Positions 1 to 64,000 of a DNA stretch of 64,000 bases are shown here, one piece after another (positions within the stretch are counted from its first letter, which is position 1; each line of letters opens with the position of its first letter). Position numbers and translations under genes: made by a program. Under the pieces are notes generated by a model. It saw only the letters and a program-made list of their open reading frames with translations, was not told the origin of the DNA and did not search any database. The DNA comes from Pseudarthrobacter psychrotolerans (GTDB taxonomy: Bacteria > Actinomycetota > Actinomycetes > Actinomycetales > Micrococcaceae), in NCBI RefSeq assembly GCF_009911795.1, contig NZ_CP047898.1, positions 4,092,001 through 4,156,000 of the forward strand, in the 5' to 3' direction.

Positions 1-493
1 CCTGGCCGCCCACGGCAACCCAGTAGGTGTCCACTTCGAGGACCAGCCCGGGGTCCAGGAGGTCCGCGAAGTACTCCAGCGCAGTGCGGCCCTCGATGGT
101 TGATTCAAGTTCCCACGCGTGGTTGTGGTAACCCACGCGGATGCCGTGCTCGGCGCCCTTCTTGGCTGCTGCATTGAGTTTGGCTGCGGTGGCCTGGATG
201 TCCTCGGCGGACTGCCAGTGCTCGGCTGGAAGGTAGGGGTCGATCACGGTGATGATGCCCAGTTCTTTGGCTGCCGCGAAGATTTCGTCCTGGTCCTGGC
301 TGAGGAGGGGGGCGTGTCCGGACGGGGCGGTGAGGCCGTTTTCCTTCAGCGCGGCGCCGAGTTCCTTCGCCGTGGCCACGAAGTTGTAGGGCTCAACCTG
401 GGTGAAGCCGATCTCCGCGACCTTGCGGATGGTGCCGGGCAGATCCTCCTGGATGGCGTTGCGCAGGGTGTAAAGCTGGATCGAGTAGGACAT
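1..493 (-). CDS. Sugar phosphate isomerase/epimerase (TIM barrel), 3' end outside window
   Basis: About 164 codons are present, starting at ATG 493 (MSYSIQLYTLR); the C-terminus lies beyond base 1. The opening SIQLYTLR, the early EIGFTQVEPYNF segment and the later YHNHAWELE segment are typical of the xylose-isomerase-like TIM-barrel family (IolE/IolI and related epimerases), where the His and Glu of the latter segment help bind metal and substrate. It is the last visible gene of a minus-strand sugar-uptake operon, 52 bases after the ABC permease, so it probably acts on the imported sugar or its oxidised form. The substrate cannot be named from sequence. Confidence 0.85.
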   Translation of the reverse strand, partial: MSYSIQLYTLRNAIQEDLPGTIRKVAEIGFTQVEPYNFVATAKELGAALKENGLTAPSGHAPLLSQDQDEIFAAAKELGIITVIDPYLPAEHWQSAEDIQATAAKLNAAAKKGAEHGIRVGYHNHAWELESTIEGRTALEYFADLLDPGLVLEVDTYWVAVGGQ

Positions 494-545
494 CGTGTTT
501 CCTTTATGGGAGTTGTCGGTTCTGGAAGACAATCTGGTTTTGAGG

Positions 546-1442
546 CTAGCGGCCGGCGAGGGATCCGCCGATACCGCCCACGCTGAAGTACTTGTTCAGT
601 GCGGCGAAGACGATGACCGGCGGGAGCATCATGACCACGGCGAGGGCCATGACTGAGGTCCAGTCCGTCTGGTTCTGCTGGAAGAAGGACTGCACGCCCA
701 TGGGAAGTGTGAAGATCTCGGTGGAGCGCAGGAACACGATGGCAACGAGGTAGTCGTTCCAGGCCAGCAGGAAGGCGAAGATCGCCGTGGACAGGATGCC
801 CGGAAGAGAGTTCCGCAGCACCACTTTGGTGAAGGAGCCGAAAACGGAGCAGCCATCGATCCAGGCGGCTTCTTCCAGGCTCATCGGGATGGAGTCGAAG
901 TAGGCGGCCATCATCCAGGTGGCCACTGTCATGGTGGAGCCGACGTAGATGATGGTCAGGCCCATCAGGTTGTCCACGAGGCCCATGCCTGCGAACAGGA
1001 TGAACAGTGGCACCACCGAGGTGATGATAGGCAGGGACTGCATAACAAACAGCAGCAGTGAGTAGCCGGAGACGGCCTTGCTGCGGCCGCGGGAAAGGAC
1101 GTACCCGGCGGGCGCTGCGACAGCCACGGACACGGCCACCGTGCTCAGGGTGGTGATGAGGCTGTTCTGCAGCCAGGTGGAGGCGAGCGTCCCGGAGAAC
1201 ACCTTGCCGAAGTTCTCGAAAGTGAGTCCCGTGGTGGTGGTGCTGGTGGGGCCGGGTGTGAAGGCGAGCACCACCGTGACCATGATGGGCACGAGGACAA
1301 TCACGGTGATGGCCAGGATCAGGACGAACCGCCACCACTGACCGGTGTGGCCGGCCTCAGAGAGGACGCGGCGGTTATTAGTTGGGCCGGCGACGCCGAG
1401 GACCGGGCCGGACTCGGGGCGGGCGTGGACTGCTGCGCTCAT
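546..1442 (-). CDS. Carbohydrate ABC transporter permease (MalG-type, CUT1)
   Basis: 298 aa. The N-terminus is cytoplasmic (about 35 residues) and is followed by a first membrane helix (FVLILAITVIVLVPIM) and five further helices. The EAA loop that docks the ATPase reads SLEEAAWIDGCSVFGSF in the middle of the protein. The family normally has six helices and about 280 residues, so it is full length. ATG 1442 is chosen because it overlaps the stop of the upstream permease by one base (TAATG), implying translational coupling; longer upstream readings are out of family. No ATPase gene lies in the operon, so a shared MsiK-like ATPase is likely (inference). Confidence 0.93.
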   Translation of the reverse strand: MSAAVHARPESGPVLGVAGPTNNRRVLSEAGHTGQWWRFVLILAITVIVLVPIMVTVVLAFTPGPTSTTTTGLTFENFGKVFSGTLASTWLQNSLITTLSTVAVSVAVAAPAGYVLSRGRSKAVSGYSLLLFVMQSLPIITSVVPLFILFAGMGLVDNLMGLTIIYVGSTMTVATWMMAAYFDSIPMSLEEAAWIDGCSVFGSFTKVVLRNSLPGILSTAIFAFLLAWNDYLVAIVFLRSTEIFTLPMGVQSFFQQNQTDWTSVMALAVVMMLPPVIVFAALNKYFSVGGIGGSLAGR

Positions 1443-2410
1443 TATTCGACGCTCGACTTTCGTATCTGGCGGTACAGGAGAACGGAGACGACCACCAGTG
1501 TCATGGTCATCAGGAAGGCGATGGCAACGCCGGGTCCGGTTTGGAAGTCCTGGAAGACGCTGCGGTAGGCCAGGACAACGAGGGACGTGGTGGCGTCCAC
1601 CGGGCCACCGCCGGTGAGCAGATAGATGGTGGGGAAATCGTTGACGCAGAAGATGGTCATCAGGATCCAGCTGATGTAGGTGGACCGGGCGATCAGTGGC
1701 AGAGTGATCTGGCTGAACTGCTGCCAGGGGGTAGCGCCGTCCATGCTTGCCGCTTCGTAGACGGTGCTGTCCACAGAGGCCAAAGCCGCCGAAATCATCA
1801 TCATCATGAAGGGGAAGCTGATCCATACTTTGAAGACCATGACGGTGACGGCGGCGAGGGTGGGGTCGGCGAGGAAGAGCGGGGTGCCGAGGCCGAGGTT
1901 CCGGAACAGGGAGGGAACCAGGCTGCCGGGCGTTGCGACGAGCCAGTTCCAGGCGGTGGAGGACACCACGATCGGGACCACCCAGGGCAGGAGCAGCAGG
2001 ACCTTGAAGGTGCTGCCCGCGGGAATCTTCGTGCGGAGCAGGAGCGCGAGCCCCAGACCGACGAGCCAGGAGCCGAAGACTCCGACGATGGTGAACAGCA
2101 GGGTGAATCGGGCTGCACGCCAGAAGGCGTCGGAGCTGAGGACGTTGGCGAAGTTCTCGGCGCCGACGAAGTTGCCCGTCTCGATCAGCGAGCCGTCGTG
2201 GGTGGCCTGCACACCTGCCTCAACCAAGGGGTAGCCGTGGATGAGGACGAGCAGGATGACCGAAGGCAGTAGGAGCCAGAAGAACGTCCGGCTGGTCTGC
2301 GCGCTGAGTTTGCTTTTGCGGTTTGCGGGTCCGTTTGGTCCGCTGGCCCCGCCAGGGGCAAGCCCTTGGCGGGCCCGGCTGAGGCCGGATTTGGCTGTTG
2401 TCAGTGCCAT
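1442..2410 (-). CDS. Carbohydrate ABC transporter permease (MalF-type, CUT1)
   Basis: 322 aa, inner-membrane partner of the next gene. A basic N-terminal tail of about 40 residues precedes the first helix (FFWLLLPSVILLVLIHGYPL). The EAA motif VYEAASMDGATPWQQF lies near residue 220 and marks the ATPase-docking loop. It follows the binding-protein gene by 13 bases and overlaps the downstream permease by one base. Together they form a heterodimeric channel for a sugar or sugar derivative. The substrate is unknown. Confidence 0.93.
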   Translation of the reverse strand: MALTTAKSGLSRARQGLAPGGASGPNGPANRKSKLSAQTSRTFFWLLLPSVILLVLIHGYPLVEAGVQATHDGSLIETGNFVGAENFANVLSSDAFWRAARFTLLFTIVGVFGSWLVGLGLALLLRTKIPAGSTFKVLLLLPWVVPIVVSSTAWNWLVATPGSLVPSLFRNLGLGTPLFLADPTLAAVTVMVFKVWISFPFMMMMISAALASVDSTVYEAASMDGATPWQQFSQITLPLIARSTYISWILMTIFCVNDFPTIYLLTGGGPVDATTSLVVLAYRSVFQDFQTGPGVAIAFLMTMTLVVVSVLLYRQIRKSSVE

Positions 2411-2423
2411 GGAAACGGGCCGC

Positions 2424-3749
2424 CTATTTCTTGATGACGGACTTAAGGCCGGACTCGAACGCCTGCAGTGCGGACTTCGCGTCGGTCTTGCCTGTGAGGA
2501 TGGTCTGGGTGAACTGGTTCAGGGCCTGGCCGCCGTCGAGGACTGCGAGGTTGTCGTTGAGCACCGTTCCCTGGGATGCGAAGGTCTTTGCGATGGGCTG
2601 CCATTCCTTGACGATCTTTACGTTGTTCGGGTCGCTCGAGAACTCGGGAAGTTCGGTGATGGATTTGAAGACCGGCAGGGCGTTCATGAGCTTCTGCTGC
2701 CACAGTTCCTTCAGCTGGCTCATGTAGTGGACCAGGAAGGCTTCGGAGGATTCCTGCGACGGAGTGTTCTTGTACATCATGATGTTGTTCGGGAACACAA
2801 GTCCGCCCTTGTCGCCGTGCGGTCCGGCGATGGGGCTGGCCACCACAATGTCTCCGGAGGTGTCGCCCACTCGCTGGGGCACGCCCAGAACGTAGGGGCC
2901 GAAGGCCGCCTTCTTGTCCTTCCACATGGCGTTGAGGTTTTCTGTCGTGTAGCTCACCGACGCCGGGTCGATGATTCCGTTGGACACCAGTTCGAGGAGG
3001 AACTCGATGGCTTCAACGTTGCGGTCGTTCATGACGTCCAGTTCGCCGTCCTTGCTGAACACTCCGCCGCCGTTGTTGACCATCATCATGATCATGGAGT
3101 GGTTGCCGATGTTGTTGCCGGCGCCGGAGCCGGTTGCGAAGCCGAAGGCGCCGATGGTCTTGAGCTTCTTGCCGGCTTCCAGGAGGGAAGCCCAGTCCGT
3201 GGGAACTTCCACGCCGGCCTGCTCGAAGAGGGATTTCCGGTACCAGAACACGCGCATGTCCAGCTGCCAGGGGACGGCCACGTAGCCCTTGTCAGACTTG
3301 AACGGCTCCAGGACGCCGGGCAGGAAGTCGTCGAACTGGCCGTTTTTCTTGAGCTCTTCGATCACCTTGTCTGCGTAGGCGATCTGGCCCTGCTTCTCGA
3401 ACTGGAAGGCCTGGAAACCGCCGCCGGTGGACACCGCCGGTCCGGTCTTGGAGGCGATGGCCGAGGAGAACGTCTGGTAGAAGTTGTTCCACTGGATGGT
3501 CTGGTAGCTTGCTTTGAGATTGCCCGACGCGGGGGCGTAGCCTTCCGCGATCTTCTTGGCGGCATCGTTGTAGGCGGGGGTGGCCCAGGGCATGTCCCAG
3601 AACTTGATGACACCGGAGGCGTCGCCGCCCTGGGAAGCCGAGCCGCCGCCGCACGCTGCCAGGAGCGGAACCGACGCGGCTGCGGCGGTCAGGCCGAGGA
3701 AGCCTCGGCGGGAGAGTGCGGAAGATGCTGCGGAGGATTTGTTGAACAT
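2424..3749 (-). CDS. Sugar ABC transporter substrate-binding lipoprotein
   Basis: 441 aa from ATG 3749, which has AAAGGAAAA just upstream; an upstream in-frame start would place 17 residues ahead of the signal peptide. The signal has a twin-arginine segment (SRRGFLGLTAAAA) and a lipobox LLAACG, so the protein is probably Tat-exported and lipid-anchored outside the membrane. The body fits family 1 extracellular binding proteins (MalE-like), for example VIKFWDMPWATPAYN early and QLDMRVFWYRKSLFEQAG centrally. It lies directly before the two permeases and provides substrate capture for that importer. Confidence 0.93.
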   Translation of the reverse strand: MFNKSSAASSALSRRGFLGLTAAAASVPLLAACGGGSASQGGDASGVIKFWDMPWATPAYNDAAKKIAEGYAPASGNLKASYQTIQWNNFYQTFSSAIASKTGPAVSTGGGFQAFQFEKQGQIAYADKVIEELKKNGQFDDFLPGVLEPFKSDKGYVAVPWQLDMRVFWYRKSLFEQAGVEVPTDWASLLEAGKKLKTIGAFGFATGSGAGNNIGNHSMIMMMVNNGGGVFSKDGELDVMNDRNVEAIEFLLELVSNGIIDPASVSYTTENLNAMWKDKKAAFGPYVLGVPQRVGDTSGDIVVASPIAGPHGDKGGLVFPNNIMMYKNTPSQESSEAFLVHYMSQLKELWQQKLMNALPVFKSITELPEFSSDPNNVKIVKEWQPIAKTFASQGTVLNDNLAVLDGGQALNQFTQTILTGKTDAKSALQAFESGLKSVIKK

Positions 3750-3849
3750 GTTTTTCCTTTCGGGAGCCGGTCCGTTGAGCTGGCCGGCCCTTCTCGTCAC
3801 TGAGTGTTGAAGGAGCTACTGCATTTAGGAGGAGGTGCTGGTACTGCGG

Positions 3850-4658
3850 TCAGGCGGTGAGCCGGCGGACTGTGGAGGTCAGGGCGGCGAACTGCTCAAG
3901 ATCGCTGCCCGGCGCGCCGGACAGCAGCTGGTCGCGGAGCCGCGTCCAGCTGTGCCGGTGGCTGGATTCGTAAAGTGAGGGAAGGGTCGTGGCGCCTTCT
4001 GCGGTGACGATGCGTACTTCCGCGGGCCAGGCAGCGGATGGATCGGGAAGTACGACGTCGGCACGCCCGGAGGCGGTCAGGATGGACACTTTTGCGGTGG
4101 CCGGCACTGCGGACGTCAGGACGCCGTGCAATACCAAGGGCGCGCCGTTGGAAAGCCTGCCTGCCACCACGTAGCCGTGCGGGGTGCGTTGCACTGGCGT
4201 CCATCCCGACGCCTCAACCCCGCAAATGAGGATCGCGGCCAGGTGCTCGGTCAACAGCGCGGCGGCATCGCTTCCAGCCGCGGCATGTGCCACGGAGTCC
4301 ACCAGGACGGCGTCGGCCAGATTCTTGGCCAAGAGGGCCCGGACGTCTTTTTGCGTCTCTGCCAGCACCGGATTTCCTGCCCACTGCTGGTCAAGGACCA
4401 CTGCGGCGCCGTGCTTTTTTGCGACCGCGGCCAGCGCAGCAGGATCTTCAGCCTGCGGGTTGACTACGACGACCCCTTGGCGCCGTGGCGGATAGCGGCG
4501 TCCGCACGTCCGGTCCAGCCTGCGGAGCCCGCAATGGCGACGAGGTCGGCAGCAGCATCGGCGGGCTTGAGGGAAACGGGCAGGGAAGAGACGACGGCGG
4601 CGACGGCGCCTGCCGCTTCGGCGTCTGCGTCTGCCTGGACTGACAGCTGGGCGGTCAT
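3850..4658 (-). pseudogene. Conserved protein of the sugar operon, frameshifted
   Basis: Two reading frames join into one protein of about 269 residues. ATG 4658 starts MTAQLSVQADAD and runs to a stop after HGAKGSS; the other frame continues VVVVNPQAEDP through to the stop at 3850. One extra base in the C-run at plus 4473-4476 restores HGAKGVVVVNPQ. The start overlaps the oxidoreductase stop (ATGA), as in an intact operon. The restored protein resembles a companion of Gfo/Idh/MocA enzymes, with a Rossmann-like N-terminal half, but I see no clear GxGxxG motif and do not assign an activity. The lesion may be a sequencing error because the same kind recurs in this window. Confidence 0.7.
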
Positions 4659-5737
4659 ACTGTGGCCTCCTGGCGGGTTGCTGCTTGGACGTCCACGCGG
4701 GCGGCAGCCGCCTCGGCTATAGCCAGGGCGAACTCGAGGTCGTGGAGGAGGGTCTCACCGGAAGGGGCTTGGCCGTCACCCCTGGCCAGGTCTGCCAGAG
4801 CGCGCCATTCACCTTCGTAGCCGTTGTGGCCGAACGGGCCAAGGACAGTGGTTTTCCCTGCTTGACGCAGCTGGGCCGTCGCCGAGCCGGCGTGCACGTA
4901 GGAGGGGGTGAAGTCGATCTTGAGTGCGGCGTCGTCACCGATGGCTTCGAACTCCCAGGCCGGCTCCCACGTGGCGTTCATGGCCGCCCGCAGTTCGATG
5001 GTGACGTGGCCTGCCCGGAGGGAGATCACGTAGCCGAAGGGCTTGACGATCTCGGCGTGGAGCACTTCCACGGCCGCGAAATCGGGGGTGAATCGCCGCA
5101 CCAGGGGAAGGTCATGGATAGCCAGGCCCATCACTCCGCCGGTGAGCATCGCCTTGATGACCTCCGGATCGGTGCTGTCACGTGCCAGCATGGGGGTGCG
5201 CCCCACGATCTCGGTGGCGAAGTCCTCGAACCTGGGATTGGGTGGCAGGACGATGGAGGACCTGATGGTGTGCACCTGTTCCGGCAGGTCGCCCCACGCG
5301 GCCTCAGCGGCGAGCCAGCCCGGATCGAAGGTGTGCATTGCTCCGACGATGATAGGGGTCCTGGTTTCAGCAGAGACGGCCGAGAGGCTGGCGGCCTCGT
5401 CGCCGCTCATGGCAAACGGCTTCTCGCACAGCACTGCCTTTTTGCCTGCACGGCAGGCCGCGATGACCTGGGCGGCATGGAACTGGTGCGGGCTGCAGAT
5501 GGCCACCACATCCACCGAAGGGTCCGCGAGCAGTTCCTCCATGCTGGTGCTGAAGGCTGCTCCTACCCTGTTCGCCACGGACCCCGCAACTGCGGGGTCA
5601 ACGTCCATGATGTGCCGGACTTCGAGGATGTCCTGCAGCCGGGCAAGGGATGGCAGGTGGATGGCCTGCGTTACCGGGCCGGCGCCGAGTATTCCGACGC
5701 CGAGGACGGCGGGTGCTGCCAGGGATTTGCTCGACAA
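4655..5737 (-). CDS. Gfo/Idh/MocA family oxidoreductase
   Basis: 360 aa. The N-terminal Rossmann fold carries GVGILGAGPV, then VDVVAICSPHQFHA and the family signature CEKPFAMS near residue 105, whose Lys is catalytic in the family. The C-terminal half is the alpha/beta substrate domain. Members oxidise or reduce sugars and inositols with NAD(P). The start is TTG 5737, eight bases after an AGAGG ribosome-binding site; no better ATG exists before the Rossmann motif. It is the first gene of the operon and faces the ROK repressor across a 182-base control region. Confidence 0.9.
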   Translation of the reverse strand: MSSKSLAAPAVLGVGILGAGPVTQAIHLPSLARLQDILEVRHIMDVDPAVAGSVANRVGAAFSTSMEELLADPSVDVVAICSPHQFHAAQVIAACRAGKKAVLCEKPFAMSGDEAASLSAVSAETRTPIIVGAMHTFDPGWLAAEAAWGDLPEQVHTIRSSIVLPPNPRFEDFATEIVGRTPMLARDSTDPEVIKAMLTGGVMGLAIHDLPLVRRFTPDFAAVEVLHAEIVKPFGYVISLRAGHVTIELRAAMNATWEPAWEFEAIGDDAALKIDFTPSYVHAGSATAQLRQAGKTTVLGPFGHNGYEGEWRALADLARGDGQAPSGETLLHDLEFALAIAEAAAARVDVQAATRQEATV

Positions 5738-5818
5738 GCTCTTACCTCTTTGTAGTCGCGAATGGAGAAACCGGGCCAGTCCTGGAAACCCAAGGTGGGG
5801 TGAGCTGACTCACAACTC

Positions 5819-5847
5819 AAGCTAGAGGGACTTTTGTCGAACGTCAA
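5819..5847 (-). promoter_or_regulatory. Sigma70-type promoter of the sugar operon
   Basis: Read on the minus strand, TTGACG (plus 5842-5847) and TAGCTT (plus 5819-5824) are separated by 17 bases. This is a good -35/-10 pair about 80 bases upstream of the oxidoreductase start. No other candidate of this quality was seen on that strand in the gap. Confidence 0.6.
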
Positions 5848-5855
5848 GCAAAAGT
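5830..5855. promoter_or_regulatory. Inverted repeat, likely ROK operator
   Basis: ACTTTTG (5830-5836) and CAAAAGT (5849-5855) are perfect 7-base arms with a 12-base spacer. The repeat spans the -35 and spacer of the minus-strand promoter, so a bound protein would block transcription of the sugar operon. The divergent ROK repressor gene is the obvious candidate. This assignment is inferred from position and symmetry only. Confidence 0.55.
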
Positions 5856-5919
5856 TGCTAAGTTGATGACAATCTTTTTTTGTGTGACACGCAGAAGCTC
5901 CATGTGCTATCACTGATTC

Positions 5920-7131
5920 ATGAGCTCAACGCCCGTTACTGACACCGTCGCCCCTGACACCGGCGGCAGTCTCTCCCGCGCCGGCGATCTCTTCCAGCTG
6001 CTTCGGGACGGCAAGGCACGCACCCGTGCGGAACTCGCGTTGAGTACGGGGCTTGCCCGTTCCACCGTGGCGTCGCGGATCGACGCCCTGATCCATTCAG
6101 GACTCGTGGGCCCGGCGGGGGAGGCGAACTCCAGTGGCGGCAGGCCGCCGTCGCGCTTTGCCTTCAACCCTGCGGCACGCGCCGTTCTGGCCGTCGACGT
6201 CGGCGCCACCCACGTGATTGTTGCCGTCACTGACCTGGGCGGCAACGTCCTGGCCGAACAGCGGCTCGCCCAGGACGTTGCCGACGGCCCCGAAGCTGTC
6301 CTGCACCGCGTGGTGGAAGAAGGCCGTTCCCTGCTCGGCAAGGCCGGCAGGAGTGCAAGCGACCTTTCGGGAGTGGGGATCGGACTCCCGGGCCCGGTGG
6401 AACATGCCACCGGACGGCCGGTCAAACCGCCCATCATGCCCGGCTGGGACGGGTTCGACGTGGTCCGCTACGTGCAGCGCTCGCTGCCGGTGCCGGTGCT
6501 GGTGGACAACGACGTGAACATTATGGCCCTGGGCGAACGGACCGCCCACTGGCCGGATGAGGACAACTTCCTGCTGATCAAGGTGGCCACCGGTATCGGC
6601 TCCGGCATTATCAGCAGCGGCCAACTTCAGCGCGGAGCCAACGGAACAGCCGGCGACCTGGGCCACGTGCGCGTTCCGCGTGGTGACGATGTGTTGTGCC
6701 GGTGCGGCAATTATGGCTGTCTGGAGGCGCTGGCATCGGGGCCGGCCGTGGCTGCGGACCTTAGCAGTCAGGGTGTCCCTGCAGCCAAGGGCAGCGACGT
6801 GCTGCGCCTGGTGGGCGAAGGCAACTTGCAAGCGATCCACGCCCTCCGCCAGGCCGGCCGGGATGTGGGCGATGTGCTGGCCACAGTGGTGAACCTGCTC
6901 AACCCGTCGGTCATTGTCATCGGCGGGAGCCTGGGCCAGGCAGGCGAGCACCTGATGGCCGGCGTCCGCGAGGTGGTCTACCGGCGGTCCTTGCCGCTGG
7001 CAACCAGCCACCTGCGGATCGCTCTGTCCATCGCCGGGGACCAGGCGGCGATTCTTGGTGCGAGCCAGATGGTCACGCAATACGTCCTGTCGCCGGCAGC
7101 CATTGAGGCCACGCTCCAGGCGGCCGGTTAG
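5920..7131 (+). CDS. ROK family transcriptional repressor (NagC/XylR type)
   Basis: 403 aa. Residues about 20-75 form a winged helix (KARTRAELALSTGLARSTVASRI). A sugar-kinase-like ROK domain follows, with the phosphate-binding AVDVGATHVIVAV, the central GIGLPGPV, and the ROK zinc/sugar motif LGHVRVP...CRCGNYGCLEALASG near residue 260. Proteins of this build repress sugar operons and are released by the sugar. It is divergent from the sugar operon and probably controls both directions. No strong ribosome-binding site precedes ATG 5920. Confidence 0.92.
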   Translation: MSSTPVTDTVAPDTGGSLSRAGDLFQLLRDGKARTRAELALSTGLARSTVASRIDALIHSGLVGPAGEANSSGGRPPSRFAFNPAARAVLAVDVGATHVIVAVTDLGGNVLAEQRLAQDVADGPEAVLHRVVEEGRSLLGKAGRSASDLSGVGIGLPGPVEHATGRPVKPPIMPGWDGFDVVRYVQRSLPVPVLVDNDVNIMALGERTAHWPDEDNFLLIKVATGIGSGIISSGQLQRGANGTAGDLGHVRVPRGDDVLCRCGNYGCLEALASGPAVAADLSSQGVPAAKGSDVLRLVGEGNLQAIHALRQAGRDVGDVLATVVNLLNPSVIVIGGSLGQAGEHLMAGVREVVYRRSLPLATSHLRIALSIAGDQAAILGASQMVTQYVLSPAAIEATLQAAG

Positions 7132-7134
7132 CCC

Positions 7135-8094
7135 TTAGCCCGTAATCACGCGGACCGGTGTTCCCTCCAGCCAGGCCTTGACGTCCTCGAACGCGCCACC
7201 ATAGAACTGCCGGTAGCTCTCTGCCGTCACGTAGCCGAGGTGGGGGGAAAGGACCGTGTTGGGGGCGCTGAGCAGCGGGTGGCCCGCGGGAAGCGGTTCC
7301 TGGTCAAAAACGTCCAGGGCCGCGCCCCGGATCCAGCCCTCGTTCAGGGCCCGCACCAGGGAATCCTGGTTCACCAGCGGACCCCGCGAGGTGTTCACCA
7401 GGATGCCTTCCGGCCCCAGGAGCCGCAGTTCCTGCTCGCCCACGATGTCCTCGGAACGGGGAGACAGCCGCAGGTGGAGGGAGACGACGTCGGAATTCCT
7501 GAAAAGGTCCTCCTTGCTGACCTTCTGGACCCCGGCCGCGGCGGCGGCCTCAGCGGTGAGATTCTGGCTCCAGGCGAGCACCTCCATTCCGAACGCCTGC
7601 CCGTACGCCGCGATCCGCCGCCCGATCTTGCCCAGGCCCACGATGCCCAGGGTCTTGCCCGAAAGCTCCATCCCCACCGAGGTCTGCCACGTGCCGGCGC
7701 GCAGCGAGTTCTCCTCGGCCGGGAGGTTGCGGGCGATCGCAAGCAGCAAGGCCCAGGTCAGTTCGGGCGCGGCGGTGGGTGACCCCGGGGTGCCGCACAC
7801 GGTAATGCCGAGTTCCGTTGCTGCGGCCACATCGATGGCGGCGTTGGCCATTCCGGTGGTCACCAGCAGCTTCAGCCCGGGGAGCCGTTCCAGCACGGTC
7901 CGGGGGAACGGGGTCCGCTCACGCATCGCAACGACGATCCCGTAGTTGGCGAGCGCCGCTGCCAGGGCGTCCTCGGACTGGAAGGGCTCGCGGAAGACGG
8001 ACGTGGAGACGCCCGACACTTCAAGCGAGCTCCAGTCGGCGAAGCCGTGCGCCACGTCCTGGTAGTCGTCGAGGATGGCAAGCCGTTGCTGCAT
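7135..8094 (-). CDS. D-2-hydroxyacid dehydrogenase (NAD-dependent)
   Basis: 319 aa from ATG 8094, with AAGGAA just upstream. The NAD-binding motif GIVGLGKIGRRIA lies near residue 150. The catalytic triad is visible as the Arg of NTSRGPLVN, the Glu of FDQEPLP, and the His of SPHLGYVT. Family members interconvert 2-keto and D-2-hydroxy acids; sequence alone does not tell phosphoglycerate, glyoxylate or lactate specificity. It is tail-to-tail with the ROK gene (3 bases apart) and divergent from the CynX-type transporter. Confidence 0.9.
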   Translation of the reverse strand: MQQRLAILDDYQDVAHGFADWSSLEVSGVSTSVFREPFQSEDALAAALANYGIVVAMRERTPFPRTVLERLPGLKLLVTTGMANAAIDVAAATELGITVCGTPGSPTAAPELTWALLLAIARNLPAEENSLRAGTWQTSVGMELSGKTLGIVGLGKIGRRIAAYGQAFGMEVLAWSQNLTAEAAAAAGVQKVSKEDLFRNSDVVSLHLRLSPRSEDIVGEQELRLLGPEGILVNTSRGPLVNQDSLVRALNEGWIRGAALDVFDQEPLPAGHPLLSAPNTVLSPHLGYVTAESYRQFYGGAFEDVKAWLEGTPVRVITG

Positions 8095-8278
8095 GTCTGT
8101 TCCTTCGTCCGAGGGTGCGGCGGTCCGAGGATGCGGCTTAATATCCCGCACGTTGGGGCTGGCTGGTGTGAGCTTCATCGTATGCCAGGGCGCCATGACG
8201 TTGGCTGGGGCGTCCGGCGCAATGCAGCGTGATAGCAATGGAAGTGATGAAATCCTATTTAGCCACCGCGGAATCCTC

Positions 8279-9475
8279 ATGAGCGGACAGTTCCTGGCCA
8301 AAGTTCCCAAGGGCTGGATCCTGCTGGCCTGCATCGGACTGCTGGCGCTGAACCTGCGCGGACCCTTCGTTGCCGTTGCCCCGGTGGTTGACCTGATGCA
8401 GGCCGACCTCGGATTCACCCCCGTGATGTTGGGCCTGCTGACGAGCATCCCGGTGCTGTGCTTCGCGCTCGCGGCGTCGCTGGCGTCACTGACCACAAGG
8501 AAACTCGGCGCGGAGTTCGCCGTTTCCCTCACCATCCTGGGCGTCCTGGCAGGCGTGATTGTGCGCTCGGCGGGCGGCCCGGGACCGGTGGTGGTGGGCA
8601 CGGTGATAATCGGCCTGGCCATCACGGTGGGCAACATCGCAGTGCCGTTGATTATCCGCCGCGACTTCTCCCCGTTGCGCCAAGGGACCGCCATGGGTGT
8701 GTACACCGCGGCTCTGAACATCGGCTCGTTCCTGACATCGATGGTCACGGCGCCCCTTGCCGAGCTGGCCGGTTGGCGCGTGGCCCTGGTGTCCGTGGGC
8801 ATCCTGGCCGTGATTGCCATCATCTTCTGGACCCTCGCCGTGGGCGCCCGCACCGCATTTGTGCCCTCCCGCACCGTGGTGGCCGGCGGGCAGGAACACC
8901 CGGCCGTCAAGGGTTCCGGCTGGATTACCGCCGGGCTCACTGCAGGCTTCGCCGGGCAGGCTTTTTCCTATTACGCGGTGACAGCGTGGCTGCCAAGCTA
9001 CCTCAACGACGAACTTGGCATGTCCGCCTCGGCGGCCGGCGCAGGCTCATCGCTGTTCCAGATCTTCGCCATTGTTGGCGGCCTGGGAGTGCCGTTCGCG
9101 GCCAAGTTTTTCAGTACGACGACGACAGCAGTCACCGTGGGATTGTTATGGACGGCCGTGCCGGCCGGGCTGCTGCTGGCGCCGGAGCTGTGGTGGCTGT
9201 GGTCCACCTTCGGCGGCATCGCGCAGGGCGGCGGGATCACCCTGATCTTCATTGCCATCATCAAACTGGCCAGGGACCAGGCGTCCGCGGGCCGGATGTC
9301 CGCCACCGTCCAGGGGCTCGGTTACTGCTTCGGTGCGGTGGCCCCGCCGCTGGTGGGGTTCGTGCACGACACCTCGGGTTCCTGGACCCCGGCGCTGCTG
9401 GTGATCCTGGGGTCGGTGCTGATGTTCTTCGTCTGCACAACCCTGGCCGTTCGGCTGGTGCCGAAAGGACGCTGA
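8279..9475 (+). CDS. CynX/NimT-type MFS transporter
   Basis: 398 aa from ATG 8279, with about 12 membrane segments. The first helix contains LNLRGPFVAVAPVVDLMQ, the pattern typical of the CynX/NimT (cyanate and nitroimidazole) branch of the major facilitator superfamily. Longer in-frame starts exist but would add a non-membranous stretch overlapping the divergent dehydrogenase. The substrate is unknown. The gene ends just before a palindromic repeat cluster. Confidence 0.87.
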   Translation: MSGQFLAKVPKGWILLACIGLLALNLRGPFVAVAPVVDLMQADLGFTPVMLGLLTSIPVLCFALAASLASLTTRKLGAEFAVSLTILGVLAGVIVRSAGGPGPVVVGTVIIGLAITVGNIAVPLIIRRDFSPLRQGTAMGVYTAALNIGSFLTSMVTAPLAELAGWRVALVSVGILAVIAIIFWTLAVGARTAFVPSRTVVAGGQEHPAVKGSGWITAGLTAGFAGQAFSYYAVTAWLPSYLNDELGMSASAAGAGSSLFQIFAIVGGLGVPFAAKFFSTTTTAVTVGLLWTAVPAGLLLAPELWWLWSTFGGIAQGGGITLIFIAIIKLARDQASAGRMSATVQGLGYCFGAVAPPLVGFVHDTSGSWTPALLVILGSVLMFFVCTTLAVRLVPKGR

Positions 9476-9523
9476 CGCGTCCCGCCGTCGTACGTTCTCT
9501 TCCTTCCCCTTCATGATTTACCG

Positions 9524-9626
9524 ACGCTCTCTCACTTAACGCAGCTTAACGACCGACGCTCTCTCACTATCTTGAGGATAGTGAGAGAGCGTCTCCGGTT
9601 TTCTTGCATTAAGTGCGAGAGCGTCC
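9524..9626. repeat. Composite palindromic repeat, copy A
   Basis: Four units of the core ACGCTCTCTCACTT are present. A forward unit is at 9524. A perfect 17-base hairpin follows, with arms GACGCTCTCTCACTATC (9555-9571) and its complement (9577-9593) around loop TTGAG. A reverse unit ends near 9624. It fills the gap between the convergent transporter and malate synthase genes and could act as a two-way terminator. The same architecture recurs at four other sites here. Confidence 0.88.
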
Positions 9627-9739
9627 GCGGGTCACACGGGGTGTTCCGTCGCCGGGCCGGCGCCCCGGATCTCGGGGTGCCTGTTGCGAAGGGCGTGCCT
9701 GCCCGGCGGACGGAAATCTATTCAGTAGCCTGCTGCAGC

Positions 9740-11392
9740 TTAGGCCGCGGCGAGTTCCTCTTTGGTTGCCTTTTCGCGGGCTTCGGTGAGGTAGCGGGCG
9801 TAGGCGGGGAGGGTCAGGAAGGACGGGAAGTCCTGGCCGAGGGTGACTTCCTCGAAGATGTCGCGGGAGTCGTCGAAGCGGTCGCCGTCGAAGCGTTCCA
9901 GGCGTGCGAACTCTTCGTCGAGCAGTTCCTCGATCCACTGGTGGGTGATGATTTCGCCGCGGTCGGTGATGGCGGACGCGAACATCCACTGCCAGATCTG
10001 GGAGCGGGAGATTTCCGCGGTGGCGGCGTCTTCCATGAGGTTGTGGATGGCGACGGCGCCGTTCCCGCGGAGCCAGGACTCGATGTAGCGGATGCCTACC
10101 TCGATGTTGTTCCGGATGCCCTGTTCGGTGATGGTGCCTTCGGTCGCGGCCACGTTGATGAGGGCGCGGTCATCGGGGATGACGTCCTCGCGGGTACGGT
10201 CCAGCTGGTTGGGACGGTCGCCGAGGGTTGCATCGAACACTTCGCGGCAGACCGGAACCAGGTCCGGGTGGGCCACCCAGGAGCCGTCGAAGCCGTCGTT
10301 GGCCTCGCGGGTTTTGTCGGCGCGGACCTTCTCGAACGCGTTGGTGTTGGCGGCTTCGTCCTTGCGGTTGGGGACGGCAGCGGCCATGCCGCCGATGGCC
10401 ATGGCGCCGCGCTTGTGGCAGGCGCGGACCAGCTGTTCGGTGTAGGCGCGCATGAACGGCTGCGTCATGGTCACCTGGGCGCGGTCCGGCAGGACGAACC
10501 GGGGGCCGCGGGTACGGAAGTTCTTGATCAGGGAGAAGATGTAGTCCCAGCGGCCGGCGTTCAGGCCTGAGGCGTGATCACGCAGTTCGTAGAGGATCTC
10601 CTCCATTTCGAACGCCGCGGTGATGGTCTCGATCAGCACGGTGGCGCGGATGGTGCCCTGCGGGATGCCCAGCAGGTCCTGGGCGAGGACGAAGATGTCA
10701 TTCCACAGCCGTGCCTCGAGGTGGTTCTCGATCTTGGGCAGGTAGAAGTAGGGGCCCTTGCCCTGGGCCAGGAGGCGGCGGGCGTTGTGGAAGAAGAACA
10801 GGCCGAAGTCCACGATGCCGCCCGCCACGGGGGCGCCGTCGATGATCATGTGCTTCTCGGGCAGGTGCCAGCCGCGGGGGCGCACCACGATGGTGGGCAG
10901 TTCCCCGGCGGGGCGGAGCTTGTATTCCTTGCCCTCGGGAGTGGTGAAGTCGATCCGGCGTTCCAGCGCGTCGGTGAGGTTCAGCTGGCCCTTGATGACG
11001 TTCCGCCAGGTGGGGGTGGAGGAGTCTTCCATGTCAGCGAGCCAGACCTTCGCGCCGGAGTTCAGCGCGTTGATGGTCATTTTCTTATCCACCGGTCCGG
11101 TGATTTCCACGCGGCGGTCCTCCAGGCCCGGGGCCGGGGGAGCGACGCGCCACGACGGGTCGTTGCGGATGTCCTCGGTTTCGCGGAGGAACTTCGGATC
11201 CTGGCCGGCAGCGATCTCGGCCCGGCGGGTCCGGCGTGCCTGCAGCAGTTCCTGCCGGCGCTCAGCCGTGGCCCGGTGCAGCTTGGCGACAAACTCCAGT
11301 GCATCCGGAGTAAGGACCTCGTCCTGCCGGCAAATGGGCTGCGCGGCCAAAGTGATCCCGTTGATGGTGAAGCTGTCAGTGAAGGTGTTCAT
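9740..11392 (-). CDS. aceB: Malate synthase A
   Basis: 550 aa, the usual length for malate synthase A. ATG 11392 has AAGGAG seven bases upstream. Signatures include the family block [33 protein letters not shown] with the catalytic Arg region, the acid pair in [20 protein letters not shown], and [10 protein letters not shown]. The enzyme condenses glyoxylate with acetyl-CoA to malate, the second step of the glyoxylate shunt in the cytoplasm. It lies 226 bases downstream of aceA on the same strand, with a strong hairpin in between. Confidence 0.96.
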
Positions 11393-11508
11393 TTCAATCT
11401 CCTTAAAGACGAAAAGGGGAGTTCGACGTCGGGTAGCGGCACAGCGGTGAGCGAGGCACAAGGCCGAAGGAGCCGGTAACGCGGCAGCGTGCGTAAAAGG
11501 GGCCCTGT

Positions 11509-11548
11509 GGCCGGCTTCGTCCTCGCTCAGCGAGGTAAGAAGCCGGCC
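11509..11548 (-). terminator. Nested hairpin between aceA and aceB
   Basis: GGCCGGCTTC (11509-11518) pairs with GAAGCCGGCC (11539-11548), and CCTCGC/GCGAGG (11521-11535) pairs inside it. No T-run follows on the minus strand. It may act as an attenuator or RNA-stabilising element setting the aceA:aceB ratio. A second smaller stem lies at 11588-11603. The role is inferred. Confidence 0.5.
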
Positions 11549-11618
11549 ATGGGGAATAGCACGCCGAGCGATGCCGGTCCGAAGGCCGGCGGTGACAACC
11601 GCCGTCGAACGGTAAGTG

Positions 11619-12935
11619 TTAGTGGAACTGGCCTTCTTCGGTGGATCCCACCAGTGCCAGGGTTGATGCGTTCGGGTTGAGCGCAGTTGCAATGTCGTCG
11701 AAGTAGCCGGTGCCGACTTCGCGCTGGTGCTTGGTCGCGGTGTAGCCGCGGGACTCGGAGGCGAATTCCTTTTCCTGGAGCTCGACGTAGGCGCTCATGC
11801 CTTCACGGGCGTAACCGTGGGCGAGATCGAACATCGAGTAGTTCAGGGCGTGGAAGCCGGCCAGGGTGATGAACTGGAACGTGAAGCCCATGGCGCCGAG
11901 TTCACGCTGGAACTTGGCGATGGTGGCGTCGTCCAGGTGCTTGCGCCAGTTGAACGACGGCGAGCAGTTGTAGGAGAGCATCTGGTCCGGGAAGTCAGCC
12001 TTGACGGCCTCGGCGAACTTGCGGGCCAGCTCAAGGTCCGGGGTGCCCGTCTCCATCCAGATGAGGTCAGAGTACGGGGCGTAGGCCTTGGCGCGGGCGA
12101 TGCAGGGTTCGATGCCGTTGCGGACCTTGTAGAAGCCTTCCGGGGTGCGTTCGCCGGTGACGAATTCCTTGTCGCGGGGATCGACGTCGGAGGTGATCAG
12201 GGTGGCTGCCTCGGCGTCGGTGCGGGCTATGACCACCGAGGGGGTGCCGGCGACGTCGGCGGCCAGGCGGGCCGCGTTCAGCGTGCGGACGTGCTGCTGG
12301 GTGGGGATGAGCACCTTGCCGCCGAGGTGGCCGCACTTCTTCTCCGAGGCGAGCTGGTCTTCCCAGTGCACACCTGACGCGCCGGCCTGGATCATGGATT
12401 TCATGAGCTCGTAGGCGTTCAGCGGGCCGCCGAAGCCGGCCTCGGCGTCGGCAATGATCGGGACCATCCAGTCCTCAACGGTCTGGATGCCTTCGGAGAA
12501 TTCGATCTGGTCTGCGCGGAGGAGGGCGTTGTTGATGCGGCGCACTACGGTCGGGACCGAGTTGGCCGGGTACAGCGACTGGTCCGGGTAGGTGTGGCCG
12601 GAGTTGTTGGCGTCGGCGGCAACCTGCCAGCCGGAGAGGTAGATGGCGCGGAGGCCGGCCTTGACCTGCTGCACGGCCTGGTTTCCGGTCAGGGCGCCCA
12701 GGGCGTTGGTGTACCCGCCGGTCTTGTGCTCTTCGGTGAGCTGCTTCCACAGCTTCTCGGATCCACGGCGGGCCAGCGTGTGCTCTTCGGAGACCCGGCC
12801 GCGGAGCTTGACGACGTCCGAGGCCTTGTAGTCACGGGTCACACCTTCCCAGCGGGGGTTGGCGGCCCACTCGAGCTCCAGGGCGGCGGCCTGCTCTTCG
12901 GGCGTCTGCTGGGTGGGCTCAAATGCTGCAGTCAT
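11619..12935 (-). CDS. aceA: Isocitrate lyase
   Basis: 438 aa, normal for bacterial isocitrate lyase. ATG 12935 has GGAGA upstream. The catalytic segment [17 protein letters not shown] carries the active-site Cys near residue 200; the metal and substrate segment [11 protein letters not shown] and [10 protein letters not shown] are also present. It cleaves isocitrate to succinate and glyoxylate, the committed step of growth on acetate or fatty acids. It is the first gene of the aceA-aceB pair and diverges from a RamB-like regulator, as expected for acetate control. Confidence 0.97.
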
Positions 12936-13083
12936 CGTTGTCTCCTTGATTGAGCTCCGGGTGGTAATCCGCCGGCCGGAGCTACTTCGTTGCAGTTCCG
13001 GCCGGCATGCCCGGTGCGGTGTTTCTTTCCGTGATTACTACTTTTCAGCACTTCACAACACTTCTCTAGGGGAAAACAATGGA

Positions 13084-13099
13084 AAGAAATGCATTTCTT
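13084..13099. promoter_or_regulatory. 16-bp perfect palindrome between aceA and regulator
   Basis: AAGAAATGCATTTCTT is perfectly symmetric, and a half-site AAGAAATG recurs at 13111-13118 over the regulator's start codon. It sits in the divergent gap between aceA and the RamB-like gene. It is a candidate binding site for that regulator, acting on itself and on the glyoxylate shunt. It does not match the corynebacterial RamB consensus as I remember it, so the assignment is tentative. Confidence 0.5.
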
Positions 13100-13115
13100 C
13101 GCGTATGCTCAAGAA

Positions 13116-14602
13116 ATGACGCCTGGAAGCTGGAACCGCGAAGTCGTACTGCCACCGTCGTCCGCCGCCTCCCTGGAGCTGGACGTCATCAGCCTGGGCC
13201 GCCGGGTGCGGCATCTGCGCAAGCAGGCCGGGCTCACTCTCGATGACCTGAGCGCCGCCGTCGGGACCGCCCCCAGCCAGTTGAGCCTGATCGAAAACGG
13301 CAAACGGGAGCCCAAGCTTTCCCTGCTGCAGGGGCTGGCCGCCGCGCTCAACGTGAGCATCGACCAGTTGCTTGGCTCCGAACCGCCGAGCCGCCGGGCC
13401 GCCCTGGAAATTGAGCTGGAACGCTACCAGCGGGGCCCCTGTACGAGTCCCTCAACCTGCCCAAAATCCGCATCAGCTCACGGCTCCCGGTCGATGTGCT
13501 GGAGGCGCAGGTGGGTCTGCTGCACGAGCTCGAACGCAAGCTTAACGAGCAGGTGGCGACGCCGGAGGAGGCCCGCCGCGCGAACGGTGAGCTGCGTGCC
13601 ATGATGCGCGAGCGCGGCAACTACTTCCCGGAGTATGAGGCCGAGGCGCAGAAGGTCCTGGGGCTGGTGGGTTACACGGCCGGGCCGCTGAGCCAGCACG
13701 TCATCGCCGACATCGCCGAGAAGCTCGGATTCACCCTCCATCACGTGAGCGACCTGCCGCATTCCACCCGTTCAGTGACGGATTTGAAGAATCACAGAAT
13801 TTACCTGACGCAGAGCCAGCGGCAGGACCACGACCCCCGCTCTGTGCTGTTGCAGGCGCTGGGGCACTACGTCCTGGGGCACGAGACGCCGAAAAACTAC
13901 GGCGACTTCCTCGGCCAGCGGGTGGCCACCAACTACTTCGCGGCCGCGCTCCTGCTGCCCGAGCAGGCCACTGTGGACTTCCTGCAGAAGGCCAAGGCTG
14001 CCAAGGAAATCGCTGTTGAGGACATCCGGGACGCCTTTGCCGTGTCCTACGAGACCGCCGCGCACCGCTTCACCAACCTCGCCACGAAGCATCTGGGCAT
14101 CACCACCCACTTCCAGAAGACCCACAAGAGCGGCATCATCTACAAGGCCTACGAGAACGACGGCGTGACCTTCCCGATGGACCACACCGGCGCCATTGAA
14201 GGCCAGCCGTCGTGCAAGGCGTGGACGTCGCGGGCGGTGTTCGATGTGCCGGACAAGTTCAGCGCGTACAGCCAGTACACCGACACTCCGTCCGGCACGT
14301 ACTGGTGCACGGCCCGGACAGAGCGCTCGGCCAACGGCGAGTTTTCGCTGTCGATCGGGGTGCCGTACCAGCATGTGAAGTGGTTCCGCGGCCGGGAAAC
14401 CACGGCCCGCGAAAAGTCCACGTGCCCGGACCCGAACTGCTGCAAGCGGCCCCCGGCAGCACTGGCCTCCGAGTGGGCGGGGAACGCCTGGCCGGCGGCT
14501 CGCGCCAACACGCACCTGCTGGCCGCGATGCCGCCCGGCGCGTTCCCCGGCGTGGACGAGACCGAGGTGTACAGCTTCCTGCAGGCGCACTCGGGGAGCT
14601 GA
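13116..14602 (+). pseudogene. ramB: RamB-like short-chain fatty acyl regulator, frameshifted
   Basis: Two frames join into one regulator of about 495 residues. ATG 13116 starts MTPGSWNREV. An XRE helix-turn-helix (LGRRVRHLRKQAGLTLDDLS then PSQLSLIENGKREPKLS) is followed by ERYQRGP. The second frame then gives LYESLNLPKIRISSRLPVDV, an IrrE/ImmA-like region (QALGHYVLGHE) and a Cys-rich C-terminus. Adding one C in the run at 13436-13439 joins them as RGPLYESLN. RamB represses or activates acetate genes in relatives, and its place opposite aceA supports the call. A sequencing indel is as likely as true inactivation. Confidence 0.8.
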
Positions 14603-14606
14603 CCCC

Positions 14607-14711
14607 CGGACGCTCTCTCACTTAGTGCTGGTTTTTCCCAGGACGCTCTCTCACTTTCTTGGGGAGAGTGAGAGAGGGCCGGGGAATTTGCTGCAGCAAG
14701 TGATAGAGCGT
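14607..14711. repeat. Composite palindromic repeat, copy B
   Basis: The four-unit plan is the same as copy A: a forward unit at 14607, a central hairpin (GGACGCTCTCTCACTTTC, loop TTGGG, degenerate right arm ending GAGGGCC) at 14641-14679, and a reverse unit AAGTGATAGAGCGT ending at 14711. Several mismatches show it is older or drifting. It lies between the convergent RamB-like and TAXI genes. Confidence 0.82.
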
Positions 14712-14715
14712 TTCC

Positions 14716-15750
14716 TTACCCGTGGAGCTCCCGGTACGCTGCAGCAGCGCCGGGGTGCAGGGGCAAACCCGCGGTGTTGATCAGGGATTCCGGGCTCAGG
14801 AACTGGACCCCCAGGCTGGAGCGAGGGATGAGTTCCTCGGCGTGTCCCACGAGCAATTCGACGGTCCGCTTGACGGTCTGGTCATCAAGATCGCTCCGGC
14901 ACAGCAGCACGTTCGCCACGCCCACGGTCCACACGGCCGGAATGCCCGCGTAGGCGCCTGCCGGGATCAGCACCCGGTCGTAGAAAACGCCGTATTTGGC
15001 CCGAAGTGCCGGCAGCAGCGGGGACAGATCAAGGAAACCCAGCCCGACGTCGTCGTTCGCGGCAGCAATGGCCGCGGTCGGCACGCCACCTGACCAGAAC
15101 AACGCGTCCGCTGTTCCGTCCCGCAGGGCCGCGATGCCCTCGTTGAGGCCGAGGCTCAGCACTGTGACGCCGCCCGCCGCTCCGGCTGTGGTGCTGAGCC
15201 CGGCAGCCTCGATCAGCCGCGGAGTGGTCAGCGACGTCCCCGAGCCGGGCTTGCCAACAGCCACGGTCCGGCCGGCAAGCGCGCCGATGTCCCGGATCCC
15301 GCTGTTTTGCCGGATGACGCAGTGGACGTAGTTCTCGTACACCTTTCCAACGGCGGAAAGTCCGACGGCGGGCGGGTCACCCACCGCTGTGCGTTGGGCC
15401 GCCGAATCCGCCAGCGCGACGGCGAACGTGGCTTTGCCCGTCAGCAGATGTTCGAGGTTGTCCAGGCTGCCGCCCGTAGTCAGCGCCGTCGCCTGGCCGG
15501 CAACACCATGACGCTGGAGGGACGCCGCCAGCAGTTCGGCGAACTCGAGGTAGAAGCCGCCGGGTTCGCCGCCGGCCACGGTTACGGTGCCCGGGCGGTC
15601 CGTGGGCGTGCACGCACTCAGGCCCGGCAGGAGCAGCCCGGACATCCCGGCGGCCAGGCCGGCCTTCAGGACGGTCCGCCGCGGGGGAAGCGGGTATGTC
15701 GCGGGAAGGGCCCGCGCCCCACTCAGACGTGCTCCGGTCAGGTCAGCCAC
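14716..15750 (-). CDS. TAXI-family substrate-binding lipoprotein
   Basis: 344 aa from GTG 15750, which overlaps the kinase stop by 8 bases. A Tat-like signal (PPRRTVLKAGLAAG) ends in lipobox LSAC, so it is an exported lipoprotein. The body matches the TAXI family of TRAP solute-binding proteins, e.g. VAGGEPGGFYLEFAELLA, KPGSGTSLTTPRLIEAAG and DALFWSGGVPTAAI. No TRAP membrane subunits are nearby. It is the third gene of a two-component operon, so it may present ligand to the kinase rather than to a transporter (inference). Confidence 0.88.
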   Translation of the reverse strand: MADLTGARLSGARALPATYPLPPRRTVLKAGLAAGMSGLLLPGLSACTPTDRPGTVTVAGGEPGGFYLEFAELLAASLQRHGVAGQATALTTGGSLDNLEHLLTGKATFAVALADSAAQRTAVGDPPAVGLSAVGKVYENYVHCVIRQNSGIRDIGALAGRTVAVGKPGSGTSLTTPRLIEAAGLSTTAGAAGGVTVLSLGLNEGIAALRDGTADALFWSGGVPTAAIAAANDDVGLGFLDLSPLLPALRAKYGVFYDRVLIPAGAYAGIPAVWTVGVANVLLCRSDLDDQTVKRTVELLVGHAEELIPRSSLGVQFLSPESLINTAGLPLHPGAAAAYRELHG

Positions 15751-17197
15751 GCGGGGCCACCTGCTCCGGTCCGGCAAAAGGTCCAGGCGCGTCCGCTGCA
15801 CGCGGAAACTCCAGGCGTGCGATCAGGCCATGCGGCGAGGCGTCCGCAAGCACCAGCCGGCCGCCGTTGGCCCCGGCGAGCTTGTCCACTATGGTCATGC
15901 CCAGCCCGGTGCCGCGGATGGTCCGGTGCGCCGGGGACCGCCAGAAGCGGGTTGTGGCCGCCGTCCGTTCATCGGCGGAAAGGCCGGGGCCGTCGTCGGA
16001 CACTTCGATGGTCACTGCGCCCTGGCGCTCGCGGGCAGCAACCGAGATATGGGCGCCGGGAGCGTATTTGATGGCGTTGTTCAGAAGTTCGCCGACCATC
16101 TGGGCCAGTTCTGCGGAGTTGCAGGCGATGTTAACGGCGGTGTCCGGCGGATCTGTCAGTACGATCGATGCTCCGCTGTGCTTGGCGGCGGGGCCCGCCC
16201 GTTCGGTTTCTTCCTGCAGAACCGGGTAGGGATCAAGAGGGGCCTGTGCCGCGGGCGACGCGGTTCCCAGCGGGCTCCGGGCGGAGTCCTCAGAGGCCCT
16301 GTGCTCGGCGGCCGCCAGCCGAAGCACCCCGTCCAGGATCTCCTCCACGCGTTCGAGTTCGGCCAGCGCCCCTGCCGCGGCGTCGTGCTCCCGGGCGGTC
16401 TTCAGTTCCAGTTGCAGCAGATCGATCCTGAGCCGCAGGGCGCCCACGGGATTGCGCAGTTCGTGCGAGGTGTCCGCGATCAGTTGCCGTTGGGAATCGA
16501 GGCTGTGGCTGACGGTCTGCGCCATGGTGGTGAATGAACGGCTCAGTTGCCGAAGTTCCGGCGGCCCGGCCTCGGGAAGCTGACCGGTCCGGCCTGTTGC
16601 CTCCAGTTCGGTGACAGCCGCGTTCAGGCGGTGCACGGGCCGGAGGACCCACCCGGTCACGCGGGCCGCGCCCAGCAGGAGCACCGCAGCCAGGACCGCC
16701 GCCGCCAATGCCACGATGAGCCACCGCTCCCGCAGTTTCTGCCGGGCCGCGTCCAGGTTGACCTCGAGGACGGCTTCGCCCAGGACCTGGCTCGCGCTGC
16801 CGAAGGAGCGGGAGATCACCTCGGAGGATGGCCCGAACGGCTGCAGCGGTGTGAGCGTGGTGTCGCTGAGGTTCAGGTTCGCCCTGGCCACCGCGTCCCG
16901 GACGTCCGGCCGGTCCTCGCTTAGGCCGCCGGAGCGCAGGGTGCCCTGCTGGAGGCGGATCAGGACTCCCTCTCCGTAGAGTTCGCTATACCTGTCCATC
17001 TCCGCCTGCAATTGTGCGGTCTCGCCGGCGGAAGCTGCGTCGAATGCCACTTGCGCCAGGCGGTTGAGCGACGCGGCACGGTTGATCTGGAGTTCCTGGG
17101 TCAGCTCCCGGCCGGCCGAGGTCAGGATGGCGTTGGAGGCGATGATGACGATAAGTACCGCCAGGACACTCAGGATGCCCAGGACGCGCAGTTTCAC
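15743..17197 (-). CDS. Sensor histidine kinase
   Basis: 484 aa from GTG 17197, overlapping the response-regulator stop (GTGA). A first membrane helix (ILSVLAVLIVIIASNAIL) and a second near residue 165 flank an extracellular sensor of about 130 residues. A HAMP-like linker follows, then the H-box DTSHELRNPVG with the phosphorylated His, N-box NNAIKYAPG, G1 DDGPGLS and G2 GTGLGM. All catalytic boxes are intact. It should phosphorylate the adjacent OmpR-type regulator. The linked TAXI protein suggests the signal is a small carboxylate. Confidence 0.93.
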   Translation of the reverse strand: MKLRVLGILSVLAVLIVIIASNAILTSAGRELTQELQINRAASLNRLAQVAFDAASAGETAQLQAEMDRYSELYGEGVLIRLQQGTLRSGGLSEDRPDVRDAVARANLNLSDTTLTPLQPFGPSSEVISRSFGSASQVLGEAVLEVNLDAARQKLRERWLIVALAAAVLAAVLLLGAARVTGWVLRPVHRLNAAVTELEATGRTGQLPEAGPPELRQLSRSFTTMAQTVSHSLDSQRQLIADTSHELRNPVGALRLRIDLLQLELKTAREHDAAAGALAELERVEEILDGVLRLAAAEHRASEDSARSPLGTASPAAQAPLDPYPVLQEETERAGPAAKHSGASIVLTDPPDTAVNIACNSAELAQMVGELLNNAIKYAPGAHISVAARERQGAVTIEVSDDGPGLSADERTAATTRFWRSPAHRTIRGTGLGMTIVDKLAGANGGRLVLADASPHGLIARLEFPRAADAPGPFAGPEQVAPRG

Positions 17198-17862
17198 GCC
17201 GGGTCCGCCTCGACCCGGTAGCCGACACCGCGGACGTTGATGATGAAGCCAGGCAACCGGAGCTTCGCCCGCAGCCCCGTCAGGTGCACATCCAGGGACC
17301 GGGAAGAGGCCACAAAAGCGTCGCCCCACAGCGCGTCCAGGATCTGTTCGCGGGTGACTACGGAACCGGCGTGGCTGGCCAACAGTGCCAGCAGGTCGAA
17401 CTCCGTGGCGGTCAGCGGCAGGACCTCGGAACGGAGGGCTGCCACGCGCCGCTCAAGGTCGATCTCAAGATCCCCCAGCACCACGCTCTGCTGCCGCGTA
17501 CCGCCATGACGCCCGGCACGCCGGGTGACGGCTTCGATGCGGGCAAGAAGTTCCACAAGCTTCACAGGCTTAACGAGGTAGTCGTCCGCTCCGGACCGCA
17601 GGCCGAGCACCACGCTGCGTTCGTCGTCGCGCGCGGTGAGAATCAGGATGGGCACCGGCGTGACCTGGCGCAGTTTCCGCAGGACGTCCAGTCCGTCCAT
17701 ATCGGGAAGGCCCAGGTCCAGCAGGATTACTTCGAACTTCCGGTGGACCAGCAGGGCGTCGGCTCCCCGGGCAACCCGGGTGGGGTTATGCCCCGCGGTC
17801 GCGACGGCGGCGGCGAGGGCGGACGCCATGGCGTCGTCGTCCTCGACGATGAGCAACTCCAT
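17194..17862 (-). CDS. OmpR/TctD-like response regulator
   Basis: 222 aa. The receiver domain has the acidic pair in MELLIVEDDDAM, the phospho-acceptor Asp in LLDLGLPDMDG and the Lys in DYLVKPVKL. The C-terminal winged helix ends LRLPGFIINVRGVGYRVE, as in the OmpR class. It is the first gene of the operon and diverges from the carboxylate permease across 255 bases, which suggests it controls that permease. Confidence 0.94.
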   Translation of the reverse strand: MELLIVEDDDAMASALAAAVATAGHNPTRVARGADALLVHRKFEVILLDLGLPDMDGLDVLRKLRQVTPVPILILTARDDERSVVLGLRSGADDYLVKPVKLVELLARIEAVTRRAGRHGGTRQQSVVLGDLEIDLERRVAALRSEVLPLTATEFDLLALLASHAGSVVTREQILDALWGDAFVASSRSLDVHLTGLRAKLRLPGFIINVRGVGYRVEADPA

Positions 17863-18117
17863 GGCCTGGTTCCCTTATTCGCTGAGCGGGCAACGTCAAT
17901 CTGCCCGCTTTGGAGATTACCCCTTCTCCCGGCGAAACCTAAGGAAGTGTTAGGAAATGCCCTTTGACGTTGGATGTGCCGTGGCTCACGCATAACTTGG
18001 GATGAGGCCCTCGGCGTTTGAGGGGGACCGTCAACGTCGAGGAGGAACCATGTGCAATGTAGCGATGGACAGCACGAAAGTAAGCCAGAAGGCGCCGAAG
18101 CCCAGGAAGGTTCAGCG

Positions 18118-19512
18118 ATGAGCACCCAGCAGGCCGAAGTCCAGAGCGAAGCAGCACAGACCCGCCGGGCCGTGAGCAACATCCTAAAAGGTTCAGCAGG
18201 CAACCTCGTGGAGTGGTACGACCTCTACGTCTACACCGTCTTCGCCGCCTACTTCCAGTCGCACTTCTTCAATTCCCAAGACGACCTGCAGGCCGGGCTC
18301 GAGGCGATGGCCGTCTTCTCGACGTCGTTCCTGATGCGCCCGGTGGGCGCCTGGTTCTTCGGCCGCTATGCCGACCGCAAGGGCCGCAAGGCGGCCCTGA
18401 CGCTCAGCGTGACGATCATGTCCGCCGGTTCCTTCGCCATCGCCATCCTGCCGACGACCCAGCAGATAGGCGTCTGGGCGCTGATTCTGCTGATCCTTGT
18501 GCGGCTGGTCCAGGGCTTCTCCGTGGGCGGCGAATACGGCACCAGCGCCACCTACATGTCCGAAGCCGCCACGTCCAAACGCAGGGGCTTCTTCTCAAGC
18601 TTCCAGTACGTCACGCTGATCGGCGGCCAGATGCTGGCCCTGCTGGTGCTCGTCATCCTGCAGAACTTCATGCCCAAGAGCGATCTGACCGAGTGGGGCT
18701 GGCGTATTCCGTTCGCCATCGGCGGTGTGGCTGCCCTGGTGGTCCTGTGGCTGCGGCGCTCGATGGAGGAAACCGTCTCCGCGGAGCAGGTCGCGGCCGC
18801 CAAGGCGCCCGTCGCGGCCGGCGAAGCCCGGCCGGGCACCATGAAGCTGCTGTTCACCCAGCACTGGAAGCCGCTGCTGATCTGCATCGGCGTCACCCTC
18901 GGCGGCACCGTGGCGTTCTACACGTACACCAACTTCATTCTGAAGTTCATGAACGATACCTCCGGGATCGCCAAGACCGACACCTCCGTGATCAACTTCT
19001 GGGCGCTGTTCATCTTCATGCTGCTCCAGCCGGTCTACGGGATCATCTCGGACAAGGTCGGGCGCCGGCCGCTGCTGCTCTGGTTCGGCATCACGGGTGT
19101 GTTGTTCACCTGGCCGCTGCTATCCACCCTGTCCAACACCAAGGACCCGTTCACGGCATTCCTGCTGATGCTGGGCGGCCTGCTGATCGTCGGCGGCTAC
19201 ACCTCCATCAACGCCCTGGTGAAGGCCGAGCTGTTCCCGGCCTCCATCCGCGCCCTCGGCGTCGGTTTGGGCTACGCGATCGCCAACTCGCTCTTCGGCG
19301 GCACGGTCCCGCTGCTCGGCGCCGCGTTCCAGAAGGCCGAGCGCGTGGACCTGTTCTTCACCTATGTCACCGTGGCCATTGCCATCTCACTGCTGGTCTA
19401 CATCTTCGCCCTGAAGAACAAGAAGGCCACCCACCTGGACCGCGAACAAGGCGATGCCTGGAACCGGCCTGCCAAGGACGACGACAAGGACAAAGACCCC
19501 ATCAACGTCTAG
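18118..19512 (+). CDS. MHS-family (KgtP-like) MFS carboxylate permease
   Basis: 464 aa from ATG 18118, with AGGAAGG upstream; an alternative start 66 bases earlier lacks one. Twelve helices are expected. The N-terminal GNLVEWYDLYVYTVFAAYF, the loop FGRYADRKGRKAAL and the block GFSVGGEYGTSATYMSE are diagnostic of the metabolite:H+ symporter family, which moves 2-oxoglutarate, citrate, shikimate or betaines. With a TAXI-linked two-component system opposite, an organic acid is the likeliest substrate. The C-terminus is charged (KDDDKDKDP). Confidence 0.92.
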   Translation: MSTQQAEVQSEAAQTRRAVSNILKGSAGNLVEWYDLYVYTVFAAYFQSHFFNSQDDLQAGLEAMAVFSTSFLMRPVGAWFFGRYADRKGRKAALTLSVTIMSAGSFAIAILPTTQQIGVWALILLILVRLVQGFSVGGEYGTSATYMSEAATSKRRGFFSSFQYVTLIGGQMLALLVLVILQNFMPKSDLTEWGWRIPFAIGGVAALVVLWLRRSMEETVSAEQVAAAKAPVAAGEARPGTMKLLFTQHWKPLLICIGVTLGGTVAFYTYTNFILKFMNDTSGIAKTDTSVINFWALFIFMLLQPVYGIISDKVGRRPLLLWFGITGVLFTWPLLSTLSNTKDPFTAFLLMLGGLLIVGGYTSINALVKAELFPASIRALGVGLGYAIANSLFGGTVPLLGAAFQKAERVDLFFTYVTVAIAISLLVYIFALKNKKATHLDREQGDAWNRPAKDDDKDKDPINV

Positions 19513-19538
19513 CGTTTAGGTTCCGGGGCAGAGGCTCC

Positions 19539-19584
19539 GGTGAGCGTACGACGGCGGGTGGCCGCCCGCCGTCGTCCGCTCACC
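19539..19584 (+). terminator. Long GC-rich hairpin after MHS permease
   Basis: Twenty-base arms (19539-19558 and 19565-19584) around loop TGGCCG pair with a single mismatch. It follows the permease stop by 27 bases. There is no T-run, but stability alone suggests a terminator. Both arms contain the recurrent word CCCGCCGTCG. Confidence 0.65.
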
Positions 19585-19607
19585 GCCGTCACCGCTTACG
19601 CACCAGA

Positions 19608-19650
19608 ACGCTCTCTCACTTCCTGCAGGTTATGGAAAGTGAGAGAGCGT
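19608..19650. repeat. Palindromic repeat, copy C (single hairpin)
   Basis: ACGCTCTCTCACTTCC pairs with GGAAAGTGAGAGAGCGT (one bulged A) around loop TGCAGGTTAT. This is the only copy without outer units and the only one between tandem genes (MHS permease and poxB). Confidence 0.85.
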
Positions 19651-19735
19651 CCCGGGTTTATCATGATGCGCCTTCAGGCGGCGGGACTATATTGGCCGTG
19701 ACAGCTCATCAACCTGATCGCGGGAGTGTGCACTC

Positions 19736-21484
19736 ATGGCCAAGGAACTCGCCACCCAGCTCATCGAACAGCTCCAGGCTGCGGGTGTGCAGCGGATATA
19801 CGGGATTGTGGGCGACAGCCTCAACCCGATCGTCGATGCCGTGCGGCAAACGGGAGGCGCCAAGGAGGGCGGGATCGACTGGATCCACGTCCGGCACGAA
19901 GAGGCAGCCGCCTTCGCCGCCGCGGCCGAAGCCCAGCTGACGGGCAAGCTCGCAGTTTGCGCGGGTTCCTGCGGTCCGGGCAATCTCCACCTGATCAACG
20001 GCCTGTACGATGCGAACCGCTCGGGGGCGCCCGTGCTGGCCATCGCCTCCCACATCCCCAGCAAGCAGATCGGAAGCAGCTTCTTCCAGGAAACCCACCC
20101 CGACCGGCTCTTCAACGAGTGTTCGGTCTACTCGGAACTTGTCAGCACGGCCGAGCAGGCACCGCGTGTAGTGCACAGCGCCATCCAGCACGCGATCGGT
20201 CTCAGGGGAGTCGCCGTCGTTACCCTTCCCGGCGACATCGCCGGGCTTGAAGCGACAGCCGAAGCACCGCTGCCTGCCACCTTCCGGCCGGCGAGCCTGA
20301 GCCCGGATCCGGCCAGCGTCCGGGAGTTGGCCGATGCGATCAACGACGCCGGGAAGGTCGCGATCTTCGCCGGGGCCGGCGTAGCGGGCGCCCATGACGA
20401 ACTGATCTCCCTGGCGGAACTGATCAACGCGCCCATCGGCCATTCGCTGCGCGGCAAGGACTTTGTCCAGTACAACAACCCCTACGACATCGGGATGACA
20501 GGCCTGCTGGGCTACGGCGCTGCCGCGGAGGGGATCGAGGACGCTGACCTGCTGATCCTGTTGGGCACAGACTTTCCCTATGACCAGTTCCTGCCGGAAA
20601 CCCGTACCGCCCAGGTGGACCGTGCAGCGCACAGGCTGGGACGGCGGACCGACGTCGACATCGCAGTCCACGGCGACGTGCTGCCCACCCTCGCCGCACT
20701 GATGCCGCTGCTGAAGCCGAAAAAGAGCCGCCGCTTCCTCGACAGGATGCTCAAGAAGCATGACCGGCTGATGAACAAGGCCGTGGGGGCCTACACGCGC
20801 AAAGTGGAGAAGAAACAGCCGATCCACCCGGAGTACGCGGCCTCCCTGCTGGACCAGGTGGCCGCGGAGGATGCCATCTTCACGGCGGACACCGGCATGT
20901 GCAACGTCTGGACGGCCCGGTACATCAACCCCCTCGGCACCCGGCGGCTGATCGGTTCCTATCTGCACGGTTCCATGGCCAATGCCCTGCCCCACGCCAT
21001 CGGCGCCCAGCTGGCATTCCCCGGCCGGCAGGTGGTGTCAGTATCGGGCGACGGCGGCCTCTCGATGCTGCTCGGGGAGCTCATCACGGTGGCCGCCCAC
21101 AAACTGCCGGTCAACGTGGTGGTCTTCAACAATTCCACTCTGGGCATGGTCAAGCTGGAAATGCTGGTGGACGGGCTTCCCGACTTTGGTGTAGACGTGC
21201 CCGACGCCGACTACGCCGCCGTCGCCCGGGCCTTGGGTTTCCATGCCGTGCGGGTCACGGATCCTGCGCGGATCGAGGGGGCTTACCGAGCAGCCTTCGC
21301 CCATCCCGGTCCGTCGTTGGTGGAGCTGATTACGGATCCGCAGGCACTCTCGATTCCGCCGAAGATTTCCGGATCCCAGGTGCTTGGTTTCGCGACTGCC
21401 ATGTCCAAGGTGGTGCTGAACCGCGGTGCCGGTGAGGCTGTCAGCATGGCACGGAGCAACCTGCGCAACATCCCCCGGCGCTAG
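19736..21484 (+). CDS. poxB: Pyruvate dehydrogenase (quinone) / pyruvate oxidase
   Basis: 582 aa, close to E. coli PoxB (572). ATG 19736 has GGGAG upstream. It is a thiamine-diphosphate enzyme: the N-terminal catalytic Glu region is HVRHEEAAAFAAAA, the FAD/middle domain spans about 190-330, and the ThDP motif begins GDGGLSMLLGEL and ends VFNN. Membrane-peripheral PoxB oxidises pyruvate to acetate and CO2, passing electrons to quinone. The acetate made would feed the glyoxylate genes nearby. The C-terminus retains a basic tail that in E. coli binds lipid. Confidence 0.93.
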   Translation: MAKELATQLIEQLQAAGVQRIYGIVGDSLNPIVDAVRQTGGAKEGGIDWIHVRHEEAAAFAAAAEAQLTGKLAVCAGSCGPGNLHLINGLYDANRSGAPVLAIASHIPSKQIGSSFFQETHPDRLFNECSVYSELVSTAEQAPRVVHSAIQHAIGLRGVAVVTLPGDIAGLEATAEAPLPATFRPASLSPDPASVRELADAINDAGKVAIFAGAGVAGAHDELISLAELINAPIGHSLRGKDFVQYNNPYDIGMTGLLGYGAAAEGIEDADLLILLGTDFPYDQFLPETRTAQVDRAAHRLGRRTDVDIAVHGDVLPTLAALMPLLKPKKSRRFLDRMLKKHDRLMNKAVGAYTRKVEKKQPIHPEYAASLLDQVAAEDAIFTADTGMCNVWTARYINPLGTRRLIGSYLHGSMANALPHAIGAQLAFPGRQVVSVSGDGGLSMLLGELITVAAHKLPVNVVVFNNSTLGMVKLEMLVDGLPDFGVDVPDADYAAVARALGFHAVRVTDPARIEGAYRAAFAHPGPSLVELITDPQALSIPPKISGSQVLGFATAMSKVVLNRGAGEAVSMARSNLRNIPRR

Positions 21485-21649
21485 GTTCCCAGGACTGTGG
21501 ACGTCCAGCCCGCCGTCGTCCGCTTCCGAGACCGAAAAGACGGCAAACCGTGACCCTACGGCCATCGTCCTGTGGCACGCAGGCTGGTTGACTGATGGGA
21601 GACGGGCGGATTCCCGCCAAGCGCCGGCAAGGCAGGTCCATGGGGAGAA

Positions 21650-22942
21650 ATGAAGACATTCCGCGCTGCCAGGATCGCGACGGCGGGTGCCCTCGTGGCG
21701 CTCACCGCATGTTCGGCGTCGTCTCCGGAGCTCCTGAAGGCCGACGGCGTGGAACGGGTTTCGGTGGACCGGGCGGCGTATGCCGCTGAACTGCGTTCCT
21801 TCCGGGCTTCCGCCCTGGGCCTCGGCGAGGCCCTGCTGGCCGACGGGGGCGACGGCTCCAACGGGAACGTGGTGTCTTCGCCCGGAAGCCTTCTGATTGC
21901 GCTCGCGATGCTTCGCGCCGGTGCGTCGGGCGAGACTGCGGCGGAGATGGACAGCGTCCTGCAACTTCCCATGGAGAACCGCGATGAGGCCATGAACGCG
22001 GTCCTCAGCTCGCTGGAGAAGTTCGACGGCGACCCCGGCGCAGTGGATGAGGACAACCCGCCGCGGAAACCGGTCATGCACGCCGCCAACGGGCTGTTCG
22101 TGGACAAGGACGTGCCAACCGGCGAGTCCTTCCTGGACACTCTGGCCCGGCACTACGGAACCGGTGTGTACCCGGTGGACTTCAGCGATGAGGGTGCAAC
22201 GAAGCCCGCCATCGATGCCTGGGTCAACAGGAACACGGGCGGCCGGATCAAGGAAGCGCCCGCCAAGTACGACCCCAGGAACACCTTCAGCCTGCTCAAT
22301 TCCCTGTACTTTGCCTCCGCCTGGAGCGCGCCATTTGACCCGAATGACACCTCGGACCTGCCCTTCACAACGGCTGCCGGCGAGGAAATCGACGCGCCTG
22401 CGATGCACAACGAGTTGGAGATGAAGTATGCGGAGGGTGCTGGTTGGCGGGGCGTGGACCTTCCCTATGCCGACGGTTTCGTTATGCGGTTGGTCCTGCC
22501 GGAAGCCGGAGCCGACGCCGGGTCCCGCCCCGCCTCAGCGGATTTCGGTGCGGATAAGCTCACGGAAATCGCCGACACCTTCGACACTGCAGCGCTGGAG
22601 ACAGTGCAGATCCAGTTGCCCCGCTGGGACCATAAGTGCAGTTTTGACCTGCGGAAGGTGTTTGAGTCACGGGGACTCCAGAAGACGCTCGACACCACGG
22701 AGGACTTCAACAACATCCAGCCCCAGATGATGATCACCCAGGCCGCGCAGGCTGCCAACATCACGGTCGCCGAAAAGGGCACCATTGCCGCCGCTGTCAC
22801 CCAGATCAACGGTGCCGTCTCCAGCGCTCCGCAGCAGCCCGAGCGGACCATCGCCTTCGACCGGCCGTTCCACTACCAGATCGTGCATGTGGAAACCGGC
22901 CTGCCGCTGTTTATGGGGAAGGTCGCCGACCCGCGCTCCTGA
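21650..22942 (+). CDS. Lipoprotein serpin (serine protease inhibitor family)
   Basis: 430 aa. The signal peptide MKTFRAARIATAGALVALTAC has a lipobox at LTAC, so it is a surface lipoprotein. The rest is a full serpin fold: NVVSSPGSLLIALAML, NSLYFASAW, LLNS, and the C-terminal FDRPFHYQIVH. The hinge VAEKGTIAAAVTQ fits the inhibitory pattern, with Gly and Thr then small residues. By counting 17 residues, P1-P1' falls at Ser-Ser. ATG 21650 has GGGGAGAA upstream. Bacterial serpins are uncommon; the target protease is unknown. Confidence 0.92.
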   Translation: MKTFRAARIATAGALVALTACSASSPELLKADGVERVSVDRAAYAAELRSFRASALGLGEALLADGGDGSNGNVVSSPGSLLIALAMLRAGASGETAAEMDSVLQLPMENRDEAMNAVLSSLEKFDGDPGAVDEDNPPRKPVMHAANGLFVDKDVPTGESFLDTLARHYGTGVYPVDFSDEGATKPAIDAWVNRNTGGRIKEAPAKYDPRNTFSLLNSLYFASAWSAPFDPNDTSDLPFTTAAGEEIDAPAMHNELEMKYAEGAGWRGVDLPYADGFVMRLVLPEAGADAGSRPASADFGADKLTEIADTFDTAALETVQIQLPRWDHKCSFDLRKVFESRGLQKTLDTTEDFNNIQPQMMITQAAQAANITVAEKGTIAAAVTQINGAVSSAPQQPERTIAFDRPFHYQIVHVETGLPLFMGKVADPRS

Positions 22943-22944
22943 CT

Positions 22945-23048
22945 GGACGCTCTCTCAAATCCTGCAGCAAAAACCGGGACGCTCTCTCACTTTCCACAAG
23001 AAAGTGAGAGAGTGTCCCGGGATTTCTTGCACTAAGTGAGAGAGCGTT
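22945..23048. repeat. Composite palindromic repeat, copy D
   Basis: A forward unit GGACGCTCTCTCAAATCC begins at 22945. The central hairpin has 19-base arms GGGACGCTCTCTCACTTTC (22976-22994) and 23000-23018, loop CACAA and one G-T pair. A reverse unit ends near 23048. It lies between convergent serpin and pdxK genes. Confidence 0.88.
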
Positions 23049-23067
23049 GCAGCTGCGCAGCCGTTGA

Positions 23068-23964
23068 CTAGCGCGGGCCACCCTGCCAGAGGGCGTCGAA
23101 CGGGGCGCCCGACGCCACCCGGTTGCGGATTCCGGCCGTGACAAAGACCTTGGCGGACCGGGCAGCCTCCAGCGGTGTGGCGCCCTTGGCCAGTTCAGCC
23201 GTCACGGCCGCGGCCAACGAGCAGCCGGCACCGGACACGGCCACCTCGCCCACCTTCGGAGCGCTGAGGACCTCCAGGATCTCGCCGTCGTAGTAAACGT
23301 CGACGGCGTCCGGGCCCTCCAGCCGCACCCCGCCCTTGGCGAGAACTGCAGCGCCGCTGAGCTCGTGGATGCGGACTGCTGCGGCTTTCAGGGATTCGAT
23401 GTCGGTGATCGCCAGGCCGGACAGCGATTCGGCTTCGAAGTGGTTGGGCGTGACGAACGTGGCCAGCGGCAGGATCTGCGCCTTCAGGGCCTGGTCCGTG
23501 TCCAGCGCGTGGCCCGGCTCCTGGCCCTTGCAGATCAGCACCGGATCCAGCACGACGTTCCGGAACCGGCCCGTTTCCAGTGCTGCCGCAACCGTGCTGA
23601 TGGTGGCCGGGCTGCCCAGCATGCCGATCTTTACGGTGTCCAGGACAGGCCGGCCCGGCGCCAACGACTCGCCCGACGCCCCGCCAGCGGTGGCGCCCGA
23701 CGCCGGACCGTAGGCCGCCGTCGTGGCTTCCAATTGGTCCGCAATGACCTGCTGGTCCACCGGCACAAAGCGGTGGTTCCAGTTGTCGCTCGGATCGAAG
23801 GACACGATGCAGGTCAGGTTGGCGATGCCAAATACGCCCAGTTCCTGGAACGTTTTCAGGTCGGCCTGGGCTCCGGCGCCACCCGTTGCTTCGGACCCCG
23901 CGATGGTCAGGACGACGGCGGGAGCGGACACGGGGGACTGGACGGCAGCTGAAGCAAAAGTCAT
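23068..23964 (-). CDS. pdxK: Pyridoxine kinase (ThiD-like, PdxK)
   Basis: 298 aa, ribokinase fold. AGSEATGGAGAQADLKTFQE, the SFDPSDNWNHRFVPVD segment, VLDPVLICKG and the anion-hole block VSGAGCSLAAAVTAELAKG match the ThiD-like pyridoxine kinase of Bacillus subtilis as I remember it, more closely than classic HMP kinase. It phosphorylates B6 vitamers for salvage. A 20-residue Gly/Ala/Ser-rich insertion sits near residue 90. ATG 23964 overlaps the upstream gene's stop (ATGA). HMP kinase activity cannot be excluded. Confidence 0.78.
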   Translation of the reverse strand: MTFASAAVQSPVSAPAVVLTIAGSEATGGAGAQADLKTFQELGVFGIANLTCIVSFDPSDNWNHRFVPVDQQVIADQLEATTAAYGPASGATAGGASGESLAPGRPVLDTVKIGMLGSPATISTVAAALETGRFRNVVLDPVLICKGQEPGHALDTDQALKAQILPLATFVTPNHFEAESLSGLAITDIESLKAAAVRIHELSGAAVLAKGGVRLEGPDAVDVYYDGEILEVLSAPKVGEVAVSGAGCSLAAAVTAELAKGATPLEAARSAKVFVTAGIRNRVASGAPFDALWQGGPR

Positions 23965-24371
23965 GGCACTATCCTGCCATCCGGCGTCGGGCCAACATGC
24001 TCGGTGAGTTCACTATCGTCATGTGTGTCCACGAGGCCCACAACAGCCAGCCTTCCCACGGCGGCGCAGAATCCGGTCCACAAAACGAGTCCCCACATGC
24101 TGTGCCAGTGGGTTCCCGTAAGGAAAAGGAGGGTGAGAAAGCCCGTGACCAGTCCCACCCCGCCGGTGGCCACAATATGAAGCCACTGGTCTCGGACGGG
24201 CCGCATCAGCATTCCGGTGGCCAGGGCAAGGGGCATACCGAGGAGCAGGGCTGCAAGGATTCCGAAAACGTAGCCCGTCGCGCCGTGCGGAAAGCCGAAC
24301 AAAAGCACGGTGATGGTGGCGCCCAGCAGGAACGCTCCGGAGCCGAACGTCACCCGGTACGGCCGGCTCAT
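23961..24371 (-). CDS. Small four-helix membrane protein of unknown function
   Basis: 136 aa with about four hydrophobic segments (FLLGATITVLLFGF, FGILAALLLGMPLALATGML, IVATGGVGLVTGFLTLLFL, MWGLVLWTGFCAAVG). No domain is recognised. It overlaps pdxK by ATGA and, once the upstream epimerase is frame-corrected, that gene's stop also overlaps its ATG. It is therefore the middle gene of a three-gene operon. Confidence 0.75.
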   Translation of the reverse strand: MSRPYRVTFGSGAFLLGATITVLLFGFPHGATGYVFGILAALLLGMPLALATGMLMRPVRDQWLHIVATGGVGLVTGFLTLLFLTGTHWHSMWGLVLWTGFCAAVGRLAVVGLVDTHDDSELTEHVGPTPDGRIVP

Positions 24372-25283
24372 GCCGTCCCTTTGGCGATGGTGAGCAGCGC
24401 GCGGCCCAGCTCAGGCTCCCGGAAGATGAACCCCGCGTCAAGCAGTTTCTGCGGCTACCCACCGGCTTTTCAGCACGAGCTCGGTCTCGGTGCGGATCAG
24501 CACGGCCCCCAGCCGCAGCAGCCACGCCGGAGTGGGGATACCCAGCCTGGCGCCGTAGGCCCGGCGGACCAGCCGCATCAGATCGCGGTTATCCACGACA
24601 TCCGGGGAAGCCACGTTCACGGGGCCCGAAATGTCCGTTCGCGCGTGGAGGAAGCGCACGGTGCGGTAGAGGTCCTCGACGTGGATCCAGCTGAACTTCT
24701 GGCTGCCGGCGCCCATGTGACCGCCCAGGCCAAGCCGGGCCAAGGCCACGAAAGGCCGCAGCGCACCGCCGCCCGGGCCCAGGACGATGGCCATCCGCAG
24801 CGCAATCTTCCGCGTCCCGGGTGTGGCGGCAGCGTCCAGGGCTGCTTCCCATGCTCGGGCCACGTCCACGGAAAAGCCTGTTCCCGGTTCGCCGTCGGAT
24901 TCCGTCTGCGGCCGGTCGTCCGCGTGCCGGTAGATAGTGCCGGTGCTGGCGTTGAGCCAGGTCGACGGCGGTGCCTTGCAGAGTGCGAGGGCGCGGCCGA
25001 GTGCCGCGGTAGTGGAGACTCGGGAATCGAGGATTGCCGCCTTGTTCCGCGCGTTGTAGCGGCAGTTGACCGACCGTCCGGCGAGGTTCACCAGCAGGTC
25101 GGCGCCGTCCAGCACCCGGGCGATGGCGCCGTCGTCGTTCCAGTTGGCCGCTTCGGCCGTACCCTCGGTGGCCCGGCGGCCGATGGTGCGCACCGTCCAG
25201 CCGTCCTGTTCGAAGCGGTCCCGGAGATAGCTGCCGATGAAGCCCGAAGCCCCGGCGAGCACCACGGTCTGTGTCCTGTTCAT
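24368..25283 (-). pseudogene. TIGR01777-type NAD-dependent epimerase, C-terminal frameshift
   Basis: ATG 25283 has GGGGGAAG upstream. TVVLAGASGFIGSYL is the Rossmann motif; LVNLAGRSVNCRYN, WLNASTGTIYRH and KFSWIHVEDLYR are hallmarks of the YfcH/SDR39U1 family. As read, the protein stops at 24438 after SRWVAAETA. The family normally continues with a PxxLLxAGFxF tail, and that tail is present in another frame (PQKLLDAGFIFREPELG) and ends at 24368, overlapping the next start as ATGA. The break is near 24450-24457 and needs a net +2 or -1. Function in the family is unknown. Confidence 0.75.
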
Positions 25284-25314
25284 TTCTTCCCCCAATGTTG
25301 TGTTCGGTGGCGCG

Positions 25315-25971
25315 TCAGCCGCGGATGCTGCGGCTCAGGCTAAGGACGTCATCCAGCACCTTGTTGACGCCCGGAATCCGTGCCAGCGACAGGCCCCGGC
25401 TGATCAGAGGGACAACTCCGTCCACCAGTTTCCGGGTCCGGCCCTGGCCTTCCGACGTGTCGTACACCCAGAACAGCGCGATCCCCATGTAGCCCAGCCA
25501 GAGCAGTTCCGGCAGGTCCGCACGGAGCTTCTTCGGGGCCGGCGGGCTGGCTCCTTCCACCGCTGCCCGGAAGATGCCGAGCGAGGCCTCCCGGGCCGCC
25601 GTCGACTCGCCCGCGAAGGGGTTGACGGGCGACGTCGGCCGGATGGCAGTGGCCGCGAAGTCGGCGCCGAAGCGGTGGTATGGCGCCATGACATCCAGGC
25701 CGGCGTGCAGCGTGGCCTTCAGGCGACTGCCCAGATCGGTGAGGCCTTCGAGTGCCTCGTCAGCTTTGGCTGCATGCTCAGCCTGGACCTGGACATACAG
25801 CTCCTGCACCAGGTCATCTTTGGAGGCGAAATAGTAGTAGGCGTTGCCCACGGAGATGCCGGCCTCGGCTGCGATGGCCCGCATGGTGGTCTTCTCGAAC
25901 CCGATCTCGCGGAACATGCGCAGCGCGACGTCCGCTACGAGTTGCCTGGTCTGCTCGCTCTTGGCGGTCAC
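25315..25971 (-). CDS. TetR family transcriptional regulator
   Basis: 218 aa from GTG 25971, preceded by AAAAGGGGAA. Residues 1-55 are the helix-turn-helix (VALRMFREIGFEKTTMRAIA then AGISVGNAYYYFASKDDL). The C-terminal part is a ligand/dimer domain without an obvious match. Two copies of TGAACATGTTCA lie directly upstream and probably mediate autoregulation and control of the divergent transporter. The effector is unknown. Confidence 0.92.
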   Translation of the reverse strand: MTAKSEQTRQLVADVALRMFREIGFEKTTMRAIAAEAGISVGNAYYYFASKDDLVQELYVQVQAEHAAKADEALEGLTDLGSRLKATLHAGLDVMAPYHRFGADFAATAIRPTSPVNPFAGESTAAREASLGIFRAAVEGASPPAPKKLRADLPELLWLGYMGIALFWVYDTSEGQGRTRKLVDGVVPLISRGLSLARIPGVNKVLDDVLSLSRSIRG

Positions 25972-25981
25972 GGTTCCCCTT

Positions 25982-25999
25982 TTTTGAACATGTTCAAAA
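25982..25999. promoter_or_regulatory. TetR operator O1
   Basis: TTTTGAACATGTTCAAAA is an 18-base perfect palindrome 10 bases before the TetR GTG start. Its core is repeated at O2. Confidence 0.75.
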
Positions 26000-26017
26000 T
26001 TGAGTATGCCATGCGAC

Positions 26018-26029
26018 TGAACATGTTCA
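26018..26029. promoter_or_regulatory. TetR operator O2
   Basis: TGAACATGTTCA is perfect, centred 33 bases from O1 (about three helical turns), so two dimers could bind the same face. Confidence 0.72.
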
Positions 26030-26170
26030 AAACATGGCTGCGAACGCCGTTGGGAGAGCTGCGCACGTTCGGTGGGAGAATGTCGTGACAGTGCTAATAC
26101 AGCCGGCGCCCCGGGGCAACTTTCGTTGTGGAACGGTGCGCCGAGCGAACCACTACGAATGGAATCTCCC

Positions 26171-26902
26171 ATGCCTTCCCCCTCGGGCCCTGACGCCCTG
26201 CCCATCGCCGGGTCCGCCCCGACGGCACCCAAATTTGCATCGATCGGCTCGCCGTACTTCGGCATCATGCTGGCCTTTATGGCCGTGGTGCTGATCCTGT
26301 CGAACATCGGCGCATCCAAGGGCGTGGCGATCGGCCCGATCATCACCGACGGCGGCTTCTTCCTCTTCCCGCTTGCCTACATCCTGGGCGACGTCATCAG
26401 CGAGGTCTACGGCTTCAAGGTGGCTCGCAAAGCCATCTTCACCACTTTCGCACTGTCCGTGTTCGCCTCAATTTGCTACTGGGTGATCATCGCCCTGCCC
26501 GGCTTTGATGACGACTTCGGCACGTCCAAGCAGGTGGCCCTTGAGGGGGCTTTGGGTCCGGTGCCGCAGATTGTGCTCGCCTCGCTGTTGGCATTCCTGG
26601 CCGGCCAGACTATCAACTCGTGGATCCTGGTGAAGATGAAAGCACGCTCCGGGGAGAAATCCCTCTGGGCGCGGCTGATGGGCTCTACCGGTGCGGGTGA
26701 GTTCGTGGACACCCTGATTTTCTGCAGCATCGCCGCCTCCGTCATCGGCATCACCGACTTCGGCACGTTCGTGAACTACGTGGTGGTGGGCTTTGTCTAC
26801 AAGACCCTGGTTGAGTTCCTGTTCGTCCCGGTGACGTCCCTGGTGATCGGGTGGATCAAGAAGCGCGAACCAAGCTACGGCGCAGGGTCAGCCCCCGCCT
26901 AG
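26171..26902 (+). CDS. yhhQ: Queuosine precursor transporter (YhhQ/VUT family)
   Basis: 243 aa with about six membrane helices. Family marks are NIGASKGVAIGP, FLFPLAYILGDVISEVYGF, the helix LLAFLAGQTINSWILVKMK and the segment GSTGAGEFVDTLIFCSIA. YhhQ proteins take up queuine or preQ1 bases. The start is uncertain between ATG 26159 and 26171; the latter has GGAA at good distance. It is close to tgt, which inserts the base into tRNA, so the two make a salvage route. It is divergent from the TetR gene. Confidence 0.88.
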   Translation: MPSPSGPDALPIAGSAPTAPKFASIGSPYFGIMLAFMAVVLILSNIGASKGVAIGPIITDGGFFLFPLAYILGDVISEVYGFKVARKAIFTTFALSVFASICYWVIIALPGFDDDFGTSKQVALEGALGPVPQIVLASLLAFLAGQTINSWILVKMKARSGEKSLWARLMGSTGAGEFVDTLIFCSIAASVIGITDFGTFVNYVVVGFVYKTLVEFLFVPVTSLVIGWIKKREPSYGAGSAPA

Positions 26903-26904
26903 CC

Positions 26905-27653
26905 TCAGCCCCTGAGCGTCCCGTCAAGGAGGGCGCGGAGCTCGGCGTAGTGGCGCTCCGTGGCCTCCGGATGGAACATCGAGGTGTCCGCCATCGAATA
27001 GCCGTGCGGCGCCCCGGCATAGATCTCGTTGGAAGCCTCGAGCCCGGCATCGTCGAGTGCCGCGCCCAGGCGCGCAACGGCGTCGGGATCCATGCTCTTG
27101 TCGTGGTCGGCGTGGCCGAAGACGAACCGCGCCCTGGCCTTGTCGAGTCCATGGTGCGGGCTGTCCGGGGCGTCGCTAGCAAGCCCCCGCCGTGGAAGCC
27201 GCCACAGGCTGCCACCGCTTCGGGGTGGGCGATGGCCGTGCGGACGGCGAGACGGGCGCCCATGCAGTAGCCGAACGTGCCGATCGGACCCGGCGCGACG
27301 CCGTCGAGCGTTCCCAGCGCTTCCACCCACGCATCAATGTCCGGCAGCGCTTTGTCCGTGGTGAGGCGTCCGACGCGCGGGAACGCGGCCTTGCCGGCAG
27401 CCGCCCGGCCCTCCGGCGTGGTCATGTCCATTTCGGGGGCGAGTTCCGCGGCCGAGCCTTCGCGGTAGAAGGCGTTCGGCGCGAGGACCACGTAGCCCCA
27501 GTCGGCGATGCGCTGCGCCATCTCCTCGATGCGGGGGCGCAGGCCGAACGCGTCCATGTAGAGGATGAGGCCCGGGAAGGGACCTTCGCCGGAAGAGGGG
27601 CGTGCCATGATGGCCTCGGCCGTGCCTTCTGCGGCAGGGATTTCGATGAGCAT
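26905..27653 (-). pseudogene. Dienelactone hydrolase family protein, frameshifted
   Basis: An alpha/beta hydrolase of about 249 residues after correction. MLIEIPAAEGTAEAIMARP and the nucleophile motif GTFGYCMGARLA (Cys) are in one frame. The Asp region VFGHADHDKSMD and the His of GAPHGYSM are in another. One extra base in the C-run at 27184-27188 joins them as GFHGGGLASDAPDSPH. The corrected stop at 26905 leaves 2 bases to the convergent yhhQ stop. Substrates of this family are lactones and esters. The lesion is likely an assembly indel. Confidence 0.8.
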
Positions 27654-27720
27654 TTGGTCAGGATATCGGAGGACGACGGCGGGACGCCGCCTCGTTGCGT
27701 CGCGCCCCGCGGGCCGGCGC

Positions 27721-29046
27721 TTAGGAGTAGTACTGCGCCAGCGTCTCGGCCTTGAACTCGAAGAAGGTCCCGGCTTCGATGGCCAGCCGGGCGTCGTCCA
27801 CCATCTTCACCACAAAGCGCTCGTTGTGGATGGAGATCAGCGTGGCGGAAACCATTTCCTTGGCCTTAAACAGGTGATGTATGTACGCGCGCGAGTAGTT
27901 GGCGCAGGCGTAGCAGTCACACCCCTCCTGGAGCGGCCCGAAGTCGCGCTTGTACTTGGCGCCGGAGAGGTTGAAGCGGCCGGCAGGCGTGTAAAACGCG
28001 GAGTTGCGGGCCACCCGGGTGGGGGATACACAGTCGAAGGTATCCGCGCCGTTTTCGATTGCGGTGAAGATGTCGTCCGGCTCGGAGATGCCCAGCAGGT
28101 GCCGCGGCTTATCCTCCGGCAGCTCCTCGTTGCACCAGCGCACAATCGTGCCCAGGTTCTCCTTCTCCAGCGCACCGCCGATGCCGTAGCCGTCGAAGTC
28201 CATGGCGCCAAGGTCCCGGCAGGCCTTCCGGCGCAGGTCCTCATACTGCGCACCCTGGATCACGCCGAACAGGGCCTGGTACGGCTTGCCCACCCGCTCG
28301 GAGGTCAGCCGGAAATGCTCCTCCAGGCAGCGCAGGGCCCACAGCCGGGTGCGCTCCAGCGATTCCTCCTGGTAGCCGCGGGAGTTCTGCAGCGTGGTCA
28401 GCTCATCGAACGCGAACATGATGTCCGCGCCGATCTGGTGCTGGACCTGCATCGAAATTTCGGGGGAGAAACGGTGGCGGTCGCCGTTGAGATGCGATTT
28501 GAACCAGACGCCGTCGTCGTCGATGTGGGCCAGGCGTTCCTTGCCGGGGGCGACGGCGTCGTCCGGGACAGCCGCGTCCGCGGAAGACAGAGTTTTCATG
28601 TCGATGACCTTCTTGAACCCGGACCCGAGGCTCATCACCTGGAATCCACCGGAGTCCGTGAACGTCGGGCCGGACCAGTTCATGAACGTTCCCAGCCCGC
28701 CTGCCTCATCCAGGATGTCCGCTCCGGGCTGCAGGTTCAGGTGGTACGCGTTGGCCAGAAGCGCCTGTGCGCCCAGGTCCGCCATGGATTCCGGCAGGAC
28801 GGACTTCACCGTGGCTTTTGTCCCGACGGCGATGAACGCCGGGGTGCGGATCTCGCCGTGGGGCGTGGTGATGGTCCCCGTGCGGCCCAGGAATTCGCCG
28901 CCGTTGGCAGACACATGGGCGGCCGACGCCGCACAGCTGTCAGCAAGGCGGGTGCCAACGGTGAAGGAGAACTGCGACTGGTCAGCTGCAGAGGCGGAGA
29001 CGGCTGAAACGGAGACAGATGTAGCGGAGGCGGGGTTGGCTGGCAC
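27721..29046 (-). CDS. tgt: tRNA-guanine transglycosylase
   Basis: 441 aa from GTG 29046; the first 25 residues are low-complexity and a later start is possible. Catalytic Asp lies in FTDSGGFQVMSL (Asp131), and a second nucleophilic Asp region is FDCVSPTRVARN. Zinc ligands are in GCDCYACANYSRAYIHH. The enzyme swaps guanine-34 for queuine or preQ1 in tRNAs for Asp, Asn, His and Tyr. A roughly 15-residue Ala/Asp insertion follows KTLSS. Its neighbour YhhQ supplies the base. Confidence 0.95.
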   Translation of the reverse strand: MPANPASATSVSVSAVSASAADQSQFSFTVGTRLADSCAASAAHVSANGGEFLGRTGTITTPHGEIRTPAFIAVGTKATVKSVLPESMADLGAQALLANAYHLNLQPGADILDEAGGLGTFMNWSGPTFTDSGGFQVMSLGSGFKKVIDMKTLSSADAAVPDDAVAPGKERLAHIDDDGVWFKSHLNGDRHRFSPEISMQVQHQIGADIMFAFDELTTLQNSRGYQEESLERTRLWALRCLEEHFRLTSERVGKPYQALFGVIQGAQYEDLRRKACRDLGAMDFDGYGIGGALEKENLGTIVRWCNEELPEDKPRHLLGISEPDDIFTAIENGADTFDCVSPTRVARNSAFYTPAGRFNLSGAKYKRDFGPLQEGCDCYACANYSRAYIHHLFKAKEMVSATLISIHNERFVVKMVDDARLAIEAGTFFEFKAETLAQYYS

Positions 29047-29079
29047 GGTTCCAGTGTGCCAGCAAACGTTGCCGAACCC

Positions 29080-29805
29080 TCAGTGGGCCGCCTCGGATGT
29101 GGGGTAGTTCTCAGCCTGCCAGCCGTCCCAGCGTGAACGGATGGACTCCACATTGTGGGCCCCCAGATCGTATGTCGAGGCGATCACCATGGCGCCTCCG
29201 TGGGGCCGTATCCCTTCAATGACGGGCTGGTCCGCCACGATCAGCAGGCCGTCCCCGTGTTCCGCGTAGCTGTGGACGGTGAGCCCCACCTGGTGGTTGC
29301 TGCGGAACCAGACCTTGCCGGAGATTTGCTCCCCGGTGGCCAGCGTCAGCTCGTAGGCCTCACCCGGCGCGGGCACATCCGACAATCCCAGCTTTTCGAT
29401 TTCGGAACCCGGCTCACCGGGAAATTCGAAGAACAACGTGTGTCGTTTGCCGTGCGGGTGGTGTTCCAGCGCGAAGCGGAGTTGCTGGAGGAATGTCAGC
29501 CAGCCCTGGGTAATGTCCTCGTCCCAGGCCGCCCACTCCGAGTTATGGTCCAGGGCTGACCGGGTGACGCTGACGAGAGTCCCGCCAGGCACCGGTTTCA
29601 GGTCGAAGACGTCGCCGCCGTTGGTGGTCAGGCTGGTGTGGTCCGGGGCTTCAACGACCTTGTTGCTGAAGTAGATCCCGTCAATCTCATCAGCCAGTTC
29701 ATCGGCCTCCCAGCCGTGCCACTGGGCAACCTTGGCCGGTTCACGCAGCATGGTCCAGACCTGCGGCGCGTCAGCATTTATCACCACGCTCAGATTGTTC
29801 GTCAT
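29080..29805 (-). CDS. SRPBCC-fold (AHSA1-like) protein
   Basis: 241 aa. The first 140 residues (LSVVINADAPQVWTMLREPAKVAQWHG, then WLTFLQQLRFALEHH) fit the START/AHSA1 helix-grip fold that binds hydrophobic ligands or chaperones. The rest is a second beta-rich region (IVADQPVIEGIRPHGGAM) of unknown type. It lies between tgt and a DUF gene on the same strand, 34 bases before tgt. No function is assigned. Confidence 0.75.
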   Translation of the reverse strand: MTNNLSVVINADAPQVWTMLREPAKVAQWHGWEADELADEIDGIYFSNKVVEAPDHTSLTTNGGDVFDLKPVPGGTLVSVTRSALDHNSEWAAWDEDITQGWLTFLQQLRFALEHHPHGKRHTLFFEFPGEPGSEIEKLGLSDVPAPGEAYELTLATGEQISGKVWFRSNHQVGLTVHSYAEHGDGLLIVADQPVIEGIRPHGGAMVIASTYDLGAHNVESIRSRWDGWQAENYPTSEAAH

Positions 29806-29866
29806 AGCCCGAATCTACAACGCGGGCGCAGCCCCGGGTAGGGGGTAATTCCCCCGCCCGGACAGC

Positions 29867-30934
29867 TCAGGCCCGGACGGCCTCGAGTTCGTTGCTGATC
29901 CGGCGCTGGAGTTCGCCGACGCCGATCGTCTCAGACCCGCCGTGTGCCCGCAGGAACAGCAGGGATTCGAGGCGCAGCAGCCGCCACTCCCGCTCGGCCT
30001 CATGGTTGGAGTTGTCGATCGAGCGGAAGATCTCTTTGTCGTACAGGTTGGGTTCGTTCAGCGAACGCTGGCGCACCTTGGCGTTCATCCGCGCCTTGAA
30101 CGGGTCCGTTTCCTGGTTTTCGGGCAAACGCAGCAGCTTTTCATAGACTTCGGCCCGCTCCTCCTGCCGGTCCTGGCGGCAGATGAAGCTGGACAACGCC
30201 AGCGACGCCTCCACGGACGCCCACCGGCCCGGGTTGCCGTCGAACGGCAGGACGTTGAGCAGGTCCGCCACCGTGAGCGCCCCGTCCGGATCCTTGAGCG
30301 TGATGAACAGTTCGTGGGCAAGGTCGCTGAGGTCCTTGAGGCAGCTGCCGGACTTGAAGTTGATGCCCTTGGCCAGCTTGTCCGCCAGCAGCAGCACACC
30401 AACGGCGTCCGGGTGGGCTTCCGCGGCAGCCTCCACTACCGCTTCAGGGGTGCCCTGCGGCGCCGGAATCAGCGCCAGTTCGTCCGCGGAGGGGCCGCTC
30501 GCCGCGGGCGGGATGGCTGGCAGGGGAGGTACGACGACGGCGGGAGCCGCCGGGGCTGCCTTCCCTTCGCCGGGGTGTTGGGGCTGTTCGCCAGGGGGTT
30601 GCGCCGCGACCGGAAGCTGCGTGACGGCGTCGGGCGTTGCGTCCTGAAAGGAAATGTCCTGAAGGCTTGCGTCCTGAAGGGTGGTGTCCGGAACCGAGGT
30701 GACCAGGACAGTTGTGTCCAGGATCTTCACGGTGGAGCCGGCCGCGATGCGGAGGGTGCCGCCGCCGGTGAGGTTCGCCAGGACTACCGCAGGGGTCCCG
30801 AAATCATCCTGTTCAAACTCCACGTGCTGGATTTCGGCGGTGCGTTCGCCGTCGGGGAGCAGGAGCTGATCGCCGGTGGTCAGAGATCCAGCCTGCTGTT
30901 CGCTGTAGTGCCGGGCGGCTGGGTTTTCGGTCAT
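29867..30934 (-). CDS. Conserved actinobacterial protein of unknown function
   Basis: 355 aa with AAGGACT upstream of ATG 30934. An N-terminal beta-rich region of about 80 residues leads into a short imperfect repeat (TLQDASLQDISFQDA) and a Pro/Ala-rich linker to about residue 150. A helical C-terminal domain follows (DKLAKGINFKSGSCLKDLSD, LALSSFICRQDRQEERAEVY). It has no signal peptide or membrane segment. I do not recognise a catalytic motif; tetratricopeptide-like packing is possible but unproven. Confidence 0.6.
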   Translation of the reverse strand: MTENPAARHYSEQQAGSLTTGDQLLLPDGERTAEIQHVEFEQDDFGTPAVVLANLTGGGTLRIAAGSTVKILDTTVLVTSVPDTTLQDASLQDISFQDATPDAVTQLPVAAQPPGEQPQHPGEGKAAPAAPAVVVPPLPAIPPAASGPSADELALIPAPQGTPEAVVEAAAEAHPDAVGVLLLADKLAKGINFKSGSCLKDLSDLAHELFITLKDPDGALTVADLLNVLPFDGNPGRWASVEASLALSSFICRQDRQEERAEVYEKLLRLPENQETDPFKARMNAKVRQRSLNEPNLYDKEIFRSIDNSNHEAEREWRLLRLESLLFLRAHGGSETIGVGELQRRISNELEAVRA

Positions 30935-31020
30935 GGGAGTCCTTAAGTTCTCTTGCGGTCCGCCCTACAGTCTACAAAGCGGGGCGCCGGAAGTCGGGGA
31001 CGCCGGGGATCCCGCGGGCG

Positions 31021-31560
31021 TCAGTGACCCACGCCGGCAAAGGCAAGCGCCTGGCGGACCAGGGCGCCGCGGCCGCCGCTGAATTCGAGCTGGACGTCGG
31101 CGCTGAGCACTTCCGCCGGAGTCATCCAGGTCAGTTCCAGGGCATCCTGGCGGGGCTCGCATTCGCCGGTCACCGGGATGACGTACGCCAGGGACACCGC
31201 GTGTTGGCGGTCGTCGGTGAAGCCGGTTTGGGACGGGGCCGGGAAGTATTCGGCCACCGTGAAGGGGACGGGGCTGATGGGGAGCTGCGGAAAGGCGAGC
31301 GGCCCCAGGTCCTTTTCCATATGGCGCAGGAGCGCGGCGCGGATGGTCTCGCGGTAGATTACGCGGCCCGATACCAGCGACCGGATCATGTTTCCGTCTT
31401 CATCGGCCTGGAGCAGCGTGCCAACCTCGTTCACAAAACCCAGCGGATCCAGCCTGACCGGCACGGCCTCTACATAAATCATGGGGAGCCTCCCGCGGGC
31501 CTCAAAAAGGTCTTCTTCGGAGAGCCAGCCGGGATTCGGGTCAGGAGTGCGAACGTTCAT
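31021..31560 (-). CDS. NUDIX-like protein (DUF4916 type)
   Basis: 179 aa. The opening PNPGWLSEEDLFEARGRLPMIYVEAVPVR and LGFVNEVGTLLQ, with later SGRVIYRETIRAALLRHMEKDLG, correspond to the actinobacterial DUF4916/NUDIX-like family. The canonical GX5EX7REUXEEXGU box is degenerate: RETIRAALLRHMEKDLG keeps only parts of it. Hydrolase activity is therefore uncertain. Confidence 0.7.
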   Translation of the reverse strand: MNVRTPDPNPGWLSEEDLFEARGRLPMIYVEAVPVRLDPLGFVNEVGTLLQADEDGNMIRSLVSGRVIYRETIRAALLRHMEKDLGPLAFPQLPISPVPFTVAEYFPAPSQTGFTDDRQHAVSLAYVIPVTGECEPRQDALELTWMTPAEVLSADVQLEFSGGRGALVRQALAFAGVGH

Positions 31561-31643
31561 GGTTAAGTTCTACCCCATCGGACGGCCGTGGACCGCTGAC
31601 GGGTGAGCTCTCAGCGTAAAGCGTCGCCCAAAGCACAGGAATC

Positions 31644-31680
31644 TCACCCCTCGGCCCGGTTCACCCCTTGGCCCGGTTCA
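31644..31680. repeat. 17-bp tandem repeat ending at a stop codon
   Basis: TCACCCCTCGGCCCGGT (31644-31660) and TCACCCCTTGGCCCGGT (31661-31677) are adjacent, differ by one base, and are followed by TCA, the stop of the minus-strand VOC gene. The duplication copies the stop-codon junction downstream of the gene. Confidence 0.8.
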
Positions 31681-32436
31681 CTGTGAGGCGAGTCGCTGCG
31701 AGATCCAGAGGGTGGGCGGGACGTGCGGCGCGGCAGCGGTTTCCGCAGTCCCGGTGGTGCCTGCGGCGTCGGGGTTGGCCACGTGCAGGGTCCGGCCGAA
31801 CGCTTCCTCGGTTTCGCTGACGTCCAGCCCGGCGGCTGCGAGCCGGTCCCGCAAGGCGCCCAGATCGCCGTCGTACTCAAATCCCAGGCCGGCCCGCGGC
31901 GGGCCGGATGCCGGGCGCACCATCAGCACCCCGCCGTTCTTGGCGGTGAAGTCGGCGGTTTCGTCTGCGTCCGGTACGGGGCGGAACCTGGCGCCGATGT
32001 CCTGCAGCGTCACGGCGGCGGCGCCGGGATCCGCCGTAAACCAGACGCCGACGACGGTGAGTGCCGGATCCGCGTCCGCCGCGTTGGGCTCCCGCGCACC
32101 TTTGTCGGCCAGGAAGCTGAAGCCGTCCCGGCTGGTGATGCGGCAGGACTCGCCGTGGTCAGCGGCAATGAGTTCGGCGACGGTGTTTTCGGATTCCTCC
32201 GCGGCCAGGGCGGTGCGCCGGGCGAATTCGGCCAGATCACCCACCTCGACGCCGAGGGCCGTGGTGCCGTCGTCCGTGGCACCGGCGTCGGCCAGATGCA
32301 GGGCCAGCCGGCCGGAACCGGCGTCGAACTCCCGCCACGGGCCGTCATCAACGGTCTTGGCCAGGCCCAGGGCAGTCAGGATTGGCTCCCAATTGTCCGG
32401 CCGGGAGGTGAAATGGACGGGTCGGACACGCAGCAT
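31678..32436 (-). CDS. VOC/glyoxalase superfamily protein (two-domain)
   Basis: 252 aa with GAGGAGGAA upstream of ATG 32436. It has two beta-alpha-beta-beta-beta modules: VRPVHFTSRPDNWEPILTALG...GRLALHLAD, and VVGVWFTADPGAAAVTLQDIGARF...GVLMVRPASG. It probably binds metal at His8-type positions, but the usual HxE set is incomplete. Function is not predictable; many relatives are annotated only as VOC proteins. Confidence 0.72.
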   Translation of the reverse strand: MLRVRPVHFTSRPDNWEPILTALGLAKTVDDGPWREFDAGSGRLALHLADAGATDDGTTALGVEVGDLAEFARRTALAAEESENTVAELIAADHGESCRITSRDGFSFLADKGAREPNAADADPALTVVGVWFTADPGAAAVTLQDIGARFRPVPDADETADFTAKNGGVLMVRPASGPPRAGLGFEYDGDLGALRDRLAAAGLDVSETEEAFGRTLHVANPDAAGTTGTAETAAAPHVPPTLWISQRLASQ

Positions 32437-32513
32437 GGGTTCCTCCTCGAAACCGGGACAGGTGGGCTACCGCCATCATGCCACTTCCCGCGGAAGGCAG
32501 GCAGAATAGGGCC

Positions 32514-33116
32514 ATGGCCATTGAACTCGAGGAACTGCTGGTAGCGGACACGGCGGAGTGGCGGCTGTGGCTGGAGGCCAACCACAACGACAGCCCTGGT
32601 GTGTGGCTGGTGCTGCACAAGAAGGGCGGCAACACCACCGAACTGGACTACGAAGCCGCGCTGCAGGAGGCGTTGTGCTTTGGCTGGATCGACGGTCAGG
32701 GCAAAAGGCGCGACGACGACAGCTCCTTCCAACGGATGACCCGCCGCGGCCCGAAGAGCGTCTGGTCGGCGCGGAATGTGGACCGCATCGGGAAGCTCGA
32801 GGCTGCCGGCCGGATGACTGCGGCAGGCCGCGCGGCCGTCGACGCCGCCAAGGCGGACGGGCGCTGGGAGGCAGCCTACGTGGGGCAGGCGACGGCGGAG
32901 GTCCCGCCGGATCTGGCCGCCGCGATCGCTGCAGTCCCCGAGGCCCAGGCCATGTTCGACGTCCTCACGTCCGTGAACAGGTATGCCCTGATTTACCGGA
33001 CGAATTCGGTTAAGCAGGCGTCCACGCGGGAACGGAAAATCGCCGGCTTTGTGGAGATGCTGGCCCGGGGTGAGACGCCGTATCCGCAGAAGAAGAAGCC
33101 CGCCGGGGGTCAGTAG
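32514..33116 (+). CDS. YdeI/OmpD-associated family protein
   Basis: 200 aa from ATG 32514. WRLWLEANHNDSPGVWLVLHKKG, EALCFGWIDGQ, and RMTRRGPKSVWSARNVDRIGKL are characteristic of the YdeI family, linked in enterobacteria to bacteriocin or peptide resistance. It is soluble, with no signal. It is divergent from the VOC gene. Confidence 0.88.
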   Translation: MAIELEELLVADTAEWRLWLEANHNDSPGVWLVLHKKGGNTTELDYEAALQEALCFGWIDGQGKRRDDDSSFQRMTRRGPKSVWSARNVDRIGKLEAAGRMTAAGRAAVDAAKADGRWEAAYVGQATAEVPPDLAAAIAAVPEAQAMFDVLTSVNRYALIYRTNSVKQASTRERKIAGFVEMLARGETPYPQKKKPAGGQ

Positions 33117-33120
33117 AGCC

Positions 33121-33146
33121 GGATTTCGACAGGCTCAATCACCGGG
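33121..33146. repeat. Candidate dispersed repeat, GATTGAGCCTGTCGAAATC type
   Basis: Read on the minus strand, GGTGATTGAGCCTGTCGAAA closely resembles a GGTGGTTGAGCCTGTCGAAA element I remember as a frequent intergenic repeat in Micrococcales. Only this copy was seen in the window. It abuts the stop of the iron ABC ATPase. Confidence 0.45.
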
Positions 33147-33147
33147 C

Positions 33148-34314
33148 TCAGTCGTCGGCGGGATCCAGCGGGAAAGCCACGGCTTCGCCCACCACGCGCA
33201 GGCAGAGTTCCATTCCCGGCCGGGCTATGGAGGCGTTCCAGTGCCGGATGGTGATGACCTCGCCGCCGCCGGGATAGCGGTGGTCCGTGCCGCCCGCCAG
33301 CTCAGGGGGGACAGAGAGTTTGAGCCGCACGGTGGTTTCCGGGCCGAAGTAGTCGGTATCCACCACCACGCCGCGGATGGGCCCATCCTCGGCAATGCGG
33401 ATCTGCTCCGGACGCAGCATCAGCTGCACGCGGCCCTGGGCCGGCGGGCGTCGCACGGGAATTCCGCCCAGTGAGCACGTGGCCAGCGACCCTTCCATCC
33501 AGGCGTCCAGGATGACGGCGTCGCCCAGGAACTCCGCAGTGGCGCGGTCGGCGGGGCGGGTGTAGACGACAAACGGGTTGCCGATCTGGGCCAGCTTGCC
33601 GCCGCGCATCACGGCCACCTGGTCCGCGAAGGACAGGGCCTCGGCCTGGTCATGGGTGACCAGGATGGTGGTGACGCCGGCTTCGTTGAGGACCTTGGCC
33701 ACGGCCCGCCGTGTGGCCACGCGCAGGCCGGCATCCAGGGCTGAAAAAGGCTCGTCCAGCAGCATCAGCTCGGGTTCACGGGCCAGCGCACGGGCCAGGG
33801 CCACCCGCTGCTGCTGCCCACCGGAGAGCTGGTGTGGACGCCGCTTGGCCATGGAGGGGTCCAGGGAGACCATGTCCAGCAGTTCGTTGATCCGGCCTGC
33901 AACCGCGCGGCGCCCACCCGTGAGCTTGGCAGTGTCGAGGCCGAACGCGATGTTCTGGCCTACCGTCAGGTGCGGGAACAGCGCCCCGTCCTGGGCCACG
34001 TACCCCACCTGGCGTTTGTGCGCGGGCAGCCAGACGCCGTCGCCCGCCACCTTGGAGCCGTTGAGCGAGATGCTTCCGGTGGCGGGATGTTCAAAGCCGG
34101 CGATCAGCCGCAGGAGGGTGGTCTTCCCCGAGCCGGAGGGTCCCACTATGGCAGTGGTCCCGCCCTTGGCCACAGACAGGTTGACGCCTTTGAGGACGGC
34201 CTGGGAACCGAAGTTCCGGGTGACATCGGTGATCTGCAGGTGGCTGTTGGTGGTGGGTGCCACCGACGCCGCGATCCGCGGTTCCGGAAGCCTGGAGGGG
34301 GATTGTTCGGTCAC
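33148..34314 (-). CDS. fbpC: Ferric iron ABC transporter ATPase
   Basis: 388 aa from GTG 34314, which overlaps the frame-corrected permease stop (GTGA). Walker A is GPSGSGKTT, the signature LSGGQQQR, Walker [14 protein letters not shown], and the switch His is in [11 protein letters not shown]-terminal TOBE-like domain follows ([24 protein letters not shown]). This is the FbpC/CysA-type ATPase driving the neighbouring permease. A 30-residue N-terminal tail precedes the domain. Confidence 0.92.
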
Positions 34315-35902
34315 TGTCCGGCCACTTTCTTGGACTGCTGGAAGAGAAGGTAGGTCATGGGTGCCGAGAGCAGGATCATCAGCAGGGCGTACGGGGCCGC
34401 GCCGGCGTAATCGATCTCGCTGCTCTTGCTCCAGAACTCGGTGGCGAGGGTCCGCGTGCCGTTGGGGAGAGCAGCAGTGTTGCGGTCAGTTCATTGACGA
34501 TTGCCAGGAACACCAGGGCCGTTCCACCGGCGGCGGCCGGTGCTGTCAGCCGGAGTGTCACCCTGATGAATGCGAGGAGTGGCGGTTTGCCCAGCGACTG
34601 TGCGGCCTCGTCGAGTTCCTTGGGTGCCTGCGCCAGTCCGGAGCGGATGTTCACGAGTGCCCGCGGCAGGAACAGCAGCACATAGGCGGCGATCAGTACC
34701 CCTGCGGTCTGGTAAACCCCCGGGAAAACCCGGATGCTCACGGTCACGAATGCCAGGCCCACCACAATCCCGGGCATGGAGCTGGTGACGTAATTGGAGA
34801 GTTCCAGGGATTTGCTGAACCAGCTGGGGTGCCGCACGGCAAGGAAGGCCATGGGGAAGGCGACGGCGGTGGTCACCACGGCACCGGCCAGGCCGTAGCC
34901 CAGCGTGGCCAGGAGTGCCGGCAGGAACTCGTCGGCAGTCCAGATTCCGGCACCGCCGGCGATGATCCAGCGCAGGACAAACCACAGCGGGAGCCCGAAG
35001 GCCAGTGCGGTGAGGGCCAGCAGGGACAGCTGGGCAGGCGCGTGGTAGGAGTGCAGGGGAAGCCGCATTGCCTTGGCCTGGGCGCCGGAGCCGACCCGGG
35101 CATAGCGTGCGGTGCCGCGGCCGCGGACCTCCACCAGGAGCAGGATCAGGCAGAAGAACACCAGGACGCTGGCCAGCATGTTGCCGGCCGTGCCGTTGAA
35201 AGTGGACCGGTACTGCACCATGATGGCGGTGGTGAACGTGTCGAAGCGGATCATCGCGAAGGCGCCGTACTCGGCCAGCAGATGGAGCGAAACGAGCAGC
35301 GCGCCGCCGGACATGGCGATGCGCAGCTGTGGCAGCACCACCCGGAAGAATACACGCCAGGCGCCCAGGCCCAAGGAGGCCGCGGACTGTTCAATAGCCG
35401 GGTCCAGCCGGCTGAGCGTGGCTGCCGCCGGGATGTAGACCAGTGGGAAATAGGACAGTGTGGCGATCAGCACACCTGACCAAAGCCCCTCCAGCGAAGG
35501 CGCGGCAGAAACCCAGGCGTAGCTGTTCACAAAGGCCGGAATGGCCAAAGGTGCGGCCAGCAGGACCGCCCAGACCTTGTGGCCTCGCAGCTTTGTACGC
35601 TCCACGAGCCATGCGCCGCCTACGCCCAGCACGAGGCAGAGCGGAACGGTGACCAGTATGAGCAGCACGGTGTTCAGGAGCAGTTCGCCTACACGTTCGC
35701 GGAAGATGAGCGCGACGGCGGTATCCCAGCCGGTGGCGCCGGTCATGAAGATGACGTAGCCCAGCGGGAGCAAGGAAAACAGGGCGATCAGCACCGCCAG
35801 GATCGCTACCGCAGAAACGCCGAATGGCGGGCGGGGGCGCTTGCCCCGGCCCGCCGTCGTCGTGCTCCCCGAAGTTCGGGGTGCCGAGAGGTCAGTGGTC
35901 AC
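34311..35902 (-). pseudogene. fbpB: Ferric iron ABC permease (FbpB-type), C-terminal frameshift
   Basis: A fused double permease of about 530 residues with about 12 helices and two EAA-like loops (AIEQSAASLGLGAWRVFF and ELDEAAQSLGKPPLLAF). GTG 35902 follows the binding-protein stop by 4 bases. As read it stops at 34379 with a non-family tail. One extra base in the G-run at 34464-34467 restores [20 protein letters not shown] and a final helix ending at 34311, overlapping the ATPase start. It imports iron released by the binding protein. Confidence 0.85.
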
Positions 35903-35906
35903 TGAA

Positions 35907-36967
35907 TTACAGCAGTCCTGCCTTGGTCATCAGATCCGTGACCTTCGCGGAGTTCAGCTTGGCCGGATCCACCTTGGGGGCCTGCAGGTCCTTGATCGGA
36001 ACCAGCTTCTCGTTGGCGGCGACCTCGGAGGCGATGGCGTACTCGAAGGAGGTTCCGGTCTTAAGGACTTCCTGGCCCTTCTTGCCGGTAATGAATTTGA
36101 CGAATGCCTGGGCCGCGGCCGCGTTCTTGGAGGACTTCAGCACGCCGCCTCCGGAGACGGACAGGAAGGCCCCGGGTCCTGGTTCTTGAAGTAGTACTGA
36201 GCGATGTTATTGGAGTTTTCGCCGGTCTTGGCCTGGTCGCCGAAGTAGTAGTAGTGGTAGATCAGCGCGGCGTCGATTTCACCGGCGTTGACGGCCTTCA
36301 TGGCGGTGCTGTTGCCCTTGTAGGCCTTGGAGTTTTCCTTCATGGCCTTGAGCCACTCTTCGGTTGCGGCCTCGCCCTTGAGCTCGAGCAGCGCGGAGAC
36401 GATCGCCTGGAAGTCAGCGCCGGACGGGGAAGCGCCCCACTTGCCCTTCCACTCCGGCTTGGCCAGATCCAGCATGGACTTGGGCAGCTGGTCTTCGCTC
36501 AGCTTGGTCTTGTCATACGCCAGAACAGTGGAACGGGCGGCAATGCCGGTCCACTTGTTGGTGCTCGGACGGAATTCGGCCGGCACTTGGTCAATCGTGG
36601 ACTTGTCCACGTCGGCGAACAGCCCGGCGTTCTCCACCTGGGTCATGGCCGGGGAGTTCTCCGTGAGGAAGACGTCAGCCGGGGAGGCCGCGCCTTCCTG
36701 GATGATCTGGTTGGCCATCTCGGGGTCTTCGCCATTGCGCAGGGTGACCTTGACGCCGGTCTCCTTGGTGAAGGCCTCGACCCATTCCTCGGTCAGGCTT
36801 TCGTGCTGGGCGTTGTAGACCGTGATTTCGCCGGAAACCTTGGCGTCAGCGTCAGCGGCGGCGCTGCCGGTGGCCGCGGGCGTAGCGGCGGAGCCACAGG
36901 CTGACAGGCCGAGTGCGGCGGCGACGGCGAGAGCGATTCCGGCCAGCGCGTTGGTGCGGATCTTCAT
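35907..36967 (-). pseudogene. fbpA: Ferric iron-binding lipoprotein (FbpA-type), frameshifted
   Basis: About 352 residues after correction. The signal has lipobox LSACGS. EITVYNAQHESLTEEWVEAF opens the type 2 periplasmic fold, and IYHYYYFGDQAK carries the paired Tyr residues that bind Fe(III) in this family. The frame breaks after KNQDPG; one extra base at the C-run 36170-36173 gives GAFLSVSGGGVLKSSKNA and continues to the stop at 35907. It heads an operon under an iron box. A sequencing indel is the simplest reason for the break. Confidence 0.87.
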
Positions 36968-37046
36968 GGGGGCTACTTTCTGCGAAAAAGTCAGTCGGAC
37001 CGGGGTCCTGGTGAGCCGGGTAAGTTAGGGGAGGCTCACTCGAGAA

Positions 37047-37076
37047 ACTGTAGGTTAGCCATACCTAAGCCGCCAA
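37047..37076 (-). promoter_or_regulatory. Promoter of the iron uptake operon
   Basis: On the minus strand, TTGGCG (plus 37071-37076) and TACAGT (plus 37047-37052) are 18 bases apart, about 80 bases before the binding-protein ATG. Confidence 0.6.
37050..37069. promoter_or_regulatory. IdeR/DtxR iron box
   Basis: GTAGGTTAGCCATACCTAA matches the 19-base DtxR/IdeR consensus TTAGGTTAGGCTAACCTAA at about 16 positions by my reading. It sits between the -35 and -10 of the iron operon promoter, the expected place for iron-dependent repression. A weaker match lies near 37024-37042. Confidence 0.82.
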
Positions 37077-37231
37077 GCCCGATCGGTGATATGTGATGAG
37101 GATCACATCAATTACGTAACTGTTGCGTGACTTAATTAGCCCAAGCAGGTGTGATGCGGCAGGCCGGTCCCGATGTTCCCAACTTCGGCAACGGAGCCTG
37201 CGAACCGCGGTCCGGTGGCTATGCTGGCCTC

Positions 37232-37981
37232 ATGTCCGAGCTCGCAGATTTCGTGCCGACACTGGCGGGCGTGGGTCTCCTGATGACGCTGACAATAGCT
37301 GCCCTGCTGGCATTCCATGTGCCGTCCCGGTTTCCTCCCGCACTGGCCATCCTTCGGGGAGCGGCGCAGCTTGCTGCAGTCAGTTTCATTCTTAGCGGCG
37401 TGATCACCAGCCCTCTCTGGGTCGGTGTTGCGTTGCTGCTGATGTTCGCCGTCGCCTTGGTGAGCGCCACGCGGCGGGTTGGCTGGAGCTGGCCGCACCT
37501 CGCCGTTGTGGGAGGTTCGATGGCTGCGGGCATCACCGCCACGCTGCTCATCATTTTCGCCACCGGCGCCATCGGTTTCACTCCCCGCTATGCCCTGGCC
37601 ATCGGCGGGATAGTGATCGGCAACGCCATGACCGTCGCGGTTCTGGCCGGCCGGCGCTTCGCCGAGTCCGTCCATGACCATTGGGAAGAGGTGGAGGGCT
37701 GGCTGGCCCTGGGTGCTTCGCCTCGGCAGGCAACCCTGGATCTCGCCCGCCGTTCGGTCCACGCTGCGCTGATTCCGGCCACGGACCAGACAAAAACCAC
37801 GGGTCTGGTCACCCTCCCCGGAGCGTTCGTGGGAGCCATCTTCGGCGGGATTTCACCCTTGGAAGCGGGGCGTTTCCAGATCGTGGTGCTCGCGGCAATC
37901 ATGGCTGCCGGCTCCGTCACTGCCGTCCTGGTTGTCGCCCAGCTTGCTCCGGTCCGGGTGCGGCCGGCGCTGCCGCAGTGA
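37232..37981 (+). CDS. fetB: FetB-type ABC permease (UPF0014)
   Basis: 249 aa from ATG 37232, about seven helices. LAILRGAAQLAAVSFIL, the loop WLALGASPRQATLDLARRSV (which docks the ATPase in the family) and GLVTLPGAFVGAIFGG are UPF0014 hallmarks. FetAB exports iron in E. coli. No FetA-like ATPase is adjacent; an unlinked one would be needed. It is divergent from the iron uptake operon, so it shares its control region. Its 3' end overlaps the convergent GH76 gene by 65 bases. Confidence 0.85.
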   Translation: MSELADFVPTLAGVGLLMTLTIAALLAFHVPSRFPPALAILRGAAQLAAVSFILSGVITSPLWVGVALLLMFAVALVSATRRVGWSWPHLAVVGGSMAAGITATLLIIFATGAIGFTPRYALAIGGIVIGNAMTVAVLAGRRFAESVHDHWEEVEGWLALGASPRQATLDLARRSVHAALIPATDQTKTTGLVTLPGAFVGAIFGGISPLEAGRFQIVVLAAIMAAGSVTAVLVVAQLAPVRVRPALPQ

Positions 37982-39134
37982 GCGACGGCCAGGCCAGGCT
38001 GGCTGCGGCCTCCAGTGCCATCCAGGCCTGCAGCTGGGTGGACAGTTCGACGGCGGCGCCTGGCGGATAGGTAGCGTCCGCCGCGCGGTGTGGCTGGGGA
38101 GAGAAAACGAGGGCCCCGTTGTCCCTTTCCGTCCTGCCTGCCCAGAATGCTTCGGCCGTGTCGGTCACTAGGCTGCGGGCGGTGGCCCGGATCCTTTCCG
38201 GAAGCCGTTCGTCCCGGGCGGCCAGCGCCAGATAGCGCACCAGGATGCCTGTGAACAGTCCGCCGTCACCGCCGCCCTCGCCACGTATGACGAGCCGCCC
38301 CGGTATGGTGAGCTCCTTCGCGACCGCGTCCACCAGCACCGCGGCCCGGGCGAGGTTGGCATCGCCGCCGAGCTCCAGCAGCGCTCCCAGCACGGGGCCT
38401 TGGTTGTAGGTGTAGATGGTGTTCTCCACCATCACTTCGCCGGCCGCATTGAGCCGCGCCCCGTCAATGTAGAGGCCCTGGGCCTCGTCAAACAGCACGG
38501 CATTGAGCCAGTCCACAAGCCGCTGTGCCTTGGCCTGCTGGCCTGTCCGGGCGTAGTAGAGCGCCACAGGGGCCGTGGCAGGGGTGTTCTTGAAATCGCG
38601 TTTTTTGCTCCAGAAGGTCCCGCCGCCCAGGTCGTCCGTGGAGGCGGAATCGAACTGCAGGGTCAGGGTTTTGTGGACCCTGGCGTTGCGGCGGCGTCCG
38701 GGTTTACGCGTCTCCTCGGCCAGGCCCTGCAGTCGACGCGTCGCCAGCGCCAGCCAGGCCATGTCGTCGAAATAGTTGTTGACGAAAGTGAAGGCGTTGC
38801 GCAGCCGGATCCCGGTGACCAGCCTGGACGCGAGCTTGCCGGCGCTGGGGTGGCGCGGGCCGTTGAACCTGGCTGCAGGGGTGGCACCGTTACCCAGTTC
38901 GCGGCGCCCGGCGTCCACCAGGCAGTCCACATAGTGCGCCTGCCACCAGTAATGCCAGGGGTGGAAGAGGTTCTTCAGGTGTTTCGACGGCCATTGCACG
39001 GCAGCGAGGTGGGTTCCCGGCAGGAAGAGCAGCCGCCGGCCGAAGAGCTCCGTGACGGAGCGGGCGGCCACGTTGGCCCTGGCCTGCCAGTCGACGGGTT
39101 GCCAGTCGGCGGGTTCGGCATCCGGCATGGTCAT
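37917..39134 (-). CDS. Glycoside hydrolase family 76-like protein
   Basis: 405 aa. The acid pair in FVNNYFDDMAWLALA matches the catalytic Asp-Asp of GH76 alpha-1,6-mannanases; STDDLGGGTFWSKKRDFKN and ENTIYTYNQGPVLGALLEL are further family blocks. No signal peptide is visible (MTMPDAEPADWQPVDWQ), so it acts inside the cell or its start is elsewhere. It may trim mannan-like or lipomannan structures. ATG 39134 or 39128 can serve as the start. Confidence 0.85.
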   Translation of the reverse strand: MTMPDAEPADWQPVDWQARANVAARSVTELFGRRLLFLPGTHLAAVQWPSKHLKNLFHPWHYWWQAHYVDCLVDAGRRELGNGATPAARFNGPRHPSAGKLASRLVTGIRLRNAFTFVNNYFDDMAWLALATRRLQGLAEETRKPGRRRNARVHKTLTLQFDSASTDDLGGGTFWSKKRDFKNTPATAPVALYYARTGQQAKAQRLVDWLNAVLFDEAQGLYIDGARLNAAGEVMVENTIYTYNQGPVLGALLELGGDANLARAAVLVDAVAKELTIPGRLVIRGEGGGDGGLFTGILVRYLALAARDERLPERIRATARSLVTDTAEAFWAGRTERDNGALVFSPQPHRAADATYPPGAAVELSTQLQAWMALEAAASLAWPSLTAAAPAAPGPEQAGRQPGRQ

Positions 39135-39174
39135 CCATTTAGCCTAACGGGTGCGGTCCACCGGAATTTCAGTT

Positions 39175-39194
39175 AACATTCACTAACTAATGTT
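39175..39194. promoter_or_regulatory. Inverted repeat upstream of SDR/acyl-CoA dehydrogenase operon
   Basis: AACATT (39175-39180) and AATGTT (39189-39194) are perfect arms with 8 bases between, 42 bases before the SDR start. The size fits a TetR-type operator for a lipid-responsive repressor, but no regulator gene is adjacent. Confidence 0.4.
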
Positions 39195-39236
39195 CCGCGC
39201 CGGTCACCGGCGTTGGGGCCGCATCAAGGAGGATGT

Positions 39237-40061
39237 ATGGACGTCTTGGGTACTGTCGCGCTGATTACGGGGGGGGCCTCCGGCTTAGGGGCTGCCACGG
39301 CAAAGCGCCTGTTCGACGCGGGCGCCTCGGTGGTGCTGATCGACCTGCCGTCCTCTGCCGGCGCGGCCTACGCCGCCGAGCTGAACGCGGCAGCGCTGAA
39401 CGCTGCCGGCAACGGTTCGGGGGACGGCTCCGGGGCACGAGCGGCCTTTGTCCCCGCAGACGTCACCAACGAAGCTGAGGTGCAGGCCGCCGTCGACACC
39501 GCTGTGGCGCTCGGGCCGCTCCGCATTGTTGTGAACTGCGCCGGCGTCGCCACGCCGGGCAAGGTCCTGGGCCGGGACGGCGTCCTCCCGTTGGACACGT
39601 TCAACCGCGTCATCCAGGTCAACCTGATCGGGACTTTTAATGTGCTGCGCCTGGCGGCCGCGGCCATGGTTTCAACGGAACCTGTGAACACTGATCTGGG
39701 CGGCCCTGAGCGCGGCGTCATCATCAACACCGCATCCGTGGCTGCCTTCGACGGGCAGATCGGCCAGCCGGCCTACGCCGCGTCCAAGGGCGCCGTCGCC
39801 GCCATGACACTGCCGCTGGCCCGGGAACTGGCCCGATCCCTGGTGCGCGTGGTGACCATCGCCCCGGGCATCTTCGAAACGCCCATGATGGCAACCCTCC
39901 CGCAGGACGCGCAGGATTCGCTGGGCCGGCAGGTCCCGCACCCGTCCCGCCTGGGCAAGCCCGCGGAATACGCCAGCCTGGTGGCCCACATTGTGGAAAA
40001 TGCGATGATCAACGGCGAAACCATCCGGCTCGACGGCGCCATCCGCATGGGCCCGAGATGA
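39237..40061 (+). CDS. SDR oxidoreductase, 3-hydroxyacyl-CoA dehydrogenase type 2-like
   Basis: 274 aa from ATG 39237, with AAGGAGG directly upstream. NAD motif [15 protein letters not shown], the NCAG block [10 protein letters not shown], catalytic Ser in [10 protein letters not shown] and [11 protein letters not shown] with Tyr and Lys. The layout and the ending [18 protein letters not shown] resemble HSD17B10-like 3-hydroxyacyl-CoA dehydrogenases. It overlaps the next gene by ATGA and they should act in one beta-oxidation-like route. Confidence 0.9.
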
Positions 40062-41338
40062 GCCGGACGCCCACCTCCGAGCCGGCCATTTCGGAACCCG
40101 CCGCTTCGGAACCCGCTACCTCCGGGCCATCGATCGACGACCTGCCCACCGCCGATTTTTTCGATTATGAGTCTTTCCTCAGCGCTAAGGAGCGGGCCAA
40201 GCTGGTCGAGCTGCGCGAGTTCCTGGCCACCGAGATCGCCCCCTACGCGTCGGACTGGTGGAACAAGGCGGAGTTCCCGGCGCACATCCTGCCCAAGCTC
40301 GCCGCGCTGGAGCTGAGCACGCCGGCGCAGCGCGGCTACAGTAACCTCTTCGCCGGACTGGTCATCGCCGAGATGACGCGCGTTGATACTTCGATTGCCA
40401 CGTTTTTCCTGGTCCACCACGGCCTCTTTGTGGAGTCGCTCTACGGTTTCGGTTCGGCCGACCAGAAAGAGCGGCTGCTTGCGGACGCCGCAAGCCTGCG
40501 CATCACCGGCGCCTTCGCCCTCACCGAACCTGGCCACGGTTCCGATGTGGCCGGCGGGATGGAAACTCGTGCCCGGCGCATCTCCAGCGCAACGGGAGAG
40601 CCCGACGACGGCGGTGACAGTTGGGTGCTGAACGGCGCCAAGCGCTGGATCGGGAACGGGACGTTCTGCGACTACATGCTGGTGTGGGCCAGGGACGAGG
40701 CCGTGGCTGCCGACGGGCGTGGCGCCGTGCGCGGGTTCATCCTTGATGCTTCCTTGCCGGGTGTGAGCCGGAGCCGGATCGAGAACAAGATTGCGCTCCG
40801 GACCGTGCAGAACGCGGACATTGTGTTTACGGATGTCCGGGTCGCCGAGGCCGATCGATTCGCCGGCATCAGCAGTTTCGAGGACACCAACCAGCTCCTG
40901 CGGGGCTCGCGGATCATGGTGGCGTGGCAGGCCGTGGGGCAGCAGCTGGCGGCCTTCGACGTCGCCCGGCAGTACGCCGTCGAACGCCAACAGTTCGGCC
41001 GGCCGCTGGCGAAATTCCAGCTCATCCAGCAGCAGCTGGTGACGATGCTGGGCAACGCCGTGGCGAGCATGGCCATGATGGCGCGTATTGCCCAGCTGCA
41101 GGACGACGGCGCTGCGGATATGCCTCAGGTGGCCCTCGCCAAGTCCTACACCAGTGCCCGGATGCGGGAGACCGTTGCGCTGGGGCGGTCCATCCTGGGC
41201 GGCAACGGGATCGTGACCGACTACCGGATGGCCAAGATCTTCGCCGACGCCGAGGCCATCTACACCTACGAGGGCTCGTTCGAAATCAACACGCTCATTG
41301 TGGGCCGGGCGGTCACCGGCGTCTCGGCGATCGTCTGA
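40058..41338 (+). CDS. Acyl-CoA dehydrogenase, glutaryl-CoA dehydrogenase-like
   Basis: 426 aa. An N-terminal tail of about 30 residues holds repeated SEPA units. The FAD fold shows [29 protein letters not shown] and [16 protein letters not shown]. The C-terminal [21 protein letters not shown] places a Glu in the position of the catalytic base of glutaryl-CoA dehydrogenases. It is a flavoenzyme oxidising acyl-CoA; glutaryl-CoA specificity is inferred from that block. ATG 40058 overlaps the SDR stop. Confidence 0.87.
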
Positions 41339-41354
41339 CTCCCACACAGCACTC

Positions 41355-41417
41355 GCGCGAACTGGCAGCTGATCCCCTCAAAACTTGGATTTGAGGGGAT
41401 TAGCTGCATGTTCGCGC
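41355..41417. terminator. Long interrupted hairpin between convergent genes
   Basis: Arms GCGCGAAC/GTTCGCGC (41355-41362, 41410-41417) close a second stem GATCCCCTCAAA/TTTGAGGGGATT. It begins 17 bases after the acyl-CoA dehydrogenase stop and ends against the DUF1684 stop, so it can terminate both. It is unrelated to the ACGCTCTCTCACTT family. Confidence 0.75.
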
Positions 41418-42254
41418 TCAGTCAATGAGGGCAGGCTGCTTTTCGCCGGCTTCGATTTTCGCGTCCAGGCTGTTGCCCTTCACGGGCATGGGGCAGGTGC
41501 CGTACGGGGTGAAGGCGCTGGGGTAGTTGATGGCGCGGTTGAAGTCCAGGACCACCGTGGCGTTCCCGGACGCATCAAGCCGGGGCCTGGGGGTGGAGAC
41601 TTTCCGCCACTCATCCGTTGAGTCCCCGTTGGTTTCGTCGTGGAACGTGATGGTCAGTGCCCCCAGTTTTTCCTCCTCCGCGTGCAGCCGGTATTCATGG
41701 TCAATGCCCGGCAGCCGGAAAACCACCTCGCCCACCGAATAGTGCACGCCGTCCACCAGCGGATTAGCGGTTCCGATCGGGATGGCCACCGGTTCCGGGT
41801 ACGGCTCGTAGGCTGCTTCGATCACCAGGTCCGGGTTGTAGTCGAAGGTGGGCACGCCGTCGAACTCCGTCAGCACTGGCGAACCGGAATCGCGGGTCCG
41901 GATGGCGAACCGGTCCGCGCGCATGGCGAGTTCCACCACTACCTGCTGCCCGTCCGCTCCGCCGAACTGCACCCACATCAGGGATTCCTCGTTGGCGAGG
42001 GAGGCTGTAATGGTCCCGTCAACGGGCTTGCCGGTTTCCACCAGCGTCAGGCCATCCTGCGCCGCAGCGGTGAGCGTCGCCGTCGTACTGTCCGTTGACC
42101 AGAGGCCGGGGGCGAGGTCGACGGCGGCGGGCCGGGACTCCAGCCACTGGAAGGACGTGAGGGTCAGCCAGCCGTGGCGGGTGGCGAGGGCTTTGTCCCG
42201 GTTGGTGCGGAAACGCTGCCAGCGTTCCAGCTGCGCGGCTGCGGTGGTGTTCAT
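41418..42254 (-). CDS. DUF1684 protein
   Basis: 278 aa. The ending DFNRAINYPSAFTPYGTCPM is the DUF1684 hallmark; ATRHGWLTLTSFQWL near the start also fits. It is cytoplasmic and mostly beta. Function is unknown in the family. It is divergent from ppc across 284 bases that hold no other gene I can support. Confidence 0.88.
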   Translation of the reverse strand: MNTTAAAQLERWQRFRTNRDKALATRHGWLTLTSFQWLESRPAAVDLAPGLWSTDSTTATLTAAAQDGLTLVETGKPVDGTITASLANEESLMWVQFGGADGQQVVVELAMRADRFAIRTRDSGSPVLTEFDGVPTFDYNPDLVIEAAYEPYPEPVAIPIGTANPLVDGVHYSVGEVVFRLPGIDHEYRLHAEEEKLGALTITFHDETNGDSTDEWRKVSTPRPRLDASGNATVVLDFNRAINYPSAFTPYGTCPMPVKGNSLDAKIEAGEKQPALID

Positions 42255-42538
42255 GGTTCCTCCAAAAGGGTTCTGGTTTTCCCCGGCTACAACGTCAAGG
42301 CTTACAACCCGGCGCAGACGCTGTCCATTCCGCCACGGACCACCACGGCCGCGTTGCTGCCGCAGACCTTGTCTTGCAGCCCGCAGGGAGTAACGTCAAA
42401 AGTGATGCAGCCGGCGCAATTTCTGAGACGGATTCCGCCTTCGCCATCCCGTGCGGGTAGCATCGATAGCTAGTAACGTGGCTCACAGTATCCAGCGCAG
42501 TGTACGAGCCAAGTCCGAACCCTCGAAAGACAGTTTCC

Positions 42539-45361
42539 ATGGCTAACACTGCAATGAATTCCGCAACCGACCTCGCCTCTGAACTGAGGGCCGACGTCCG
42601 GCGCGTTTCCACCCTGCTGGGCGAATCCCTGGTCCGCCAGCACGGCCCCGAACTCCTGGATCTGGTGGAGCAGGTCCGCCTCCTCACCAAGGAGTCCAAA
42701 GAGGCCGCCCGTGGCGGGGCCGATGCCACCGGGCCATGGAGCGCGCACGACGTCGTCGAACAGGTCCGCGAACTGCTCGGCTCCCTGCCGATCGAGCAGG
42801 CCACCGACCTGGTGCGTGCGTTCGCGTTCTACTTCCATCTGGCCAATGCGGCCGAGCAGGTCCACCGGGTCCGCGGCCTGCGGACACGGCAGGAGAAGGA
42901 CGGGTGGCTGGCCAAGGCCGTCACCGAAATCGTCGCCCAGGCGGGGCCCGGAGTCCTGCAGGAAGTGGTCAACGGGCTGGACGTCCGCCCCATCTTCACC
43001 GCCCACCCTACCGAGGCTTCGCGCCGTTCCGTGCTGGACAAGATCCGCAAGCTCTCTGATGTCCTGGCCGAGCCCACGAAGGAAGGCACCACGGCGCGCC
43101 GACGGCAGGACCGCCAGCTTTCGGAGGTCATCGACCAGATGTGGCAGACCGATGAACTGCGTCAGGTACGCCCCACTCCGGTGGACGAGGCCCGCAACGC
43201 GATCTACTACCTCGGCGGCATCCTGACGGACGCCATGCCCGAGATGCTCTCGGATTTCTCGGAACTGCTCGGTGAGCACGGCGTCAGCCTTTCATCCCAG
43301 GACGCACCCATCCGGTTTGGGTCCTGGATCGGCGGCGACCGGGACGGCAACCCCAACGTCACGGCGGCGGTCACGAGGGAAATCCTGCAGATCCAGAACC
43401 AGCACGCCGTCCGCATCAGCATCGCGATGATGGATGAGCTGATCTCCATCCTGTCCAACTCCACCGCATTGTCCGGCGCAGACCAGACCCTGCTGGACTC
43501 CATCGACGTGGACCTGAAGAAGCTGCCGGGCCTGGACCGGCGCGTCCTTGAGCTCAACGCCCAGGAGCCCTACCGACTCAAGCTCACGTGCATCAAGGCC
43601 AAGCTCATCAACACGGGCAAGCGGGTTGCCGCCGACTCCACCCATGAGCACGGCCGTGACTACAGCTCCACCGAGGAACTCCTCAACGACCTCGAACTGT
43701 TGGAGCTGTCCCTCCGCAACCACTCGGCGTCGCTCGCAGCCGATGGTGCGTTGGCCCGGGTCCGCCGCGCCGTCGCGTCCTTCGGCCTGCACCTGGCCAC
43801 CCTGGACATCCGCGAACACGCCGACCACCACCATGACGCCGTTGGCCAGCTGATGGACCGGCTGGGCGGCCCCGGCATCCGCTACGCGGAACTGAGCCGT
43901 GGGGAACGCTTTGAAGTGCTGGGCTCGGAGCTGGCCTCACGCCGGCCCCTGTCCGGCCACCCGATTAGGCTCGACGGCGTCGCTGACGGCACGTACGACG
44001 TCTTCCGGGAGATCCGCCGCGCCCTGCGCACGTACGGTCCGGATGTCATCGAGACCTACATCATTTCCATGACCCGCGGCGCGGACGACGTCCTGGCCGC
44101 GGCCGTCCTGGCCCGCGAGGCAGGCCTCATCAACCTGTTCGGGGAAACTCCCTACGCCAAGATCGGGTTCGCGCCCCTGCTGGAGACCGTAGAGGAGCTG
44201 CGTGCCTCCGCGGAGATCGTGGACCAGCTGCTGTCCGTTCCGTCCTACCGCGACCTGGTCCGGCTGCGCGGCGACGTCCAGGAAATCATGCTGGGCTACT
44301 CGGATTCCAACAAGGAATCCGGCGTGATGACCAGCCAGTGGGAGATCCACAAGACCCAGCGCAACCTGCGCGACGTGGCGGCCAAGCATGGCGTCCGCGT
44401 CCGGTTGTTCCACGGCCGCGGCGGTTCCGTGGGCCGCGGCGGTGGACCCACCTACGACGCCATCATGGCCCAGCCCAATGGCGTGCTGGAAGGCGAGATC
44501 AAGTTCACCGAACAGGGCGAGGTCATCTCGGACAAGTACTCGCTGCCGGAACTGGCCCGGGAAAACCTGGAGCTGTCCCTCGCGGCGGTGCTTCAGGGCT
44601 CGGCCCTGCACCGGGATCCGCGCACGTCGGACGACCAGCGCGAACGGTACGGGCACGTTATGGAAATCATCTCCGACGGTGCCTTCGACCGGTACCGGAA
44701 GCTGATCGACCATCCTGACCTGCCCGCCTACTTCCTGGCCTCCACTCCGGTGGAGCAGCTGGGCTCGCTGAACATCGGCTCCCGCCCGTCCAAACGCCCG
44801 GATTCCGGGGCAGGTCTCGGCGGCCTGCGTGCCATCCCCTGGGTGTTCGGCTGGACGCAGTCCCGGCAGATCGTGCCGGGCTGGTTCGGTGTGGGCTCGG
44901 GCCTGAAGGCTGCCCGCGAGGCCGGAAACTCCGCCCAGCTGGTCGAGATGATGGAAAACTGGCACTTCTTCCGGTCAGTACTGTCCAACGTGGAGATGAC
45001 CCTGGCCAAGACAGACCTGGACATCGCCGGGTACTACGTGGCCACCCTGGTTCCCGAGGACCTGCACCACATTTTCCGGGCCATCCGTGAAGAGTTCGAC
45101 CTCACGGTCGCCGAGGTCCAGACCCTTACCGGCGAGAACGTGCTCCTGGACGCGCAGCCGACGCTCAAGCGTTCGCTGGAGATCCGGGACCAGTACCTGG
45201 ACCCCATCAGCTACCTCCAGGTGGAGTTGCTCCGCCGCGTGCGGGCTAGCCAGGATGCCGAGGGCGGGAGCATCAGCGGCGCCGAGATTGACGAACGGCT
45301 CCAGCGCGCCATGCTGATCACCGTCAACGGCGTAGCGGCCGGCCTGCGCAACACTGGCTAA
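42539..45361 (+). CDS. ppc: Phosphoenolpyruvate carboxylase
   Basis: 940 aa, the usual length. Catalytic His lies in [18 protein letters not shown]; the substrate loop [50 protein letters not shown] and [17 protein letters not shown] are all intact, and the C-terminus ends LRNTG as expected. It carboxylates PEP to oxaloacetate to refill the TCA cycle. ATG 42539 is chosen from family alignment; the ribosome-binding site is weak. A repeat cluster begins 8 bases after the stop. Confidence 0.97.
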
Positions 45362-45368
45362 CCCCCTC

Positions 45369-45530
45369 GGACGCTCTCTCACTTAATGCGGATTTTCCGC
45401 CAACGCTCTCTCACTTTCTTAGGGAAAGTGAGAGAGCGTCGGCGGTTTTCTTGCGTTAAGTGAGAGAGCGTTTGCGTGAACCGGATGCTCTCTCACTTCC
45501 TGTGGGTTTTTCCGGAACGCTCTCTCACCG
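45369..45530. repeat. Composite palindromic repeat, copy E (six units)
   Basis: The order is forward unit (45369), central hairpin CAACGCTCTCTCACTTTC/GAAAGTGAGAGAGCGT with loop TTAGG (45401-45440), reverse unit (45456-45471), then two more forward units (45483 and 45515). The last one runs into the ABC ATPase gene: its TCA is that gene's stop codon. It lies between convergent ppc and ATPase genes. It is the largest copy in the window. Confidence 0.9.
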
Positions 45531-46268
45531 GCCGCCGTAGTGAACCACCACCGTCCGGCGGGTGTTGCGGCCGTCGGCGTACGCCATGGTGCTGACGCCC
45601 ACGCCGTACAGGGCCGTGAGTTCTTTCTCGCTCAGGAGCTCCAGGGCATCGCCGGTCCGGGGTCCGCCGGGAGTAAGCAGGACGGCCCGGTCCGCGAGGT
45701 ACAGGGCGTGGTCCGGGTGGTGCGTGCTGAGGAGCACCGCCATGCCGTCGGTCATCAGTTCGCGCAGGAGCCGCAGGACGCGGACCTGGTTCTTCAGGTC
45801 CAGGCCGGTGGCGGGCTCGTCCAGCACCAGGACCGGGCAGCCGGCGGCGATGGCCCGGGCAATCAGGACGAGCTGCTGCTCGCCGCCGCTGAGGGTGGTG
45901 AAGAACCTGCTGCGGAGGCCGACGATGCCCACCCTGTCCATGGCCTCCAGGGAAGCAGCCTGGTCCGCCGCGCCGGGCGAACGGAAGAGGCCGATCTGCC
46001 GGGCGCGCCCCATCAGCACCATGTCCAGGGCCCGGTAGGCGAAGGTACTGCCGTGGGCCTGCGGGACATAGCCCGCTCTGGCCGCCCGTGTGACGCTTCC
46101 CTCTACCGGGTTCAGCAGGCCGGCGGCGCAGCGCACCAGCGTGGTTTTGCCGCTGCCGTTGGGTCCCAGGACAGCGGTGGCGGTACCCGGGAGCACCTGG
46201 AAGCTGACGTCCCGGAAGACCCAGTCCGTCCGGCCGTATCCGAAGCCCACGCCGTTGAGCTCAAGCAT
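45525..46268 (-). CDS. FecE-type ABC transporter ATPase
   Basis: 247 aa from ATG 46268, with GGGAAA upstream and an 8-base overlap with the permease end. Walker A GPNGSGKTT, signature TLSGGEQQLVLIARA, Walker B PVLVLDEPATGLD and the switch LLSTHHPDHAL are intact. It powers the FecCD-type permease. Its stop codon lies inside a copy of the palindromic repeat, so the last residues (HYGGR) may be altered relative to relatives. Confidence 0.93.
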   Translation of the reverse strand: MLELNGVGFGYGRTDWVFRDVSFQVLPGTATAVLGPNGSGKTTLVRCAAGLLNPVEGSVTRAARAGYVPQAHGSTFAYRALDMVLMGRARQIGLFRSPGAADQAASLEAMDRVGIVGLRSRFFTTLSGGEQQLVLIARAIAAGCPVLVLDEPATGLDLKNQVRVLRLLRELMTDGMAVLLSTHHPDHALYLADRAVLLTPGGPRTGDALELLSEKELTALYGVGVSTMAYADGRNTRRTVVVHYGGR

Positions 46269-47451
46269 TTTCCCAGATCCTGTCCCGGTTCCGGCGCAGC
46301 AGGACAAAAAACACCGGCGCGCCGATCAGCGCCGTCAGCACGCCGAGCGGGATCTCGCCTGCCGTTAACGTGCGTGCCACGGTGTCCACGAGCATGATGT
46401 AGGCGCCGCCCAGGAGGAAGGACACCGGCAGCAGGACCCTGTGGTCCGGTCCAACCCACATCCTTGCCAGGTGCGGGACCACCAGGCCCACCCAGCTGAC
46501 CGCTCCGCTGACCGCGACCGCCCCGGCCACGATCAGTGCCACCGAAACCAGCACCACCCAGCGCAGCGGACGTGGCCGGATCCCCAGCGCGGTGGCGTCG
46601 TCGTCGCCCAGCGAGAGCACGTTGATGCGCCACCGCAATGCCAGGAGCACCAACGCGCCCCCGACGACGGGAATCAGCGCCACCAACACCTTGGCGAAGG
46701 TGGCGGTGGCTACGCTCCCCAGGAGCCAGAACACGATCGCCGGCAGGGTGGTGTTGGGATCCGCGATGTAGGTGACCAGAGCTACCAGCGCGGAAAAGAA
46801 CGAGCCCGTGACCACGCCGCCCAGGACGATCATGAGGAGGGGAGTCCCGCCGCGCCCCGAGGTGATGAGGAACAGCATGGCCAGGGCAATCAGTCCGAAA
46901 GCGAAGGAGCTGGTGATGAGGGCGAAGGTCCCCAGCCCGAGGAGTATCGCCAGCGCGCCGCCGAAGGATGCCCCGGCGGACACGCCGATGATGTCCGGGC
47001 TGACCAGCGGATTGTGGAAGATGGCCTGCAGCGCGGCGCCGCCGATCGCCAGGCCGCCGCCCACCAGCAGCGCCAGCAGCACGCGGGGGAGCCTGACCAG
47101 GAGCACCACATTCCCTTCGGTGGCGGTGGCTTCGGAGGTGACCGGCACAACTTGCCCCACCAGGATCTGCACCACGTGCCAGAGCGGAACGTTGTAGCGG
47201 CCCACTGCGAGGGCAACCAAGGTCACGGCAACCAGGAAGATGGTGCTGAGGGCGATGGGCTTCGAGGCCGATGGTCCTGGCCGGCCGTCCCGCTTCGTGC
47301 CACGGTCCCGGTCCCGGGCCCCGCCACCGGCCCGCACACCGTCCCGGCCAGCGTCGTAAGCGTCCCCGGCGGGGCCGGCGCCCCGCTCCGGGCCACCGGG
47401 CGCACGGGCGCGGCTGGCTTCAAGCCGTTCGTCGCTGGCGTCATGCAGCAT
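46261..47451 (-). CDS. FecCD-type ABC permease
   Basis: 396 aa. The first 65 residues are very rich in Arg, Gly, Asp and Ala (e.g. GGGARDRDRGTKRDGRPG) and lack hydrophobicity, unusual for the family. Ten helices follow, starting STIFLVAVTLVALAVG, with the family blocks LPRVLLALLVGGGLAIGGAALQ and VVPHLARMWVGPDHR. It moves siderophore-, heme-, cobalamin- or metal-type substrates. The start overlaps the binding-protein stop by 11 bases; a downstream start near residue 60 cannot be excluded. Confidence 0.92.
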   Translation of the reverse strand: MLHDASDERLEASRARAPGGPERGAGPAGDAYDAGRDGVRAGGGARDRDRGTKRDGRPGPSASKPIALSTIFLVAVTLVALAVGRYNVPLWHVVQILVGQVVPVTSEATATEGNVVLLVRLPRVLLALLVGGGLAIGGAALQAIFHNPLVSPDIIGVSAGASFGGALAILLGLGTFALITSSFAFGLIALAMLFLITSGRGGTPLLMIVLGGVVTGSFFSALVALVTYIADPNTTLPAIVFWLLGSVATATFAKVLVALIPVVGGALVLLALRWRINVLSLGDDDATALGIRPRPLRWVVLVSVALIVAGAVAVSGAVSWVGLVVPHLARMWVGPDHRVLLPVSFLLGGAYIMLVDTVARTLTAGEIPLGVLTALIGAPVFFVLLRRNRDRIWENA

Positions 47452-48595
47452 TGAACTGCCGGTAGTGGTCAGAATCAGCGTTGGCCGCGGCCCACAGGAC
47501 CTTGTCCAGCTCGGCTGCCGTTGGCTTGTGGCTGTACAGGAAATCGAAGTACTCGGTGACCTTGTTCCGGAGGAGCGAGCGCTGCTGGGGGAACGCGATG
47601 TCGCTGAGCCAGTGCCACATCAGCGGTGACTCCTGCCCGGGGGGATCCCACCGGTACCCGCCCAGCGGCACCTTGTACACACGCCGGTTCTTGACCGCGG
47701 ACACGGTCTGCCAAACGGGGTCTGAGTAGAGATCCTGGGGCATGGCGGCGTCGAAATTTCCCAACAGGATGATCTCAGGGTCCCACCGCAGCACCTGCTC
47801 CACGTCCAGGCCCACCATCCCCGATCCCTTCAGAGGATCATCGCCGGTGGCCGGATTCGTGCCGCCCACCAGCTTGATGTAGAAATCGTTGTAGCTATTG
47901 GCCGCGGCCACCTTCAGGCCGCCGGTGAACCGGTTGAAGTACAGGATGCTGGGCCCGGTGGAGTTCCGGCCAGCCGCCAGGTCCTTGACGGCGGCCAGTT
48001 CCAGGTCGCTCCGGGATTTGATATCGACCGCGCGTTCGGGCTTCCCCAGCATCGCCGCGAACATGGCCACCCACGCGTCCACATCCTCCTGCTTGCCGTT
48101 GTTGGTCAGCCCGATGACGTTCAGGCCGGCCTTTTCCAGCGGGTCGATGAGCTGCGCGTCGGACCACTGGATGACCACGTCAGGGTCCAGGGCCCGGACG
48201 CTCTCCACATTGGCCGTGAAATCCTGCGTGGCGATCTCGTGCGGCAGCGCCAGGGCCTTGGGAAAGATGGTGCCCATGATGCCGTCCCGCATGGCCACCC
48301 AGGAGGCGTTGTGCATGGCGGCGAGGTTGTCAGCCGTGCGGTCCACCGCCACCAGCAGCGACGCCGCCGGCATGGGGATGGTCACCACCCGCGTCACCGG
48401 CCGGGCGAAGGTGAGGGTCTTGCCGCGCTGATCGGTGACGCTGATCCTGCCATTGCCGCCGTTCCCTCCGTTCGTGGCAGGGCCCGACGACGGCGGGGAA
48501 CCGGGGGTGCCCGCGCATCCGGCCAGCAGGGCCGCAGAGCCTCCCGCCACCAGAAGTTGAAGGGCGGCGCGGCGGTTCAGATCAGTGGTTGCCAT
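47441..48595 (-). CDS. Iron/siderophore-type ABC binding lipoprotein
   Basis: 384 aa from ATG 48595. A Tat-type signal NRRAALQLLVAGGSAALLAGC ends in a lipobox. A TroA-fold body follows: ITDQRGK-like VTDQRGKTLTFARPVTRVV, VESVRALDPDVVIQW and WDPEIILLGN. Family members bind ferric siderophores, heme or B12. Its site next to the hydrogenase locus makes a metal cofactor role tempting, but nothing in sequence proves it. It is first in the three-gene importer operon. Confidence 0.88.
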   Translation of the reverse strand: MATTDLNRRAALQLLVAGGSAALLAGCAGTPGSPPSSGPATNGGNGGNGRISVTDQRGKTLTFARPVTRVVTIPMPAASLLVAVDRTADNLAAMHNASWVAMRDGIMGTIFPKALALPHEIATQDFTANVESVRALDPDVVIQWSDAQLIDPLEKAGLNVIGLTNNGKQEDVDAWVAMFAAMLGKPERAVDIKSRSDLELAAVKDLAAGRNSTGPSILYFNRFTGGLKVAAANSYNDFYIKLVGGTNPATGDDPLKGSGMVGLDVEQVLRWDPEIILLGNFDAAMPQDLYSDPVWQTVSAVKNRRVYKVPLGGYRWDPPGQESPLMWHWLSDIAFPQQRSLLRNKVTEYFDFLYSHKPTAAELDKVLWAAANADSDHYRQFNAA

Positions 48596-48747
48596 GGTGC
48601 GTGACCCCTGCTTTCGGTCCGACAGCCGCCGCACAAGCGCGGAGGCTGTCAACGGTTTTATTGTGGTGCCCCGGCGGCCAACCCTCCCTTGTCCGGGACC
48701 GGCTGCGGTGCTACGTTCGAAAGACTCCCGGAGAAGGTGGCCACGCG

Positions 48748-49521
48748 ATGGTTGTCGACGGTGCCCAGATGTTTGTGCGGTATGCCTACCCGCCCAATTC
48801 CCGAGGCAGCTGCGGGCCTCCGGACAGTGACGCCCTCCTCCACTACGGCCAGTCCGGAGTCACCGACCAGGGCCTGCGGGAACTCGCGAAGGGCTTTGCC
48901 GGCGCCTTTCCCTACCTGGAACTGATTGCCGGTGCCCACGGCATCCCAGACCCGCTCGACGCCCGCGTTGTGGAGGCTTACTGGGTGGGGAACAGCCTCC
49001 TGGACACCGTGGGCATCAGCACCATGGGCAACTCGATGGAAGACCGGTTCCGCGCACGCACCGGCCGGCAGTTTCCGCACCTCGTGGAAGGCGTCCTGGC
49101 CGGCGGCGTCCCGCACCACAGCTTCCACGTCTTCGAAATCTATCCCTGGCTGGGCCTGCTGCGCGATGACCGCCGGTACTCCACCGCACTGAACGTCCTG
49201 GACCGTTGCCGGATCCGGTGGGGCGAGGTCCTGGCCATTACCGGCGACGAAGCCGTGGTGAAGTCGCGTCCCTTGACGTGGGACGGCACATCCCTGGCTG
49301 TCGGCGAACCCGTCGTGGAGACCGCCAAATATGCCGTGAACGGAACCGGCTTCATTGCCGGGCTCGCGGCAGGTGATGTGGTCTCGCTCCATTGGGACTG
49401 GGTTTGTGACCGGCTGACGCCGCACCAGCTGCAGCAACTGAAGCACTTCACCGGCCGGCACCTCAAGATCGCCAACACCGGAGTGGAGCATCGCGGCGCA
49501 GCCATCGCCCTCGAACGATAA
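48748..49521 (+). CDS. DUF6390-type protein of hydrogenase locus
   Basis: 257 aa from ATG 48748, with GAGAAGG upstream. MFVRYAYPPNSRGSCGPPDSDALL and FAGAFPYLELIAGAHGIPDPLDARVVEAYWVGN are the conserved blocks I associate with DUF6390 proteins found beside actinobacterial hydrogenases. It is soluble with no known catalytic motif. It is transcribed toward hypC with 31 bases between the stops. A role in hydrogenase assembly is inferred from context. Confidence 0.75.
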   Translation: MVVDGAQMFVRYAYPPNSRGSCGPPDSDALLHYGQSGVTDQGLRELAKGFAGAFPYLELIAGAHGIPDPLDARVVEAYWVGNSLLDTVGISTMGNSMEDRFRARTGRQFPHLVEGVLAGGVPHHSFHVFEIYPWLGLLRDDRRYSTALNVLDRCRIRWGEVLAITGDEAVVKSRPLTWDGTSLAVGEPVVETAKYAVNGTGFIAGLAAGDVVSLHWDWVCDRLTPHQLQQLKHFTGRHLKIANTGVEHRGAAIALER

Positions 49522-49552
49522 AGAGTCGAACGCTGAACGCCTGCCCATCCGC

Positions 49553-49816
49553 TTAACCGCCTTGGCTGACGTCGTCGGGTTGCCGTGGCTGGCCCATGAG
49601 TTCCAGGCCGCTCATGGCCCGTTCGGCGCCTGCATCATCCACCCGCTCGAGCGCGAAGCCCATATGGATCAGGACCCAGCTGCCCGGGGGCAGCGGTCCG
49701 TCGTCCAGGAGCCCGATGTTGATTTTGCGCTGCACTCCGGCCACGTCCACCAGGGCGAGTTGGTTGCCGTAGCCATCGATCGGGCCGATGACCTGGCCGG
49801 GGATTCCGAGGCACAT
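49553..49816 (-). CDS. hypC: Hydrogenase maturation chaperone HypC
   Basis: 87 aa. MCLGIPGQVIGP carries the conserved Cys2 that, with HypD, holds the Fe(CN)2CO unit during active-site assembly. GSWVLIHMGFALERVD is the second family block. It is the last gene of the hydrogenase operon, 12 bases after the protease. Confidence 0.96.
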   Translation of the reverse strand: MCLGIPGQVIGPIDGYGNQLALVDVAGVQRKINIGLLDDGPLPPGSWVLIHMGFALERVDDAGAERAMSGLELMGQPRQPDDVSQGG

Positions 49817-49828
49817 GGTTGGTCCGCC

Positions 49829-50320
49829 TTAGGTCTGCTGGGAGGTGTGCTGGCTGACGAGATCCACGACGGCGGCCATCGCCGCCGGGATGGCGGCGGA
49901 CACGGGCGGTGTCAGTCCGATGCCGTCGGTGACGTCGGCCGGAACGCAGCCCACCACATAGGTTACGGGGGCCTGGCCGCCCAGCGATCGGAGCTTGCCC
50001 AGGACGGCGGCAGGGTCCATGCCGTGCGGGTCCAGGGAGGCGCCGGCGTCGAGATCCTCGCTTCGGATCCGGAGCACACGGAGGCTGCCGGGGGCTTCGT
50101 TGTGTGCCGTCCCGCGCTCCGGCGGCACGGCATCCACAAGCACCAGCATGTCCACTCCGGCCAGGAGGTCGTACGCCAGGTGCATGCCGCGGATTCCGTA
50201 GTCAGCCACCTCGACGCCGGGCGGCAGGTCCCCCTCCGAGGCCAGTCGGCGGGCGACTTCCGGGCCGAAGCCGTCATCGCGCAGGAACATGTTGCCCACG
50301 CCTGCCACCAGCACAGTCAT
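49829..50320 (-). CDS. hupD: Hydrogenase maturation protease (HupD/HyaD-like)
   Basis: 163 aa. GVGNMFLRDDGFGPEVARRL at the N-terminus, GIRGMHLAYDLLAG and LVLVDAV with its Asp match the nickel-dependent endopeptidases that trim the large-subunit C-terminus. The His usually found near residue 93 is plausibly that of LDPHGMDP. The substrate should be HhyL, which still has a C-terminal extension. It follows the 39-aa gene by 6 bases. Confidence 0.92.
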   Translation of the reverse strand: MTVLVAGVGNMFLRDDGFGPEVARRLASEGDLPPGVEVADYGIRGMHLAYDLLAGVDMLVLVDAVPPERGTAHNEAPGSLRVLRIRSEDLDAGASLDPHGMDPAAVLGKLRSLGGQAPVTYVVGCVPADVTDGIGLTPPVSAAIPAAMAAVVDLVSQHTSQQT

Positions 50321-50326
50321 GCCGGC

Positions 50327-50446
50327 TCACATCCGCCGTGCCTTCAGGTACCGCTGGACGTCGGGGACCGACCGGATCCCCACGTAGACGGCGCCGAGTG
50401 CCAACGCCGCCAAAAACGCTACGGTGGCCATTCCTATGATTCTCAT
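50327..50446 (-). CDS. 39-residue single-helix membrane peptide
   Basis: MRIIGMATVAFLAALALGAV opens a single transmembrane helix, followed by a basic tail (RSVPDVQRYLKARRM). ATG 50446 overlaps the previous gene's stop (ATGA), good evidence that it is translated. I recall similar very small proteins (DUF6893) in these loci. It may anchor or organise the otherwise cytosolic hydrogenase at the membrane (inference). Confidence 0.8.
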   Translation of the reverse strand: MRIIGMATVAFLAALALGAVYVGIRSVPDVQRYLKARRM

Positions 50447-51912
50447 GGCGGGCTTTCCTTTCCATCCTGCCCCAGGGGTTCGAGCTCTTCCGGTGAGTAG
50501 TAGAAGGACCTGCCGTAGCCCTCGTGGAGGTCTGCGGCGGGGTCCTGGTCGAGGACCAGGCCCACGTGGGTGCTGCCGTCAACATCGAAGTGGACGTTGG
50601 TGACGCGGCCCGTTTGCCCGGCGAAAAACAGGTCCTGGGCATCGGCCCGGCGGCTCGGATTCACCCTGACCCTGCTGCCCCGGGACACCGGAACCCCGTT
50701 GATGAGCACGGCATCCAAGTGCGGCTGGACCAGGGCTTCGGCTTCGGGTGTCCACCACGCGGCTTCGTCGCCGCTGCGTCCGGCTGGGGGTTCCATGATG
50801 TCCGGGGCGCCGTCCAAGGTAGCGACATCCAATCCAGTTCCGTCCAAGGCATGGGGATTGCGCAGGATGCCGTGCAGCTGCTGCAGTTCCGCCGGGGACA
50901 TGGCCTCGCACCGGTCGATGATGGCGGCCGCCCGCGGATCCGTGGCCCGGGCTTCGGCCTTTTCCTCCTCGGTGAGGGTCAGCACGCGCAGCGTGAGGAT
51001 CTCGTCAATTTCGGTGGAGTCGTACAGCGCCACCGAACTCTCGGGGGCAACTGCGGGGTGGTCGTAGAGAATGATCGGGGACACCAGCAGCACGTCCGAC
51101 TGCCCTTCCGGACCGGCCAGGACGGGCCAGCAGCGGTGCTGTTTGCACGTGGCTGCCGCGGCCTGGGCGCTCGGTGGCGGCTCAAGCAGGGAGACAAAGT
51201 CCGCGTCGTGGAGGCTCAGGAGCAGGTGCGTGCCAATGAAGGATTCCGCGATGGCATACTGTCTTGTCCCGGCATCCGTCCAGCCGTCCGTCCAGCCAGC
51301 CGCCGCGCTTGTGGCAGGGGCCGCCGCAGTGTTCGCAGCCCTGTTTGCAACGCTGATGCGCAGCCTGAGCAGTGCCCCGCCGGCAGGCGCAGCTTCCAGC
51401 CTCACCTCACCCTGCAGCGGACGACGACGGCGGACCAGCCGCCCAGCCAGCCGACCCGAGGCGTCGCGGAGTTCCTCGGTGTCTTCCCCGCCGGGAACCG
51501 CCACGGGCAGAACCGTCTCTTGCCCGCTCAACCCGGCCACGGGGAACGGTCCCAGCGTGACTTCCCGCTCCACGGCCTCGTCCCAGCTCAGCCAGCGGGC
51601 GGCACCGACCGTAAGCTCATCCACCGCCGTGAACCCGCCGTCGTCGTCCATTTTTTCGGTGGTCCGGCTCTGGAGCTGCAGGAAGCGCACGTGGATTTCG
51701 ACGTCGGCCTGCGGGCCGGGGGTGAGCAGGCAGTCCGCGAACATGTCCGGTTCTTCGCCGGTGCCGGCAGCGGCGGCGCCCGGCGGGCCGAGGATCCCGA
51801 ACTGCCAGCGCGCCTGGTTCTTCTGCGAGGACGCGCGGTACGGGTAGAGAAGGTAGCCCTCGTAGAGGACGGCATCGGCCACGGCGCGGGCCAGGCTCAG
51901 GCTCATGTTCAT
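50443..51912 (-). CDS. Large conserved protein of the hydrogenase operon
   Basis: 489 aa. The N-terminus LARAVADAVLYEGYLLYPYRASSQKNQARWQFGIL is strongly patterned. A middle section is rich in Ala (NTAAAPATSAAAG) and the C-terminal 90 residues form a beta-rich unit (GSRVRVNPSRRADAQDLFFAGQTGRV). No cofactor motif or membrane helix is visible. It overlaps genes on both sides by ATGA, so its dose is tied to the hydrogenase. It is known to me only as a hypothetical gene of group 1h clusters; function unknown. Confidence 0.75.
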   Translation of the reverse strand: MNMSLSLARAVADAVLYEGYLLYPYRASSQKNQARWQFGILGPPGAAAAGTGEEPDMFADCLLTPGPQADVEIHVRFLQLQSRTTEKMDDDGGFTAVDELTVGAARWLSWDEAVEREVTLGPFPVAGLSGQETVLPVAVPGGEDTEELRDASGRLAGRLVRRRRPLQGEVRLEAAPAGGALLRLRISVANRAANTAAAPATSAAAGWTDGWTDAGTRQYAIAESFIGTHLLLSLHDADFVSLLEPPPSAQAAAATCKQHRCWPVLAGPEGQSDVLLVSPIILYDHPAVAPESSVALYDSTEIDEILTLRVLTLTEEEKAEARATDPRAAAIIDRCEAMSPAELQQLHGILRNPHALDGTGLDVATLDGAPDIMEPPAGRSGDEAAWWTPEAEALVQPHLDAVLINGVPVSRGSRVRVNPSRRADAQDLFFAGQTGRVTNVHFDVDGSTHVGLVLDQDPAADLHEGYGRSFYYSPEELEPLGQDGKESPP

Positions 51913-52622
51913 GGCAGCGCGTCACCCGACAGGGCGGACGGGGACAGTGCGGCCGGGGCTACGGAGGCCGGGGACAGCGCTGCCCGGGACACCGCCGTGG
52001 CGTCCGCCAGTAGGCTCTCCACCGTGGCGTCCCACGTGGTCAGGCCGCGGGCCGCCTTGTAGTGCGACAGGGCGGCGAGCACGTCCCGGTCCAGGCGGAG
52101 CCAGCCGGTGTTGGGGAAGTACTGGTCCATCAGCCGGCGCCAGGCGTCCACGGGAAGCCGGTACGAGGCTTCGAGATCCCAGGGCACCTGCTCCACGCCG
52201 AAGCCGGCCTCACCCCGGGTGAAGACCGTGCCGGAGAACAGCAGTTCCAGAGGGATGATTCCGTCGCGCAGGGACTGCAGGTACTTGGCGGCGGACACCT
52301 CGAAGTCAAAGGTGCAGGGCAGCGGGAGCCGCACCTCGGTTTCCCCGGTGAAGCCCTGGACCATGGTGCTGCACTGCAGCCAGAGGAAAGACTTCAGCGT
52401 GGTGGGCCAGCGGCTGCGCTCGCCGAAGAGGTCCAGCAGGCCGGCCTCTTCCCCGGGGGTGTAGCCGCGGCGCTGGGGCAGGATCCGGACCTGGCAGCGC
52501 AGGGCGATGGCGTGCACAGCGGCGCCGGTGGACTCGGACACGCGCAGCGTCGCGGTGAGCTGGGGCGCCGCCGCGTAGGGCTCGGGCTGGATGTCCAGGA
52601 CCTCGAATGCCAGCGCAGTCAC
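51909..52622 (-). CDS. DUF6084 protein
   Basis: 237 aa from GTG 52622, which overlaps the DUF5947 stop (GTGA). FEVLDIQPEPYAAAPQLTATLRV, QVRILPQRRGYTPGEEAGLLDLFGE and KSFLWLQCSTMVQGF are the conserved blocks of DUF6084, a family seen with actinobacterial hydrogenases. It is predicted mostly beta and soluble. The C-terminus has SPASVAPAALSPSAL, low complexity. Function unknown. Confidence 0.75.
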   Translation of the reverse strand: MTALAFEVLDIQPEPYAAAPQLTATLRVSESTGAAVHAIALRCQVRILPQRRGYTPGEEAGLLDLFGERSRWPTTLKSFLWLQCSTMVQGFTGETEVRLPLPCTFDFEVSAAKYLQSLRDGIIPLELLFSGTVFTRGEAGFGVEQVPWDLEASYRLPVDAWRRLMDQYFPNTGWLRLDRDVLAALSHYKAARGLTTWDATVESLLADATAVSRAALSPASVAPAALSPSALSGDALP

Positions 52623-53290
52623 TGGGGACCGCCGGACGCTGATTCCCGGGTGGCTTCGCGGACCGGCTTGCTGCGGCTGCTGACCTTTTCGAAGAAAACG
52701 GTGAGCTGGTCGCGGGCCTCCTGGCCGCCGTCGAATCCCCGCCACAATCGCCGCAGGTGCCCCACCAGCTCGTAGCAGGCGTCCACGGGAACCAGATGGC
52801 AGTCAGCCTGGGTGCGGTCGACGCCGGGGCCCCGGATCAGGAGTGCCTCGGTGTCCGGGGCCGCTATGGACAGGGCAGGATTCCGCGCCATGACGGCATC
52901 CCAGGCGTCCAGGGGCAGCTCGGATTCGGTGGCGCCGGCAGGGCCAGGATAGAACGCAACCGTCCGCTCCATTCTGGAACTGCGGAAGAAGAATGCCAGT
53001 CCCACGGGTATCTCCAGCTCGTCCCACTGGCCCAGGCCAAGCTCAAAATCGGGGAAGGACAGGTACCGGTCCGGCACCGACCGGTACCGCAGGTGGGCGG
53101 TGCTGTCCGTGAAGAGCAGGTAGCACGGCCGGCACGTGCACATCATGGCGTGGCTGTCCAGGTCCACCACGTGCTGGTGTTCGGCCGCGATGGGCTCCCC
53201 GCACATTTCGCAGCGCTCGCCAGCGGGCGCTGCCGGGGGTGCGGCGGCGATCCGGCGCAGCAGCGCAACGGGCAGGCCGGGCGCCTCCAC
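52619..53290 (-). CDS. DUF5947 protein (zinc-ribbon-like)
   Basis: 223 aa from GTG 53290, with AAGGGCGG upstream; a TTG at 53314 would overlap the previous gene. CEMCGEPIAAEHQHVVD and CTCRPCYLLF give two Cys pairs near residues 30-60 that could bind zinc or a cluster. RYRSVPDRYLSFPDFELG and VGLAFFFRSS are also conserved. It is known to me as DUF5947, linked to group 1h hydrogenases. Function unknown. Confidence 0.75.
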   Translation of the reverse strand: MEAPGLPVALLRRIAAAPPAAPAGERCEMCGEPIAAEHQHVVDLDSHAMMCTCRPCYLLFTDSTAHLRYRSVPDRYLSFPDFELGLGQWDELEIPVGLAFFFRSSRMERTVAFYPGPAGATESELPLDAWDAVMARNPALSIAAPDTEALLIRGPGVDRTQADCHLVPVDACYELVGHLRRLWRGFDGGQEARDQLTVFFEKVSSRSKPVREATRESASGGPQ

Positions 53291-53291
53291 G

Positions 53292-54275
53292 TCAGCCGCC
53301 CTTCGCCGCTGCAACGGGCACGGCCACGGACATTACGCCGCTCCGTACAAGCAGCGGGAGCGGGTCCAGGTGCAGGCTGCGGTCCTCAAGGCAGGAGCCG
53401 GCCTGGCGGACATCGAAGTGTGCTCGGCAGGTGGGGCAGCGGAGCAGGCCGCCGCCGGTAGGGGCGGCCAGGGCGCGCTGCAGGGCGGCGCCGGCCATGG
53501 ACCCGTCGCAGCGCGGGCAGTGGTCCCGGTAGGCGTAGACGTCCTGCCCGGTCCGGCAGGCCAGGAGCGCATAGCCGCCCACCTGGAACCCGGCCACGTC
53601 GCCGGGTTCCAGGTCGGCGACGCCGGGGACGGGCTCCCAGGACCCGTCCGGCTGGTCCTGCCAGCCGTTGCCTGTGCTGGAATTGTTGCCTGTGCTGGAA
53701 TTAGGGTCCGTGTGGTTCATCCGGACCAGCAGGGAGTCCACGGGGATAAAGGCCGGGGTGGCGGCGTGTTTTTCCGCTTCCACCACTTCGATGGCCGTGA
53801 CCTCCGGGGCTGCCGTTTCAATCGCCTCTTCGACGGCGAACTTCAAGGTAACGGACGACGACGGGCAGCCCTGGCAGGTGCCGAGCAGCTTCAACCGCAC
53901 GACGCCCTCCGGGCTGATGTCCAGCAGTTCCACGTCCCCGCCATGGGAGCCCAGGTACGGCCGGACGCTGTCCAGGGCGCCGGCCACCCTCGTCTCCATC
54001 GACTCGGGATGCAGGCCGTGGATGATCAGCAGGCCGGACACCAGCTCGTCGGAGGCGAGCGCTGCCAGCGTCCCGTCGTCGAGCTTTCCCTGCTCATCGA
54101 GGATTTCCAGCATGCGTTCCAGCCCCGAGCCGTACATGTCGGTGACCTGGCGGACCAGGTCTTCGGCGCGGCCGCGCGCCACCGCCCCGCCGGCGCCGAG
54201 GGCGTCGAGGAGCGTACCTATGCGTTCTCCGCGCTGCAGTTCGCCGGTCTGCAGCGGCCGGTCCGCGCCGGGCAT
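53292..54275 (-). CDS. NifU C-domain / Rieske-like 4-Cys fusion protein
   Basis: 327 aa. Residues about 95-165 form a NifU-type scaffold with LGTCQGCPSSSVTLKF (Cys134, Cys137). After a linker containing two NSSTGN repeats comes a Rieske-like fold at about 225-300. There the ligands read HCPRC (Cys253, Cys256) and RCPTCRAHF (Cys280, Cys283) instead of the usual CxH and CxxH. This suggests a four-Cys iron-sulfur site. Its gene follows hhyL by 6 bases, so it is a likely electron acceptor or cluster donor for the hydrogenase. Confidence 0.88.
   Translation of the reverse strand: MPGADRPLQTGELQRGERIGTLLDALGAGGAVARGRAEDLVRQVTDMYGSGLERMLEILDEQGKLDDGTLAALASDELVSGLLIIHGLHPESMETRVAGALDSVRPYLGSHGGDVELLDISPEGVVRLKLLGTCQGCPSSSVTLKFAVEEAIETAAPEVTAIEVVEAEKHAATPAFIPVDSLLVRMNHTDPNSSTGNNSSTGNGWQDQPDGSWEPVPGVADLEPGDVAGFQVGGYALLACRTGQDVYAYRDHCPRCDGSMAGAALQRALAAPTGGGLLRCPTCRAHFDVRQAGSCLEDRSLHLDPLPLLVRSGVMSVAVPVAAAKGG
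53667..53702. repeat. 18-bp perfect tandem duplication in coding linker
   Basis: GTTGCCTGTGCTGGAATT occurs twice in a row and encodes the doubled NSSTGN linker of the NifU/Rieske-like protein. It is in frame. Confidence 0.9.
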
Positions 54276-54281
54276 GGCAGG

Positions 54282-56075
54282 TTACTCGCCGGTCAGGGTC
54301 TGGGTGGGCGAGTGCAGCATTTCCAGGGTCTGGCCGTTGCCCAGGTACATGTGGACCCCGCACGGCAGGCACGGGTCGAAGCTGCGGACGGTCCGCATGA
54401 TGTCGATCCCCTTGAAGTGCTCGCGGTCGTTCTCCTCGAAGATCGGCTGGCCCTGCACCGCATCCTCGTAGGGTCCGGAAATCCCGGCCGAGTCCGTGGG
54501 GCTGGCGTTCCAGGGAGTGGGCGGATACGGATGGTAGTTGGCGATCTTGCCGTCCCGGATCACCATGTGGTGCGACAGGACACCGCGGACCGCTTCGGTG
54601 AAGCCACAGCTGATGGCCTCGTCCGGAACCGTAAAGCTCTCCCAGGTCTTGGTCCGGCCGGCCCGGATTTCCTCCAGCGCCTTCTCGGCGAAGTGCAGCG
54701 CCGCCGCGGCCGCGTAGGCCTGGAAGTAGGTGCGGGCCCTGTTGCGTTCCAGCGTGTTGCTCCACTGCGGGATGTTCCATTCGAAGGAAACGGGACCCTT
54801 CAGGGCAGTCTTGGGGAGGTTGATCTGCACGCTGCTGCCGGTTGCCTTGATATAGCCGATGTCCACCAGTCCGGCCAGCGCCGTGGCCCAGAGCCGCGCC
54901 AAGGGTCCGCCGCCGGTGTCCAGTGCCAGGTTGTCCTGGCCGTCGAACCAGCGCGGGGACATGACCCAGCTGTACTTCTCTTTGAGGTCCCTCTTCTGTG
55001 GCCTGGGGTTGGTGTGCTGGTTCCAGGGGTGGCGGCGGTCCACCGGGTTGCCCAGGGGATCGTGGGTCACGAACATCTCCTGGTCTTCCCAGTCGTCGTA
55101 GTAGGAGGAGCCCAGCATGATCCGGATGCCCAGGTTGATCCGCACCAGGTCGGTGGTGACGAGTTTGCCGTCCACCACCACGCCCGGGGTGACGAACATC
55201 TTCCGGCCCCATTGGGTCATGTCCTTGTACTCGAAGTTGCAGTAGTCGGGGTCCTGGAGGGAGCCCCAGCAGCCCAGCAGCGTTCGGCGCAGGCCTACCT
55301 GTTCGTAGCCCGGCAGTGCCTCGTAGAAGAAGTCGAAAAGGTCGTCGTGCATGGGGACTACCTTTTTCATGAACTCCACGTACCGCATGAGCCGGGTGAT
55401 GTAGTCCGTCATGAGCTGGATGGTGGCCACGGTTCCCACGCCGCCGGGGTAGAGCGTGGACGGGTGCACGTGGCGCCCTTCCATCAGGCAGAACATCTCG
55501 CGGGTGGACCGGCTGACCTGCAGCGCCTCGCGGTAGAACTCCCCGGTGAACGGATTCAGCGAGCGCATGATGTCCGCGATGGTCCGGTAGCCGTGGTCGC
55601 CCTCGTGCGGGGCGCGGGTATTCTCAGCCTTGGCCAGGACGCCGGGGTTGGTCTCGGACACCATCTTTTCGCAGTAGTCCACGCCCACCAGGTTTTCCTG
55701 GAAGATGTTGTGGTCGAACATGTACTCCGCGGCCTCGCCCAGGTTGACGATCCACTCACCGAGGTTCGGCGGCTTCACGCCGTAGGCCATGTTCTGCGCG
55801 TAGCAGGAACAGGTGGCGTGGTTGTCGCCGCAGATCCCGCAGATGCGGCTGGTGATGAAGTGGGCGTCCCGCGGATCCTTGCCCTTCATGAAGATGGAGT
55901 AGCCCCGGAAAATCGAGGAGGTGCTCTTGCACTCCACCACCTGTTTGTTCGCGAAATCGATCTTGGTGTAGATGCCCAGGCTGCCGACAATTCTGGTGAT
56001 GGGATCCCAGGCCATCTCCACCAGGTTGTTGTTGTCCGTCCCGCTCCCGGACGGCATTGGAATCGTTGAGGTCAT
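54282..56075 (-). CDS. hhyL: [NiFe] hydrogenase large subunit, group 1h
   Basis: 597 aa from ATG 56075 with AGGTGAA upstream; a GTG three codons earlier is possible. L1 motif ITSRICGICGDNHATC (Cys79, Cys82) and L2 DPCLPCGVH near the C-terminus hold the Ni-Fe site. Twenty-two residues follow the final His and should be removed by the HupD-like protease. It splits H2 in the cytoplasm. The sequence and gene neighbours indicate the actinobacterial group 1h type, which oxidises atmospheric H2 during starvation. Confidence 0.95.
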   Translation of the reverse strand: MTSTIPMPSGSGTDNNNLVEMAWDPITRIVGSLGIYTKIDFANKQVVECKSTSSIFRGYSIFMKGKDPRDAHFITSRICGICGDNHATCSCYAQNMAYGVKPPNLGEWIVNLGEAAEYMFDHNIFQENLVGVDYCEKMVSETNPGVLAKAENTRAPHEGDHGYRTIADIMRSLNPFTGEFYREALQVSRSTREMFCLMEGRHVHPSTLYPGGVGTVATIQLMTDYITRLMRYVEFMKKVVPMHDDLFDFFYEALPGYEQVGLRRTLLGCWGSLQDPDYCNFEYKDMTQWGRKMFVTPGVVVDGKLVTTDLVRINLGIRIMLGSSYYDDWEDQEMFVTHDPLGNPVDRRHPWNQHTNPRPQKRDLKEKYSWVMSPRWFDGQDNLALDTGGGPLARLWATALAGLVDIGYIKATGSSVQINLPKTALKGPVSFEWNIPQWSNTLERNRARTYFQAYAAAAALHFAEKALEEIRAGRTKTWESFTVPDEAISCGFTEAVRGVLSHHMVIRDGKIANYHPYPPTPWNASPTDSAGISGPYEDAVQGQPIFEENDREHFKGIDIMRTVRSFDPCLPCGVHMYLGNGQTLEMLHSPTQTLTGE

Positions 56076-56102
56076 GTTCTTCACCTGTCTGGAATGGGAT
56101 GG

Positions 56103-57161
56103 TTACCAGGTGCGCTGGGCGCCGGTAAGGAGCTCGCGTCCGGGCCGGCGCCACTTGGGCTCCTGGTCCAGCGTGTGGGTGGTGATGCCGCGCAACGCCC
56201 TGATGGCGGCCCCGTACGGGCGGATGGTGCTCGTGGAGAGCTTGCCGCCGGGTGGCTCGTCCATAAACGGCATGAACTTGTCCGGGAAGCCCGGCATGGT
56301 GCAGCCGATGCAGATGCCGCCCACGTTGGGGCAGCCGCCGATCCCGTTCATCCAGCCGCGCTTGGGCACGTTGCACTTGACCACCGGGCCCCAGCAGCCA
56401 AGTTTGACGATGCACTTCGGGGAGCCGTACTCGGTGGCGAAATCGCCCTGCTCGTAGTAGCCTGCCCGGTCACAGCCTTCGTGCACTGTCTTCCCGAACA
56501 GCCAGGTGGGCCGCAGGGCATCATCCAGCGGGATCATGGGGGCCTGTCCGGTGGCCTGGTACAGCAGGTAGGTCATGGTTTCGGAGAGGTTGTCCGGCTG
56601 GATGGGGCACCCGGGGACGCAGACGATCGGGATGCCGGCCTTGGACTTCCAGTCATAGCCGAGGTAGTCCGGGACGCCCATGGCGCCGGTGGGGTTACCC
56701 GCCATGGCATGGATGCCGCCGTACGTTGCGCAAGTGCCTGCGGCGATGATGGCCGTGGCTTTGGGTGCCAGGCGGTCCAGCCACTCGCTGGTGGTGATCG
56801 GCTGGCCGGTCTCGAGGTCGTTGCCGAACCCGCACCAGTAACCGCCTGGATCGTGGAGCTTCTCGTTGGGGATGGACCCTTCAACCACCAGGACGAACGG
56901 TTCAAGCTCGCCGCGGTCCGCTTTCCGGAACCATTCCAGGAAGTCGTCCGCCCCTTCCTGGGGGCCGCACTCAAAGTCGATCAGGGGCCAGTGCATGGCA
57001 ATCCGGGGCAGTCCGGGCAGTGCGCCGAGCGCGATCTCCTCCACGCTGGGCTGGGTGGCCGCTGTCAGGGCGACGGAATCGCCGTCGCAGCTCAGCCCTG
57101 CGTTGATCCAGAGCACGTGAATCAGGGTTTCTTCGGCTCTGAGGGAAGTTTCGGTAGGCAT
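56103..57161 (-). CDS. hhyS: [NiFe] hydrogenase small subunit, group 1h
   Basis: 352 aa from ATG 57161 with AAAGAGG upstream. There is no Tat signal. The proximal cluster motif reads GLSCDGDS (Cys25, Asp28): Asp replaces the second Cys, as reported for the actinobacterial-type hydrogenase of Ralstonia. Further ligands are in GTCATYGG, CVPGCPIQPDN, EGCDRAGYYEQ and KLGCWGPVVKC, then GGCPNVGGICIGCTMPGFPD. It carries electrons from the Ni-Fe site to a partner. It lies 27 bases before hhyL. Confidence 0.95.
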   Translation of the reverse strand: MPTETSLRAEETLIHVLWINAGLSCDGDSVALTAATQPSVEEIALGALPGLPRIAMHWPLIDFECGPQEGADDFLEWFRKADRGELEPFVLVVEGSIPNEKLHDPGGYWCGFGNDLETGQPITTSEWLDRLAPKATAIIAAGTCATYGGIHAMAGNPTGAMGVPDYLGYDWKSKAGIPIVCVPGCPIQPDNLSETMTYLLYQATGQAPMIPLDDALRPTWLFGKTVHEGCDRAGYYEQGDFATEYGSPKCIVKLGCWGPVVKCNVPKRGWMNGIGGCPNVGGICIGCTMPGFPDKFMPFMDEPPGGKLSTSTIRPYGAAIRALRGITTHTLDQEPKWRRPGRELLTGAQRTW

Positions 57162-57192
57162 CGTTGCCTCTTTCCGCAGCCCGTGAGGGGGC

Positions 57193-58154
57193 TCAGTGTG
57201 CGTCTGTCAGGGACTCTTCCGGAGGCCCTGACAAAGACCCTGCGAGGGTCTCTGTCCGGGAGGGGCGGCCGTCCAGCCAGTCGTACCAGGCGGTAATGCC
57301 GTCGCCAGTAGTGGCCGAGAGGACCAGGAATTGTGCGTGCGCGTTCAGGCGACGGATGCGGCGAACGCATTCGTCGACGTCGAACTCGACGTAGGGGAGC
57401 AGGTCCGACTTGTTGATGATCACCAGGTCAGCTGCCATGAACATGTGCGGGTACTTCTGCGGTTTGTCATCACCTTCCGTCACTGAGACGACTACTACTT
57501 TCGCTGCTTCGCCCAGATCAAACAGCGCGGGGCAAACGAGGTTTCCCACGTTCTCGATAAACACCGTGGAACCCATCGGGGGATCGAGCGCGTCGAGCCC
57601 GCGGCGGAGCATATCGGCGTCCAGGTGGCAGCCCGCTCCTGTGTTGATCTGCACCACGGGTCGGCTGGCTTTGCGGATGCGCTCGGCGTCGAGGGAGGTT
57701 TCCTGGTCCCCTTCAATGACGCCGGCCTGCAGCCGGTCGCCCAGCTCCGTGAGCGTCCGCACCAGGAGCGTGGTCTTGCCGGCGCCGGGGGAGCTCATCA
57801 TGTTCAGGGCCCGGACCTTCCGTCCGGCGAGCCAGCCGCGGTTCCGTTCCGCGAGGAGGTTGTTCTTGGCCAGCAGGTTCTGCTCCAGCGGGATGAGTTC
57901 CGGGGTGTGGGTTTGGGTGTGCATGTGACCGTCGGCATGGGGGTGCGTGAGGTTGTGGTCATGGTCGTGGTCATGCGGGTGGGAGTGCGCGTGGTTGTGG
58001 GAGTGGTCATGGTCGTGAGGGTGGCTGTGCGTGTGCCCGTCGTGCGTGTGCGTGTGTCCAGTTTCGTGGGAATGCTCATGCGCTTGCGCCCCCGGCACTT
58101 CGAGGGAGTACACCCGGGGGCGGCGTCCTCGCCGCAGCCGCACGTTGCGCACAT
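57193..58154 (-). CDS. hypB: Nickel-binding GTPase HypB, likely frameshift at N-terminus
   Basis: The G domain is intact: SSPGAGKTTLL, VIEGDQETSLDA, QINTGAGCHLDADM, FIENVGNLVCPALFD and INKSDLLPY. A His-rich nickel store of about 50 residues (HDHDHSHNHAHSHPH) precedes it. The true start is probably ATG 58154, giving the HypB motif MCATCGCGEDAAP. One extra base in the G-run at plus 58116-58120 is then needed to join RVYSLEVPG. As read, only a non-family start would keep the frame. HypB loads nickel with HypA. Confidence 0.9.
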
Positions 58155-58158
58155 GTCG

Positions 58159-58488
58159 CTACGCCACCTCCACCGAAACGAGGTTGAGTTCCCGCCCGCT
58201 GACCACTGCGACGTCGGCGCTGCCGCAGGGACACAAAAGGAACATGTCCGTCATTGCGAAGTCGGTGCCGCACTCGCGGCAATGCCCACGGGCCTGCGGC
58301 TCGTCGATCTGCAGCCGCGCCCCTGCCAGGGTGGTACCCGCTGAAGCCACATCAAAACAGAAACGGAGGGCGTCCGGAAACACACCTGATAACGGCCCGA
58401 TCCGAAGGTTGACGCCCGTGACTGCCTGGCCGCCGGTCCTGTCCAAAACCGCGGCAATGAGGCTTTGTGCGATCGAGAGTTCGTGCAT
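58159..58488 (-). CDS. hypA: Hydrogenase nickel metallochaperone HypA
   Basis: 109 aa from ATG 58488, with AGGGGGCA upstream. MHELSIAQSL gives the nickel-binding MHE. The zinc site is CRECG and LLCPCGS; the second pair is CxC rather than the common CxxC. It delivers nickel to HhyL with HypB and is the first gene of the operon, 5 bases before the corrected hypB start. Confidence 0.95.
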   Translation of the reverse strand: MHELSIAQSLIAAVLDRTGGQAVTGVNLRIGPLSGVFPDALRFCFDVASAGTTLAGARLQIDEPQARGHCRECGTDFAMTDMFLLCPCGSADVAVVSGRELNLVSVEVA

Positions 58489-58509
58489 GGGTACTGCCCC
58501 CTCTCTGCC

Positions 58510-58538
58510 AAGATAGGCTCGTCGAGGCCATAAATCAA
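58510..58538 (-). promoter_or_regulatory. Promoter of hydrogenase operon
   Basis: On the minus strand, TTGATT (plus 58533-58538) and TATCTT (plus 58510-58515) are 17 bases apart, 22 bases upstream of hypA. No terminator-like stem was noticed before hypC, so one transcript may cover all eleven genes. Confidence 0.55.
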
Positions 58539-58547
58539 CCTCAATAT

Positions 58548-58576
58548 TTGACAGCTGCACACGCATCGGGTAAAGG
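58548..58576 (+). promoter_or_regulatory. Promoter of nickel permease
   Basis: TTGACA (58548-58553), 17 bases, TAAAGG (58571-58576). It is back to back with the hypA promoter, so a single regulator could serve both. No NikR-type inverted repeat is seen. Confidence 0.45.
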
Positions 58577-58627
58577 CGTATAGTCATCCCAGTATTCTGC
58601 AATGACGCGGAAGCCGGAGGCTCAACA

Positions 58628-59839
58628 ATGCAGCAACCGGAAGCGGGAGGCAACACGCCGCCGCAGGCCAGGACCGGACGGTCCAGGAACGCACTGACCG
58701 GCCGGGAACGGGCATCGATCGGTGGAATGGCGGCCGTCGTGTTGCTCCTGCATGCTGTGGGCTGGGGCGTGCTGCTGGCTGTTGTGGCAGCGGAAAACCT
58801 TCCGGCTGGCTCCGCGGGCGTTTTCGGGGTCGGCCTCGGCGTTGCCGCCTACACGCTGGGGCTTCGCCACGCCTTCGACGCGGACCACATCGCCGCCATC
58901 GACAACACCACCCGGAAACTTGCCGGCGACGGGCACCCTGGCCACAAGCAGCCGGGCAACGAGCAGGCCAGCAACGGGCAGCCTGGCAACGGGCGGGCCC
59001 GCGCCGGGCACAGGCCCATGACCGTGGGGTTCTGGTTCTCCCTGGGCCACTCGAGCGTCGTTTTTGGACTGTGTGCCCTTCTGGCGGCCGGAATCCGGAG
59101 CGTGTCGGACCAGGGCGGGGTGGTTTCGGGCGAAACCGAGGCGGGACTGCAGATCTTCGGGACGGCAGTCTCGGGGGTCTTTCTGTACCTCATCGGCGTC
59201 CTGAACCTGGTGATCCTGCTGGAAGTGCTGCGGTCGGCGCGGCGGCTGCGGTCCACGCAGGACAACGGTGCCGGACTGGAAAACCAACCTGCCCCCGGTG
59301 GCCTGATGACGCGGCTCTTCGGCCGGCTGACAGGACTGATCACCAAGCCCCGCCAGATGTATGGCGTGGGACTCGTGTTCGGCTTGGGCTTTGATACCGC
59401 GACGGAGGTGAGTCTCCTGATCCTGGCTGCCGGTGCCGCCGCTTCGGCGCTGCCGTGGTACGCGATCCTCACGTTGCCGGTCCTCTTCGCGGCGGGTATG
59501 AGCCTGCTGGACTCACTCGACGGCTGCTTTATGACGTTCGCCTACCGCTGGGCGCTTTCCCGGCCGGTCCGCAGGATCTACTACAACGTGGTGGTGACCG
59601 GACTGTCCGTGGCCGTGGCGCTGGGCATCGGCTCCGTGCAGCTGATTTCCCTTCTGGTGGACAGCGCCGGGATCCGGTCCGGGCCGCTGGCTGTGATCGG
59701 CGGACTCGACCTGGCCGCCCTCGGATACACAACCGTGGCGCTGTTCATCTTCACCTGGCTCTTTGCCTTGGGCGTGTGGCGTTTCGGCCATATCGAAGAG
59801 CGCTGGTCAGTGTCCGTCCCGGACAGCGGCCCCGAGTAG
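58628..59839 (+). CDS. NiCoT family nickel/cobalt permease
   Basis: 403 aa, about eight helices. The signature RHAFDADHIAAIDNTTRK in helix 2 binds the metal. FWFSLGHSSVVF and GLGFDTATEVSLL are the next family motifs. A loop of about 25 residues rich in Gly, Asn, Gln (GHKQPGNEQASNGQPGNG) is inserted after helix 2 and is encoded by imperfect repeats. It supplies nickel for the hydrogenase encoded opposite. ATG 58628 has GGAGG upstream. Confidence 0.95.
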   Translation: MQQPEAGGNTPPQARTGRSRNALTGRERASIGGMAAVVLLLHAVGWGVLLAVVAAENLPAGSAGVFGVGLGVAAYTLGLRHAFDADHIAAIDNTTRKLAGDGHPGHKQPGNEQASNGQPGNGRARAGHRPMTVGFWFSLGHSSVVFGLCALLAAGIRSVSDQGGVVSGETEAGLQIFGTAVSGVFLYLIGVLNLVILLEVLRSARRLRSTQDNGAGLENQPAPGGLMTRLFGRLTGLITKPRQMYGVGLVFGLGFDTATEVSLLILAAGAAASALPWYAILTLPVLFAAGMSLLDSLDGCFMTFAYRWALSRPVRRIYYNVVVTGLSVAVALGIGSVQLISLLVDSAGIRSGPLAVIGGLDLAALGYTTVALFIFTWLFALGVWRFGHIEERWSVSVPDSGPE

Positions 59840-59920
59840 CGACCCCCGAGTAGCAGGACCGGCAGTAGCCGGACCAGTCGGGCCAGCCGGGCCAGCGGGC
59901 GGCCGGATAGGGTTGAAGGC

Positions 59921-60226
59921 ATGCCTTCGTTCCAGACCCGCCTGAAAATCACCGGACTGAAACCTGGCAACCCGCCCGAAGCCGTGATGGCCGCCGCGGT
60001 TGAGGCATTGGAGACCCGTCACCATGTCGAATCCAACCAGATCGAACTTGCTGCCGGCGTCCCGCAGCTGAACCTCCGCTTTCTCGTGGAGGCGACCGAA
60101 TACAGCGGTGAGAACCAGCAGGCGCGCGACTCGGCAGCGATGATGCGCGACGCCGTCGAACGCGTTGCGCTCACCGGCGCACTGACGGTGCTCCGCCGCA
60201 ACCGCGGCCGCTGGGCGCCTGTCTAG
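59921..60226 (+). CDS. Small conserved protein of unknown function
   Basis: 101 aa. MPSFQTRLKITGLKPGNPPEAVMAA and LRFLVEATEYSGENQQARDSAAMM suggest a compact alpha/beta fold. No motif is recognised. It follows the nickel permease by 81 bases of GGCCAG-rich sequence, and its stop codon begins a 14-base tandem repeat shared with the convergent DedA gene. Confidence 0.65.
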   Translation: MPSFQTRLKITGLKPGNPPEAVMAAAVEALETRHHVESNQIELAAGVPQLNLRFLVEATEYSGENQQARDSAAMMRDAVERVALTGALTVLRRNRGRWAPV

Positions 60227-60280
60227 CTCACTCGCCCAAGCTCACTCGCCCAAGCTCACTCGCCGGAGTTCACTCGCCGG
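60225..60280. repeat. 14-bp tandem repeat, four copies, spanning two stop codons
   Basis: AGCTCACTCGCCCA occurs at 60225 and 60239, with variants at 60253 and 60267 (ending CCGG). The TAG of the plus-strand gene overlaps copy 1 and the TGA of the minus-strand DedA gene (plus TCA 60270-60272) lies in copy 4. Each copy would give Gly-Glu-stop on the minus strand. Confidence 0.88.
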
Positions 60281-60886
60281 GGGCGGGCTCGTCCACGGGT
60301 GAGCGGGTGCCACGCCGGCGGGTCACGATGATGCCGACGACGACGCCGATCACCAGGCCCAGCACCACGCCGATCAGCGAACTCGCCCAGAACGGCAGCT
60401 TGGTTGCCGATCCCGTGAAATAGCCCAGGCCCACCAGCCAGCTGGCCCAGAGGACCGCGCCGAGGCCGGCGCACAGGCTGAAACCCCGGGTGGAAACGTC
60501 GGCGATGCCGGACGCCGCCGACGTCGCCAGCCGCCCGCCGGGGATGAAGCGGGCACCGATGATGGTCCCGTAGGTGGAGGAGCGGCCGGCCTTGGCGATG
60601 GCATCATGGATGCCGTGGTGGACCTTCCGGCCCCAACGCCACCGGTCCAGAATGTGGCTCAGCCGGCGTTTGAAGAGCTGGAACACCACCATGTCACCCA
60701 CCCAGGACGCCACCGCGGACAGCCCCACCACCAGGAAGACGTTGGCCCGGCCGTCGGCCGAGAGGGCGCCGCCGGTGATCACCACCATCTCTGACGGGAT
60801 GGGCGGGAAGATGGCATCGCCGAGGACCGCGGGGATGATCCAGAAATAGATCGCCGCCCCCAGCTGTCGGCGTTGCCAAAGTCCAT
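60270..60886 (-). CDS. DedA family membrane protein, likely N-terminal frameshift
   Basis: About 206 residues after correction. GDAIFPPIPSEMVVITGGAL and the block GARFIPGGRLATSAASGIADVS are DedA motifs, with Arg and Gly residues placed for membrane carrier function (undecaprenyl-phosphate or phospholipid flipping in relatives). ATG 60886 gives MDFGNADSW; one extra base in the C-run at plus 60857-60861 joins it to GAAIYFWIIPAV. Without it the frame would need an unusual upstream start. Four or five helices. Confidence 0.82.
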
Positions 60887-60989
60887 GGCCACAAAGTACC
60901 GTACTTTTGCGCGGCAGCACGGCCTGAGCTGGCGGGCGGCACGGACTTCACCGTCATTGGGTTCAGCGAGAGTCCCAGTACCCGGCGGC

Positions 60990-61667
60990 TCAGTACCCGG
61001 CGCCGATGTTCCGGCGGCGTGGCTGTAGGACTCTTCCGCGAACTTCCCTGGGAACGTGGCTGAGGTGCCGTCCCGCCAGGAAATACCAGTACGGCCAGGC
61101 GACCCACGCGGCGGCGCCCACGGCGAGTCCAGCCCCGCCGATGCCCCAGCGGATCCAGGCCGGCGCCGGTTCCAGCGCCGTCAGCGCAGCCAAGGGCAGC
61201 GCCACCACCAAGGCGCCGCCGATGAACTGTCCCAGTTTCGCGAGATCCCGGGGGTAGCCGCCCGTCTTGAGCAGCGCCCGGTGGGCCAGCAGGAACCAGC
61301 CGGCCTGGACCGCCATTGCCCCGACCGAGATGCCGGTGGAAACATTGAAATCGAGCTTCTTCGCGACGAGGAGGAACGAGCTTGCCGATCCTGCGCCGCT
61401 GGCCGCGATCACGAGCCATTTGGCTGCCTCGGAGCCGGGTGTGCGGCGCAGGCGCCGGTGGACCTGGAGGATCACCGGGATGATGACCAGCTGGAAGACG
61501 CCGCCGGTGGCATCGTTGATGGTGCCGAAGACGTAGGGTCCGTTCTTTGGCACCTCGATGGCGAACATGGCGCCCAGTGTTGCCACGCCCACGACGCCTA
61601 TGCCCGCGGCCGCGTAGGCGAACTTGGCCGCCGTGCGGTCTCCGGGGATTTCGATGAGGGCATCCAT
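60990..61667 (-). CDS. Multi-helix membrane protein of unknown function
   Basis: 225 aa from ATG 61667 with GGGGAAG upstream. About six hydrophobic segments are seen (FAYAAAGIGVVGVATLGAMFAI, FQLVIIPVILQVH, KWLVIAASGAGSASSFLLVA, VGAMAVQAGWFLLAH, FIGGALVVALPLAALTAL, WGIGGAGLAVGAAAWVAWP). The C-terminus is basic (RGRVLQPRRRN). No family is recognised. It lies between DedA and the SARP gene on the same strand. Confidence 0.65.
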   Translation of the reverse strand: MDALIEIPGDRTAAKFAYAAAGIGVVGVATLGAMFAIEVPKNGPYVFGTINDATGGVFQLVIIPVILQVHRRLRRTPGSEAAKWLVIAASGAGSASSFLLVAKKLDFNVSTGISVGAMAVQAGWFLLAHRALLKTGGYPRDLAKLGQFIGGALVVALPLAALTALEPAPAWIRWGIGGAGLAVGAAAWVAWPYWYFLAGRHLSHVPREVRGRVLQPRRRNIGAGY

Positions 61668-61701
61668 GATGCTTCCCCGCCTTCTCCAAGAGAGTCAGGC
61701 A

Positions 61702-62415
61702 CTAGTGCGGATGGAATGCCGCCACAAGGTCGCTTAGCTGGCTTGAGGGCTGAACGCCTAGTTCGCCTTCCAGCCGGTCGGCAAACATTGTGTAGGCGCG
61801 GACAGCAGCAGCCCTGTTGCCGGCCGCAAGGTGGGCCTGAACCAGCAGGAGATGCGCCGATTCCCTGAGTGGTTCGATGCTCGCCGCGGAGATCGCCGCG
61901 ATGACGGCACTGCCGGGTTCACCCGCGGCCAGTTGCTGCCGGGCAATGAGCTCCAGTGTGCTGAGGCGCATTTGCCGCAACCGTTCCTGTTCGAAAATCA
62001 CCCAGTCGTCATACCACCCGGGCAGAAGCTCGGCCCGGCTCAGGTGGTCCAGGTAGCTGTCCGGAATCTGGGCTTCAGGCTGTGCCTGCATTCTGGCGAC
62101 GTGTCGCTGCAGTGCTGCGACATCCACGCGGACCGACTGGTCCAGCTCCAGCGTGTCTGCCCCGGCCTGGAGGAGGTGCGGGAACGCGTGGGAGATGCAC
62201 CAGACGGTGGTGCGGAGATTCCCTGCAGCTTGGGTTTCGCTGCTCTTCGGCCAGAGCAGCCCGGCCAGGAAACTCCGGTGCCGGCAACCGAGGAGCCCCA
62301 CACAGGCGATGAGCTTCTGTTCACGGCTGGCCACCGTCACTGGATTGTTGCCGCGGCGCAACCGCCAAGCCCCCAGCAAACTCAAGTGCCAATCCTGTGC
62401 GAGAGCCACCGTCAT
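61702..62415 (-). CDS. SARP-type transcriptional activator (wHTH + BTAD)
   Basis: 237 aa from ATG 62415 with AAGGGGATA upstream. An OmpR-like winged helix (LSLLGAWRLRRGNNPVTV to QAAGNLRTTVWCISHAF) is followed by a bacterial transcriptional activation domain (LLPGWYDDWVIFEQERLRQMR, LLLVQAHLAAGNRAAAVRAYTMF, LGVQPSSQLSDLV). This is the build of SARPs such as AfsR-N and DnrI, which switch on secondary-metabolite genes. The nearby RiPP-like genes are possible targets. Confidence 0.85.
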   Translation of the reverse strand: MTVALAQDWHLSLLGAWRLRRGNNPVTVASREQKLIACVGLLGCRHRSFLAGLLWPKSSETQAAGNLRTTVWCISHAFPHLLQAGADTLELDQSVRVDVAALQRHVARMQAQPEAQIPDSYLDHLSRAELLPGWYDDWVIFEQERLRQMRLSTLELIARQQLAAGEPGSAVIAAISAASIEPLRESAHLLLVQAHLAAGNRAAAVRAYTMFADRLEGELGVQPSSQLSDLVAAFHPH

Positions 62416-62626
62416 GCCTATCCCCTTCAAGCGACCGGACAACACGCGATACCCCAGATAACCATCGTGGCACTGCGACGCATCATGTCAAGTCAATTTA
62501 GTAACAGGGGATTTTGGGGGTTTAGATACCGGGAATAAGTCCACATACTGGTCAATCAACTTGGCGCCGGTTGTCATTCAGGAACGTCTCGTCGGAATCA
62601 ACTCAGCCGAAAAGGAATCTGCAGGG

Positions 62627-62830
62627 TCAGGCGCTGGCAGTGGCTTCTGAGGCTTTCAGCAAATCGAGCCAACGCTGCACAGCCAGGATGATTTCGTCGG
62701 CATCACCGGCCGCTTCCACGACTTCCCGCTCCTGGCCCGGATGACTGGAGATCAGGCGTGCCCGAATCCGGTTGTTTTGGGCTGGTTCCGCCCACGCGCG
62801 GATGACCATCGTGCCTTCAATGTCCGCCAT
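62627..62830 (-). CDS. Small conserved protein of unknown function
   Basis: 67 aa from ATG 62830 (MADIEGTMVIRAWAEPAQNN); an ATG at 62881 would add 17 residues. It is a short beta-then-helix protein (ILAVQRWLDLLKASE) with no known domain. It lies between the SARP gene and the peptide genes, with 210 AT-richer bases on each side in which I see no other gene. Confidence 0.55.
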   Translation of the reverse strand: MADIEGTMVIRAWAEPAQNNRIRARLISSHPGQEREVVEAAGDADEIILAVQRWLDLLKASEATASA

Positions 62831-63044
62831 GAGCGGGCGCCCTGCTTTCGTTGTCTGCAATTCGCAATCGTCCCCGAACATTACTGCCCGGTATGACCAT
62901 CCTAGGCATAGATTATTCGGCGCCCAAGTCAAAAGGTGTCACGCCATAGTTTCACGGAACAACGCAAAAATAACACCGCAGTAACGAAGCTGCCACGGGG
63001 TTCCGCGTTGACTGAGCGGGAGACTTCGAAAGGGGGTGATTGAC

Positions 63045-63239
63045 ATGATGAAGGAACTCACAATTCAGGAACTGGAAAGTCAGCAGGTGGAGCTGTTGCC
63101 GTCGCGGGAAACCCTGTTTCTGGACACCAACTGGGCAGGCGTTTACGCGACCAACACCTCTCTCGCACTGAATGCAGGCTCATTGTTCGCAACGGCAAAC
63201 AGCGCCGCCGTTCAAACAATCCTTGTAGCCCAGGGTTAG
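63045..63239 (+). CDS. Candidate RiPP precursor peptide 1
   Basis: 64 aa, with AAAGGGGGTGAT before ATG 63045 (a second ATG follows at 63048). The N-terminal 25 residues look like a leader: IQELESQQVELLPSRETLF. The remaining 38 residues are small and neutral: many Ala, Asn, Ser, Thr and Val, no Cys, ending ILVAQG. It aligns without gaps to precursor 2, 29 of 59 positions identical by my count. A modified, exported peptide is inferred. Confidence 0.75.
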   Translation: MMKELTIQELESQQVELLPSRETLFLDTNWAGVYATNTSLALNAGSLFATANSAAVQTILVAQG

Positions 63240-63263
63240 TACGCCAACTATCCGAAATCTGGA

Positions 63264-63281
63264 CCCCGGGAATGCCCGGGG
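63264..63281 (+). other. Hairpin between the two precursor genes
   Basis: CCCCGGG, loop AATG, CCCGGGG: a perfect 7-base stem right before the ribosome-binding site of precursor 2. It could tune the ratio of the two peptides. Confidence 0.6.
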
Positions 63282-63297
63282 AGAGAGGTGAGGTGCT

Positions 63298-63498
63298 ATG
63301 CCGGCATCAACCGAGCTATCACCGGTGGAACTCGACGCCGAAGTTTTGGAACTGCTACCCATGCGGGAAACGCTGTTCTTCAACATCAACGTCGCTCCCG
63401 TAATCGCTGTGAATCTTTCGATGGCCATTAATGCGGCGTCAATCGGATCCGTTGCGAACTCGGGCGCCTGGCAGAACCTGTTGGTAGTTCAACCGTAG
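63298..63498 (+). CDS. Candidate RiPP precursor peptide 2
   Basis: 66 aa from ATG 63298, with GAGAGAGGTGAGG upstream. The leader AEVLELLPMRETLF shares the LLPxRETLF motif with precursor 1. The core has NLSMAINAASIGSVANSG and ends LLVVQP; it lacks Cys, so lanthionine rings are not expected. Asn, Ala and Ser positions are conserved between the two cores, pointing to a shared helical or modified structure. Confidence 0.75.
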   Translation: MPASTELSPVELDAEVLELLPMRETLFFNINVAPVIAVNLSMAINAASIGSVANSGAWQNLLVVQP

Positions 63499-63605
63499 GC
63501 CTGCAGGATCGCTAACCTGGTGGACATGCTCCAAATGCCGGGGCATGTCCGCCGTACCTGGTGGTTCAGCCTCTTCGTGGTGAAAGTGACAGCTTGGTGG
63601 GGAAA

Positions 63606-64000
63606 GTGACAACAGCACCCAATGCCGCGTTTGTCCGTCGCTGGTCCCCTGCGCCCGGGATTGTTTTCCTGGGCCCGGTTGAAGGCTCGGGTCTTAAGGA
63701 CCGCAGCTACCTGCTGCAGCGCGGAGACGGGCAGATTGTGCAGCTTTCGGCGTTGCTCTATCTGGTGGTGGTCTCCATCTCGGCAGAGAAATCCCTCGAA
63801 GACACGGCGCGTGACATCAGCGACGCGTACGGCCGTGAGCTGGGCGTGACTGGGCTCCTCCACCTCATCGACAGGAGGCTGGCGCCGATGGGCCTGGTCC
63901 GCAACGCCGAGGCCGACGCGGCCGACGCTCCGACCCCGCCGAAGGCAGACCCGTTGCTGGCGCTGCGGCTGCGGGGAACGCTCGTTCCGGACAATGCAGT
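63606..64000 (+). CDS. Start of M50-like peptide metalloprotease with PqqD-like domain, cut by window end
   Basis: About 131 codons from GTG 63606 (GGGGAAA upstream; GTG 63597 also in frame). Residues about 15-100 (YLLQRGDGQIVQLSALLYLV, LEDTARDISDAYGREL, LIDRRLAPMGLV) have the winged-helix pattern of PqqD-like peptide-recognition domains. The following DPLLALRLRGTLVPDNA resembles the lead-in to the membrane domain of actinobacterial M50 peptide metalloproteases as I remember them. The catalytic HExxH would lie beyond the window, so this call is provisional. Confidence 0.6.
   Translation, partial: MTTAPNAAFVRRWSPAPGIVFLGPVEGSGLKDRSYLLQRGDGQIVQLSALLYLVVVSISAEKSLEDTARDISDAYGRELGVTGLLHLIDRRLAPMGLVRNAEADAADAPTPPKADPLLALRLRGTLVPDNA

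Follow-up and report, generated by a model that had tools for sequence, protein, structure and literature searches.

The two small genes at the right-hand end of the DNA studied here encode members of an unnamed, widespread actinobacterial peptide family, and their core is better explained by a β-arch repeat than by the core of a tailored RiPP. The reading that we favour is that of a leader-guided, untailored secreted-peptide system. The cores would stack into a curli-like fibre, which a secreted CxxC protein, called C hereafter, might nucleate, cap or anchor. We regard this reading as about evenly poised between right and wrong.

The window, i.e. the whole stretch of DNA that was analysed, is 64 kb long and corresponds to G000:C1:4092001-4156000 of a 5.17 Mb genome. 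The features that matter here are listed below, with dN/dS values against eight close relatives.

61702..62445, minus strand: SARP/BTAD-type regulator (Pfam BTAD, 58.6 bits; homologue in 54 of 58 related loci)
62627..62932, minus strand: small protein S, with a GTMVIRxWxEP motif (start at ATG 62830 or TTG 62932)
63045..63239, plus strand: precursor peptide type 1, leader to about ELLPSRETL, FLDT next, predicted core unit NWAGVYATNTSLALNAGSLFATANSAAVQTILVAQG (dN/dS 0.10-0.31)
63298..63498, plus strand: precursor peptide type 2, leader with ELLPMRETL, predicted core unit NVAPVIAVNLSMAINAASIGSVANSGAWQNLLVVQP (dN/dS 0.21-0.47)
63561..64000, plus strand: 5' part of the gene for an RRE-like domain, M50 protease and ParA/MinD-like ATPase (dN/dS 0.13-0.21)

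Both ORFs of the adjacent pair described in the original prediction, of 64 and 66 aa, are present. Their ungapped likeness stands as well, with another count: the best ungapped alignment has 31 identities in 64 columns, where 29 of 59 had been given. In its core part, identical and different residues alternate one by one. The C-termini of the two peptides are G and P. The protease ORF has its putative start at about 63561 and leaves the window; in the genome it comprises 826 codons and ends at the equivalent of window position 66041. The focal peptide and protease genes are under purifying selection. As a peptide profile matches 1303 proteins at E ≤ 0.01 and dN/dS against relatives is low, the peptides are not chance ORFs. 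The nearest named relatives at the locus are Pseudarthrobacter and Arthrobacter.

The pair had been placed at the left edge of a RiPP cluster, and the modification or export genes expected on its right are not borne out by the region downstream. Directly 3' of the protease gene lies a macro-domain gene of the O-acetyl-ADP-ribose deacetylase family (L002 8072-8602), followed by convergent genes that seem unrelated, the pseudouridine-synthase-like one having been assigned by eye. No RiPP tailoring gene was recognised downstream of the focal protease gene. Elsewhere in the window, the minus strand carries at 54282-58656 what we take to be a [NiFe]-hydrogenase large and small subunit pair with hypB- and hypA-like genes, presumably resembling the high-affinity type.

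Apart from the focal protein, the 149 genomes searched within the family yielded seven M50 homologues, with 49-56% identity, and LLPxRET peptides accompany six of them by a simple pattern and all seven by profile (L034-L040). A scan of species genomes, from which 80 of 229 encoding loci were retained, placed profile-matched peptides near the protease in 58 loci, including six (L062, L063, L064, L074, L084 and L099) from the genomes that were the source of the profile. As for the remaining 22 loci, a long Ala/Asn-rich protein bearing an LPDKE leader is found in 21, and a CxxC domain lies within the protease ORF in 21. At another place, the focal genome itself retains a truncated gene of the M50-CxxC type (G000:C1, about 2424757-2425596). 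In this remnant of a distant fusion gene (L153 8758-9597), a protease scrap is followed by the CxxC domain, and no long precursor was called alongside.

The co-occurrence of the leader motif with M50/PqqD-like proteins, proposed as a check in the original prediction, is borne out. Of 296 class genomes, 19 encode such peptides, our own counted, and the M50 gene adjoins them in 17 of these 19. Without our own genome, the protease is present in all 18 and adjacent in 16; the exceptions are G157, in which peptides and protease lie near contig ends, and G247, with a weak, distant peptide match. With all groups pooled, 22 of 118 class genomes have the protease at E ≤ 1e-40. In ten of 13 further loci, the gene order is peptide(s)-protease-C; of the other three, one is cut by a contig end and two have no called C.

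The leader motif is present in 130 of the 135 peptides collected, and recognition of this leader by the RRE-like domain, which would mark a RiPP in the broad sense, is predicted. The RiPP assignment of the locus holds as far as its short precursors with leaders go, next to an RRE-like domain that is joined to an M50 protease in the manner of MpaP; the tailoring genes that it implied were not found. The statement that the peptides are neither Cys-based lanthipeptides nor daptides agrees with the family at large: 102 of 135 cores are devoid of Cys and a single peptide of the 135 ends in Thr. The cores are nearly uncharged and rich in A, V, N and S. When each peptide was given to the better-scoring of two profiles, exactly one type 2 peptide was found in 56 of the 58 related loci. 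In all 39 ParA-fused loci, a single type 1 gene is paired with a single type 2 gene; where the protease is unfused, a locus may have as many as four type 1 peptides. Among the matches listed (at least 120 for the peptides and at least 120 for the protease), the proteins are named hypothetical protein or generic metalloprotease. A search of the literature outside subscription journals yielded, among the matches listed and in the portions of text available, no description of the family.

Two precursors (L192 8249-8479 and L193 11503-11730) have a like leader and different Asn-rich cores, which suggests that cores can be exchanged. Small leaderless ORFs with a similar N/V/A/T/Q-rich stretch were also seen upstream of the precursor trio (L189 7306-7488, L190 7443-7649 and L196 7758-7883), and they may represent another subunit.

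The 826-codon gene product combines an RRE-like N-terminal domain, an M50 protease and a ParA/MinD-type ATPase. That its N-terminal domain is PqqD-like, as originally predicted, is supported by both profile comparison and modelling. Likeness to PqqD is confined to the N-terminal one of seven windows of the L052 homologue's alignment (24 PqqD domains, six of 30 loci having been dropped for their cut flanks, 70 columns, P 0.0012, hhalign probability 19%); the other six windows gave P 0.086 or worse and reversed PqqD 0.058. The predicted structure of the L052 protein shows the order strand-strand-strand-helix-helix-helix in this domain. Pfam PqqD has no match on the protease at E ≤ 1. As 39 of the 58 loci have the fused ATPase domain, a chance fusion in the focal genome was rejected. 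Where 16 of 24 fused homologues have KGGVGKT as their Walker A motif, the eight of the focal clade have KGGAHKTT (L002 5561-8041 in the focal gene), perhaps with a change in ATP use. A PDB sequence search with the protease returned only ParA/MinD-type and related ATPases; the matches listed in fold searches with its model are to the ATPase domain. Among 8000 candidates scored with one Streptomyces query, 3775 proteases were found at E ≤ 1e-30. The L143 protease is 99% identical to a Streptomyces griseorubiginosus protein.

The core consensus was derived from 48 non-redundant cores (<70% identity) of the 135 peptides, 14 having been left out of the pattern analysis for a missing full unit or as duplicates. 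It reads N-x-A-x-V-x-A-x-N-x-S-x-A-x-N, an arc, then A-x-S-x-A-x-Q-x-I-x-V-x-Q. With the arc (positions 7-13) excluded from the comparison, even strand positions are all conserved (0.00-1.57 bits) and odd ones all variable (2.00-3.44 bits). Positions 0, 4, 6 and 20 are imposed by the selection pattern; without them, the means are 0.87 bits (even) and 2.81 bits (odd), a difference matched by 0 of 20000 label permutations. We therefore read this alternating conservation as the signature of two β strands and an arc, with one face buried. In the part of PMC10192328 available, the curlin motif is given as N-$-Psi-$-Psi-$-Q, with N, Psi and Q inward. The second strand of our core is A-$-S/A-$-A-$-Q, followed by $-I-$-V-$-Q; its motif b matches the curlin motif but for the first N, and motif a has a terminal N. 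The Pfam curlin family at E ≤ 1 matched none of the two focal peptides, one C protein and one long precursor, and a PDB sequence search with the peptides returned nothing convincing.

Protein C is encoded in 38 of the 58 loci, on the same strand in 37, with a median gap of 22 bases. It has three related repeats, one of which matches the peptide core (P 5e-7 in a comparison of single repeats, taken as segments hand-picked from the predicted model). The core profile matches whole C weakly (L106, L110 and L116 left out). Clearer than this whole-C comparison was a position-specific scan of C for the core, with shuffles and neighbour genes as controls; 15 of the 135 peptides, off-register or duplicate, were left out of its core profile, as were three of the 38 C proteins, of less than 150 aa, from the scan. 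In the AlphaFold2 model of C, strands recur with a 33-residue period, and we read the protein as a putative β-solenoid. A PDB sequence search with C returned nothing convincing. C is absent from the ten closest loci (L052-L061), and the focal clade is without it. A lipoprotein-like gene stands right after C in three of the 13 further loci (L189 10694-11467, likewise L190 and L195), with no Pfam match at E ≤ 0.001 for that of L189.

The neighbourhoods were compared through 27 gene clusters, each common to six or more of the 58 loci. Those that extend beyond local synteny are the protease, the peptides, the regulator (54 loci), C, S (26 loci by profile, 19 by BLAST clustering; no Pfam or NCBIfam match at E ≤ 1) and an ABC ATPase; each of the others reflects one local gene order. 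Eight shared genes were named by Pfam (ABC ATPase, Ig-like, AtuA, mycothiol isomerase-like, TetR, FtsX permease, PadR and one unnamed), and there is no radical SAM, YcaO or RiPP-type enzyme among these names. With the other clusters judged by eye, no tailoring enzyme was found beyond local synteny in the 58 loci; the shared neighbours, partly by eye, include neither the daptide set of oxidative decarboxylase, aminotransferase and methyltransferase nor a recognised radical SAM epimerase. Eighteen of the 58 loci, 13 of which are from Nocardioides, have the ABC ATPase cluster. Since all 22 of its members are encoded on the opposite strand, a median of 3.5 kb away, it was not adopted as the peptide exporter. 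As for the 13 further loci, no tailoring gene was seen by eye in more than three. Oxidoreductase-like genes lie near three of them on the other strand and after C in two, where the gene belongs to the FAD-binding monooxygenase family (Pfam). The locus as the edge of a tailored RiPP cluster was rejected for want of shared tailoring genes.

We propose that two kinds of precursor, one or several of type 1 and usually one of type 2, would present the ELLPxRETL leader to the RRE-like domain, and that the intramembrane M50 protease would then free a core of about 36 residues, probably in a manner coupled to export. Each core would form one β-arch of two strands and a short arc, conserved residues inward, and the cores would pile into a curli-like fibre with type 1 as the major and type 2 as the minor subunit. 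Where present, secreted C, a predicted three-repeat solenoid with CxxC in its arcs, would nucleate, cap or anchor the fibre. The fused MinD-like domain might place the machine, by analogy with BcsQ and FlhG, which position other surface structures. Of these steps, cleavage directed by the leader has the best support: the genes are adjacent, the domains are akin to those of MpaP and EpeP and the leader is conserved, so that processing by the RRE-M50 protein is well supported at the level of sequence. We infer export by the same protein from the epipeptide literature, within the excerpts of PMC10885120 at hand. That the cores assemble into a fibre, nucleated or anchored by C, is suggested by the repeat that they share with C and by the strand pattern modelled for C. 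More tentatively, and with slightly less than even confidence in the whole, the family might constitute a Gram-positive class of functional amyloids, spread over Micrococcales, Nocardioides, Streptomyces and mycobacterial relatives. Its single-repeat peptides would be kept inert by a RiPP-style leader, released at the membrane by intramembrane proteolysis under RRE guidance and nucleated by a same-repeat solenoid or an M50-fused ectodomain.

The main rival is a two-peptide bacteriocin, in which the M50 protease would free type 1 and type 2 peptides for joint action on competitor membranes, with C neutralising them or aiding export. The strict pairing in all 39 ParA-fused loci and the nearly uncharged, A/V/N/S-rich cores would fit, and M50 proteases serve the pathways of the antimicrobial epipeptides (PMC10885120) and daptides (PMC10036551), as described in parts of these papers. 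We nevertheless find it unlikely: the periodicity of conservation is that of β structure rather than of a helix, and C bears a matching repeat, as expected for co-assembly. Moreover, no immunity gene was recognised among the shared neighbours, the sole widely shared ABC ATPase has the orientation noted above, and M50 homologues in 22 of 118 class genomes, all groups included, are broad for a bacteriocin.

A tailored RiPP whose enzymes are unlinked, for instance a daptide-like pathway acting in trans, strikes us as improbable, given the rarity of a C-terminal Thr and the lack of a tailoring gene common to the 58 loci beyond local synteny or to more than three of the 13, although the RRE-M50 architecture and leader logic are as in the daptides, to the extent that their published account covers these, and the monooxygenase-like gene lies next to C in two of 13 loci. 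The presence of a SARP/BTAD regulator in 54 of 58 loci raises another alternative, secreted signalling peptides, with the regulator controlling or answering the protease-released peptides. S2P-type proteases do release signals in other systems. However, the whole 35-residue unit is constrained at alternate residues, unlike a short variable pheromone, and the 13 further loci have no match to the BTAD profile, their M50 genes having other neighbours; we give signalling little credence.

In the published descriptions, as far as excerpted, RRE-fused M50 proteases finish tailored RiPPs. In the fibre system favoured here, the same logic seems to serve untailored peptides with amyloid-repeat-like conservation. 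If true, RiPP leader chemistry would be tied to extracellular fibres, and those who work with Streptomyces and Arthrobacter would have a testable surface system. It would also be a warning for genome mining, in that an RRE beside short peptides need not imply a tailored product.

The daptide pathway, with its MpaA precursors and MpaP RRE-M50 protease (PMC10036551, in part), resembles this system in that several short precursors with a conserved leader adjoin a gene in which an RRE and an intramembrane site-2 protease are fused, and NF041824 matches 35 of 35 protease homologues. However, the scores listed, for four proteins, are 86.8-112 bits against a cut-off of 300, the leader is LLPxRETL rather than ELExMEAP, and the protease is often fused to a ParA or CxxC domain. 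Membership of the daptides was rejected on the C-terminus and the absent daptide genes. As for the epipeptides, their M50 protease YydH/LiaK/EpeP is thought to cleave and export a ribosomal peptide, according to portions of PMC10885120, and NF058609 matches 35 of 35 homologues; here, in contrast, no radical SAM gene was found alongside, an RRE-like domain is fused and the cores are unlike. Positioning ATPases of the MinD/ParA type (FlhG, BcsQ, Soj) differ in that the one described here is fused to a membrane protease, with an altered Walker A in the focal clade. Compared with curli, of which CsgA is the major and CsgB the minor subunit (PMC10192328, in part), the present peptides each have a single repeat, whose arc is longer and whose motif a has N...N; a cytoplasmic leader and protease are involved, the secreted partner bears CxxC, the hosts are Gram-positive and Pfam curlin has no match. 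What the two have in common is the strand-arc-strand repeat with N, A/S/V/I and Q predicted inward, related peptides as putative major and minor subunits, and a partner protein modelled with regular strand repeats.
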